From: Pseudisothecium myosuroides
Taxonomy: Eukaryota > Streptophyta > Bryopsida > Hypnales > Lembophyllaceae
Reading direction: 5' to 3'
DNA: 64,000 bases
Assembly (NCBI GenBank): GCA_951799445.1
Contig: OX637289.1
Span: 24,924,245-24,988,244 of the forward strand
Every line of letters begins with the position of its first letter. Position 1 is the first letter of the stretch. The translations under genes and the position numbers were made by a program. This document shows positions 1 through 64,000 of this stretch, piece by piece. The notes beneath the pieces were generated by a model. It had not been told where the DNA came from. It did no database searches and saw only the letters and a program-made list of their open reading frames with translations.

Positions 1-1290
1 TACATTCAAAGAGTGACTTTAGATGGAGATCTTATAATTTATTATATCAATGATTGAATCTTGTTTTATGTTGAAAATAAGATGTATCGTAATTGGTCCA
101 CCAACTATTTACCAAACACATTTAGATAGTATGATTGGATTAATCATAAATAAAATTGGAATGAACTTGAACTTTAATGGAGTTCTATATGTAGTGGTCC
201 AACTTGATTGGGGTTTTCTCTTAGTACCTAGAGCAAATGCTATGATGAGGTACGCTCATCCAAAATCACCACTGTTCCTTTTGCACTAGCTATGTTTGGA
301 CCTTGACTAGTTACCTTCATACCTTCAACACACCACAAACTCTCAAGAATAAGTAATGGAAATTGAAAATTTCTTTGAGACAACCGATAGAAGTTTGAGC
401 ATTCTGTGCTTCAAGGTTGTCTATTTAACCCTTAAACGATAGGTGAAGCCCCTTGGCTTGGTTTAATTTTGAGAGAATTGTTGCCAAAAAATGTTTTATG
501 CATTTTAAAAATGTTTCAACCAACTAAACCCACTTCTACAGTGAATATGGCTTGGCAAACATTGCATGTAGGCTACAAAATCAAAGCACTATTTACTGGC
601 AGCGACCAAACAAATTTTGGGCAAGCTATAAGACCCATGCCCCGCTTCAAGGAGATTTTTTATTCTACTTTGGGCTGCCCGCCAGGTAAGAGAATGTCAT
701 TTAAGGATTAAAGGGAGTGTAGTGGCATGAGTAGGTTCCATATGCTTTCAACTTTGTAAATTCAAAGACTATTATATGAGTGTCAAAAAATTGTGAAAGT
801 ATGCTTTGAATTTATTTTTTCTTGAAGAAGTTACCATTCTTTCCAGTAATCTGGTTTTTTAATCTAGTAGGACAAGAGAAAATGGTGTTTTTGAGTGTTT
901 TTTACTTAGTAGATAGATGTTTTATTCTAGGCAATGGAAAGATCAATTATTGCTAGTATAATGAAATTGTTTGTATTAGTATGCATGAATATAATAAACA
1001 AAATATGGATGGAACTTGAAAAATTCAACCAAAGTGTGCATGTTCATCCCAAAAACAGTGATACCATCCTTAGAATTTCTAACAATTCAACAATTTCATC
1101 CACTCAAAAACATTTGTATCTATAAGGGCTAAATTTGACGCTCTGAAAGTTTATATCTATTTTTGAAGAGCCCTCAAAAATTCTTATACTCTAACCTTAT
1201 TCATCAAATGTCCCCCATTAATAGTCAATTGATCATTACCAAGAGGAATATAGGATAATAATAATAGACTTAAAAAATAATAGCTTAATA
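1..1290. other. AT-rich intergenic DNA, no gene recognised
   Basis: Open frames here are short (up to about 80 codons), show no recognisable domain and lack splice-linked partners. I see no RNA gene and no clear repeat boundary. It probably represents old intergenic sequence that leads into the tandem repeat at 1291. Confidence 0.5.
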
Positions 1291-1810
1291 GACTTACAAT
1301 GAAAAGTGATTTCAAGGTCCATTACTTTACACATTAGGGTTGAATGCCATGAAAATGTTTTGAGGGGTTTGAGGCACTCATCATCCAAGTATTACAAGTG
1401 TCATACAAATCAAGGGCCATGGTGTGGATGCTCTAAAAATGAGAGAACAAATTGCCAAATATTCCTTCAAATTATTATTTTTATTTGCTTTTTGAACAAA
1501 CTACCATGTCACTAAAATATCGTATCGTATTGCATTTATCATCCAAGTTTAACAAGTTTTAGACAAATTGAGGGCCATGGTCTGGATGCTTTCAATATGA
1601 GAGAACAAATTGCCAAATATTCTCTCAAATTATTATTTTTATTTGCTTTTTGAGCAAACTATTGTATCCCTAAAATCCCCCCAGTAGCATCGTAGCAGAC
1701 TTATAATGAAAGGTGATTTCAAGGTCTACTGCTATACCTACTAAGATTGAGTGCCATGAAAATATTTTGAGGGACTTGGAGCACTTATCATCCAAGTTTA
1801 ACGAGTGTTA

Positions 1811-2124
1811 AGGTAGGAGGTCTATGAAGCGACCATCTAAGCGTTGAATTTGAATTTTGGGGAGGTAAAACATCCTGAAATATTTTCCAGTAAATTTTCC
1901 TTGAAAGACAAGTAGAATTGACATCTAATCCAAGTCGTTTCATATTTTTTGGACCTTTGTGGAATTAGTTACAAATTTTTGAAGTTGAAAAAAAGTGGTC
2001 ATTTGTGGTCATCAAAAGCGACCACCTCCTAAAATGTGCATAGTTGGTACATTGAAGAAAGCAAAATGTACCTCTAAGTCATGTTCGCTTTTAATGCCTG
2101 ATCGGAATTCGAGCCTCCTTCCCC
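1811..2124. mobile_element. 314-bp MITE with TTA target duplication (Harbinger-like)
   Basis: The element interrupts the third tandem-repeat unit between its A and B halves. It is flanked by TTA (1808-1810 and 2125-2127). The ends are imperfect inverted repeats, AGGTAGGAGG on the left and CCTCCTTCCCC on the right. Comparison with the other repeat units confirms that the sequence is an insertion. A 3-bp TTA duplication is typical of PIF/Harbinger elements, but the termini are too short and diverged to be sure of the superfamily. No coding capacity. Confidence 0.55.
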
Positions 2125-2262
2125 TTAGACAAATTGAGGGCCACGGTGCTGAATGCTCAAAAAGTGAAAGAACAAATTGCCAAATATTCTCTCAAATTAT
2201 TATTTTTATTTGCTTTTTGAGCAAACTATCATATCTCTAAAATCTCCCCTAGTAGCATCATA

Positions 2263-2498
2263 TAGTAAAACATTTCTTAGAGCACAGTGTTGGGACTATG
2301 CACTAAGAGAGGTTTATGCATTTGGAGAGGTGTGATACTGTTCACTACCTGATGTGGCTTTTAACTACAGGGCCTCCAACCACATGACTTCTAACTACAA
2401 GGCCTCCAAGCACTGTTGAGTAATAAAGGCTTCAAAGTACAATCTCTCTTAGTGCATATTATGCACTAACAGAGTATGCACTAAGAGAGGTTTTACTA
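2263..2498. mobile_element. Emigrant/pogo-like MITE, copy 1
   Basis: The element starts TAGTAAAACATTTCTTAG and ends CTAAGAGAGGTTTTACTA, an imperfect terminal inverted repeat, and is flanked by TA on both sides. The neighbouring repeat unit at about 1690 shows the uninterrupted target (GCATCGTAGCAGACTTAT). Subterminal GCACTAAGAGAGG motifs repeat inside. The TIR type (CAGTAAAACCTCT...) and TA duplication are those of plant Emigrant/Lemi1 pogo-type MITEs. Related copies lie at 36275 and 39980. Confidence 0.75.
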
Positions 2499-2749
2499 TA
2501 GTAGACTTATGATTTCCAGATGATTTCCTGGTGATTTCCGGGTCTATTGCTATACTTACTAGGATTGAGTGCCATGAAAATATTTTGACGCATCCGGAAC
2601 ACTTATCATCCAAGTTTAACATGTGTTAGACGAATTGAAATGCTCAAAAAGTGAAAGAACAAATTGCCAAATATTCTCTCAAATTATTATTTTTAATAGC
2701 AAAACCACCGTACCGCTAAAATCCCCCCACCCCCCACCCCTTCCCCTCT

Positions 2750-3379
2750 CCCGCGCGCTTGGGGCCGGGTCCATCAGCCGTCCGGCAGTCCGCCCGCATT
2801 GGCGCCATCATTCCGACGCCTGCACGGCGTAACCTGCGCTTCCGTGGCCTCACTGCCCTTTCATCCGCTCGCCCCGCCCGAGGAGGACGCAGGCAGCTCA
2901 TCACCAGACTAGAAACTCATCAGCAGCTCTGTCCTTCAGCTTAGGGTTTGCTCCTCCTCCTCTGCCTCAGCAATCTGCGGAGCCTGGCGGGCTTTGACCT
3001 GCTCCTCCTCCTCCTCCTTCTTCCTCGTCCTCCTCCTTCCTCTCCGCTCGCTTGCTTCCCGACATTTGCGACGATCTCTTCGGTCTGGATCTCTCACACA
3101 CTCCCAAACACTTCTTTCCAACTACGCTCCCCGCTTCTTCTTCTTCTTCGTCGTCTCTCTCTCTCTCTCTCCTGCTGCTGCTGCGCGCTGATGAGGCCGT
3201 CGTCGTCTTCGTCGTCGTAAGAAGCTCCCCTTGCGCAATGTGTGTGCAGCAATTCGTCGCCCGGGGCTGATTGTGGCGGAGATCGATCCCAGAGGTTGTT
3301 GGTGGTGGTGTGGCGGTGGCGGCGATGGAGCTTGTTTAGAAAATCGGGGGGACGAGGCGTCTGTCTGTGACGAGGTCCA
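2750..3379 (+). promoter_or_regulatory. GC-rich promoter and CT-rich 5' leader of the PIP5K gene
   Basis: Base composition changes abruptly at about 2720 from AT-rich repeat to GC-rich DNA. Pyrimidine-rich CTCCTC and TCTTCT runs (2950-3180) are typical of plant 5' leaders. Three short upstream open frames precede the proposed start: 3191-3220 (nine codons, mostly Ser), 3238-3270 (ten codons) and 3325-3339 (four codons). They could lower translation of the kinase. The transcription start itself cannot be placed from sequence. Confidence 0.5.
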
Positions 3380-6300
3380 ATGTCTGAAGGCAAGTTGTTG
3401 ATTGATCTTTCCTGATTCTCGGTCGGGTGGTGGTGGTGGTGGTGGTGGTGTGTTTCTTGGTTCGGGAATATAGCGGTGGAATAGCGTGTTTAGGAAATTG
3501 GTTGGAAGGGAACTGTAGGTTGCACGGAAGAGGAGGTGCAGCTTTCGCGCCGGGAAAACGGGTTGGTTTGCGAATTGGATGTGGAATGATCGTGAGTGTC
3601 GGGCAATGATTTTGGCGATTTTTGGCGTCGGGAATGTGTTGGTGAGGAGTTTTGGGAAGTAGTTGTAGCTCCTGAATTTGTTGTCGTGTTCTGGAGGCGT
3701 GTTTGTGGTGACGGTGGTTGGGCAGTGAGCGTGAGCTTGAAGGTAGCGTGTTGGAGGAGGAGCTTTTTAGCGCTGGAAGGGGAATGTTTCCCTAAGTATT
3801 GGTATTTGAAATGAATCGGGAGTGTTAGGCCATGGTTTTCGTCAAAAATGTGTCTCTGGTGTTTTGATCGAAGTTGTGGTAGCTCCTCTAGAATTATTTT
3901 AGTCTACGGGCCTGCTGAAGTGCTCTGATAATTTGTTGTAAGACAATGGTTGGAACTACTTTTTGAAGGTTACCGTAGGTGTAAAGGTAGCACGCAGGAT
4001 TACAGTTTCAACGAAGGAAGAAAAGTTTTCTAAGTAAAGGTTCACGCGTGCGTTTGAATGAATGTCGAAATCGTATGATGTGCGCCGAAAATATGTCCTC
4101 TATGAGTACTAGGTCCTTTACAATTATTGAAGTGTACGGGCCTGCTGCAGTGCTCAAATCATTCACGATTTTCGGGGATGAATTGACCTCGATTGCCTTT
4201 GGAGGTAACTGGTTCTGGAGTTTGATTTTTTGTATTGTTGAGATCATGGTACTGATGTAGGGCTTGCTTTGGGACTTCAGGGCTCAATGAGACTCATAGG
4301 ACGAAGGATGTTGGCACACGCAGCCTTTCTAGAGGAAACGACAGTGGCTTGGCCGCATTGGTAACAACATGTAGCTTAGGTCATGCAGAGGAAGGCAATG
4401 TGGCCCAGCATTCAGTGCAAGGGATACGAAGTCTGATATTTAGTTTTCAGAGACGATCACGGAAACGGGCTGTTGCACCTGAGAAGGCTGTCACCACTCC
4501 TGGTCTCACCTGTATGTCTGGCCCGTTGCCTCATGTGGACACGGACAACGACTTTGATTTGCCAAAACATATTAGAGGCAAATTATATCCCCCGCGCACT
4601 GCTTTTTCGGGGAGTTGTGAGGTGCCTGCTGCTAAAGGTCTCACCTCGGATGACAATGACGAAGCCAAGCACATAGATGGGTCGGGCGATGCCGGGTCGG
4701 CTCCCATCACAGGGGAGAAGGTTCTTTCCAATGGTGACTTCTACGTTGGTACGTGGCAGGGAAGTTTGCCGGAGGGGACAGGCAAGTATTTGTGGGCAGA
4801 TGGGTGCATGTATGAAGGAGAGTGGGGGAGAGGCAAAAAGTCTGGAAAGGGCAAGATCTCATGGCCAACTGGAGCCACTTACGAAGGTGAGTTTGTTGGG
4901 GGTTACATGCATGGGGTTGGCACATACATGGGTATCGGGGGTACTACCTACAAAGGCCAATGGAGTATGAATGTCAAGCATGGTTATGGTCGGAAGAGGT
5001 ACGCCAATGGTGATGTCTACGAAGGGGCTTGGAAACAGGGAGTTCAAGAAGGCGTTGGCAAGTACACTTGGGCGAGTGGAAATGAGTATCATGGGGAATG
5101 GAGAGGGGGTACGATGTGCGGTAAGGGAGTATTAACCTGGGTAAGCGGTGACAAATTTGATGGGCAGTGGTTGGATGGATTGGAGCATGGGCGTGGAATC
5201 TATGTGTGGACAGACAGTAGTTGTTACATTGGTACTTGGAGCAGGGGCCTGAAAGATGGAAAGGGTGTGTTTTATCCTGCTGGCACACGAGATTTGCAAG
5301 CTGTGCGAGGCAGTGAGGCAGTTGGTGGACCTCATAGTCATGCTCATCACAGCGGTGAACTCCGTCCACTGCGGTGGTCTAGAAGTAGGTCTACATCATC
5401 TGAAAAGATTACTCAAGCGGGTGAATTGAATTCCAGAAGCGGGGATCTTTCAAATAGTTTCCAGAGACGATGGAGCTTGGATGCTCCCGTCGAGCGGGGC
5501 TGTGGATCGGAAGGTAACAGTCTCCGAACTACAGATACAATACTGGAAGGTGTGGAGCGGCTTGCGCTGAATGGGGCTGCACCCCTCGCCCCTACGGTAG
5601 TTGTGAGGGAATATGTTCAGGGCGTGCTGATGAGTGAGCTGGTGAAAGAAAACGCGGACTTAGTGGGTCACAAGAAGAGGAGGCCCCGGAGGTCTGTTAG
5701 GGAAGTTAAAAGACCTGGGGAAACTATATTCAAGGGCCATCGCAGCTACGACCTTATGCTGAATTTGCAGCTTGGCATAAGGTATGATATATATTTGAAT
5801 TACATGGTCTGGTTTTTTTGTGATCACTAGACTTGTTCGACTTGTGGAAGATGTCCTCGTTGGTAGGCAATTATATTCAGGAATGTCCTAGGTTTCTTTT
5901 TTGAGCTGGTCCGGAATACTCTTTTGAAATTTTAGGTCTTAAGTAGAATGCCATATAGTGCTCTAGAACCATGAGTAACAATGTGTCCTAGTGTTTGATA
6001 AGAACGTTCATGAAAACTGCGGTGGGATTTGTTTATAGTAGTTCAAGTTTTGATCGTTTTTCACCCGCTTGCTATCTCATGACAGGTATACTGTCGGCAA
6101 GATAACGCCAGAGCCGAGGCATGAGATTGGTCCAAATGATTTTGGACCTCGAGCGAGCATACACATGAATTTTCCAAAATCTGGGACTCCAATGACACCT
6201 ACTCACAACTCATCTGATTTTAAGTGGAAGGATTACTGTCCTATGGTTTTCAGGTGACCTATTCCCTCTTTCTGTTTCTATGCAATTCATTTCTTGGTAT

Positions 6301-8629
6301 GTTTCTTTTTCTGGTTTGACTTGATCTCATCATGTTCCTCTTAATTGTTTTTGTATTTTGTTTGTGTTCTTGCTTCTGTAGGTTTGGGATTTACTGGTCT
6401 TTTTAGAACTGTAGTTTCAGCATTTGATTTTTAGTAACTATGAACTAGGCACTACCGAGGTTAGCAGGATCCATCTTTGTGTTTGGGTCATTGGCAAATC
6501 GCTTTATTGTGCTAGGTTTGAGTTACGTATAATGTGTGAAACCAAATGTGTCATCTATTTGTCACTGTGGAAAGCTTTGGTATTTAGATCCTTTCTCGCA
6601 GATAGGGGAGGCTTGAGCACCATTTCATCTTTGGTGGATAATTGTTTTGGCAGACATCTGCGAGAAATGTTCAAGATTGATGCAGCAGATTACATGTTAT
6701 CTCTGTGTGGGGATGATGCGTTGAGGGAGCTTATTTCACCTGGGAAAAGTGGGAGTGTGTTTTATCTTTCGCATGATGACCGATTCATTATCAAAACTAT
6801 GAAGAAGGCGGAAGTGAAGGTGATCTACCATTTGCCCTGATTTCCTTAGTCGGATTTTAAGCGTATAAGTTTTTGTTTGCAATGCATTCATCTCTGGAAC
6901 GAGGTGGGTGAACACAGTACCTTGAGGGTTATCATCAGAAGCATCTTGGAGATGGTTAATGAAATTTTGAACCCAGTCTACTAAATTCTTCGTATGATTG
7001 TTTTTTCAGGTACTTTTGGGTATGCTGTCAGCATATCATCTTCATGTGAAGACGTACGAGAATACACTTATCACTAAGTTCTTTGGCCTTCATCGCATCA
7101 AGCCATATGGAGGTCAAAAGGTAAACCCGTCGTCCATCAAGTATCTTGTTCATCTAAATTGACTTCTTGCCGTCTCAAACTAATTTTGCAATGTCACTTT
7201 AATCCTGATAGAAGTTTGAGAGTATTGCAGGTGCGGTTTGTAGTGATGGGGAATATGTTCTGTACTGAGCTTCGCATCCATCGGCGATTTGACTTAAAAG
7301 GATCATCACAAGGGCGTTCTGCTGATAAAGTAGAAATTGATGAGACAACCACTTTAAAAGATCTGGATCTTGAATACGAGTTCCGGCTTGACCCGTCCTG
7401 GCGTGACTCACTCCTTCGGTAAAATTTTCTTTACTCCATCCAAATCTTTACTGTACATGTAATTTTGATTTGTCGATATCAAATTTGTTGTTTATCCTGC
7501 CTTTTCCCACCTCCTCTCTTATACTTTTCCAGTAGAATCTTTCTCTACTAATGGATGTGGATTGTGGCAGGCAACTAGAGTACGACTGCAAATTCCTTGA
7601 AACTCGGGGTATTATGGATTATAGTATGTTACTGGGCCTTCACTTCAGGGCACCACAATACAGAGCACCAATGTCTCCTGGCCCTTCCTCTACACCAGAT
7701 GTACCTCCAAGTGAATCATTTGCGAGCACATTGGATGATGGTACCGAAGTTGATCTTACCTTATTTCATTTCCAGCATGATTTTTGCACTTACCTTTGCG
7801 TCCTTTGAAGATGATTGCATGTACTGCTAACTTTTTTCACTTCCGTTGAGGACAGTATATGCTAGCATTTTGGTTGCCTTTTCTTTTGTCATGCAAATCT
7901 CACGTGGATTGGATGTAATCTTAGTCCATGCTTTTCCTTGAATTTATATTCAGTGGAACTGGTTCGGCAAGTGTTTTCCGGCTCATTTTGGTGGAAGTGT
8001 TACGCAGTAATGAAATTTTTGTGGTGTTTGATGTGAAGCCACTGGAGCAGAAGAAGATTGGGCGACAACCAGAGGCTTAGTGCTGGTGGCCCGAGATAAT
8101 TGCCATGGCAGCATCGGGACACCTGGCATGCATATTCGGGGAAGTCCTTTACGAGCTTCAGTGGCGGGAGACCCTGAAGTTGATTTGCTTCTTCCAGGCA
8201 CAGCTCGGTGAGGGTTTTACTTCATTCTTCTTTCACCTCTTTGTGAGTGATTTCCGCACTGTGATTGAACCGATAGTAGGTCCAGCTGATGCGTAATACT
8301 GAAACCTTGATTTGTGTACTGTTTCTTTTGTAAGCAGGTTGAGAATACAACTAGGAGTGAACATGCCTGCAAGAGCTGATCGTGTACATAAAAAGGACAA
8401 TGACGATTTGAAGCCTTCTGAGGGGCAACTGTTTGGAGAGTCGCATGATGTGGTGCTGTATTTTGGCATCATTGATATTCTGCAAAATTACAATCTCAGC
8501 AAACGCATAGAGCATGCGTACAAGGCGTGCCAGTTTGATTCTATCTCGATATCTGCGGTGGAACCCAAATTGTATTCCAAGCGATTTCAAGAGTTTATTC
8601 GGCAGATTTTTCCTCCCACTCAGCTATGA
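3380..8629 (+). CDS. PIP5K: Phosphatidylinositol-4-phosphate 5-kinase with MORN repeats
   Basis: Makes PtdIns(4,5)P2 from PtdIns4P at the plasma membrane. Exons: 3380-3389, 4281-5781, 6086-6253, 6654-6819, 7010-7120, 7231-7418, 7571-7740, 8039-8207, 8338-8629. They total 2,775 bases, exactly 925 codons with the stop. Residues about 158-338 hold roughly eight MORN repeats (YxGxWxxGxxxGxG), typical of plant type B PIP5Ks. The kinase domain runs from about residue 480 to the end. It contains the Lys motif [32 protein letters not shown], the metal-binding IID of YFGIIDIL, and an activation loop beginning [13 protein letters not shown]. The start is inferred: ATG TCT GAA G joins in frame through a GC-AG intron (3390-4280). 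Without that exon the first in-frame ATG is 4514. The segment encoded by exons 7-8 (about 8039-8207) is the least conserved part. Confidence 0.92.
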
Positions 8630-10033
8630 CAGAGACAGCGGTCATACTCGTAAGGTTGCCTTACGAGTAATGGTCGGCAACTGCGGCTCAGAAGTTGACT
8701 CGGAAAGTACCAGTGCTGATTTTGACATCCAAAACGGCCAAGTACTGATCTGGCATTGTGTCGGTTCTGACTGCTACGGAGAAGACCACCTCCATACGGA
8801 GTACACAAAGACCTCCTGATGCAGGGGGTTGGTTGATACCATACAGGGAATATCGCTGCACTCGGTAATACATTGCAGATCAGCCAACTAGTTGGATCCT
8901 CAACGTTGAGGGCAGTCCCTTTGCGTCATTGTTGCCCAGAATTGGTGTGCGCAACAGTGTTGAGGTAATCAATTGTCGCCCAGAATTGGTGTATCGCAGA
9001 GATACAACTCCTTTTTTTATTATTTAGTTCATTGTCAAGGATGTCATCCGGGATCAGACATGATAGACCGTGCTCATCTTGTAGAGCCTTGGAATGATGT
9101 CTTGATGAGAAAAGTAAATGGATGTAGATGTGGATTCGCAAATATTTCTACTCTCATGCCGTCATTCTTCATTATAATTTTGGCTTACGAACGGTTTTTG
9201 ACCCTGGCTCTGGGATTCTATTTTCAACCTCTCTGTTGCCGACTTTGTGGCGGCTGGGTTGATATTTTCATAAAACTTTGTTGCCGTACACTGTATTTTC
9301 CTTTTGAATTTAGTAGCCAGACAAATTCGTTTTATACGGAGTATCTGTCTTGCGTACTCCTGGTTTTTCATTTTTTTGGTTTACAAGTTTGGGTATTGTC
9401 AACCAACAATATGGATTTAGTTGATATTTCTTGGGGAGAGTTGCTTGAAGTCATTTTCAATGAATGTTGTCGGATATACCCTAGAGATATTTTGACTTTC
9501 CTACATGAGCAAATGGCATATCCTTGGATGACTACCGGTATGTTGCTAGTGTATTTTGGCAACTTCTTGCTTCTTTTTCTTGATCTGAAATTAAGTCATA
9601 AAAATGATCTTTTTAAAATTTGAGCTTAACTAATGAAATGAAGCTTATCAAGTCTAGTCTTAGTACAATTTGAAAAATTGAAAAATTCTTAAAATTTAGT
9701 CTTCTTCCCTACTTGAAGGTTAGATTTGATAGAAATTAAGTCATTTTTGTAAGAAAGTGCTACATATCATCTTGTGAATGGTTTGAGGTGACGCGGTCCT
9801 CTGAGAATCAGACCTTTACATATGGTATTGCAATTTGAGCTTTGGATCCATAACCATGGAGTGCTGATTTTGTAGTTTTAGAACGGTATGATAAATTGAT
9901 GTCACCCATGATATTCTTCTCTATAATATTTAATTATGGAGAAAATTATAGACTTTTTAAAATATATTTTGCATTTGATTTGAATTATTTTGACTTGTCA
10001 TTCAATATCTTACAAAAACATTTGAAATATATA
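8630..10033 (+). other. PIP5K 3' region and AT-rich spacer
   Basis: Directly after the kinase stop lies probable 3' UTR. It includes a short direct repeat around GCCCAGAATTGGTGT (8936 and 8978). The long open frame at 8973-9623 begins with TTG, has no known domain and probably reflects chance in the UTR. From about 9640 the sequence is AT-rich without features up to the TA target of the foldback element. Confidence 0.5.
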
Positions 10034-11448
10034 CATTGACTTCCAAAAGTAGTTGGCCACCATATATATCGCTCTCATAAATTGAGAAATTGGAATTATG
10101 AAGTGAAATTTGGACATGTACTGTACAAAAGGGATTCTACCTTCACATGTAATCTCATTTAGAACGGACTATATTTAGACCTCTTATAATTTGAATAAAA
10201 TTTCTATGTAAAAATAAACTTTTTGTAAGAAGTCAAAATGTTTCATTTCTTTTTATAGGAAGAATGTACATCTTGACTAGAATCACAAGTTATAAGTTTC
10301 ATGAATTTTGGATTTTTATTGATTGAAACATTGTTGATAGAAATTTGACCTCAAAATTTTGACTTTTTTATTTTTCACTCCATAAATTGTAAAAGAAATA
10401 TGTTATTGATGTATATAGTTATTTGATGTTATTTTGAGTTTTTATTTTATTTTTTTGCAATTTTCAGAGTGAAAAATAAAAGAATCCAAAATTTGAGGTC
10501 AAATTTCTATCAATAATATTTCAACCAATAAAAACCCAAAATTCATGAAACTTGTATTATGTGATTCTAGTTAACCCCTAAATGCCCAAGGCCTATTTTG
10601 AGCCTCTTGGAATTTGCTCTAAATTGAACAAAAAGACAACATTTTAATAAGTTGAATCAATTTTTTTAAATTGTAACCTTACAAATTCAAACTAGACATG
10701 TTAGAGAACACATAGGAAAAGAAAATACAACAATATCATTTAAGGATTGAAAGATTATAATGTTTGATCATCAAGGTGTTAAAACTATGAAAATCTTTGA
10801 GCTCGCTTTTTGCATGTCAAATCAAAAAAGTTAAAGACCAAAAAAATATGTAGTTGAAGGGCCTAACAAATATAACCCCAATCAATTTATGACTTCTCAA
10901 AATCTACTCTAAATTTTTTTTAAATGAATTTCTAGTGTGATTTTTTCTCCAAAATCTAGTGTATTGGAGGCTCATTTCCAAGAGCTCAACACTACGAAAA
11001 GTCAAGATTGCAATGGGTACCTTTGCACAAAATCTTGAATAGAAAAATCATAATCATTCATTTTCAAAATCGGATTTTTGATGCTAAAACTAGACTTCAA
11101 AAAGAATCTTTCAAAAATATTAAGTATTAAAAATAGCAATTTGGTAAGGTTTTATTTAACTTCAAAGTTTCTTTGACACCACATTTGGGTGCCTTGGGCA
11201 TTTAGGGGTTAAGATGCATATTCTTCCTATAAAAAGAAATGAAACATTTTGACTTCTCACAAAAAATTTATTTTTATATAGAAATTTCATTCAAATTAAA
11301 GAGGTCTAAATATAGTCCATTCTAAATGAAATTACACGTAAAGGTAGAATCCCTTTTGTACAACATGTCCAAATTTCACTTCATAATTCCAATTTCTCAA
11401 TTTATGAGAGTGATTTATATGGTGGCCAACTACTTCTGGGAGTCACTG
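10034..11448. mobile_element. Tc1/mariner-like foldback element with long hairpin arms
   Basis: Left end CATTGACTTCCAAAAGTAG and right end (read inward) CAGTGACTCCCAGAAGTAG, both followed by TTGGCCACC and flanked by TA. This is the termini and TA target style of Tc1/mariner elements. The inverted repeat continues far inside: left arm 10034 to about 10397, right arm about 10459-10574 plus 11209-11448, with a loop of about 60 bp. The right arm is interrupted by a second element (10575-11208). Without it the element would be about 777 bp of nearly pure hairpin. It has no coding capacity and would be mobilised in trans. A transcript would fold into long double-stranded RNA. Confidence 0.8.
10575..11208. 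mobile_element. 634-bp element with TTAA target sites (piggyBac-like MITE)
   Basis: Ends are a perfect 18-bp inverted repeat, CCCCTAAATGCCCAAGGC and its complement, flanked by TTAA on both sides (10571-10574 and 11209-11212). It sits inside the right arm of the foldback element. The mirrored left arm (about 10270-10290) still shows the uninterrupted site, read as CTAG-TCAAG-ATG on the opposite strand. So one TTAA and this insert were added precisely. TTAA duplication with CCC...GGG termini is the signature of piggyBac transposons. No transposase is encoded, so superfamily assignment rests on ends only. Confidence 0.7.
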
Positions 11449-11450
11449 TA

Positions 11451-12760
11451 TGACTTTTAGGAAATTTATATTGTAAAAAAATAAATGTAATAAATTTTTT
11501 TTGTACATAATAGCATAATGGAACCATATACAATAACAAAAGAATCATATATAGCACTTCAAAGTTGTATAGATGGCTCTACATACAACAAATGAAGTAG
11601 GAAACACATAGCCCCCTTAATCTATTCACAAGGGGTAATCCCATTAATTAGTATATTAATTAATTAATGTTCCAAATCAAAATTCTTCTATTCTTTTTCA
11701 CTATAGGTGATTGTAAGAAACACTTTGTATTATCTGTATCACACATTGCGGGCCAATTAGGTTCTGGTTCCTACATCTTGGAATTCTAATTGGATGCCAT
11801 CAAATTTTTACCAAGGTTGTACAAGGATAATATAGTTCTACTATATTTTTTTGGTACTTTTCATAAATAAAATAAATGTGGAATAGTACTTCTGAAGGTG
11901 TGGTACATTTGGTGGAGGAGGGGGGGGCACTACTTTTGTGGTCCTTTTTTTGGGAGTTCAAATTTGAAATTTTTATAGCCTCATCTTCACCCTTTCTTGT
12001 AGAAGGTTTCAAAAAATAGCATTGCAATTGCCCAGCTTAGACTCTTGCTTGAAGAGGTTTGTAATCCCAAGATTCTAGTGGTTCAAGAATGTCTTGCAAA
12101 TTTGAGTTTTCTTCGTCACATGCCTTCTAAAGGTAGTTCACAACGATGGCCACTCAAAAAAATCATATATATTAGCCCCATTATTTTTTTTTTCAATTAG
12201 GACACACCGTTTCAATGGAAATTTTCCAAAATAGTACTAGAGTGTAGTTTTAAGTACTACAAAGTACTCATCAATACCCACCAAATAGGGCTTAGAAGAG
12301 AAGAAAGATGAAAAGTAAATTTTTTTCATTTGTATAGACAAATGGGAGGTTACACGTATCTAAACTACAAAAAATCAAGGAAAAAAATAGACAATCCAAA
12401 TTTTTTCTCAACCAAAAAATAGTATTCAAATGTATTCATAGTATTGATAGTACAGATTTCCAAAATTAGAAAAATGAAACAAATAGTACAAGTGTTTCTT
12501 GCAATGATCCTATACACCGATCCATTAGTATCCCTAATTTGTTGCAAAATAATGGTCTCTATGTTTTCTTTATAGTCAAAGATATATTGGAACTACCCTA
12601 TTAATTATGAAATCTCATTCTTCATTTCTCTCTTTCAATTTTTATACAAAGATTGTATTTAAATGTTATTGAACTTGTTATTTTTTTGAAATGACTACAA
12701 GCTATAATCATATGCACACTAAAAAATTGAAATATGGAACCACCCATGCAACTTTTGCCA
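11451..12760. other. AT-rich intergenic DNA, nothing recognised
   Basis: No open frame of note, no domain and no clear repeat boundary. Homopolymer T and A runs are common. I see no RNA gene. Confidence 0.5.
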
Positions 12761-13035
12761 TCTACATTGAGGTTTTGATTGGAGCCACACCTTAAACTAC
12801 CATCATCACATGCAATCTAATCACATTCATTTGCAATCTTCAACCTATATTGAGGTTTTGATCAGAGCCACCTAAACCTTGAACTACCATCATCACATGC
12901 AATCAAATCACATTGCATTGTCTTCTATCTATATCGAGGTTTTGATCAAAACACCTATACAACCATGAATTGCCATCATCACATACAATCTAATCAAATT
13001 GCATTGTCTATAATCTATATTGAGGTTTTGATCCC
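12761..13035 (+). repeat. Short tandem repeat, about 84-bp unit
   Basis: Units are marked by TTGAGGTTTTGAT (or TCGAGGTTTTGAT) at about 12767, 12851, 12935 and 13021. Each is followed by GCCACC/ACACCT, CCATCATCACAT and CAATCTAATCAAATT/CACATT words. Spacing is 84-86 bp over about three units. Copies differ at many positions, so the array is old. Confidence 0.75.
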
Positions 13036-14187
13036 ACCTGTACAAAATCCAAGCAATAAAGAGGCATCAATTATTTTGTGAACAACATTCTTTACAATGC
13101 AATATTCACTCTCCCAAACCAAAGTAAGAAGGATATCTTTTCCCAAGAGACTTGATGGAAGTTTAGGTGTTTAAACTTGTTCAATAATCGAATTTTAGGA
13201 ATATTAATATACTCCTAAAAGTAATATATTTTCATCAATTTAATATTGGACATGCCATACATGCCTAAAAGGCAACAAGGGTTAAGATTGCATGTTGTTG
13301 TCATTCCAAAAATCCATATCAAGTTGGAGGTAGAATCTCCAAACTTGAGACACCAAAGGTTACTATAGGCACTTTGGGGTTAACAAGGAAGAAGACACCT
13401 TGCACCATTGAGTCTTAGGTTCAATAAACAACTTCAATAGATTGGTTACAGTAGGCAGGTCCGGGTTTGAAAATCCTACGTAGTGGAAGATTGGTGCAAT
13501 CCTGCTCTTTTATCAGCGACTAGAGACATTTTGGTCACAAATAATTTTCTGGATCTGAAATTTGGGTCTCTAGTAGCCATTGCTGCTTCCGGATCAAGCA
13601 TGTCTGAAATTGATATGCAGACACTCAGATTGCTTTCATGCCTGCTTCAAATGAAATGCAGATAGTTGCATCGTTTGACACGTACAGAATCTTGGCCTAC
13701 CAAGTTATTCCATTCACAGCACCTTCACAAAAGGGATATAAAATACTGAAAACGGACTCTTTGAGATAAGTGAGGAGCTAATCAAACAATTGGTTTTGGA
13801 ACTAAGTCCCTTGAGCGTCTGCAAGTCTGAAGCTGCAGTACGACCCACCTACGAGCTGTCCAGAACAGGAATCTTTCGCATGATACTCATGTGTAAACCC
13901 CACTATAATGTAGATGTCCATGTCAGATTCTGATGGAGGTTCTTGTACAATGAATTAAAAGGGCTCCACTTAAATCATTGAAAAGGTCTACTTACGGTGG
14001 TGGCGCCGTGACTTCACTTCTGCCCTGGGTCGTTTCTCCTCTTCCCAATCCCCTCTATCAAAAGATCTGGCGCAACCATGTCAAGAAACAGCACGCTTGC
14101 AAACTATGAAGTCCTACGACCCGCGCTAAACGGACTCAAAAAACTGACTCAGGCGCATGTAAAAAAAATTCAAGTGGAAGATTCAAC
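13036..14187. other. Intergenic DNA between foldback region and THO2 3' end
   Basis: Short open frames (for example 13483-13665, 60 codons) have no recognisable product or splice partners. I cannot support a gene here. Confidence 0.4.
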
Positions 14188-14409
14188 CCTGAATGCCCAG
14201 ACTAAACTTGGAAATTCACTTCAAAAGCTAATAGTCGATTATTGTATCTGTCAAAACATATTTCTATTGTTAGTAGCCGATTATAATAACTAGCGGTGTC
14301 TCTGTTTTTTTTGTAAATCTCGAGTTTTTACCTTCTTTGAACCTTCCTCGACGGTTAATTTCAACTCTTATAGTTATGAAAAGTGCAGCAGTGGGCACGC
14401 AGGTGTTAA
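14188..14409. mobile_element. Degenerate short MITE abutting the THO2 stop codon
   Basis: Begins near CAACCCTGAATGCCCAGAC and ends near GGCACGCAGGTGTTAA, weak inverted relatives of the CCCCTAAATGCCC termini seen elsewhere in the window. The inner words CTTCTTTGAACCTTCC and ATTTCAACTC are shared with the members at 29349-29516 and 44086-44293. The right end lies directly beside the THO2 stop codon (14410-14412 on the minus strand), so the element would form the start of the THO2 3' UTR. Confidence 0.4.
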
Positions 14410-17400
14410 CTAGGAACATCGTTGACTGATTTGACTACTTAATTGAAAAACAAAAACAAAAGCAAGAGTTGCATTGAAAGGATACTGGTCATGTTCCCGC
14501 CTTGATACTTTAGAACCTTCCTTCCCATGAGCGCGCCCACTGCTGGGACCCTTCTCATAGGGAACCTCATCCATGTAGGGAGGTCCACGAGCTGGTAGTG
14601 GACCACCTTTCCTTTCCCGATCACGGCCCTCGTATGGAAGTGCAGGGCCGGGCAATAGAGCAGCAGCAGCAGGACCAAAATTTAATGGACCATCGTTTCC
14701 TGGCAAGTGGTCGTTTCCTCGCTTGATTCGTCGGCGCTTTCCTGATCCGGATCCCAGGTCGTCATCCTTCATCTGAATCACCTTCTCTTTCTCTCGTTCC
14801 CTGTCTTGGTCCACCTACAGCCCCACCCACACAAGTACTTTTCATGATCAGGTACTGGATATTAAACCGTTAGGGATTTGATCGTGTCTCCTACAATTAC
14901 TCCTGTAACGAACAGCAACTCATCCATTCGAACACTCGGTAGGCCTTCAGTCTGTAAGCGTGACTTGGCTAAGTGTCAATGGCCACTGATCTTTAAATGG
15001 AAGTGGGATTGTCTACTGTAACTTACAGTGGCCTAAAACCTCGCCCTTTAAAACTGCATAAGAAAATCTTATTTAGTGAAAAAAAAATTGGTCTCAACAG
15101 ATTTGGCCCAAACTGATCTCTCCACAGTTCTATACATTCAGAGAATCAAACTTCTACATATGTTAAAAATGCAAACAGTGTCCTCTACAGCAACGCTGAC
15201 ATAGTTCTTAGGTATACGTCGAGAGAATACCATCTAGCAATTACAGGACAGTCACTTGAGCAAATATAAAGATGGGAGGAAGGTGCACATACCTTGATTG
15301 CTTGCAATTCGCGATCATCAATGCGTTTTCGATTTCGTACGTCATCATCCCGCCTCTTTCGAGGCTCCTCCAAAGTCACACTCCCGCCACCGTCATCTGT
15401 CCGTCTCTTGTCCAGCTTTTCATGTGGGCGTGGAGAGGACAACCTCTGAGCATTTCGAACGGGTCGACCCTCCAGTGCCTCCTCCACTCTCATCCTGCTG
15501 ACACTCACAGTCCGAGGTACGACATGTGGAGGAATAAAAGCAGGAGGAGGGGGTAGATTCTGAGGTTGAATTTGCATTGGAAAGCGATCATCTGGATGCG
15601 GTTGCTCTCCTGGTAGGTCGACATATCTTTGTCTGCCTCGTTCCTCCTTCACCCGATCCTCTCTTGACCTTTCACTCCCTCGTTCAAACGAGCGATCAGG
15701 AACCCTGTCCGAAGACCTCTCCCTTCCAAAATTCTCGATGGACCTGTCCCTGTGACGGTCGCTGGGGTACTCATCTCCTCGGTCCCTATCTAGCCTATCC
15801 TGCATCCGCTCACGCTCTACTGCTCTCTCTGCCCCTCTTACGCTAGTTCTATCACGAGGCCTCTCCTGTGGCACCTTCTCAAATACGTCATGTCCGGGTC
15901 GGGAATCCGCCAACCTCTGATCCGAAAACCGATCTCTTTCCGATGGGCGCACAAGCTCTCCAGCTTCTACATTCTTCTCAACAGTAGCATGCGGTCCCTT
16001 TCTCCGTTTTTGTTGTCCCCGATCAACATCGTCCTGACTTACAAACCTCTTAGTTTGCCTCTCTCTGACCAACTCCTCTCCCTGTCTCAAAGCACTCGAA
16101 TCTTCTCTTCGGATTGGAGATCTGGATGCAGGCCCCTTCACATACGCATCATTTGCATCTGCTTTTTTCTGCTCCCTCTCTGTCACTTTTACTTCAGCCT
16201 CGGTTACTTTGATGTTGCTTTCATTTTTCACGTCAGACGTGCGCCGCGATCCACCATCCTGATTATTACTTCTTTCCCCACCTCTTGCTGCTTGAGCTTT
16301 CACTGGAGCAGCCAGACTACTACCTGCACTGCCATTGCCAGTAAATCCTGATGATGACAAATTGCGAGAACGTGAACTCCCTCCAGCCTCCGGGCGAGTC
16401 TCCCGCTCGGGCTTCCCTGGAGAGGTAGCTGCTGTTGCTCGGGTCGTTCCACTCTCCTCCCTACGCATAAGAAATCACGTAAGGTCCATAATTCACAAAG
16501 CTTACCACAACAATGTGCCATGCCTGCATTGAACGTAATGATACAGTACCCTGACGAGTTCTGAGATACTCACTTGAAAGAGTTACTCGCTTGCGCGGCA
16601 TTCAAAGATGGCCTTCGAGCACTAGATCTCCCACCCTGAATTAAGACATTGATGTTAATAGCAGTAACGGGAGGTGAGCTAATGACATCACAAAAATCTT
16701 GAAGTGAAAAAGGCGAGGACCAGCTCTGGGCGAGGGTAGTCGTAAAACAGATGATTCAAACCCACACCTATTTCGAGTTTTTAATACTGTCGTAATACAA
16801 ATAGGTGACAGAAAACATACCTCGGAATCAGTATTTGATGCCTTTGTAGTGACCCCATCCTCTCCTTTCACAGCAGAGGCCCCCAGGTTTGCTTGGCCTC
16901 CACGAGATGGGGCATCCGATGCAATTCTAGTAGAGGTTTGAGAAAAACTGCGGCTGGAGGGAGGAAGGGATACTGTATCATGTGAAACTGAAGACTTCTC
17001 TGTGCTCTTCGTAGAAGGGACAAAAGGTGGGGCCTTCGCTGAGAGTGCACTGCCTTTACTATCCACCTTTGATACGACAGTTGGCTCCGCTTCTACTTTA
17101 ATAACAGATTTCACAGTCTCCGGTTCATGATCACCTATTTCTTTTGATGGATTGGCGGCCACCTCAGTGGAAACTGCAGAGGAAGGCATGAGGGATGAGG
17201 CTGGTGGAACACTAACTTTTGCGGGTATTGGTTTGAGCTCGACAAAACCCATTGTAAATTCTTCTTCAGCAAGCCAAGCACTCTGTCAACAATCAATACA
17301 AATGAACGCAATAAGGTACTAGTCCTGATTACATAGTAAGGCAAGCCGAAAGTGACAATTAAGCAAACTGTGCAACATCTTTTATGGAAAAATTGAGAAC

Positions 17401-20400
17401 TACGATATGTTACGACTCTGGTATTTCGAGCCTAGCGAATCATTATACGGATAAATGACATCAAGACCAATTCAAATTGGGGCACAACACCAATATCCAG
17501 GGTGTGATGGGCAGTAGGAAACCTTGCGTGAAGCGAGCGCAGCTGCAACGCCAGTAGCCAATACCTTGAGATCTTCCCGTTCATCTCCTTTTATCTTTAA
17601 GACCTAAATAATGAAGTTCATCCATTCCCGCATCATTAGTTGCTATACTGACTTGATCATTCAACAAATCAAGATTAAATGCCTCAAATTCAAGGTCATG
17701 ATCTGCAACTAATGTACCAACATTCCACTCACAAGCGAATTATTTTTCAAAAAACAGATAAGATATCAGCTGTAACCGATCTAAAGAGGAAATCGACACA
17801 TGAGCTGCAACGATTTAAACAAGGGCCCCAGATCAAATTGGTCATGAATCTGCAAACTGGCTTAAAAATTTTAGGGTCAAGGAATCGAACCCGTCTTTCA
17901 AGATTGGCCCCACTTTTCTTCATTACGGGATATACACTCGCTATCTTTGTTAACACAGTGAGTCCATTTCTTATCTCCATATATTCCTCCGACTCCAGGC
18001 ATTGAATGAGCAGACGTGACAGCCGTGAATTCCACTTCCAATGGACCTTCAAAACAGAAAAAACTCAGGTGTAAAGGACAGACAGCTATATATTATTATG
18101 CCATCGCAAAGCCCGTCGACCAATCTGGTTGAACAGGGGCGACTACAGTAGTTTAAAGCCGAAACCGAGGCAACAACACAGTTGACATGGTAATCAACGT
18201 TGCAGACCACAGAACTATAGTTTATAGATTCTTACAAAGGGAATTCTCAGATTCTCTTGACGTGCAACCCAATCAGAGAAAAATGCATGAAAATCCCAAA
18301 ATTGAACAGGAAGAATTTTCATACCCGAATGTACTGCTCAAAAGTTATACGGGCGCTGTTTGGATCGCGGTAAAAGGTAGCAAATCCAGGCATGTTGCCA
18401 CATTCTTTCTCATAGACTTCCTCCGAACTCTGCGTGCACATTGGACTCGCGTGAGATCTGAGAACACACTGCCGTAATCTTCTCTCGTTGGTTGATAAAT
18501 TTCCTTTGATCACTCGAATATGTAATGGACGAGTATGTTAGCAGAATGCATTTCTCGTACTCGACCCAAACTCAAGAATACGAAAATTAGATAAATGAAT
18601 CGGGACGAGTAACCTTCCAATGGTAGGCCATCTTTAGTGTCTCGCAAAGGAACCGGCCCAGTCTGCCGGCCTCATACTCGGTGCAGGAACAGATCATCGG
18701 CAACAATGTTTTGCAGATAAGGACATCGATATGATTGATTGTGTTGAAAAACGGAGTCCCCAGACTGTGGACAGTCTGGACGAATCTGGCACAAATATGA
18801 ATATCAATGGCTTAGGTGATCATTGCATAAAAAGTATCCAACATGAAACCTGTGCTCGTGTTCTGAATTAAAAATTGACCTAAACATTATATTTGGCGCA
18901 TAACTGAAATACTCATGTGAAATACAAGTCAATATAAAATATCCCTATCTAGTAAACCTATTCGCTAAAGCATAGAAATATTATTATATTCGCTTACTAT
19001 CAGCAGTTGTAATCAATGCATTACTCAAGACTCATAAGATATCCTGGAATATAAGAATGAAGTTTGCAGCCAAGAAGGTTGTCACAAACCTTGCGCAGTA
19101 AACAGCATCCATCATACTCATAACACATCTTGGAAAAATACACCGTTGCAGGAACTCCATGTTGATCTTCAGCGAATCAGAGCATGAAACTAACCAACTG
19201 TCCTTTTCGCGTATCAACCGCTGATGAACCGCTGCAACGTTCGCCTCCTGCTTCTGGTACTCAGATGTAAGCCGGTCCAGAACCTCCTGGATTTTTTCTT
19301 TGTCCTTTTTCCTTTTTGCAATTGCTGCATGAGAATTATCAGAGTTTTCTTCCAGGGCCTTGAATGTTAATCTTTGCTTTGCTATTTCTGCTTCGTATCT
19401 TTTCCGTGGCACATAAACATCCAAATGGGTCAAACCCCAGAAGGTGGTGTAGAGTTCAGGAGAGAGGCTGTTCCATGATTTGCTAGGAAGTAGATTTTTA
19501 ATCACTTCAATCAGCTCAGACCACCTGCAAGGAAAAATGCGGTCCAAGTTATGCAACGGCTTAGCAAGAAAATTGAATCATTCACATACGCCACAAACTG
19601 TGAGATATTCTCAAAACAGCATTGCCGACAGAAAGTGTCTAGGCGAGCACACAAAGGAGATACCCCTGAAAGGAGCTCACACCCATCATTGTCTCGTACA
19701 CTTTCATCAGGACTGTTTCAAGAGCACAAGTGCAGAGAGCTTACTTGACGCTCTTCTGATTAGAACCAAGGTCCAGTGTCAGCTCCGATGACAATGGTGC
19801 CGCGTCATCCTTCCCCTTAGTCACATCAGCAGGCCAACCCGAGGAAGAAGACTTATGTGCTTTAAATAGTCTCATGACAGGTCTATAAATATGGAATGCC
19901 ACCTGTGCCCACAACCATGGAAAATGAGATTATGCCTCAAGAATTAGCAAAATTTCTTGTTCAAAGACGAAAATTAAAAAATTTAAAGAAGGCTAACAAG
20001 GAAAATGAGATACCTCAGCCTCCAGATGATACTTTTGAACAAGGTCCTCGAGAGAAGGAATGAGTTGTGCATAGGCGGTGACTGGAGTAATAGCACTCAA
20101 TAAAAACTCCACATACTGAAGAAATGTGCCGTGGCATCTATCAAACTGTTCACTAACCACTTTGATGTAGGATGCTTCTGCATTGACCACCACACTGCAA
20201 CAAGCAATTGAGCTGATAAACTAAGCGCCATGATCACTATACGATACATAGTAGCTCAACTTATCAAAGAAAACGACATGGTGTTTTTAGACACAAATAT
20301 AATAGTGAAACGGAGTCACAAAATTCACAGGGAGCAAGGGAGTGGCCAAAATAGAGAAATATGGCATCATATGGTAATTTCAAAGACTTACTACGATCTT

Positions 20401-23400
20401 TGCTGGGCAATTAATAGGAGCAAGGGTACAGCCAGCTTGGGATCATCCTTTGAAAGCAAGGAATCACGGAGTCTGTTTGTGGACTTCATCAGCGCCTGCA
20501 CAATGATGAATTTAAAAGTGATAAATCTCTCAGAACCTGTGACCTAACTTCGAACTGTGATTGTTATGCAGTCAGTCAGAAAAAAAATCTTTGGCCTAGA
20601 TTCGCTCCACCTTATTGTTTTTTGTAACACCAAACGCCGACGCTTGATACCGTAAAGCCTCACCACCAGCCAAGGCTTCCAACTGGTCGTCAGTAACATT
20701 CTCAGTATACTCCACACTAGCCATCTGCTGCATCAATTCCTGAAAAGCACTCAAAGAAAAGAGCCTGAGGAGTGTGAACACATTCCAGTAGTCACTATTG
20801 CAATGAAAGTAGGCGACTATAAATGTGGATAGCCAATGCATAATACTATGCTTACGCGTTCACTTGTTTAGCCATCAAATTACAGACAATTCATTAAACA
20901 TGCCTCTACTTTCTAGACAGACTATTACAGCTATTACAACTCCATCCATAGACATTGTTGAAAGCAATGGTAATGAATCCAATCTTTCTTTCTGTCAAAT
21001 TTTCAAAGCATCTACACACAGAAACAATATATTCTAGAATCACCTGCAGCAGAACTAGCTCAATTCCTTCTCCCCGTTTAAGCTGATTTACGAGGTACTG
21101 AATAAGCCCTCGTAACTCCATCGATGGATACTTCTTACACCTACAAGCCAACGAAAACAGTTGATGGAGCGTGCACAAGGACAGGTAAAAATATCCAAGA
21201 TTTTAAACAAGCACATTTAAAGGATTTATCTCAAAATAACTCTTATCCCCTAGTTAGAAGTCAAAATAGTGGAACATATCTCAGATTATATTATGACAAG
21301 CTACTCAGTTACACGAGCGAGCCTACTAAATTGTGATATATAGCTACTATGGAGCATACATTCAAAGCAAATTTCCCAAAATTGACTTAATCCAGCATTG
21401 ACGAACTCACAAATGGCCCCAAAAGGAAGCAAGCGACTGCAACCAATCTGACACATTAAGTCCGTCGTCCTTAAGTTTGTCACGACCACTTTGTGCCAAC
21501 CGCTCAATAACCACATACTCTAACACGTCATACTCCAGCTGTACAATGAACGAGTAAATTAGTTTCTAAAATTCTCCAACTTCACTCATCATTCAACTGT
21601 AATATCAGAAAAATGTAAACCTGGTTAAGTCTTCCTTCAATTATTCTACAACAGAATATGTAAATGGCAAGCACTAAAATATTCTAGGCACTCTAAATTT
21701 CAGGGTTTTTTCACCCCAAACCCAGATATCCACCTAGAGAATCAAATGAGAATTTTCAAAACTCCAAAATTAACTTAGATTCAAACACTTTTCCGGCGCT
21801 ACTATCACTGAAAGAGGTTAATACAAGATGCCGAAATGCAAGTGCAGTAAGAGAACGTCTTCGTTAACTCAGATATCGATAAATACTTGTGTGAGGTATT
21901 TAAAAGCGTCCACAACCGGCGCAATCATGTCCTTGTAAGCCTCAATCTGCCCCGCATAACATTGACAGAAAAGGAAAATTCAGCAATGCGGAGAGAACTT
22001 ATGACAAATAATACGAGCATATTAGTGTAATGAAATGATCTAACACTCTCCATGCACAAAATTTTTACCGAAGAAGATATATTGCTACAGAATTAGCGGA
22101 AACAGCAGAGACAGCAGATTGATGGTAATATATTGGATCACATCTAATGTCACTAATTCTCAAATCAAACATCTGGAGATATTTTGAAAAAGAGATCAAC
22201 ACTGAGACTTTACAGTCCCACTAACAATGAGTCCAGTGAACTTGCTCTCTTTAAAAATACAGTCAGAGCTGTGCAGAAGAAGCACAAAGTCGACTCAGAT
22301 ACCTGGTGGACAATAGTACGCAGGACAGTCATGGGGTTGGCATGGGCAATCTTAGCAACCATCCGACCCAACTGCTTCAGGTTCTCTTTGGCTAGTCGTT
22401 TCAATATACGCCTTGTATCCAACTGTTCCAATTACAAAACACTTGCATATTATGAGGATTATGAAACAAGGAGAGATCGACGCTTCCAACACACCTTTGG
22501 AACCGAAGTAATCCAAAAAACCATCAGAAATTAAAGACAAACGAGCAGTACCAAGTAATCCTACCCTTCAATGCATTTTACTCCAGAACGTAACGACTCG
22601 TGCAACACTATAGACCTAGTTCCGATTCTCAATCAAAAGGTATCGATTCCCGTCCACCGCATGTGTCCGACTTCTATTAAGCAGAGAGTTTGAGATTATA
22701 AAAGCCGACCGAGTCAGACAATAGTATCAAAGAAAGTCCAAACCAAAAGGAGAAACACATTGATGATAAGGGACTCAAAGTGCTGATACCTTTGCCGTTT
22801 GGCGAGCAGCCAAGACCATTGGAATACACTCGTCCTCTTTATCCCACTCACCATAAAGTCGGTACCTCACCTATACAAAGCATCAGAATGAAATCGAAGG
22901 GCATAAGACACGTTGATAACAGGATCTTAATCAAACCAGGCCAACATCATCAATAAATATTAAAATGTCCTGAGCACATATATAACACGATGTAAAATCG
23001 ACCCTCAAAAGTTACCTCGTAAGGGAGAAGGCACATAACATCCCATATGGCAAGCCCAACCGCTGGATTAGCAGGTAATAACTGTAGTGATGGTAGAAGC
23101 GAAGCCCCTAAGACCTCTTCTACATGCATCCGCGCCTCCATCAGTAGCTGCCGCGGATTCCGCTTCTCCACTTGCCCATTGCTTTGTGCACTTGCAAATG
23201 GATGAGCCGCGTCTGATAAAGCCGCCTGGTAATAACCTTGTAACACTCGGCATACCTGCACGTTACTCCCACCTCAGATATGCACACAAGACACGGGGAC
23301 TGTAATATACCGTCATATCACGTAACAGAATGAGAAACAAGAAAATCCACCGGGTATATCGTCTACCAGATGCGAATTTTGATTCCGTGTTTATATGCGA

Positions 23401-26400
23401 AATGGCAGATCCATAACAGTATTAAGGGTTTGGGGTACTCCGATGAATGGAAACAACAGAACATCTACAGAGATCATAACAATGAGAGATACGCAAAGAT
23501 CCCACAAACCTTTTGCAAGAGAAGAGCGTTTCGATGAAGATAAGGGCCAATGCATACAAGCATTCGAAAGACTTCTTTCGGAAGCTCGGGGGCACTCTCT
23601 CGCTGCTTTTCGGCACTCCCATTCGAAGAAGAGCCCAATTTAGATAGATACTGAGGTCTTACATATGAATAATAAGGGCCAATGGCATTCTCAATAGCTC
23701 TGTTCACATGAAACCACATAGCTCTTAGAACAACATACTCGAGGAAACGATTCACCACACAGAAATAATGCAAATATTGTTGGAATTCTTGTGTAGGAAT
23801 CAACTCAAAAGTCCAAATGATGTTCTTCAGAGACTATACCACTTCAAAGAACACAGCCTAACTCACTAAGGTGATTCAGACAGCTCGATGCTGCTTATCA
23901 TCGCTACGAGAAAACACCAGTCAATATCCCTCGTGCCAGGGTGATACTGTGCAAATGAGAGAGTACAGCCTCACAAGTTCTCGGTTAAGCAAAACGTGTT
24001 GTCGCTAGCAAAATTACTATTCTGCTAGCAAAGCAGATGATAAAGAAACATCAGGGCTTGGACATTTAACACAGCTGAAACAAAGAAGGTAAAAAACAAA
24101 CCTAATCAACCCGCTAGATATTTGTTCATGGGCTACTGGGTGCAAAGGTGCGAGTCGTTCAAACATCACTTGTGCATGAGGCCTGCACCGTAACCAATAA
24201 AATGTCAGAAATCATTCGTGAGATGACTCCAACAAATTCAACACATCTACAGTACTGTAGATTTGAAATAATAATGCTCGAATAAACCTCACTTTGTAAT
24301 ACCAGTGACTTAAAAACCAATTCAAATTTCAAGCTTTAATATTTACACGTCATTGTCACAAGCCAGATATCAACCTCTAAGAGTCCTGGATTCCACAGGG
24401 TGGATTCTGAATGTTTTCAAGAGCTTTCTGTGGGTGCTACATGAAGTTGATGAAGTATATCCAAGTACGTTGAAAAAGCTTATCTATTCTGCCTAGCGTA
24501 TTTTCACTAATTTTCAGTAATTGCTTCATGATTTTCGTTCAGGGTTATGAAATACTCCATGTAGGGATGGAAGGAAAAAGGAAAACGTGCAAAAAGAAAG
24601 ATATTATGTCTAGATTCTTCACTGGCCATAATTTATTTTGTCAAAAAAGATCCAGATCTACATTCCCCTCCCTAACTGGGACTCTTAGGGGTTAAACAAC
24701 TTCCTGAACTAAAAAGGCATTTAAACATAACACACTGACCGAGTTTCTTCTGCAAACATGAAATGTACTGGACGGAAACATGTCAGGAGCTGCTGTATCT
24801 CATGAAAGCATATCAAACTTGGGCAAGCTCTTCATCCTCATTATTCATAAATACTTCTAACAAAGACCAGCTTGAGTTCAGGCTCTGCTGGCCAGAAACC
24901 ACAGAACAGTAACCAGATGCACAAAACTCACCAATCATCCACAAGTAGAAATCCGGTGAGAAGACCAAGCTTTTGATTGTTTAAAAGCTCATCAGATCGC
25001 TCCATCAAGGCAGTGCTCTCCATATCCAACGCCGCATATAAATCTATTGTAACATCACCGGGTTTATCTTCTTCCATCAGATCCTTCCCTATCGCGGCAA
25101 GGTTGATCTTTCCTATCCTATTGGCCTGCAAGGATTGTCATTTTTACAGTTTCAGCTTAACAGCTTTACTAATTCGAAGAAAACGCCACCAGGAATCTCC
25201 TCAAAACAAGTAAGTAAAATTAAGATTACATTTCACCAGAAAAACAGAAAGAACTCTAAGGGAGAAGCACCTATAACCGACACTTTTGAAGCAATTCCGC
25301 ATACTTTTAAGTGGAATCAACACATGAGATTGATTTTAGCACACTGGCAATTGAAAATCGTGCATTCTTTTTTTAAATTGATAATTTTCTGAATATGTAT
25401 GAATATACTATGAATTGTGAAGTTCAAATACATGGTAAACCCCAAACCATTTTTTGCATTCATGTATGCAAGTTGTACATTTTGGACTTCCTATATCTAC
25501 ATATTTCAAGATAGGTTTAGGGTACAGGGTTGGGAAAGGGTGCTTCTACCTTAAGCAGAACCAAGTGTATGTATCAGTGAAGCAAATAGTCTCTAGGTTT
25601 CTCTAGCGAATAAAGAGTTCGAAGTTGCCTATCCATAGGCTATCAACACGGGATTACGTGAACAAACAGCTCAGCTGCAATCTAAAGAAGATGATTTCCA
25701 GATGCACTTCGTTTGCATGGCTGGAAAGCTGACACCACTATATGCATTGTAAATCTCTAAGACATTGCACGCCATAGAGTAAAGAGCTACCTCCTCCATG
25801 CGCCGCTTTGTAATCTCCTCATATTGAAGTAGTGCGTCCTCATCCTTAGGTGTCATGTGCGCTAGTCTGTATCCCAAACAAGATCACCATTAAAACATAC
25901 AGAACTCAAGCGTACTTCACCAAAGACATGCAATTGTCACGGCACATAGTCGTTCTATTAAATAGCATAGCAGCAACGGTAACAACAACGCCCACTCCAA
26001 AACTAATATTGCAGTTGGAATTGAAGAAGCGCACCAATTATTCATCTTATATTTCAATTACTTCCACTATCACAACACAACTTGGTTAACGGTACACAGT
26101 AAACAAGTAGTGTAAAGAACCAATATAATCGAGTGAGAGAAAACAGGTGGCAGGGGCATACATGCTGTCTAGATCAATGCAATTTGCTTTAATAAGTGAT
26201 GCTGCTAATCTGTACAAGAAACCAGGTGCAGGATCTTCAACATCCGGCCGCTGGTAGAACTGGAACTTAAACCCAAGAATATGCGTCGTGTGTGTCTGTC
26301 ACAAAGCCAAGATCATTCGTAGAATTAAACTATAGATTTATGAACTATACAAATAAAAACAAGCTTTCTACTAATCATGCACTCACCAGAGCGCCATGAA

Positions 26401-29400
26401 CAAGTCTCCAAGAAAGCATGCTAAAAGTACACAAGAATGCAATCTTCACTGCTTGGATCGTCATCCACGAATTTGCAAAGAGTCAAGACTAAGAGACTGG
26501 AATTATTTCCTAAGTTCAATTACAGCATGTAAACAATGAATAATAACGCTCAAAACGATATAAGCGACCTGATATCCAATGAGCTACGTAACCTACTGCG
26601 AAGAACTTGCAAATACATGAAATATTGGCAAACAAGGAGTGCTCAAATGGGAACCTTGGGGAACATAGGTATTAGCTCCAAAAATGTACTATTTTCGGGC
26701 TGTAGTTCAAAACACTCCAAAACCTGCGTTACAAATCGTAACAGTTAGAAGAGTTCACAAGATATACTCACAACGGTCAAAACAAAAAGAATCCGATAGA
26801 GCTTGCAATAACAAAACTCGTCAAAGTTTACCAAGTGACCTTGCTGTGGAAAGTATTCATGAAGAGTTAATTCAGAAAATCTTTAGCCTTCTAAAAATTG
26901 CAAGGAGATTAACGTTGCAAGAAGAAAGCGCCGAACACGTGACTTTTCGAAATCACCAGGACGCAACAGTACGTAACAGGACCAATGCACTGCAATATCA
27001 TGTACACCAGAACTTCCATTGAATTCGGAGCATTCCAGAAAGAAGTAATCCTGCGAAAGGTAGATCGTTAAGCTTACTATATCAAAAACTCGATTTGGGT
27101 CCAAATCGAAGTGGCCGATCAAAGACTGCATAAACAATATAATCAGATTTAGTCATAGTTAGTCATTTCAGTATGCCAATCGCTCTACATGAAATCAGAA
27201 AATTTAATGAAGCTCCAAACAGTAGTACTAGAAGTTTTACCATTTAAGGCAAAAATTGCAATCCAACAATAATAATTCATCAGCCATAATATATTCATAA
27301 TTGTTGCTTTCCAGTAGGATATTCAAAAATCAAGCACTAAAACAAGAAAGAACAGAGAGAACCTTAATTGCACTGATGATTGCGGGAGCCTTCTCGTGCG
27401 TTAGTCCATCAAGCCCTCGTTGGCTAAGCAATGTCAACTACAAAATCCAACGTTAAACTGTCCATCAAACTTCTAACAAATAAATTTAAGTAGAAACTCT
27501 TCACTGAGTACTGATGCACCAAAGCCAGTAATCATTAATTTCTCGCTAAGTTGGTAAAGTTTAAGGCACATGCTGAGTCCCCTCATTAAAACATTATTAT
27601 TCATTAAGGATAAAATGTCGAGGCCAAATGACTAAAACCAAATGCTTAGAGACACCCCAATGAAACTTTATATTACAACAAACGCAAACATAAGATCAGA
27701 GCACAGGTACGTACCAGTTTAGCATAGCCTTCACTTTCCTCTCGCAAAAGATTGAATTTTGTTTGTTGGTAAAGCAGTCTTGTATTAACCCTGACCTGTA
27801 GCGAAACTGAAAACATCAAAAACAAAAGCAAAGAAACATAACAAAAAGTCAAGAATAAAGTATCTCTTCCCCATTGCGAGTACATAAGAAAGCTTATGCA
27901 AGGGACACTCGTAAGCTGTGAGGCGCACAGTGCATGACATTAGGCATACAGTTTTCACAACAAGAAGGTTGCAACCACTTTTCGAAAACACTGTACTTTC
28001 TCGCATTGTAAACATTGTAATTTACTCGTGGATGAACTAATACACTCGAAAATTGCAGCCACACTCTGCATTAACATGGAGCATGAAAGGAACGTAAGAC
28101 AAGAAGTGAAGCGCACCTCTTTAGATTTCAAGTCCGGGGCTTTGATCTTAATCATATCAGCTTCCCATAAAAACTCCGCCTGAAGCATTGGCAGTCAAAC
28201 ACAACCCTCAGGAAAAAGTACACAAATCACAAGAGTCGTCCTAATCAGAGAATCGCAACTCCAAGAAAAGGTCAAACGCACCTCACATCGTTCTTGGAGC
28301 AACCTGGCAGGTATCAAACCAGAATCCACCAGCCACTTTGCCTGCGCATGTACAGCAGTTACAAATCTTCAGACAAATCAATAGAATCTAGACACTCATC
28401 GTGTGCGGATAAAGACTAATAGATAGAAATCGAATTTAAAGATCATAGTGTTGAGTCGTGACATTGCCAAGCTATGCTCCGTAGCCATATCAAGTGTAAT
28501 ACTCAATTTGCAAGTAAATTCTTACAAGATCTACAAGGCGATTTCGAAATTCTCCAGATACTGTGAGCTGCCAGACACCGAACAAAACATCAAATTTCAA
28601 CTATTTTACAATACAAGGATTTGCCACAAACCCTAAACGAAACAAAAATACGCATTAGGATTGGAATCATCAGGATCGAAAGACAGTGCACCTAAAGAGA
28701 GCTAAGCATCTACTAAATAATACTAGGCAGGTTCATGGATTACTTCTATCCCCTTTAGCATGTCCGACTGTGTTCTCAAGACAACGCATAACAGAACTCT
28801 GGGCACATACACAGCCCCAGGTCAGAGTGCGTAGCTTTATAACAGACTAACAGTCTAACACAAATTTGCAACCCTCTTTTCCAGCACATTTCCAAATGTC
28901 TTGTGTCTAAAATATGTCCTTGACCCGGATGTCAAAACAAAAATAAATCAAGCGAAGAGAATGGGAACACGAACTTCTTGGCCTAAATGAGCAATAGTAT
29001 CTGCTAGAAGAGATGCTGTTCCATCCTTGACTGCAGGCTCCGCAAGGTTCACAGCATCCAGTGCGACCCGGCATTTTGGAAGAGGGAGCTCCCCTAGCAC
29101 CTGCAAAAGGAAGCATCAAATTCAATTAAAAATCATTTCGGAATCCCACAAATAACTTTAAACTGAAAATTCACCTGTCAAACCAATTTAGTTACGATAC
29201 TCAAATAACATCTTTCTCAAGTATTTTCTCCGATGAGGTAGCGAGAGACTAGAGAAATAATCTCTCCAATCATATAAAACGATAGATGCATCCTTAATTG
29301 CAGGCTTCAACTGACTTGTATTAAAATTTCTGTGTCCTAGCTCTAAAATCCCTAAATGCCCAAGCTAGAAAGTACACTTTGAAAGCTAACTTTCAATATT

Positions 29401-29993
29401 TATTCCTATCGTTTACAAAGATTTCTTCTTTCCATTGGTACATTTTGTCACCTTCCTTGAAACTTCCTAAGTGATTCAATTCAACTCAGGGATCGGCCAC
29501 TCTGATCACTTAGGGTTTAATCAAGCTGTTTCTTAGGCTTGTAATTGAGCTTCTGCCTTCCAAGAGAACTATCCTGAGGCCTGCTTGAAATTACTGGAGC
29601 GACCACCAGAATACTATTTGAATTGGAGAAAACAGTTACTAATGCAACACAAGCGAGCTAGTGACTGAAAATTGGCGATGTAATGCATCATTTTGAGTTG
29701 AAATAACTGGCATCATAATTCTCACATTATGGCTTACACTTCGTGAGGGTCAAGTTTAAACCTTAGCTAGTTCAGTGTATCCAAAAGCTTGAATAAAGCC
29801 CTAGTAAACCACAGCAAACCCAAAGGATATCTGTAATTCAAGAACGAGAATTCCTCACCAGGGTTTGGCAAAGCTCGAACACAAAGCGAGCGGGAGGAAC
29901 CACGGCCTTCAACTTGCGCGCCGTGTTCGTGGTTTTCCATTCCTTCACACGATCCTCCGTCACATACAGACACTGTATACCGAAGAGCGCCAT
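14410..29993 (-). CDS. THO2: THO complex subunit 2 (nuclear mRNP assembly and export)
   Basis: Scaffold subunit of THO/TREX, which couples transcription to mRNA packaging and export. Exons 5'->3': 29993-29859, 29100-28975, 28567-28526, 28341-28282, 28179-28117, 27795-27715, 27437-27363, 27125-27078, 26723-26655, 26295-26162, 25866-25791, 25125-24932, 24182-24102, 23699-23510, 23255-23016, 22870-22790, 22422-22303, 21946-21887, 21538-21411, 21140-21044, 20739-20611, 20495-20395, 20194-20014, 19902-19745, 19524-19090, 18785-18614, 18429-18325, 18046-17891, 17603-17523, 17282-16821, 16635-16574, 16460-15293, 14814-14410. The sum is 5,715 bases, 1,904 codons plus stop, with no frame break. THO2 landmarks include [49 protein letters not shown] and [10 protein letters not shown]. 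The last third is charged and RS/RD/RE-rich, as in plant THO2. The start MALFGIQ... matches the family N-terminus. Confidence 0.95.
29349..29516. mobile_element. Short MITE in THO2 intron 1
   Basis: Starts CCCTAAATGCCCAAGC and ends ACTTAGGG followed by TTTAA. The terminal type is that of the TTAA/CCCCTAAA family. Inner words (CATTTTGTCACCTTCCTTGAA, TTCAACTC) are shared with the copy at 44086-44293. It lies between the first two THO2 coding exons and carries no coding capacity. Confidence 0.5.
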
Positions 29994-31190
29994 CCGTCCT
30001 CCTCCTCGTCGTCTCCCAACAAACAATTAATTAAACCCCAAACCAATTTAGTGCTCGAGATTCACTCCGATTCCTCCCAAATCTCCAGCTGCGAAACCCA
30101 ACGCAACGACACTCAATCTCCATCTTGCGTTCATGCGTCCGGGAATACATTCTTGCACACAATGAGCTCCGTAGAAGGGATAGTAGAAATTCAATGGAAA
30201 TTTGGAAGGAAAACCCTAATTCACCGTTTTGGCTTCCAACAAACCAGGCTGTTCGCTGTTTGACATGACGTTCCTCTCTTTGGAAACACAATTTTTCAGT
30301 GGTTCAAATCTACAGCGACATGAATCAATGCGATGTCGTGGCAGTGGAGGAAAAAACGGAGGAATCGAGCATCCCGCACTGCAGCACCGACGAGCCCGTG
30401 CGCTGGGCAGGAAGATATTGAACAAGCCCTAATTCTGCTTCGTCATTGTATTCCGCAACTCACAGCTCTGTGCTTTGAAGTGTACGTGGGAACGATTTTG
30501 GGAACGTGGTCCTTTGTGACGTTCACAAACTCAAGATTTCCTGAAGCAGGGCTTCTTTTTTTGGCAAAATTTCGTCATATTCCAACTCTCTCTAACACAT
30601 TTCTGCCACTGTGCCTGGCTCCCTCCAAATATATGGAGGGCACGCGGGGCTCCACTGTTCATCTATGGTACGAAAAAAAAAAATTGGTTTGAAGCTTACA
30701 ACCTATTTCCAACCACTCTAGGATTTCAACATAGCTGCTGGTTGGGTAAATTTTTTTCGGTGTGGCCAGGAAATAGACTTCAAACAACTTTGAAAATTTT
30801 TGGTATTTTTTTGCCTAATAACGAAGTTATTGTGAATTTTTTTTGTCAAGATTCTTTGAAACCTTGTTCTTGTTATACATACATGTCTAATTCTGAGCTT
30901 AGGCTAGTTAGGAAATCGACTGGAAATCGACCGGAAATCAACAACTTATAATACATCATAACTGAGTAGTTATACATGCCCACTTGAACAGAAATACAGC
31001 AACCTATGAGTTGAAAATGGGGGGTTGGTCAGAGAGGGGTTGCTTACTTTGGTACCAGTACCGTACGTACGTGAAGGTCTAATTCAGCATGCAGGTGCTG
31101 AAATGGAATTTCTATGTTAATTTTGACAAATCCATGTCACCTTGCACCAATCACTAGATGTCATATGGCAGTTTTGTTTACAAAAAGGAC
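29994..31190. other. THO2 upstream region and spacer
   Basis: Holds the presumed 5' leader and promoter of THO2 on the minus strand (about 29994-30450, higher GC), then AT-rich DNA up to the TTAA target at 31191. Open frames on the plus strand at 30229-30692 show no recognisable product. Confidence 0.45.
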
Positions 31191-31194
31191 TTAA

Positions 31195-32120
31195 CCCCTA
31201 AAGTTCCATGACTATGTTTTCACCGAAATCACTCAAAAATTGCCATTTTTAGTACAAATACCAAATTTTTGAAAAAAAATAAATTTTGACACATATAACT
31301 GTGGGATCTTATAGTAAACTAGTTTTAGAAGATGTGAAAAAAATTTCAGAATTTTCCACCGTGCGGATTGGAAGATATTAGCATTTGAATTGACAAAAAT
31401 CCTTTTTTTGTTCCTGCGAAAAACAGGGCAGCTGCACTTCACAAGGTCACATTTGTATGAAAAAATGTCCAAAATGGTGGTGCTTCTTAGAATTATTTTT
31501 CCTAAACAAGTGGGCTACATGCTTAAAAATTTTCAAACCATTTGGAATTGTACAACATATACAAAAAAAATAATAAGTAGAAAGAAGTAGAGAATGATCC
31601 AAAATACTAAATTGTTAAGAATTTAATTATGGAATTGAAAAATGCCAATGCCAATGGTAGTAATGTTGTAATAAACAACCTAAATCCTATGATTTATTTT
31701 TTTTCAAAAAATATTAAAAATTGAGTTAAATAAACAACTTCAAAGTTTATTTCAGAGTAGGGAATCCGTAACTGCCCGCAAACTAAAAAACCTCATAACT
31801 TTTTACTCATTAGTCGAAATGGAATGATTTAAAGCTTTCCACGTATATATAAATCTAAAAAAATCAATTTCAAATTTTTATTTTTGAAAAAAGTGATTTT
31901 TTCAGATCTGCTCAGACTGCTCACTTGGTGAAAAAAGTAACATATTAGGCCATAACTTTTGACTCCTATTTCGAAATGTCATGAAATTTAGTGCATATGA
32001 AAGATATTCATCTTCCCTACCTTCTATTAAAATTTTAGCTTAAAATATGAAAGTCTCTAGTCACACGTACCTACCTAAAATCGCTATATTGCTGAAAATA
32101 GCAGGCTAGTCCTTTAGGGG
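31195..32120. mobile_element. 926-bp TTAA-flanked element (piggyBac-like MITE)
   Basis: Flanked by TTAA at 31191-31194 and 32121-32124. Ends CCCCTAAAG... and ...CTTTAGGGG are inverted repeats of about 9 bp. Target and termini match the perfect-TIR element at 10575-11208, so both belong to one superfamily though their interiors differ. No transposase-like frame is present. Confidence 0.6.
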
Positions 32121-32124
32121 TTAA

Positions 32125-33230
32125 TTTATGTTGAATCTAACCTTCACGTAGGACACGGTAAATTATCAAAGTCACACTAATTGAAAATAATGCATGTTGA
32201 AATATTCTTGCATTTTACCAATTTCCACAAAATTTGTACTAATATTAATATTTCCCTTTCTCTATCATTGTATTTGTATTCAAGTTAATTCAATTATTAA
32301 TAAACACATTGAGTGCACTTTTTTAATTACAAGTCATTTTTTATTTTTAATCTTTTATTGGCTATTGAAAGAAGAAGAGAGTACCTTTTTAGACTTAGAT
32401 TTTTAGAATAATATTTTGTTGTAGTGGAAAAATGTAATATGAAATTAGTGCATCTTAGATAAATTGAATTTATTTGAGTACTCAATTTATCAATCTAAGG
32501 CCATCCATTTGATATTGAATTCACTTTTATTAACATTTTTAGTAATTATTCGGTTGTATGTTGATGTAAATTTTATACGGAGGTGCTCTAAGAAGAATCA
32601 TTCCATTTCAACATACTATCACGAGAAGTGACACTAGGCCATTCTACATCAAATTATAATATTAGATGAACTCCTTTAGGAGTTCACTTTAGTTTGGAAT
32701 GAGTTTTATCCAAATGTTATAGTTCATCCATCTTAGCATCTCAAAGTTCAAGACCGACGAATTGTTAGCAATTATTGTGTAGTTATTATTGTTTCATGGG
32801 TGCGTACATTAATTTACAAATGATCACATCGTTATAATGCACACGATTACTACAAAGAAATGGCACTACTTTGTAATTTATATTAACTATGTAACTTCTA
32901 TATGTTAATTACAAGTGCGCAAAAGACACAAATTATGCACAAAAATTTACATTCTACATCGTGCATTTTTTGTGCATTGAAAGACACGGAAAATCCATTA
33001 CAACCATGTCATTAGAGTCATCACTGCCATAATGCTTATTAACCAGTATCAATGTTCCAAAAAATATTGTCAATGTTCAATTGTTGATCACCATTCTAAT
33101 AAAAAAAAATTCTTAACTAAATTTCTAGAATTTTGAACTAAATCCTTCATTACTATAGGTCATCAAATTTACGTTTGAACTAAATTCATTAGTAGGCTAC
33201 CAAGAAACTTGATAGCATAGTGAAAGAATT
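32125..33230. other. AT-rich intergenic DNA, nothing recognised
   Basis: No supported gene or RNA. The only structured piece is a direct copy (33190-33240) of a segment that recurs at 33797-33850, sharing CCAAGAAACTTG and AACATAGTGA-like words. Confidence 0.4.
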
Positions 33231-33795
33231 ACTTCATTCATTAGAAGAAAAATGAGCCCTCGGGAGGGCTGTGAGTTCCCAGATAGCAGGGAACGCTGGC
33301 TGAATAAACAGGGAAAAAAAAAAATTTTAAAAGGATTTTTTTTTTTTTTTTTTTGGCCGGCAAACTAGAGGCCTGATTTGTGTGGCACTATGGGGGACAG
33401 TTCAGTATTATAATTTAAAAAATGTTAAAAAATTATTTAAAAAAAATTATTAATAAAATAAATACAAAACTTCGAAATTTCCAAATCTGATGTGGCCAAA
33501 ACTATCCTAGTCAGCCTGAAATATTATATTATTATTATTTTTATTATTATTTTTATTATTATTTTAATATTTTTGTTATTTTTTTAATAATATTTTTTAA
33601 ATATTTTTTAAATAACATTTTTTTAATATTTTTTTAATAATATTTTTAATATTTTTTTAATTTTTTATTGCGGCCACTATTCATCATTGATGATGAATAG
33701 TGGCCATTGTTCCATTGTGGGGACTCTCAAAGAGTCTCAAAGGAAAGCAGACCTCCCAAGGGCTAAATTTTTTTTCTAATGGTAGCTTGAATTGA
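33231..33795. mobile_element. Inverted-repeat element with AT microsatellite core
   Basis: The left end (CATTAGAAGAAAAATGAGCC then CTCGGGAGGG) is inverted relative to the right end (CCTCCCAAGGGCT ... TTCTAATG). The core (about 33400-33670) is an ATT/TTTTTA microsatellite and holds a palindrome at 33672-33705 with 15-bp arms GGCCACTATTCATCA around TTGA. Similar 50-bp direct copies lie just outside both ends (33190-33240 and 33797-33850). This is probably a non-autonomous DNA transposon of unknown superfamily. Confidence 0.5.
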
Positions 33796-33963
33796 TTCTA
33801 TGACTAGGCCACCAAGAAACTTGGTAACATAGTGATGAAATCTCTTCATCGACAGTTGGTGAGAGTTGAAGGTGGAGAGGTCGTCTTTATACTACAATCC
33901 ACTCTATGAACACTCAAAAGATATGGGATAACTTGAAGATGAGAGCTTGACTTCTCATAGTCA

Positions 33964-34372
33964 AGTTGTTTTGAAAATTTATAAATTGTGTTCAAAGTAA
34001 AAATTCAGACCTCAGTTTGGCATAGTAGAATACCGTTTTTAAAAAAACTTTGAACTTATATAAGTTGGTAAATGAATTTAGCTTTCATCTCCAAAAATCC
34101 GTTTGAGATTTAGAGCCACCAATCAAAAGTTATGGACAAAGTTCAAAGGCAATGCTTGAAATTGTCAAAAAAATGTCCCTTCCAAGCCGTCTTTGAACTT
34201 TGTCTATAAATTTTGATTGGAGACTCTAAATCTGAAACGGATTTTTGGAGATGAAAGATAAATTCATTTACCAAATTTTTTTAGTTCAAAGTTTTTTGAA
34301 AAAATGTATTCTACTATGCCTAAATGAGGTTTGAATTTATACTTTGAACACAATTCCTACTTTTCAATTGAC
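33964..34372. repeat. Long imperfect hairpin of about 400 bp
   Basis: The left arm (about 33964-34160) is complementary to the right arm (about 34175-34372). Key paired words are TTGTGTTCAAAGTA / TACTTTGAACACAA, GGCATAGTAGAATAC / GTATTCTACTATGCC and CATCTCCAAAAATCCGTTT and its complement, with a short loop. There is no coding capacity. It is either a foldback transposon remnant or a hairpin RNA source. Confidence 0.7.
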
Positions 34373-35253
34373 TTAGTATTGAAATTGTGAAAAATAAAAA
34401 AATACGATGTTTGTACAATAACTATGCACGGACATGGTTTTGTTTCATTATTGCACTAACATTATATGTCTTACAAAAGCACTAATGCTGCACAAAGTTA
34501 GTCGCCCATCACTAAACCACTGAAGTCATACATATTTCGTCATGCATAGTTATCGTGCAACTTTAGCACTTCAAACTCAAATATGAATGACTCAACTGCA
34601 TGGTATTAATGAATGTTATTATCGTGTTGTAACAATGTTTCCAAATGAATGAATGTAACATGAAAGCAGTGCTCGACAATAATCGTATGATTATTGTTAA
34701 CAATTTGTGACAGAGGAACTTTGTGATGTAGCTCTTGTAACAAGTATAATTCCTCATTCGTGTGGAATAATTTTGATGATTGCCACCGATGAAATGAAAC
34801 AAGACTTATTTAGCCTTCCTATCAATAAAAGATCAACAAATTTGCACAATTTTTGAGAAAATGCCACCGTTGACAAGATTGATGAAAGATGTTCGGTTAT
34901 GGAGTACTTTGTATGTACACAGAAATCAAAATGTTGAAATTAGAATGCTCAAAAGTGCTCCAAAATTTTTGATTTTTTTCCCATATATGTATATCATCAT
35001 AATATTGATGTGCAATTTTTTTCAAATCATTTTGAGGTGTAGAAAAAAAGATATGAGAATGTGAAATAACTTTTCATTCTCAAAAAATTCACCAAAAATT
35101 GCACACTCAATAATTTCTCGATCGAATTGCACAAATGGATTCACTAGAGAAAATCAACTAGGGTCTCTTTGTTGCTTACAAACTATTAGTGAGGTTCACA
35201 CATCAAATTTTTTACAAATGTAGTTGTAGAAGCCATGTGGTGGCCTTATGGTC
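34373..35253. other. AT-rich spacer ending in a CTTTAGGGG-TTAA terminus
   Basis: No gene recognised. The segment ends GGTCCTTTAGGGGTTAA, the right-end type of the TTAA-target family, directly at the first satellite monomer. No matching left end is visible closer than 31191, so the partner end is lost or shared. Confidence 0.4.
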
Positions 35254-35257
35254 CTTT

Positions 35258-38040
35258 AGGGGTTAATAGACATGTAATGAAACCAGGATAAAAGGAGCAA
35301 GTGAACTCGTCACTCGCAAAACCATCAAGCTCCCTTCGTACAAATAACTAGTTTCATTTTATTCTCGATTTTATTTAATAGATATGTCATGAAACGACAA
35401 TGACAGGGGCAAGTGAACTTGTCACTTGCAAAACCATCAAACTCCCTTCATACAAACCACTAGTTTCATTCTATTGAATAGACATGTAATGAAACAAGGA
35501 TGACGGGGGCAAGTGAATTCGTTACTTGCAACACCATCAAGCTCCCTTCGTACAAACAACTAGTTTCATTCTCTTCAATAGACATGTAATGAAAGGAGAA
35601 TGATGGGGGCAAGTGAATCGGTCACTCGCAACACCATCAAACTCCCTTCGTACAAACAACTAGTTTGATTCTATTCAATAGGCATGTAATTAAATGAGAA
35701 TGATAAGGGCAAGTGAACTTGTCGCTCACAATGCCATCAAGCTCTCAACGTACAAACAACTAGTTTCATCCTATTTAATAGACATGTAATGGAACAATGA
35801 TGATCGAGGCAAGTAAACTTGTCATTCGCAAAAATCATGAATTCGCTTTCATACAAACAACTAGTTTTGTTGTTTTTAACTGACATGTAATGAAACCAAG
35901 ATGATAGGTGCAAGTGAACTTGTCACTTGCAAAATCATCAACCTCCCTTGCAATAAGCAACTAGTTTCATTTTATTTATTAGAAATGTAATAAAATCAGG
36001 ATGATAGATGCAATTGAACTTGTCACTTGCAAAATCATCAATGTACCTTCCTATAAGGAACTAGTTTCATTTTATTAATTAGACATGTAATAAAACCAAG
36101 ATGATAGTGGCAAGCTAACTTGTCACTCGCAAAGCCATCAAGCTTCCTCCCTACAAACAACTAGTTTCATTCTTTTCAATTGACATGTAACTTAATCAAA
36201 ATGATACGGGCAAGTGACTTTGTTACTCGCAAAGCCATCAACTTCCTTTCTTACAAACAACTAGTTTCATTCTACAGTAGAACCTCTCTAAGTTGATAGA
36301 GTTGGGACCGGTCTGACACGTTGAGTTAGAGAGGTTATTACATTAGGGAGGGTCATCATGTTCGTATGTGGTTCATATTGTTAAGTTGGGACCGGCAATC
36401 AATACTTTCTGACAACGCTTTATTGACTTAGAGGGGATTGACTTAGAAAGGTTCTATTGTATTTAATAAATATGTAACAAAACGAAGATGACAGGGCAAG
36501 TGAACTTGTCACTTGCAAAACCATCAACCTCCTTTCGTACAAACAACTAATTTCTTTGTTTTTAATAGACATGTAATGAAATGGTGATGACAGGGGCAAG
36601 TGAACTCGTCACTCGCAAAACCATCAAGCTCCCTTTGTACAAACAACTAATTTTTTTGTTTTCAATAAACATGTAATGAAACAAGAATGACAGGGGCAAG
36701 AGAACTCGTCACTCGCAAAACCATCAAGCTCCCTCCGTACAAATAACTAGTTTCTTTGTTTTTAATAGACATGTAATGAAACAAGGATGACAGGGGCAAG
36801 TGAACTTGTCACTTGCAAAACCATCAAGCTCCCTTTGTACAAACAACTAGTTTCTTTGTTTTTAATAGACATGTAACGAAACGAGGATGACAGAGGCAAG
36901 TGAACTCGTCACTCCTAAAACTGTCAAGCTGCCTTTGTACAAATAACTAGTTTCACTGTATTTAATAGACATGTAATAAAACGAGGATGACAGCGGCAAG
37001 TGAACTTGTCACTCGCAAAATCATCAACCTCTCTTCTTACAAACAACTAGTTTCATTCTATTTTATAGACATGTAATTAAACGAGGATGACAGGGGCAAG
37101 TGAACTTCTCACTTGCAAGCCATCAAGTTCCATTCTTACAAACAATTAGTTTCATTCTATTCAATGTAATAAAACGAGGATGACAGGTTCAAGTGAACTT
37201 GTCACTCGCAAAACCATCAACCTCCTTTCATACAAACCACTAGTTTCATTCTATTGAATAGACATGTAATGAAACAAGGATGACGAGAGCAAATGAACTT
37301 GTAACTTGCTAAACCAATAAAGGTCCCTTCCTATAAAGAACTAGTTTCATTGTATTTAATAGATATGTCATGAAACGACAATGACAGCAGCAAGTGAACT
37401 TGTCACTCACAAAACCATCAACCTCCTTTCGTTCAAACAACTAGTTTCATTTTATTTAATAGATATGTCATGAAACGACGATGACAGGGGCAAGTGAACT
37501 TGTCAATTGCAAAACCATCAACCTCCCTTCATACAAACCATTAGTGTCATTCTATTGAATAGACATGTAATGAAACAAGGATGACGGGGGCAAATGAACT
37601 CGTCACTCGCAACACCATCAAGTTCCCTTCGTATAAATAACTAATTTCATTCTGTTCAATAGACATGTATTGAAACGAGGATGACAAAGGAAAGTGGACT
37701 TGTCACTTATATATTATCTAGCCTCTCTTATAAGCAATTAATTTCATTTTATTTAATTGATATGTAATGAATCAAGCATGATGGAGGCATGTATACTTGT
37801 CACTCCAAAAACTTTCAATTCTCTCTACAAACAATTAATTTTTTTTCCATTCAATTGACATAAAATGAATTGAGGATGATAGAGATATTTGAACTTCTCA
37901 CTCGCAAACCATAAAATCTGCTCTACAAACAAGTAATTTTATTCTATTCAATTGATTTATAATAAAATAATGATGATAGAGACAAGTGAACTTATCACTT
38001 GCAAAATCATTGATCTACCTACAAACAATCTTAATTTCTT
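35258..38040 (+). repeat. Satellite-like tandem array, about 100-bp monomer, about 26 units
   Basis: Each monomer reads roughly GACATGTAATGAAAC, GAGGATGACAGGGGCAAGTG, AACTTGTCACTCGCAAAACC, ATCAAGCTCCCTTCGTAC, AAACAACTAGTTTCATTCTA. Starts fall at 35481, 35581, 35681, 35781, 35882 and 35982, a regular 100-bp step. The GCAAGTGA...TCACTTGC segment is an 8-bp-arm palindrome. Units vary mainly by C/T and G/A at CTCG versus CTTG sites, as expected from methyl-CpG decay. Later units (after about 37690) are more diverged. One MITE interrupts the array at 36275. The step is shorter than a nucleosome repeat. Confidence 0.92.
36275..36459. mobile_element. Emigrant/pogo-like MITE inserted in the satellite
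   Basis: 185 bp, flanked by TA at 36273-36274 and 36460-36461. The left terminus CAGTAGAACCTCTCTAAGTT and the right terminus (read inward) CAATAGAACCTTTCTAAGTC differ at four of 20 positions. The surrounding monomer (TTTCATTCTA | TTTAATAAATATG) matches uninterrupted monomers, so the insertion point and TA duplication are directly visible. Non-autonomous. Confidence 0.85.
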
Positions 38041-39979
38041 CAATTTTTTTACAAAAAACAAATATAAAACACACTACTTTTGCTAATTTTTCATTTAAAA
38101 GTATTAAAATGATTACAAAAAAATTACAAAAATAATATCAATTGAATAGCATAAACTTAAACAACATTATTCTAAATCAAGATTGTAAAAAAAAAGCATG
38201 ATGGAATTCCATACAAACCTATCATCCTGAATTTAACTCACCTACATTTCAAAATGATCGATGGTCAAATTAAACTTGTTTTTTTACTGTACATCAGTTA
38301 CAATATTGTGCATAATTTGAAAATAGAGTGAGAGATGTATTGAAGCCATACCACCGACCTTGATTGGAGTCTCAAGCTTAAATTTGACTTGAACAAAAAT
38401 ATGTCTTTCAATGCAAAACAAAGTTAGTAAATTTCAGTAGTTGTACTTGCTTGCTTGTCTGCCTCATGCGCACCTCGAGCAACTGTGCTATGATATCATC
38501 TAACAATGTGCTGTCCATTCCCCCTCCTTCACAATTCTCCCCATAATTAAAGACCTTATGTTCTATATCTTTCAACCTTGTTGTCTTTTTTAAGATGATA
38601 CTCCACCATATTCTACGAATGATTCAAAAACAAGTTGAAATACACCAAAGGTAGGGACTTGAAACAAGTTACACATTTTTCTACTTCTTAAACTTGGGAA
38701 TACTAGAAAATGGCTTACAAGAGATCTCCCCTTATAAATTTTTTTTTTTGCCACTTTTACTCATACAAATACATTACCACCACCAAATGTTGAAACCCTA
38801 TCAAAATTGCAAATAGATTTTTACATCCAATCGAACAACACTCAACCTTTTCTACACTGACATTGAAGTCTATATTGCACACTTGCAACACTATCATCAA
38901 CTATAGCAAGCATTCAAACTACGTTATAGAGAGTTTTTTTGATATAAAACTAATTTGAGTGTTTGGTCCAACTCTAGCATTTCATATACAAGAATAAATC
39001 CTATTCACATGAGATTAGAATCAAGCCATCAATTGAATGGTTGGAAAAAAAACTCACATCTAGGAAGTCCAAAGATTTAGCCTTGATTGTCACAAAGGGA
39101 GAGAACCCTAGACATTCAACATCGGTAATTGTAAAAACATCTCCCAGATGGGTTGCAGTAGAGAAAATAAGCAGTTAGGATGCCAAACGCCAAACACCGT
39201 AAAAATTCTAACACATTCTAAAAATGAAAATAATATCAAAGTAACGAAGGGACATAGAAGATTTACAAGAAGTCTACAACTATGTACAACTAAGGTAAGG
39301 TATTCAATTAAAGGATAAAGCAAAGACAAGTTCAAGGTTAGTACTTACGGGCTCTAAATAACAAGATTCAAATGAACCTCGAGGATTAAACTTGAGAGTG
39401 AGAAATGAACCTCTTCCATAGCTTACACAAATACAACTAAGTTCATTTTTATTGTGCAATTTTGCATCCATTTAAGGATATGTAGTTTTTTCTAACATAT
39501 CATATTCAAAAACATTATAATTTAAAAAAGATTAGGGATACTTTAAAGACTCCAAAAACAAAGAATTTAAATATGAAAATGGAAATCAGGTGAAAATTGG
39601 GTGATTGGATGGTGGAATGTAGGATGGGTTGATTGGGGAGTTTGGAAGGAAAAATTGTGTTAGTCTTGTCGAAGGGAAAAATGAGAAACATGGTAGATCT
39701 CAATAGAAAGACACTAGGCCTCGAGGTACCCCAAGATCTAACTGGTAAAAATCCTAAGGCAGTCCGAAAAGGGATCAACATGGGATGGAGCAAGATCTAA
39801 CACAACAGAGTGAGTGCAATGTATAAATCTAAGTGTATGACATTCAAGCAAGGAATTTGAAAGCCTAACTGGACAAATATCATACCAACAAGAAGATTAC
39901 GAGCTGCCTAATTGAAGCGACTTCAATAGCAATGTTGATCGAGGTTATGAAGGTAACAATACATGAGGTTGTAGAGCTA
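38041..39979. other. AT-rich intergenic DNA, nothing recognised
   Basis: Open frames such as 39108-39335 and 39515-39793 on the minus strand are below 100 codons and show no domain. No supported gene. Confidence 0.4.
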
Positions 39980-40167
39980 TAGTACAACCCCTCTTACTAC
40001 ATACTCTCTTAGTGTATAATATGCAATAAGAGAAGTTTGTGGGTGGGGCCAATTTCAAGTATTTAATTTGGAAAGTAGTGTAGTTAGAAGCCATGTAGTC
40101 AAGTATAATTACTACAACTGCATAAAACCTCTCTTAGTGCGTAGTCCCAACATTATGCACTAAGAGA
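39980..40167. mobile_element. Emigrant/pogo-like MITE, copy 3
   Basis: Left end TAGTACAACCCCTCTTAC, right end GCACTAAGAGAGGTTCTATTG, flanked by TA (39978-39979 and 40168-40169). It shares ACTAAGAGAGGTT subterminal motifs with copy 1 at 2263-2498, so these two are closer to each other than to the copy in the satellite. Confidence 0.75.
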
Positions 40168-40169
40168 GG

Positions 40170-42593
40170 TTCTATTGTATTGGAAAATGAGCCTGAAAAC
40201 CAACAATTGCAATCAATCCAAGCAATCAAGGGACTAAGGTAGAAACACCCATTAGCATCCGTGCTTTCATTCCTAAGACTTAGACTGTCACCAAATCTGT
40301 CTCTAGACTTCTCATTAATGTATCCTTGAAATGCTTGGCTTTGATTCGTTGACGCATTTGAAGGACACATACCTCACTCTCATTTGCTAACTATTGTTTT
40401 TTGCAGATTTTAGTTTTGGGTCCACCTATGTGACAATTTCAATGGTCTAGGGAGCCGTCTCTTTGAAAAGTCATAGAAATTACATACCACATCCAAAAAA
40501 TCTATTTTTTTTTTTAAAATTCATCATTTTCACTTGCAAATACTACAAAAATATCGATTTTAGGAAAAGTTGCCTCCAACTATGCTGAATTGCTTATTAT
40601 TGACGGATTTGGGTGCTTCCGCCTTATGAGGCGAGGTGGAAGCCACCAACATTTAGCAAATTCTGCGAATCAATGATAAGCAATCAAACAAGCAAGACAA
40701 ATTCCAAATCTTGTCAAGTTGAATCTACCTATTTCAAGTGCACAAGAGCAAGAGAGAGCACCAATAGTCCAGTAGGTCGATGATGAAATCCCAAGGGCAG
40801 GAGAAAGATAAGGAATTAGCCTTAAACCGTGAGACTTAAATTGGCATGGAAGTTTGTCGACTTATGAACTGTTCCAGTGGCGGGATTTGAATCTGAATCA
40901 GTGATAAACAAAAAAGGCAAACATGTGCATGTATTGGACCACATCACCCCCACTCTCTTTCTAGATTCACGTCGTCATTACTCAGCAACCTAGAATATGC
41001 TACTCTCGTAAACCCTGAGTCCAGGCCATTGCACATGAAAACTTACCAGGACCAGGAGCAGAACCTCTCACTTTGGGCCATCCAGGAAACGCCTGCACAG
41101 AAAAAAACAGGTGCAAAACAAAACTTCAAACTTTAAAGCTCGAGAAAGAGAGTGCAACAGTAATCGATGCTGCACAATGCAATGTGGCAGCCCTGCACAA
41201 TACTGCTGAACGTAGCAACCAAACGCACAACCACCTCACGGAAACAACAAAGACAGAAAGCTTGAAGCGAAACCCCTAAACTACTAACATTACAAACGAC
41301 AGCATAGCTCACTCTTCAATTAAACACAACCAGGACAATAGCTCGTGAACAGAAGAGCTACTTCGGAATCACAAGGCTCTTTCTTCTTCACACTGGAATC
41401 AGAAACCTAAATCACTAAATCACACTTACCAGAGAAAGAAGAAGAAAAACAACAGGAGGTTGTACAAAATTGAAACGGAAACTCACGATGATTCAGTAGC
41501 GGAAGAATTTACAACGAGGTCGACGGGCTTGAAACATATATGCAACGACACCTAACATGCATGTTCCCACTTGGTGTTAGAGGTGATGTTAGCAATGTGA
41601 ATGTGGTCCAGAAGTAAGTCAAAATTCATTCCTAAGACCCTCTATAACAAGACTCTTAACACCAAGTGCAAACATACTTTAATTTAATAAAGCTGCCACC
41701 TTGGGAATCCTAAGTAGTCGTCTAGTTCAGTTTGTCCTTATCTGAAATATCATCCACCAACGGAAAGCTCATCTAGAAATCTTTGGGAACAATATGGAAC
41801 ACGACGGGATCAAAATTTCATGTCATGGTAGAGTGACCGTACACTGTGCGTTCAAGGGCTGCAAGGAAGTTTTAACTAAATTTCAATCTCATTGCTTTTA
41901 ACTCATAAATGTTGCGGTGGACATTTGTTGTCCGATAGATGACAAAGAATCTTTCTAAAAGGATAGAAGTGCAACTATTCATCATCAAAATTTTGTTGTG
42001 AAAGAGGAAGTCTTCAAGAATGATTGCCTTTTGTTGTGTTCAAGCATCATCCACAAAACTCATCCATGATTTCAATGATTCTAATAGCTTCTTCTCTATT
42101 GTGTCCTATGGTAGTGTACAATAACATGCTTAATTAACTAAATCCGACCATGACAAATTTATTCAATGTATCTTGCTTGGAATTATGTGACAATGTCCAT
42201 CACTATTGACTTGTAGTGTGCAACAACTTAACTAATTTCTATTCAATTTTCTAACAGTTTTGACATGTAGCCTTTTAGTTACTAATGAGGTGTAAAATAT
42301 TCCATATCATTCTGTTAAGGAGAGGGCAATATTGCTTCAAGCTACTAAATGATACTTAAATTAACCTTTGTCTAGAACCATTTTCCCCTTGAATACAGCC
42401 ACATCACAATTGAAAGCAACTCCACGTTGGATTTGAAAGTAACAATTATAGCATACAAGCTTGAGAAGTTGAGATGTTTCTTCCTAAGAATCTGGCATAA
42501 TGGCATAATTATCATATTCAATGGTGTCAACGTGTAGTCAACATTACTTGTCCCATGGTACACATTAACTACTTCCTTGCACTTTATTATGCC
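40170..42593. other. Intergenic DNA downstream of the FTSHI4-like gene
   Basis: No gene supported. The frame at 41073-41279 has no recognisable product. One small MITE lies at 41560-41676. The stretch next to 42593 should include the 3' UTR of the minus-strand gene. Confidence 0.4.
41560..41676. mobile_element. Short MITE, CACTTGGTGTTA family, copy 1
   Basis: The left end (CATGTTCCCACTTGGTGTTA) is the inverse of the right end (TTAACACCAAGTGCAAACAT). About 117 bp, non-coding. A second copy with the same termini lies at 48835-48952. Confidence 0.65.
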
Positions 42594-45500
42594 TCAACTC
42601 CTATGAAGGGGAGCAGGATATATAATCATCTCTTTATAGCGACCATCGATACTCGGACCTAGCCTCTCCTGTAAAGAAACCCCAAAAGAGAATGTTAGAT
42701 TATCAACAACAAGTCCAGCAACAATAAGCTTATAGCAGATCTGAAGATTCTATCTAGCAGACCAAGGAGAAGATAAATACTAATAGCATGATAAGTTACA
42801 CATAATGATGAGTGGATGCTTGAACAGGATTATCAATATCAGTTTTGCAGTCAAAACCACAATCAATACTGTACTTACATGCATGAAATAAAGACTGAAA
42901 GGTAAAGAGATGTCTACCTTGAGATCTTTCGTATTCATAGGCTCCGCCAAGGGATCAGGCAGCATAATTGGGTTCATTGATCGGATTAAATTTTCTGCTT
43001 CCTGTTAAAAGTCAAACATTTACCACATCTTGATGAATAACTTAATTTTGTACAAAGGTCACCAACACAAACTGAAATCTAAAAGTACTAGCCTGAATAT
43101 GAACGAATTTCTATCAGAGCAGGTTCAAAAAAATTTGCATGGGAGGTATCCTCAAAATGAGTGGTAAAATCATATGGACAATCAACACTCTCTAATTGCT
43201 CGCTGGAAATTCACGCTCCCTGTATATCCCGAGAATCCGTCAGGTTGTGAACAAGGCTTATTGGACACCTTCCACGTGTCTAGTTGTGAACACATGTCAA
43301 AGAGTTTAGAAGCGCATTTGTCCTCCAAAGCAGTGCAAGGGGGCTGAATATAAAGACTTACAAAGCCACTAATTTTGGTATTTGCGAGCAGCTCCTCAGT
43401 GAGTCTTCTCAAGATGTGTTCGTTCTTGCGAAGTGCCTCCATAGCCACCTCTTCAGACTCGTCTATATACTGTGAATGACAAATAACAAATTAGGAGCAG
43501 GAGATCCGTGTAATATGACATTCAAATGCTGGCCAAACCTCGACTGTTCACAGCTAAGTTCAAAGAAATCTCGAAGATGTTCTTACTTTGGTGACCTCCC
43601 GCGTAAACAGCTCGGAAAATTCTGTAGACATTTGAACGATTTGAGAGCCAGTTTTGTCCCACTGCCACATGCAGATATTTGTTAATCTTGCATAAAGATA
43701 ACATCGTGTATGCCAACAAATTGAACTAAATATAGTAGGGATAAAAATGGAAGAAACAAGACTCACCTCATTGGGGATAAGATCAGTTTCATCAGGGCGC
43801 TTAGGAGGGTCAAGTGTATCTTGCCACTTCATTGGATACAAACCAAATCTATTATTTGCAATGCTGATGGTCAGCTCCCTCGCTATCTGCAGGAATATGA
43901 ACCTCAATGTGAAAACTGAACCCCCAGAACATCTTCACAGCAAGATCCTTCTACCTCTACATACAGGAGTCACCCTCCAGCTCGAACATAGTGGGTAATA
44001 TGAGCTTCCACGAGTACAATGAACATCACTACCACGTTTACAGCCTTGTACAAAATCATCGTGTATCACATTTTCAGCAGATTAACCCCGAAATACCCAA
44101 ACTAAAACTAGAATATCCAATTTGAATCTGACAGTTGATTATAGTAACATTCAAAACATATTTCTATCTTTCAAAAACGTCGGACATGGTTTATTCCTAG
44201 GTACAGTACATTTTGTTTCCTTCCTTGAAGCTTTTAAGACGATTCATTTCAACTCCCAGAGATATGGAAGCGGACATTTGAGAACTTAAGGGTAAAGCTC
44301 TGGAGAGAATGCATATATTTGCCGTCATACCTGATTATTTAGATGACACTAGATAACCACTCGACTACAAGTTATGCGATTATAACCACATGTTCTCTCT
44401 AAGTGCAACATTATACTCGGCTGTGCATTCAAAGATAAAGGCTGGTGCTAAACATGGAGGATACGGCATAATAAACGAGCCATTTTCTCGGTCATTAGGC
44501 TACTCGGGTTAAGGCAAACGGAAAGCAATGTCAGATCAAAAGTGTAAGAATTCGCTAAAACAACGTGAATGAAAGACAAATACGCACCGCCGAAATTTTC
44601 TGGAGGTCTTCTTGACCCCCGTCAGAGACGTTATCACCATACAAGATACGCTCTGCACACCGACCACCATGGGCAACCACCATTTGCATGTGCAGATAAC
44701 CCACTGTAGTATGACCTTGATGTACCATCTCTTCTCTTGGATAGAACACGGTCAAAGCATATTCCTGTTGACCAAAGAAACAAGTATTAGAGCTCAATTC
44801 GAATGAACCCGGAGATCAAAACTTTGCAAAAGTTCAATAAAAAGTTAGCAAAGAAGTGACTAATACAATTCCAAAGGTATGAGCTAGCTCTCTTTCAAGG
44901 GCAGTTAGATTGAATTTCAAGACTAAAGTAAATTGCTTCAATAAGGATATATGAAGAATCACCATTTCTAGTAGAAAACCCAACCCCAAAGACATTCAAA
45001 AAAACCTAGCCGCGTTAGGATTGGCAGAATATATGTCAGAAACTTCCTTAAATGGAGTTATAACAGGCAGGGATCAACGCAGCTAGGTTTTCTAAAATAC
45101 CTCTTTGGGGGTTTCTACTAGTGATTGCGAATACCCATGCTCTTTAAGACAAAAACTTACGGATCCTCCAGGAAGAAGGTGACTGAATGCATGCCAATCA
45201 AATCGAGGAAACAAATGAGCCAATAAAATATGGCCTGCTTCATGAACTGCTAGTATCCTCTTATTGTCCATAGGGATCTGCAGAAGAGACAGTACGAGGT
45301 AGCTCATCGTTATATCTCAGCAACCTGAAGTTGTTCAGAATGAGAAGTGAGCCCAGTATTGAGTCTGGTAAGATGTGTTAAAGCTGCTAACCAAGTATGA
45401 AAAATGAAAATCAGAAAGCACCAGGTTTTCAATAAAAACAAGCATCCTTGTCTATTCTCAGAACACTTGGTCAATACAATCTTCTTTTCAAGAAGCAAAG

Positions 45501-48500
45501 CAGCAGTTACACCAAAATATCAGATAATGCAAGAGAACCAGCGACTTACTGTTGCTTGTGTCCTTCGCTGCTCATCATCAGTAAGAGACATGCCCATTCC
45601 TTCAAACAGTTGTTTGTCCAAAACATCTACGAGGTCTTGTTGTGTAATCTCCTCATGTCCATTTCTAACCTGCTCATCATGCACAAATGACCGTCATCCC
45701 AAATGAAATGTGAAGCATCCGTGGCCATAGAAATCTCTAAAGAACCAGTAGCACGAACCACGATTATATATTCAAAACCATCACAAGTCGCATGGGACAG
45801 AACAAAGGTTCAGGCACAAAGCAATAACTTACTGCCTACCTATAAAAGCCAAATGCAAATAGTACGCGTCAGACCACAGCATTACAATATAGCCGTTTTA
45901 TTTCTCTTGAAGTCACTCACCGCCATGATGCCTGCCTCGTTAATGAGATTTCGTATGTCCGCTCCTGAATATCCTAGTGTCCGATACACGAGCTAATTTC
46001 AACAAGACATATCAAATGTACATTAAAAAACAGAATTTTAAGGAAATGCCCACATTTCTTGACGAAAGAGTCTAAATAAAACTAATCTAGCGTTTATTGT
46101 ACTACTGTACAGAAGCATAATCTCATCCCAGACTTTCTAATGATCAAGAGCCTCCATTGATTATACAATTAGAATACCTGTCAAAATATTACAATTTTAG
46201 ATTCTAAAGATGTATCAACACTAAATTGAATTTTTATTTGGTTTCTAATGGACACATAGCAATTCATGTCCAAGCATGATACGTAATCGTCATCATCCAT
46301 ATCATGTCAAAATTGGCATGTCTCAGATAACAAATAAAGCACCAGCATCTTCACAGTGAATTACGCACCTTCCTGAAGTCGAGATCTTTTGCCAAAGGTT
46401 TGCCACTACTATGGACACCAAAAATGGAAACACGTTCCTCCTCTCCAGGAAGGCCAATATGAATCTCCCGGTCAATTCGCCCAGGCCGCACAAAATCCTC
46501 ATCTAACTCATCTGGGCGGTTTGTGGCGCAAATCAGAATTACAGCTTGTCGTTGTGACCATCTGTTTACATCCGTGTCATCTGGCCTACAGCGGTGAAAT
46601 CACACGTAAGTGCCTGAAAAATATTTAGTTGATGCAGAACACAAAGGACTTTGAACTAGAGAGTCCCTAGAGGAGGAAACCTAGCATACTATAAGGGTTC
46701 TTCCTCTAGGTCCAATGCATTGAAAACCCCATGGATGAACGACCCCAATTCCGGCTTCAGGGTGCTCTTTGAGGCCCTTCAAAAATCACAAGTCCTACGG
46801 AGCGGAGTGAGTAGGGTTTGTAATAAGACTAGAACGGGTGCTAGGCTGTACAGACCGTCCCGTTTAGGGTTTAACGAAAATGCGATCCCTTAGGGGTTGA
46901 TCTCATTAGTCTTCGGTTATTATAAATACACTAACCCTCCATACTTTATATAGGACTTCGTTGATAACCTATGAAACGCCAGATCTGCACAGCGAGTCCT
47001 CTATACTACTGTTCCAGACTCAAGCTAGCTGAAGTGCAATACCAAGGACGAGAAATTTCCATGACTCTTTAGTGGAAAATATGATTTTTGATGGACCATA
47101 TTCTTACTTCGCCAGTACGAGCTAAGAGAGCATCAAAGATGTGATGACGATGACGGCTGCCATACAAAGTAAGTTAATACCAATGATGTTAAATAAACGA
47201 CTTACTCTCCGTCAAGCTCTGCCAACAATTGATGAAACGTAGCCCTTCGTTCCGCATCATCATTCACATTCTTCCCCGCCAACGCATCAATCTCGTCAAT
47301 GAAAACAAATGAGGGTGCCTGACAACACACGCAGGGCATCAAATAACTTTTCAAACGATCATCATATTTGATTACTGATGCAAATGTCGTAAGGATTCTC
47401 TAAAGTACAGTTGTGTCTAAAATTTGACACTCTGAATATACTTACATTGGCTCTGGCGGTGAAGAAAATGTCAAATATTTTGTCAGATCCATTTCCGGTG
47501 CTAGATTCAACAAACTCAGCACCAGACGCGAACACAAATGGGAGACCACTCTCTCTGGCAATAGCACGGGCCAGCAACGTTTTCCCGGTACCTGGAGGTC
47601 CGCTGATTAGGATTCCCTGCCAAGACACAGAAGCATCAAGTTTGCTTAGAAGCAGACAACTACCCATTTGCAAGAAGATTAACTTATTGTATCCATCTGA
47701 AGCTAAGAGCCTAAGAGAAACAAATCACAAAACAGCAAGACACACAAAGCCCTTATAATGACTGAAGCAACACATCAATGCAGTTTGAGGATAAAACAAA
47801 TACCCGAGGAAGTTTAACTTTCTGATTATAGAACTTCAATGGGTTACGCATGTAGGTCATAACCTCCTCCAAGACCATCCACACATCACCACCAACCACA
47901 ACATCCTTGTATTGAGACTTTGCTTTATCAGCAGCATCTTCAGGCTGTCAGAGCACAACATAATTCAATCAGTTCTAAGATAACGATAAGCATGAAAACC
48001 TAAAGGACAATTACACTAAAAAAAACATCAAGAGAAGTTCAGAATAATAGGAACATAAGCATCAATTGTGTGTATTAAGTGCAGAGGTACAAACACTTTT
48101 ATGTGAACAGTACATCAATGAAAGAATATACCTGTCAGCAATCATGACCAAAGTATCCATCAAAAAAAAGGATACAGGATTTTGGACAGCATACCAGTAT
48201 CAGGTGCCTGCGGTTCATTCTGAGAAGATCGTAGATTTTTTCCGAAAAAACCTCTTTGGTACGGTATTGCAAAGCTCGAATGAAAAGAATCATTAGTACA
48301 GTCGGCAACAAGGACAAAAATGCTCGTCCATAAAACTCAAAGTTGCTTTTTGCAAGAATACCAGTCTCGACACCACATCTGGTCAATGCTTCATATAAAT
48401 AAGGATCGACAGGAACATCCACCTGGCCATCAACACCACCACGAGATTATCAGTGGTTTTAGATAAAGCAATCCGTCTAAAACGCTTGATATAATCCTGG

Positions 48501-51500
48501 CACATTGTACTTACCACGTACTCCGAAGGAAAGCCGTCTTTCATTGTCACGAACAGCTTCTTTGTGTCACAGCTGTAAACCACCGCAGCTACCTGAATAA
48601 AAAATAACAGCTTTCATAGTCAGCAAAATATGACAGCAATGAATATTTTGTTGACAAAACCGATTTCCTTGGGCAATCTGAAAATTTGTACACTGAAATT
48701 CTGAGTACTAAATATGTCTATTTTACCGCTTTGCAAGACATACACGCTGCATCCATCACATTTAATCACTGTTATCATCCAATAGGAAACTTCTTAGAAA
48801 GCATCGTGAATATTTCCATACTTGAGAGTGAAGGCATGTTTGCACCTGGTGTCAAGAGCCGTGTTAGCAAAGGTCTTAAAAATGCATTTTGGTACACTTT
48901 TGGACTAAATTCACTTTGCTAACATCACTCCTAACACCAAGTGCCAACACACTTTGGTGAGTTGAATTTCTAGTAGTACTATTTTCAGTTTCAATGATAA
49001 AATTACTATGAAAAGAAAGTTTAAAGACTTTGAACACATAGAATAATACATTTTGCAACCAATTCCACAATAAACTTGATAAAATTACCTCTAAATTTTC
49101 TACTTTACTCATGAAATACGTATATGGTATCTTTGGCCGGTGTTTCCACCATCGTCGAGATACCCAGAAAGCCCAATCCCTAGGAGGTTGCGCTTCTGCT
49201 TGGTCCATCTCCTCTGCCGTATTCCGTGACAATTCATCAGGATTTACTTGAATCTCGTACTTGGTTCGATCGGCCTCTGCCAACTCCTTCAAGTTCTCCT
49301 TTTGGATGAGGTGCTCCCATTCCTCTAGCCTTTCCTGCCAACTTGTCGGTGATGCGGCTGATGTGGCGGCAGATGTGGCGGCAGTTGTAGCGTCAATGCT
49401 AGCTGCATGGTCAAGACACGATATACTCTCAGCGGTAAAATCATCGACACTAAATCTAGGGCAAGCATACTAAACAGAAAGAGGTACACGCGGCAAGGTA
49501 AGTTCCCAGAAAACATGTGAATAAGGATCTGACCTATGTGCCCACGATGAGATTTTTTATTGAAGTTTCTGGTTGTTGCCAAAAAAATGGGAAATCGCTT
49601 TTGGACCTTTCGGAGCGGTAAACATTAAATGTGAATTTTCAAAGTGATTATGGTATCTTCCCCAAAACCATGCACTGGACTATGCTTATTGTAACATTCA
49701 TAAATCCTTAAGAACTGACACTTTTCATTGCTTTAAGGTTACAACTGGAATGATATTCTGGGCGAGTTTTCTAAGTCACTACGGAGTCTTTCTCAAAACC
49801 ATGCACAAGACTATGCTTATTCTGACCACCGTAATTCCTGGTAACAATGAAATCTTAGCATTTGACATTTTTGGTTGGTTTTAAATTGCTCCTTGATAAA
49901 TGTAAGGAGCCATGCGGTATTAAACATCTACCTTGCAATAAAATGGCACAATAATTTCAAAATATAAGATATAAAACTATAACATTATTAAGACCAAGAA
50001 ATTACCTGCAGTGAGATCATTGCTATTCTCCAAAGAGGAATTGTCATGCCCTTCCAACTTGAACTCGCTGTTATAGAGAGGCAAACCCTTCTCCGCCCTG
50101 CCTACGTTGAGAAACTCGAGCAGCTCGGCTTTCTCCTCATCGTTTAGATTCCCCGCAGCAACGACTTGTTCCACAGTTTCATTTGTTTCCGTTGCCCAGG
50201 CATTCTCCCCAACGTAAGTTGGATCGCGTTTGTACTCTCCGTCGGGGCCAGCCACGAACTTATGCGCCTGAAATCCCTCTGGCATCTCCTGCCTCCACAG
50301 CGCCTTCTTCACTCTGCAAAACGTTTGTTATTCTCCGTTTGTCACTCAACTCAGGAACCATAGTCCTGTCAAGTGTTACCAAGAAGTTATATAGTAAACA
50401 TGCAAATGATCGGACCCAAGTTTTAAATGGCTTAATAGATTCAAAATTGTGTTAAACAACTTGAAACTTACTACTACTATTGATGATTGAGTCTCAACCT
50501 TTCCACAAGAATAATGGTTCAAAAATAATGTACATTTTCTAATTAAAGATGCAATCAATGATGAACATTCAAAGTTTTGAACCTATCAAAATTTCAATAT
50601 TCATCTATTGGAATTGTACGATCACAAAAATGAATAAAATCAAGTGAGATACGAGTATTTGACTACACAACTTTCAAAAAGTCAAACAAATTCTGATTGT
50701 TCACAAAATCCAGGAGATTTCTTTCTAATATAGTTTAGCTTTCATTAAGATAGTTTTCATTCTAATACATGTTTCTATGTATGTTATCCAAACAACCTAA
50801 TCTTAAATTCATTCAAGAAGAACTAAAAATAAGTTTGAACTTCAATTACTGATGTTCTCCTTTGAAGGAATGGCAAAATTCAATAATCAAGTTGATTGAT
50901 CAGAACATTAAAGAGGTAAATTCTAAAACGAGGTGAGAATGGCCCTCCAAAATGAGAAAAAATGCACGAAGATTTACGATTGTACTAGAGACCAACAAAC
51001 GATGCTCACTTTTGCAAATTATTTTCGGTAGGCTCAGGGATAACCGCCTCTAGGTAAGCGTCGGCTATCTGCTGCTGAACACCACGGCTGCGAAACATTT
51101 CCACCGTGGAATAGACACCTCGTGCAGATGCGCCCAACAGGAGTCCATAGAGCACCAATGCACCAACACGTTGCGCATTCCAGCTCCTTACATCCTACAT
51201 CACCACATGAAGCACAATCCTCCATCACGACAGATTTGAGTTTCAAACACAAATGGCAAATATCGTAAAATGTGAGGCAGTTTAAAACCTAGTGAAACAC
51301 CTTGAAATTTGACTTCAAGGTTTAAGGTCCAGGATTTAACCCCTAAAAAACCAAGGAATCATGGTTTGAAAAATCAATAATTCAGATAAAGCGAAGTTTA
51401 TAGAACTGACAAACATTGTATGGATTGGTCAAACTAATTGAAAGTAAACAAAAGAAATTCCCCAAGTGAAAAATTAAAAACTGCTAATAAATAAAAATGT

Positions 51501-52125
51501 GAGGCACAATTGGTCCTGTAGAGATTAACGAACTTCCAAACATGGATCCCGATCTTACTTTCCAAAGCTCCAAGCGATTCCATTCCACAAACTGCGGCCA
51601 GTATTTGCCTTGCACTTCAGAAACAGTCTGCTGACTCTGTGTCTTCGCCTCTTCAAACTCCGCCCGAAGCTCCTTCGCCCGCTGCTCCCTAGCACCAACT
51701 GCAATCTCCACAACCTCTTTGCCCTTCCCAATCTGCAGCTTGACATTCTCAACAGCACCACCAATATCAACCCCTAACTCAAACTTGGAGGCGTTCACAA
51801 GATTCGAATAGTACCGCGCGGAGCCCCGAGCGAAAGCATCGCGCAATGAAGGCTTCCCATTCGAATTCTCACTGCTCTCATTCTCATTCTCATTCTCATT
51901 CCCTGTCCCCCCAGCGCTCTCATTGCTCGCTCTAGCTGCACCAGTTCTATTCCTGCGAGAAAGACCTGAATCCAACGCTCTGCGATAAACCCTAAACCTC
52001 GCCAATCCGACACGCTGGTGCTGCAAAAGCGAAGCTCGTCTCCATTCCTTTATACAAGGGAGCGAATTTCGATTTCGTAGGGATGCAGCGCAAGAGAGGA
52101 TAGGAGGCCGAGCGAGGGACTCCAT
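42594..52125 (-). CDS. FTSHI4: Chloroplast FtsH-like AAA protein, FTSHI4 type
   Basis: Plastid-envelope FtsH-like AAA ATPase; Arabidopsis relatives are essential for chloroplast development. Exons 5'->3': 52125-51559, 51194-51010, 50313-50006, 49402-49089, 48592-48515, 48422-48195, 47944-47804, 47616-47446, 47318-47206, 46585-46369, 45992-45921, 45669-45550, 45277-45161, 44764-44588, 43886-43767, 43661-43587, 43469-43362, 43001-42918, 42668-42594; 1,089 codons with no frame break. The N-terminus is Ser/Arg-rich with few acidic residues, like a transit peptide. A membrane segment lies near residues 515-532. Walker A is GPPGTGKT (613-620), Walker B FVFIDEIDAL (about 668-677), and the second region of homology CATNRPDELDEDFVRPGRID. 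The protease part keeps HEAGH (850-854) and a downstream DGGQEDL. The C-terminus ends APLHRS as in Arabidopsis. The acceptor of exon 4 was chosen by frame and is the least certain junction. Confidence 0.93.
44086..44293. mobile_element. Short MITE in an FTSHI4 intron
   Basis: Starts TTAACCCCGAAATACCCAAA and ends near ACTTAAGGGT. It shares CATTTTGTTTCCTTCCTTGAA-type and ATTTCAACTC words with 29349-29516. It lies between the exons encoding the GQEDL and IARELTIS segments. Degenerate, non-coding. Confidence 0.45.
48835..48952. mobile_element. Short MITE, CACTTGGTGTTA family, copy 2 (intronic)
   Basis: Termini CATGTTTGCACCTGGTGTCA and (inverse of) CTAACACCAAGTGCCAACAC match the copy at 41560. 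Inner GTTAGCAAAG / CTTTGCTAAC also pair. It lies in the intron between exons 4 and 5 of the FTSHI4-like gene. Confidence 0.65.
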
Positions 52126-53238
52126 AGCTGCAAAATTGAGAAGCAAATCACGACCAAACCTCTCAAGCAAATTCAAGCAAAAATGGCTTGAAAACGAGAG
52201 AAGAGCTGGCGCTAGTTCTCAGTCTAGCCAATGTGTCCATACAACCATGGTTGCTCCACAATTCGCTGCACCATTGCGGTGAAGCAAACACCGCATTGCA
52301 CAGCAATGTTGCTGTTTGTTGTTGTTGCGAAGGTTGAAGGATGTGAAACGATATCCACAGCCGCGGAAGGTCTTCTGCGAGTGCCGGTGTGAACAGAGCT
52401 GGGCTTAGGAGGTGGATAACCGGTTCCAATCTCCATACAATGGGGTAGACATTGCTCGTATAAGGTAGACACACCCATTTGCGTCCCTTTAAGAATTCTT
52501 CCCTCATGTGTAAATACGGTAGTGTACATTTTTTTTCTAGACTGTACTCTATTAGTACATGAGGACGGAATTGGGTGCAAAGGTGGGAATGGGTGCGTGT
52601 ACCATAAAAGTATATGTCTTTTGTCCAACCACAATGGAATGAAAGCAAATTGGTAGAATAACTAAGTCAATGAATCTATTGAAAATAATCAAATTTCAAG
52701 TTGTTTGATATTTTCTTAATGTTAGTCATGTTCTAAAATTGTTGGTTTTCCAATCCTCACAAATGCCACATAGATTTTAGTATTTGAAGTGGAAAATGAA
52801 ATTAAGGTTACAAAAACATTACCTTTTAGTATTTGGTCTCTCCAATTTACACAAACAAACATTTTACCTATTCTTTAATTGTCAATCTAACTTGATTACA
52901 TGTGTAGTGAGGGTCCCAAAAAGCATCTTTAGTACTACATCAGTTACTAGAAACTGCAATAATACTTGCATTTTGTATTCAAATCCCCTTTTTGTTAAAG
53001 TAAAACTACTCAGATAGACACAACGATGAATCCAATTGGTGTGTATTGTGATAAGCCGAGGGATAATATATACATACTTAGCTGAGGTGCCCACTACTTG
53101 CATGATCATATAACCATTACGCTAAATCATAGCCATTAAGCTTAATCATGCTTGCTGGCTGCTAATTCTAATAATGTCCACTATGTTTGTACAGGTGTTA
53201 AACTGGTATCCGTTACAGGTTAATTACAGGCTAATGTA
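52126..53238. promoter_or_regulatory. Intergenic region between FTSHI4 and the OSB-like locus
   Basis: Divergent spacing: FTSHI4 is read leftward from 52125 and the OSB-like locus rightward from about 53239, so both promoters should be here. No TATA box or other element is clear enough to call. Frames inside 52163-52648 (minus) have no recognisable product and overlap the likely FTSHI4 leader. Confidence 0.35.
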
Positions 53239-53891
53239 TTGCCGTGTGAATCCTTGGATGAATGCAGGCGGATGAAGGTCGTCAAAATGAAAGGTCCGAG
53301 AGTAGAAAACTCCAACACCCTCCCTTACTCAAGAGACCTTCTCAGTGTAGTTGTTGTTTGTGTTATTGCCAAGAATGTCGAGAATTCTGGAGCTGCCAAT
53401 GGATGTTGCACGAGTGTGGCGAGTGCACGTTGATCAAATGTCGTTGGTGAGAGGCTTGAACATCCCTGGAGTTAATGGTGCCCGGGGAGACATAGGGATT
53501 TGAAGGATAGTACTGACTTAGGGTTTTCTGGGTGCAGGCTCAAATCTTGCTGATGAACGTGTGGTTTGCGGTGATGGCGATCCAGCAAGTGTGCGATAAA
53601 CTGCAAGATGCTTGCGTCTACATCTGGCTACTGATTCAACAAGGAGAGGATTGCGCGAGGTTTGCAACAGGTAGCGCACAGTCGACTAAAACTCACAATG
53701 AGGGAATTAGGATTTCGGAAGGTGCAATGTTGCGGGGAGCCGAGTCTGAAACTTCTGTAGAGACCTATTGGAGGCAATTGGCAGATAAACCTGAGGACTG
53801 GTGGGATAATCAGGAGACACGGAAGAATCCTAGGGCTCCAAACTTTATGCACAAGTTTACAAGAAAGGCTCTTTGGTTGGACAATTGGTAG
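53239..53891 (+). pseudogene. OSB-like single-stranded DNA-binding protein fragment (PDF motif)
   Basis: OSB proteins are plant organelle single-stranded DNA-binding proteins that limit recombination. The frame ending at 53891 has a C-terminal segment WRQLADKPEDWWDNQ followed by NPRAPNFMHKFTRKALWL. This fits the PDF motif (W...WWDNR...NPk.PDFkhK...LWL) with Asn in place of Asp in PDF. Upstream, 53283-53430 reads TLPYSRDLLSVVVVCVIAKN in another frame, like the first strands of the OB-fold, and stops soon after. I could not join the two parts with convincing splice sites. The OB-fold core is also poorly conserved. Copia sequence begins just 20 bp after the stop. It may be a decayed copy, a truncated gene or a very diverged one. 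Confidence 0.45.
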
Positions 53892-53910
53892 ACGCCAGAT
53901 TGGGCCCGAG

Positions 53911-54375
53911 CTAAATTTCGGGTTTAGGAATTATGCCTGATTGGTATCTAAGTTTGGTGAAGCTATTGAAAAGTAGTCGTTTTGTGAGGAAATCAACTAG
54001 TTGGAATTTTGTCGACACATATCCTACTTGTATTTCGCTTGCCTTGGCAGTCTCCCGAATAAAGTGATGCTGAATTTTGATATGTTTGGTTCTGGCATGT
54101 AAGACTGGGTTTTCTACTAACTTGATACACGACTGATTGTCACTAAGGAGTGAAGTAGGATTGTCCATGTTGAAGCCGAGTTCTTGAAAGAGTCTTCGCA
54201 GGTGTACAATATCTTTTTTTGCGTCGGTGAGGACGCAGTATTCGGCTTCAGTGCTTGACAGAGATACGGTGGGCTGCATTTTGCTGCTCCACCCGATGCT
54301 GGATTCTCCAAACTGATGCAGGATTCTAGAAATTGATCTGCATGTGTCTATGTCCCTTCCCCAGTCAGCGTCAAC
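53911..54375 (-). pseudogene. Copia RNase H domain fragment
   Basis: Residues DADWGRD, then SLSSTEAEYCVLTDAKKDI, DNQSCIKL and HARTKHIKIQHHFIRE are the ordered motifs of copia RNase H, followed by the element C-terminus. The expected upstream join to reverse transcriptase is broken by the insertion at 54376-55120. Confidence 0.9.
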
Positions 54376-55120
54376 GGGTGATTGCAAGAAAGACTAGTAC
54401 TATTTTCCGTCACATTCAAAGTGACGAAGTTGTTTTCTGCTATAATTTTTGAAGGTTGAACCCGATGAACTTAAAATTTTGATTGGAAATGGCTAACTTG
54501 ATTGTAATCATATCCCTTATTTTTTAGAAATTTTAAAAAATCATTTTATATTTAAAAGTCAATTTTGCTAATTTGTCACACTTTGAGGTTTAGGGGTTTT
54601 TAGTACTAGGGAGTACCCAAAATTAATGATTTAGAGCTGAAATTTCTATGGTCTATTTCCATAGTAGAAAGTCATATTTCTACCAAAAGGAATTTAAAAA
54701 TAATTTATTTTATGTCCTCTACATGCGTGCAAACAGGGCTCCTTTGCGCGCACATTTTTGAACATTGAAGATGGTTTTTAGATAACTCTTTTCATGAAAT
54801 CCCTTCATCATAAAGTTCTCTCAAATTGTCAATTTTTATTTTTTTTTAATTCATGATTTCTATTTATTATTAATTTATACCTCATTGTATGTATTTTCTG
54901 TGACAAACTGCATTTTTTTCCAAATAGTACTGTTTCAGTACTTATTAGTAGTCATAGTACTCGCAACAGTACTTTCAGCCATCGATTTTTTAGATCAACG
55001 GCTAAGATTGTTTTCTTTCGCAGTACTCACAGTACTCACAGTACTCATAGTACTGAGCGCAAAAACTGCAATTTTGGCAAAACGCTACAAAAACTGAACG
55101 GTCTTTCTTGCAATCACCCC
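54376..55120. mobile_element. 745-bp TIR element inserted in the copia pol
   Basis: The ends GGGTGATTGCAAGAAAGAC and its complement (GTCTTTCTTGCAATCACCC) form a terminal inverted repeat of about 19 bp. The insert separates copia reverse transcriptase (ending about 55121) from RNase H (starting 54375), where related elements are continuous. The interior has repeated AGTACTCACAGTACTCA-type words and no coding capacity. I could not identify a convincing target duplication, so the superfamily is open. Confidence 0.65.
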
Positions 55121-56100
55121 GACGAAGGAGTGAAGGATACCATCAGAGTTTGAGACAGTAGAAGTCCGTGATCAGCTATCCCAGTGAGGTATCTAAGAAT
55201 GCGTTTGGCCACTTGGAAGTGTGCAACTTCGGGTTCCTGCATGTAGCGGAAAATGTTGCTTACAACGTAGCAGATGTTGGGGCTTGTATGAGAAAGGTAG
55301 AGTAGACTACCTACCAAAGATCGATACAATTCTGGGTTGATCTTGTCTGTCCCTGTGTGTTTTTGAAGCTGCTCCTTGGGGTCCATTGGAAGCTTTGTAG
55401 GGTTGTAGTCCTTGAGTCCAAATTTCTCCAGGAGCTTCATGATGTAGCCTCGTTGGTTGATAAAAATGCCTTGATTGGTTTGATGAATCTCAACGCCCAA
55501 ATAGTTGCTAGCGGCACCAAAATCAGTCATCTCGAATTCATCGTGAAGCTTCTGCTTTAGGTCAGCAATTCCACAGGCATCATTTCTGGTGATTAGAAGA
55601 TCGTCCACGTAGAGGAGGAGGATTATCAGTTTGCCGTCCTTCCTACTGAAATACAGATTTGGATCGTTTTCACTACGTGTTAGTTCTTGAAGCCATATGT
55701 TGATTCTATCATACCATGCCTTGGGTGATTGTTAGAGTCCATAGAGTGCCCTGTTTATCTTGCAAATCTTTGTAGAGTCGTCTGCTCCTGGGAATCCTTC
55801 TAGGATTTCCATTACAATTTCTTCACTAATGTTCCCATCCAAGAACGCAATTATAACGTCCATTTGAGATAAGGGCCAATTGTGTTTGGCTGCAAGTGCT
55901 AAAATCACAAGTATGGTGGACCATCTTACCACGGGTGCAAATACATCGTGGTAGTCGATGCCCTCCTTTTGCTGAAAGCCACGTGCTACAAGTCGAGCCT
56001 TCAATTTGTTGACTGTACCATTGGAGTTTCCCTTCGTTCTGAATATCCACTTGGCTGTGATCGGTCGTTTGTGTGTAGGTCTGTCGATGACGTCCCAGGT
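55121..56100 (-). pseudogene. Copia reverse transcriptase region (frameshifted)
   Basis: The 5' part (56004-55732) holds KARLVARGFQQKEGIDYHD and FAPVV motifs and ends NRALYGL. A stop follows (55730 region). The 3' part reads LYVDDLLIT (the YVDD catalytic box, about 55620-55590), NYLGVEI, YRSLVGSLLYL and RILRYL. The stop between the parts and the downstream insert show that it is dead. Confidence 0.9.
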
Positions 56101-56364
56101 CTGGTTCTTGAGAATTGACTAAACTTCTTTGTCAATTGCAGTCTTCCACTCCTTCTGCTAGCTTGCAGTCTTGAAGTCTATAGGCTCTTTTAGGACTTCA
56201 GAGAGAAGAGTCCAGAAGTCCTTGAGTTTAACGGATGGGACTCTGGTCCTGGTGGGATACCGACGAGCCGAAGGTCCTTTCTGTCTATCTGCAGGTAAGG
56301 GTGTTCTAATTTTCTGAGACGGGCTCTGATTTGCTAAGCGTGGAGACTGTATGGGTACTGTACG

Positions 56365-57291
56365 CTACATGGGATCTGTTTTTGATCTAGTTTCAGTGGT
56401 TTGAGCTAGGCTAATAATAGAGCTATCATTACTAGGGAATTCTGGCGCTTCGCTGAGAGGATATTCTGTATGTTCGGGCTGGCTTGGTTCTAACGGTGAG
56501 GCTTTGGGTGTAGGTTTAGAGAGATCAATGTCATGACTAGGTTGCTCTAAGGAATCTAAATTGGAAAATATAAGTGTATTTGAAATTGATTTAGCTGAGG
56601 CTAGGTACTGATATCCTACCTGTTGTTCATCAAATATGACATCCCGACTAATCAGAATCTTTTGGGAGGTTCGATCAAAGAGACGGTAAGCCTTGGTTTC
56701 ATTGTTGAAACCGAGAAACAAACATGTAATTGATTTGCTGTCTAGTTTTCTACGGTTCTCCTTTGGAATGTAAACATGGGCGATACAACCAAAAAATTTT
56801 AGATTTGTGACATCGGATATCGTACTTGTGTATCAGGCTTCAGGTGTCTCTCCGTTGTTTGCACAAGTTGGGCTCCGATTGACCAAAAAAGTTGCATGAG
56901 ATAACGCCTCAATCCAAAGGAAGGCGGGAAGATTGCAATTGTGGGAGATGCTTCTTGCTCTTTCCATTATGGTTCTGTTTCTTCTCTTAAAGACGCCATT
57001 TTACTGTGGTGAATTTGCCTAAGTAAGCTCGTGTTGAATGTCGTGTTGTTTATAGAGGTCGGTAAATTCTTCGGACAGGTACTCCCCCCCTCTCGATTGG
57101 AGCACAATTTTGGCAATGTGGCCAGGTTTGTCGCAGTTCTAACATATTAGAGGTGGGCAAGGTCTGTAGAAGCTTTGCCCCGGGAAGCCGCGGCCCCTTG
57201 TCGCATACGGCCAGCGTCCTCCTCGCGTCCGCGACATGTAGTAGGTATGGTCGCCTTTTGCTGAAAACTAGCAGCCAGTGCTTCCTCGTCT
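56365..57291 (-). pseudogene. Copia gag zinc knuckle joined to integrase remnant
   Basis: Near 57145-57110 a gag zinc knuckle (CYNCDKPGHIAK) is followed within a few codons by LQSRGG and, in another frame, GKF/EEFTDLYKQH, which is the middle of the integrase core. Protease and the first half of integrase, normally hundreds of codons long, are absent. Downstream (56721-56365) is the variable linker between integrase and reverse transcriptase, with FLGFNNETKAYRLFD. The segment is an internally deleted copy. Confidence 0.75.
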
Positions 57292-57296
57292 CCTAG

Positions 57297-57699
57297 TGTA
57301 ACGGACGTGCAGGATACAAGACAAGACAAGATGGTTTCCAGATAACAAGACTTGATATTAGAGTTCAAAAAGTACAAGACTAGAGCTTGAGTCAAGAGCT
57401 AAGATCAAGAAAGGTGTTGTCGAGACTGAGGACTACCTCAACCTCGACTCCTATATATACTATCAGCTAGGAGATTCTTCCAGAAGCTTCTACTATCTGG
57501 GAAGCTTCTCAAGAAGCTTCCCTCTAGCTTGGACGTCCTTCCAGAAGCTTCTTTCATTTGGGAAGCTTCTCAAGAAGCTTTCCTCCAACTTAGACGTCCT
57601 TCTAGAAACTTCCAGAAGCTTCTCCTACTTGGGAAGCTTCTCAAGAAGCTTCCTCTAACTACAAGTTTCTCGGAGGAGGTTCTAACTATGTCCGTGACA
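57297..57699 (-). repeat. 3' LTR of the gypsy element (403 bp)
   Basis: Matches the other LTR with about 16 substitutions, all transitions, and one 5-bp deletion. It contains the same HSE array (one five-box site at 57600-57622), TATATATA and AGTCTCGACAAC start region. On the element strand it is preceded by the polypurine tract at 57700-57713. Confidence 0.95.
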
Positions 57700-57713
57700 T
57701 CACCCCCTTTTCT
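57700..57713 (-). promoter_or_regulatory. Polypurine tract of the gypsy element
   Basis: On the minus strand AGAAAAGGGGGTGA lies directly before the 3' LTR. This is the position and composition of the primer for plus-strand DNA synthesis. Confidence 0.8.
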
Positions 57714-58329
57714 AGCGACGAGTTCCAATAGGAGCTCAAGTGGTCTTTGTTCTACATCTACAAGAAATAAAAAATGCGACGAACAGTCTCTATAATATAA
57801 GCTATTCGTTAATCTCTGGATAAAGATTGGACAGGGCCACTTAACCAATGATTGTGATCCCGACTTCCCTCTACTAGAAGAAATCCAAAGTACTGCTCCA
57901 TGTTGAGGCCTTCAAAACATCCTTGGAAAGTAACTTTTGGTCTATCAGGTTCGAGTCTTTCAACTTGTAGTAAGATTACTAGAGCTCGAGCGTCACGTTG
58001 AAGATTGCCATGCCATGGCTGTTCGGTATGTGGTCGTTTTCGTTGTGTCGAAGATTCGCCTTCGTCTTAAGGTTGTGGTGGAGGAGAATCTGCAGGTTGT
58101 AAAGGCTGATTTGGTAACTGTGACATAGAAAGTTCAAGCTCAGGCTCGGTAGTGTGCTCAGGATTTAAAGAGTCTCTAAAAATCCTCTAATTAGACATAT
58201 TGGAGTTTTTGCAAAAGCTAATCGAAGACTAAAATTTTCTATGACTAGAGTAAAAACTGTCTTGTTTGTATCAATTCTCCCCTCTTTATATCGAGTTTCA
58301 GGTGGGGAGGCTTCTCAAAGAAGTTATTG

Positions 58330-58705
58330 TTTAGATAGGCTACGGTTTATCAGGATAGCGTTGACGAAATTCATGTATCTTTTGCGGCGCATTGACTAAG
58401 TTCGTTGTTGATTCCCATGTACGTTCGTGAATGTCGTATCCACGTCAATGTACCAAATACTCCAACTTGTCATGTCTACGTCGTGAATCAAGTACCTTTT
58501 CCACCTCATATTCCTCATGATTATCTATTTCGATGGAAGGAGCTGGTGGTTGACTTCTTCTTGACAAATTTGACTCTTTATGCGGCTCAAGAAAAGAAAC
58601 ATGAAAGACTGGATGGATTTTCATAAATGTCGGAAGCTCCAATCGATAAGCAACGGGATTAATCTGCTTTTGAATGGAAAATGGGCCTAGCCGACAATAA
58701 TCCAA
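58330..58705 (-). pseudogene. Gypsy integrase C-terminus with chromodomain
   Basis: After the [13 protein letters not shown] segment typical of gypsy integrase tails comes [12 protein letters not shown] then KLEYLVH, the start of a chromodomain. An in-frame TGA stop occurs where the family has Trp, and the remaining residues (RGYDIHERTWES...) continue in frame behind it. The chromodomain would direct integration to modified chromatin. As it stands, the product ends inside the fold. Confidence 0.88.
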
Positions 58706-58747
58706 TTTGTCACATGGACGAGTAGTCTGAATGTTGCGTCGAAGGAG

Positions 58748-59371
58748 TTAAACTTTGTCGCCAACTTGGAATGGAGGAGATTCTTTGCGCAACACGTCTG
58801 CTGACATTTTGTAACGATCTTGAGCTGCTTGTAGATGAAGTTTCATCGTTTCATGAAACTCTGATAAATGCAAAGTCAAATCTTTGGCTGCCGGATTGTC
58901 CGTTTGAGAAATGCCGAATAAATCAAACTTCGGATGGTATCCATAGTTGGCATAAAATGACGTTTGTCGAGTAGAAGTGTGGATAATGTTGTTGTACGCA
59001 AATTCCGCCAATGTCAGATGTAAAGTCCAATCATCTTGTTGATAGTTGATGGTACAACGTAAATACTGTTCCAATACTTGATTTATGCGTTCTGTTTGGC
59101 CATCCGTTTGAGGGTAGAAGGTAGAAGAAAGTTTGATATCCACCTTTAAAGTTTCAAAGAGAGATCTCCAAAACTTGGAAACAAACTGAGGTCCTCGGTC
59201 CGATATGATATCGTTTGACAGTCCGTGATATCGATAATTATTGTTCAAGAAGAGCTTCGCTGTTTCTTCGCTAGTAATTGTCTTTTTGCATGATATAAAA
59301 TGCGCCATTTTTGTAAGTCGATCCACAATTACACATATGGAATCAAAGGACTTGGATGGAGGTAAGTCCAT
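58748..59371 (-). pseudogene. Gypsy integrase catalytic core
   Basis: The D,D,E residues are visible in order: VIVDRLTKMAHF, IISDRGPQFVSKFW and PQTDGQTERIN. The reading frame is open across the core and ends at QVGDKV with a stop. The zinc-binding HHCC part lies upstream (about 59714-59400) in disrupted frames. Confidence 0.9.
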
Positions 59372-59748
59372 AATAAAGTCTATCGAAATTGAAGATCATG
59401 ACCACTTTGAAATGGATAATGGCTAGAGAAGTCCATGCGACCGATGTTGAGGATTCTTAAAACTTGAACAAGTGTCACAAGTGAGTACAAAGTCTTTGAA
59501 AGCTTTCCACATTTGAGACCACCAAAAATCTCGAGACACGAGCTCTAGTGTTTTGTTGAATCCAAATGTCCAGCGGCAGGAAAATCATGTCGAGTTTGAA
59601 GAACTTGAAGGCGCAAGAGACCTTCAGGAATGTATGAACGTTCTTCAAAATACAAGAAGTTGTCCGAAAATTTGAAATTGTCGCCATCACGGTGAGACCG
59701 ACGCTTGATGTCAAGAACTAGAAGATCCAAAGTCGATGCTGCACGAAC

Positions 59749-60273
59749 TTAGTCAAGGAACGAAGAATCAACTGGCATTGCCATAGTTATTGCACAAAGG
59801 TGAAATTGCTCGGGCTTAAGGAGAGTCATTTGTTGTTGGTTGTATGCAGCTTCTCTTTCTTTTGGTACCAAGTATGATCTCCGAGACAAGGCGTCTGACA
59901 ACCCTTGTTGCTTTCCGGGACGATACGTGATAATAAAGTCAAAGCGAGATAAAGACATATTCCAACGAGCTTGACGTTGATTCAGAACACGAGCAGACAT
60001 GAAATATTCAAGATTTTTGTGATCTGTATATACAGTCACCCGATGTGACGCACCTTCAAGTAAGTGGCGCCCTTCTTGAAATGAGTCCACAATAGCAAGA
60101 AGCTCCTTGTCATGAATCTTGTAGTTAATCTTAGCAGCTGAAATTTTTTTCGAATAGAACGCGACGGGGTGAAGTCTTCCTTCTTCCCCCATTTGCGAAA
60201 GAACTGCTCCTAATGCAAAATCTGAAGCATCCGTTTCCATATAAAATGGTTTCAAAAAGTTTGGATGGGTCAA
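59749..60273 (-). pseudogene. Gypsy RNase H domain
   Basis: Contains TDASDFALGAVLSQ, KELLAIVDSFQEGRHLLEG and VYTDHKNLEYF, then the tether RQARWNMSLSRFDFIITYRP. Stops separate it from the reverse transcriptase upstream and from the integrase zinc region downstream. Confidence 0.9.
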
Positions 60274-60306
60274 GATTGGAGCAGTTGTAAAAGCTGACTT
60301 TAAATG

Positions 60307-60921
60307 TCAAAAAGCCTTCTTTGCTTCAGGTCCCCAATCTAGTTTGTCTTTGCACATTAACCGAGTCAGTGGAGCTGCTACTTGTGAGTAATTTTTGATG
60401 AAGATCCAATAGAAGTTGACAAATCTAAGAAAACACTGTACATCGCGTACTGTTCGAGGAGTTGACCAATCTGTAATAGCTTGAATTTTCTTTGGATCCA
60501 TCAATAGGCCTTCGTTGGAGATGATATATCCAAGAAACTCCACTTGCGTTTGATGAAATACGCATTTTTCTAATTTGGCATATAATCCAGCGTCTCGTAG
60601 CTTTTGTAGCACAAATTTTACGTGTCGTTCATGTTCTTCAACATTTTTGGAATAAATCAAGATGTCGTCAAGATAACATACGACAAATTGGTTCAAAAAT
60701 TCGCGGAAAATATCATTCATCAAGTGTTGAAAAATAGCTGGTACATTTGTAAGTCCAAATGACATAACATTATACTCAAAATGTTCATATCTTGTTCGGG
60801 ATGCTGTCTTCCATTCGTCCCCTTTTTTTATGCGTACCAAGTTATACGCTCCACGAAGGTCAATCTTGGTATAGATTTTGACTTGTCCAAGTTGATCAAG
60901 AAGTCCAGATATTAACGGCAA
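60307..60921 (-). pseudogene. Gypsy reverse transcriptase, fingers and palm
   Basis: Shows [34 protein letters not shown] and the catalytic [10 protein letters not shown] box, then [19 protein letters not shown]. The first part of the domain ([19 protein letters not shown]) is in the upstream frame, which ends in a stop at about 60928. Confidence 0.93.
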
Positions 60922-60927
60922 AGGATA

Positions 60928-61725
60928 TCAATTTTTTACCGTTAATTTATTCAGACCTCGATAGTCAACACACATTCGTAAAGATTCGTCTTTTTTCTTC
61001 ACAAAAAGTATTGGCGCACTAACTGGAAATTTGGAATGTTGAATGAAGTTCTTTGCAAGATTTTCGTCAATATACTCCTTCAATGCTGAAAGTTCATTCT
61101 GCGACAGGTTGTGGATTGGACCAAATGGCGGCTGAGCTCCATCTTCAAGATCAATGGCGCAATCGTATGGCCGATGATCCGGCAAAATGCTGGGGTTCTT
61201 CTTTTCAAAGACATCTCCAAATTCTTCATACTGACTTGGAATACTTGATAAAGTATTATTGTTGTCACGTACTGGGGTTGCGTAAATGATATAGGGGTTG
61301 TCCTTTTTTGCTGCTTTAATAAAAGCTCTAGCTCCAATAAGTACGGGCTTGGCACTTGAAGACGCTGGAAGAGATTTCGTTACTGAAGTTTCTAGAGAAA
61401 AGGATAGACTTCGTGACTTCCAGTCTACAACTGGATTGTATTTTTCGAGCCAAGAAAATCCTAAAACCACGGGGTTAGATGGAGTTTTGATCACATTAAA
61501 TATGATCTGACTTTTATGCCCCTCGAATGAAACCTCTAATGGTTTAGTTTCATAAGTGACATCGCCCGAAGATAAGGTCCGACCGTCTATGGCTTTTTCA
61601 TGTACAGGGTTTGGTTTCTTGACTAAAGGAATCTTGTGACGTTTTGCAAATTTCTCGTCCATAAAACAAGCTGAAGCTCCAAAATCTAAAAGGGCATGAA
61701 TCCGTAACTTCTTTTTAGAGCCCAA
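60928..61725 (-). pseudogene. Gypsy protease and start of reverse transcriptase
   Basis: The aspartic protease motif reads [15 protein letters not shown]. The position after the catalytic Asp is Phe where the family has Ser or Thr, so the active site is probably damaged. The C-terminal [17 protein letters not shown] box and the reverse-transcriptase entry [12 protein letters not shown] follow. The frame ends in a stop after KLTVKN. Confidence 0.9.
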
Positions 61726-61817
61726 ATGTAGAGGTACGGTAAAACAATGAGAAGGTTGAGAAGAAAGGTGAGGACCTAAATTCGTCTGTAAATCTGAAGG
61801 CTCGAGCTACACGGTCC

Positions 61818-62834
61818 CTACTGTGGCTGAATGTCCTCGTTTTCCGGTATATGTACAGCTTTTGTCTTGAGAAGATGTTTTTTGTGCTTCTTCTGGCAAT
61901 TGGTGGCTTTGTAGCCAGGGCCTCCACAATATAAACACAAATCTTCATCAAGACGACATTTCTTTTCTTGAGCGATAAGTGGTCCAAATCGTACAACATC
62001 AATTTGCATGTCCTCAGGGCCTTCGGAATGTATGCTTGTTATAAGTGTTGCCTTGACTGTTGGCGAGATGTTTGTTTGTGCGGTTGGCATAGTCCATGAT
62101 CGTCGATCTTGACGCCGTTGAAATAATCGATTGTCACATTTTATTGCTTGACTTATGACTTTGTTGAGTGTCTGGGGATCAGGAAATGATAATAATAAGT
62201 CCTTGACGTCGTCTCTCAAGCTCTATTGAAATTGACTCATGAGTGCTTCTTCGCCCCAATTGATGTCGCAAGCAAGTTGTCGGAATTCCGATGTATATAG
62301 CGAAGCTGAGGAAGATCCTTGTCGTAAAGAACGAACTTTAGTTGTTGCCCAACGGATCTTATCGTGTTCTCCAAATGCTTCAGAAAATGTTGCTAAAAAT
62401 GTCTCGAAGTTGTTGAGAATTGAAGATCTTTTCTCAAATAGCGGTGAAAACCAAGATAAAGCTTGTCTAGTGAGCAAGCTTCCAATCAAGCCCACCCTTG
62501 ATTCGTCTGTCGAATATCGTTGAGGTTGAAGAAAAATGATGAGCTGAACTTGATTCATAAATCTTCGAAATTTTGTTCTAGAACCATCAAACTCTTTGGG
62601 AAGACTAATCTGAGGCTCCTTTGCGGTTGAAATGTGTGAATCAAAGTGTTGAGCAGGTACACTTATCCTCAAAATTGAAGCAAATGGAATGGATTGAGAT
62701 GCTTCAACCGCTCTTACGTTTGTATTTGCAGCAAAGTCTTCAAGAACATTTGTCCACATGGACAAAGAATCAATAGCCTTCAAGATGAAATCTAATTTAG
62801 GTGCTACTGAATTGGCGTCTTTGCTTCCTGACAT
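61818..62834 (-). pseudogene. Gypsy gag (capsid and zinc knuckle)
   Basis: Starts MSGSKDANS at 62834. Capsid-like words are PKEFDGSRTKFRRFMNQVQL, ALSWFSPLFE and LYTSEFRQLACDINW. A TAG stop at about 62220-62222 splits it. The second part carries a zinc knuckle CLYCGGPGYKATNC in which the metal-binding His is Tyr. Confidence 0.9.
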
Positions 62835-63206
62835 CTTGATTCACTCGGCAAGAATACTAAAAGGATTGAGTTACTGATCAAGAACCAATTTAGAGATGGG
62901 TAATCCTCAATCTCTAAATATCAAAGTTGTTTTTAAGAAGGGCGGTAGTCCGTACGCAATCAAGAATAACTTTGTTGAGAAAAAATAATATTAATTTAGA
63001 GGAGGGTAGTCTGCAACCTCTAAGTGCTTCAATATTTTCAAGAAGGGCGGTAGTCCGCACACAATCAAGAAAAAATCAAGCTCAAATATTAGTTTTGCCC
63101 TTGGTCCTTTCAATGACTAACACGACAAGGTTTGAACTGAACTAACACTCTGTCCATTTGCTAAGAGGGCCGAAACCAAATTTTGCAAAGCAAAATTTGA
63201 AGAGTC

Positions 63207-63217
63207 AGTCTCGACAA
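63207..63217 (-). promoter_or_regulatory. Self-complementary primer-binding site of the gypsy element
   Basis: Lies two bases inside the 5' LTR. The minus strand reads TTGTCGAGACT, the exact 11-base complement of AGTCTCGACAA at 63355-63345, the predicted RNA 5' end in the LTR. A tRNA primer site would normally begin TGG (pairing with CCA), which is absent. This is the arrangement of Tf1-type self-priming. Confidence 0.75.
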
Positions 63218-63219
63218 AC

Positions 63220-63627
63220 TGTAACGAACGTGCAGGATACAAGACAAGACAAAATAAGATGGTTTCCAGATAACAAGACTTGATATTAGAGTTCAAAAAG
63301 TATAAGACTAGAGCTTGAGTCAAGAGCTAAGATCAAGAGAGGTGTTGTCGAGACTGAAGACTATTTCAGCCTCGACTCCTATATATACTATCAGCTAGGA
63401 GGTTCTTCCAGAAGCTTCTACTATCTGGGAAGCTTTTCAAGAAGCTTTCCTCTAGCTTAGACGTCCTTCCAGAAGCTTCCTTCATTTGGGAAGCTTCTCA
63501 AGAAGCTTCCCTCCAACTTAGACGTCCTTCTAGAAACTTCCAGAAGCTTCTCCTACTTGGGAAGCTTCTCAAGAAGCTTCCTCTAATTACAAATTTCTCG
63601 GAGGAGGTTCTAACTATGTCCGTGGCA
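63220..63627 (-). repeat. 5' LTR of the gypsy element (408 bp)
   Basis: U3 runs from 63627 leftward with three TTCnnGAAnnTTC-type sites. A TATATATA box lies at 63387-63380, and the predicted transcription start is 63355, 32 bases downstream. R/U5 extends to 63220. Ends TG and CA on the element strand. Confidence 0.95.
63403..63570 (-). promoter_or_regulatory. Heat-shock-element array in U3
   Basis: Perfect alternating TTC/GAA boxes with 2-base spacing: three boxes at 63406-63418, three at 63467-63479 and five at 63528-63550. Additional GAAGCTTC pairs separated by TCAA occur between them. Heat-shock factors bind three or more alternating nGAAn units. The array lies directly upstream of the TATA box (63380-63387), as in heat-activated retrotransposons. 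Confidence 0.7.
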
Positions 63628-63632
63628 CCTAG

Positions 63633-64000
63633 TTGTTGAGTTCAATGCAAGCGTCTGTGGGATTTTGACAACAAACTATCACCCAGTTTTTCAAAAGTCA
63701 TGTACTCATGTTAGAGTCTAGGTGTGTGAGCATTTGAATAGTGCTCTCATAGGATCTTGGAAGTCCGTTTAATACTATTTGGTTAATATTCCTATCAGAT
63801 AGTCTCTCTCCCATACCACTCAGACGGTTACGTACACTACCAGAGAAATCGCATCCGTTTCAAGAGAAAATCAAGAGAAAAACTATTGGATTATCTCTGG
63901 GTTTGGAACAGTTGGTTCGGATTCAAATTGAATAGGTTTCTATTGGTTCTCTATTGGTTTCTCTATCATAAAATGACGTCACGATGGCTACATTCGCCAA
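63633..64000 (-). pseudogene. Copia gag fragment, right of the gypsy insertion
   Basis: On the minus strand, frames around 63800-63640 read SGMGERLSDRNINQI and then STIQMLTHLDS..., the copia gag segment that precedes the zinc-knuckle part found at 57291. This shows that the gypsy element entered copia gag. The rest lies outside the window. Confidence 0.65.

Follow-up and report, generated by a model that had tools for sequence, protein, structure and literature searches.

What primes the first DNA strand of an LTR retrotransposon whose LTR carries, in its interior, the complement of the site just beyond its own end? The element that raises this question occupies 63627 to 57297, on the minus strand, in a 64,000-nucleotide stretch of the 388-Mb assembly of the moss Pseudisothecium myosuroides (GCA_951799445.1, contig OX637289.1), and that whole stretch is here called the window. 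What the window holds is very probably an old copy, defective in its protein-coding parts, of a Tf1/sushi-type chromovirus, in plant terms probably of the Tcn1 clade, whose family would prime minus-strand DNA synthesis with its own RNA. The parts of the element, in window order, are these.

57292..57296, target site duplication CCTAG, left copy (sequence)
57297..57699, minus strand, 3′ LTR of 403 bp, in RNA sense TGTCACGG...GTTACA (direct repeat of the 5′ LTR)
57417..57427, minus strand, the self-primer segment as it recurs in the 3′ LTR (LTR comparison)
57700..57713, minus strand, polypurine tract AGAAAAGGGGGTGA, adjoining the inner edge of the 3′ LTR (sequence)
58340..58747, minus strand, integrase SH3-like C-terminus and chromodomain, in two frames, 58445-58747 and 58340-58444 (Pfam)
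58748..59371, minus strand, integrase core piece (Pfam rve, E 1e-7, just under cut-off)
59423..59584, minus strand, H2C2 zinc finger, in another frame than the integrase core (Pfam)
59749..60273, minus strand, RNase H piece (Pfam RT_RNaseH, E 3e-36)
60307..60921, minus strand, reverse transcriptase piece (Pfam RVT_1, E 5e-33; trees)
60928..61725, minus strand, protease (Pfam RVP_2, E 3e-4)
61818..62834, minus strand, gag in two pieces, 62223-62834 and 61818-62219 (Pfam DUF4939 and Retrotrans_gag on 62223-62834)
63177..63199, minus strand, perfect 10-bp hairpin directly downstream of the primer binding site (similar sequence, by eye, in 13 of 14 sister copies inspected)
63207..63217, minus strand, primer binding site (PBS) TTGTCGAGACT in RNA sense, 2 nt past the 5′ LTR (complementarity; sister copies)
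63218..63219, minus strand, two-base spacer GT between LTR end and PBS (sequence)
63220..63627, minus strand, 5′ LTR of 408 bp, in RNA sense TGCCACGG...GTTACA (direct repeat of the 3′ LTR)
63345..63355, minus strand, self-primer AGTCTCGACAA, the 11 nt with which the RNA is predicted to begin (complement of the PBS)
63380..63387, minus strand, TATA box TATATATA, 32 nt ahead of the predicted RNA start (sequence)
63406..63550, minus strand, U3 stretch holding five heat-shock-element triples, of which three overlap (motif scan)
63628..63632, target site duplication CCTAG, right copy, a perfect 5-bp duplication with the left one (sequence)

The boundaries are supported by the TG...CA ends of the LTRs, the purine tract and the perfect target site duplication. 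Between the two LTRs there are 16 transitions, no transversions and a 5-base indel (K2P 0.041). As the domains are spread across several frames, the copy is broken in both gag and pol. The gag piece at 61818-62219 had no match in the Pfam search, and the C-terminal end of the protease piece resembles, by eye only, the start of reverse transcriptase (RT). At the integrase C-terminus SH3_Tf2-1 is recognised with E 5e-17, and the chromodomain is in two pieces and two frames (Chromo E 0.002 for profile positions 1-22, under cut-off, and E 3e-6 for positions 24-53, above it).

The window has other occupants. Beside the gypsy element, at 53911-56721 on the minus strand, translations read by eye show pol fragments of copia type (RT, RNase H and others), their frames broken. 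A diverged tandem repeat array at 35269-37749 consists of 16 overlapping 300-nt copies in steps of about 100 bp, and 10031-11451 and 33975-34364 hold five long inverted repeat pairs, possibly foldback-like, with arms of 81-174 nt that are 85-94% complementary. An open frame of PIP5K type has its best named matches in Sphagnum (60% identity over 86% and 62% over 73%); unnamed database proteins score higher (58-91%), and the lycophyte, fern, gymnosperm and angiosperm matches listed rank below Sphagnum.

The original prediction took as its starting point an exact complementarity of 63207-63217 to 63345-63355. This is confirmed and was in fact understated, the match being of 13 nt, 63205-63217 with 63345-63357, of which the 11 just named run from the predicted RNA start. 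It had put the site two positions inside the 5′ LTR: the two-base offset is right, but the site is just internal to the LTR, across the spacer at 63218-63219, and not in it. The start segment that it saw in the other LTR is likewise present, one base away from the approximate 57418-57428 that it gave, at 57417-57427. The TATA box to which it referred lies at 63380-63387 and has its first base, in RNA sense, 32 nt before 63355; the predicted start sits at the junction of a C and an A, and both spacing and context fit what may be a polymerase II start.

How readily would such a match arise? When a complement may start 0-5 nt past the LTR and pair with any part of the 408-nt LTR, the longest one observed is 13 nt; among 20,000 dinucleotide shuffles of the LTR plus downstream stretch, 13 nt was reached in one, at least 11 nt in 24 and at least 10 nt in 85. 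The LTR segment's distance of 32 nt from the TATA box fits too, separately from the length of the complement. If a self-primed PBS is sought as a complement to the 5′ LTR of at least 10 nt, 0-5 nt past it, the element has one of 13 nt at offset 2. Pairing with the 3′ CCA of a mature tRNA requires TGG in the PBS, and TGG is absent from the first 41 nt past the LTR of the window's element. The feature is real, comparative evidence makes a function in its family very likely, and the site is most likely a self-priming site of the Tf1 type.

That evidence begins with sister copies, termed family A. An LTR search of the assembly, in which 40 of 109 first-look candidates were scored, found at least 46 matches; 40 were near full length, the window's two among them, and the other 38 of these were read with 200-bp flanks. 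The primer segment is AGTCTCGACAA in 29 of the 40, and the TATA-to-primer distance is 32 in all 39 that have a TATA motif, a pattern search having found none in the remaining one, L039. A PBS follows 16 of the 40 LTRs. Eight of these 16 keep the perfect 11-nt complement, five have one change and three two, the imperfect eight counting against the model. Of the 11 primer or PBS changes eight are transitions at the CpG (C to T or G to A), as would be expected from methylation decay, and seven of these eight leave a G-U pair. Two copies (L037 and L040) share an A to C in the primer with no matching change in the PBS, which speaks against strict maintenance in those copies. Perfect 5-bp target duplications flank seven of the eight LTR pairs examined, the LTR start of the eighth having been misplaced in the analysis. 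The ratio of transitions to transversions between paired LTRs is 16:0 for the window and 20:0, 14:0, 18:1, 14:2, 14:2, 29:5 and, weakest, 4:3 for the others; such an excess is as expected from the decay of methylated cytosines.

Does the pairing persist where the sequence does not? After a search of the assembly with RT (150 of 770 candidates scored), the upstream stretches of 30 elements outside family A (10 + 20) were read, and 11 have a self-primer/PBS pair of other sequence at like geometry: five in family B, five in family D and one, D′. In family B (L077, L078, L087, L088, L089), whose RT is 75-77% identical to the window's, the primer is ACTCTCGTCAA, the PBS TTGACGAGAGT and the spacer GT, with TATA at -32. 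Compared with A, the B primer differs at +2 and +8 and the PBS differs at exactly both partners; as the flanks of both segments can be aligned between A and B, these two compensatory changes were not picked by complementarity. Family D (L082, L083, L094, L096, L097; RT 53-54% identical) has primer ACTTGACATT, PBS AATGTCAAGT, spacer T and TTTAATA at -31. D′ (L095; RT 54%) has primer ACTCGACATA, PBS TATGTCGAGT and spacer T, and is two compensatory pairs from D; a pattern search found no TATA motif in it, and by eye there is only AATAAAG near -32. In B, D and D′ the LTR ends were judged from ...ACA beside the site, no second LTR being used.

Standard pairs fill 266 of the 270 cells from +1 to +10 in the 27 copies of the four self-priming types (A, B, D and D′), a figure that is partly built in because the B, D and D′ segments were first found by complementarity, and eight of the ten positions change on both sides between families. 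Three lines are independent of that search: where the site sits relative to the LTR end, how far the primer is from the TATA motif, and the comparison of A with B; D against D′ adds a second case, from a single copy. The check for covariation that the original prediction had proposed was positive in the host assembly, both in the conservation within family A and in the compensatory change in B, D and D′. Each family's own primer and PBS form its most stable duplex (A -16.2, B -16.2, D -10.9 and D′ -13.1 kcal/mol) and cross-family duplexes have -10.9 kcal/mol or weaker, the margin being small for the D primer on the D′ site (-10.2). Exact genome matches to the PBS with an LTR end number 54 for the D type and six for the B type, five of the latter being the elements read.

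What of the other 19 relatives? Three (L085, L105, L106; RT 41-45%) have TGGTATCAGAGC, a putative tRNA-iMet-type primer site, L105 with one change. In 16 no primer/PBS pair could be assigned in the upstream stretch read, which may miss the PBS, or the element may be truncated or different. Other complementary runs of at least 9-10 nt in the 30 stretches were not counted, as they lack LTR-end context, a TATA motif or both: a 9-nt run in L106 follows ...ACAGT and a 10-nt pair is present in L086, each with no TATA motif, and a 10-nt pair common to L098, L099 and L101 has neither LTR-end context nor TATA motif.

Would the leader RNA fold so as to bring primer and PBS together? For the window's leader from +1 to 47 nt past the PBS (196 nt) the helix is in the minimum-energy fold with a mean pair probability of 0.92, and for a leader 40 nt longer (236 nt) the optimum fold lacks it. 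Two family B leaders have the helix in the optimum fold (pair probability 0.94); in a family D leader the optimum is without it, the pair probability is 0.55 and the forced structure is 1.3 kcal/mol worse. Against shuffles the window's leader folds are not unusual (z -1.34 and -1.03). Tf1 needs two further duplexes, in a three-duplex ‘pretzel’ RNA (PMC10085805). D and D′ have a second helix, of U5 with a stretch 12 nt past the PBS (TAGAGCAT/ATGCTCTA versus GGAAGCAT/ATGCTTCC), with three compensatory pairs between the families (L082, L095), and this U5-to-leader helix resembles one arm of the Tf1 structure. For family A a 7-bp candidate in the window for a duplex of the U5-IR type was rejected, being absent from all 14 copies inspected of the 16 with a PBS, and no conserved second and third ‘pretzel’ duplexes were found; a 7-bp second-duplex candidate in family B was also set aside, as by estimate chance would often yield such. 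The hairpins just downstream of the PBS in A (63177-63199) and B (L077:599-658) are unrelated in sequence. Compared with shuffles, the post-PBS stretch is far more stable in B (z -4.7) and not so in A (z -0.65) or D (z 0.06).

In outline, transcription by RNA polymerase II would begin with the A at 63355, 32 nt past the TATA box; the RNA's first 11 nt (AGUCUCGACAA) would then loop round to pair with the PBS, which lies 2 nt beyond the 5′ LTR; RNase H would cut after nucleotide 11; and DNA synthesis from the freed 11-mer would run across the two spacer bases into U5. Self-priming is, with high confidence, the best explanation: the two segments are complementary, they hold a fixed position relative to the LTR end and the TATA box, sister copies conserve them, and related families show compensatory change. 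This favours the Tf1/sushi-type mode that had been predicted. Most plant LTR elements use tRNAs (PMC6317226), an iMet-type site is present in three of the 30 related stretches, and the host tRNA set is incomplete (54 predictions, 50 of them distinct, from 37 loci, with some contigs looking organellar); its intended positive control, the iMet-type site of L085, failed, no tRNA in the set matching it. Even so, it is very improbable that the primer is a host tRNA, intact or cleaved in its anticodon loop, with the complementarity in the LTR a coincidence. Besides the lack of TGG within 41 nt of the LTR, the best run against the 50 distinct tRNAs of that incomplete set is of 8 nt and internal, and the 3′ end pairs over 2 nt at best, so the better-pairing tRNA that the original prediction wanted sought is not among them. 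An exact-pattern search of the genome for the primer 11-mer with a tRNA B-box-like motif in the 30 nt downstream found 0 places. With a tRNA as primer there would be no reason for the PBS to change together with the LTR segment, as it does in B, D and D′, and this covariation largely refutes tRNA priming.

It is just as hard to credit that the complementarity is due to chance, or to a non-functional duplication of LTR sequence beside the LTR. Runs of 10 nt do occur in shuffles, in the 85 of 20,000 given above for the window, and the observed complement length is reached by 2 shuffles for B, 8 for D and 14 for D′ out of 5,000 each; yet four families of different sequence have one geometry, with the partly built-in 266 of 270 cells paired, the primer segment starts 31-32 nt past a TATA-like motif in A, B and D, the orientation is inverted, not direct, and the compensatory changes between A and B refute chance. 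Could the helix form and be selected for a different role, such as RNA dimerisation, packaging or translation control, while another primer is used? Pairing and priming are inseparable by sequence data alone, and a hairpin follows the PBS in both A and B. Such a role is nonetheless improbable, as Tf1 of fission yeast is reported to prime in the way proposed here (PMC7175516), the site lies 1-2 nt past the end of the LTR, the position required of a PBS, and in A no tRNA-type site is found beside the LTR. Self-priming thus remains the preferred reading.

When might the RNA be made? The U3 stretch at 63406-63550, and the same place in the 3′ LTR, has five motifs of the TTCnnGAAnnTTC type, presumably heat-shock-element triples. 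At least one is present in all 40 family A LTRs (range 1 to 6), whereas of 5,000 dinucleotide shuffles of the U3 55 had one triple and none more than one; three B and D stretches tested had none. Among gypsy elements of Physcomitrium, RLG2 is reportedly induced by heat and ABA, and RLG1 repressed by heat (PMC7466625). If the array does what its motifs suggest, family A would be a heat-driven, self-primed element. The fuller picture, of sister self-priming chromovirus families that rewrote primer and PBS in step beside tRNA-primed gypsy relatives, with the window's family both heat-driven and self-primed, is a tentative one and rather doubtful as a whole. Were it true, the evolution of primer choice and of primer specificity could be watched inside one moss genome. 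The tRNA-type relatives provide an internal contrast to the self-priming families, the differing primer/PBS pairs would allow it to be asked whether related elements cross-prime, and the host is a place where self-priming could be shown biochemically in a plant.

Where does the element belong? In an RT tree of 25 rows, A, B and C group with Cryptococcus, Mucor, Absidia, ascomycetes, fish, snake, frogs and unnamed database rows, apart (support 98/97) from the outside rows, two from Tanacetum, one of them of 161 aa, and one from Closterium. The tree has no named Tcn1, Tf1 or sushi reference, its Cryptococcus row is not assigned to a family, and most deeper forks within the larger group lack resolution. 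The Cryptococcus and Absidia rows have 60% identity to the window's RT, Mucor has 57%, the ascomycetes 50-57%, fish and snake 56%, the two frog values are 51% and 57%, and Tanacetum has 44-48% and Closterium 45%. Since its RT groups with fungal and vertebrate elements, membership of the Tcn1 clade is likely, and the chromodomain at the integrase C-terminus, a trait of the Tf1/sushi group, is present as two Pfam pieces. Among viral contigs, searched with the RT protein and the RT alignment, and among genome contigs, tblastn confirmed no relatives. One protein match (P0227) is an RT with 77% identity over 72% in a record of the bacterium Kitasatospora herbaricolor, most likely through plant contamination.

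The original prediction also supposed that plant LTR elements use tRNA primers. As a rule this is wrong: in Neumann et al. 2019 (PMC6317226) 12% of the plant elements analysed are predicted to self-prime, copia elements of the TAR lineage have the same prediction, and it is reported that most Tcn1-clade elements, from moss and club-moss, are without tRNA sites and predicted to self-prime. As that prediction covers most of the clade, the novelty of plant self-priming falls, and the window's element is not a plant first; what is added is clear primer/PBS covariation among families. What was there a computed prediction has in A, B, D and D′, within one genome, a comparative test. In a limited literature search no experimental demonstration of self-priming in a plant was found.

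How, then, does the element compare with known systems? Tf1, the founding element of the Tf1/sushi group, is from Schizosaccharomyces pombe and uses the first 11 nt of its RNA as primer, complementary to a PBS beside the 5′ LTR (PMC7175516), as predicted here, and it too has a chromodomain (PMC10085805). For Tf1 the cleavage between nucleotides 11 and 12 (PMC7175516) and the three-duplex structure (PMC10085805) are reported; for the window's element the cleavage is predicted, no conserved second and third duplexes were found in its family, and its host is a plant. Self-priming has reportedly been proposed also for Tcn1 of Cryptococcus (PMC7175516). SM-Tcn1 of Selaginella moellendorffii (Novikova et al. 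2010, PMC2864245) is a Tcn1-like chromovirus, as the window's element probably is, and has 440-bp LTRs, a TATA box and a 5-bp target site duplication; its authors reported no evidence of tRNA priming or of self-priming. The TAR lineage of Ty1/copia (Houba, Osr-1) shares predicted self-priming in plants but is of the copia, not the gypsy, superfamily (PMC6317226). With the Tcn1 clade as described in PMC6317226 the window's element shares what is likely a common host group, a chromodomain, the lack of a tRNA PBS and an RT that branches with those of fungi and vertebrates, and its complement to the 5′ LTR satisfies the criterion used there (10 nt or more, with a start 0-5 nt past that LTR); compared by description no difference is established, and to it is added here the covariation of primer and PBS across families of one genome.
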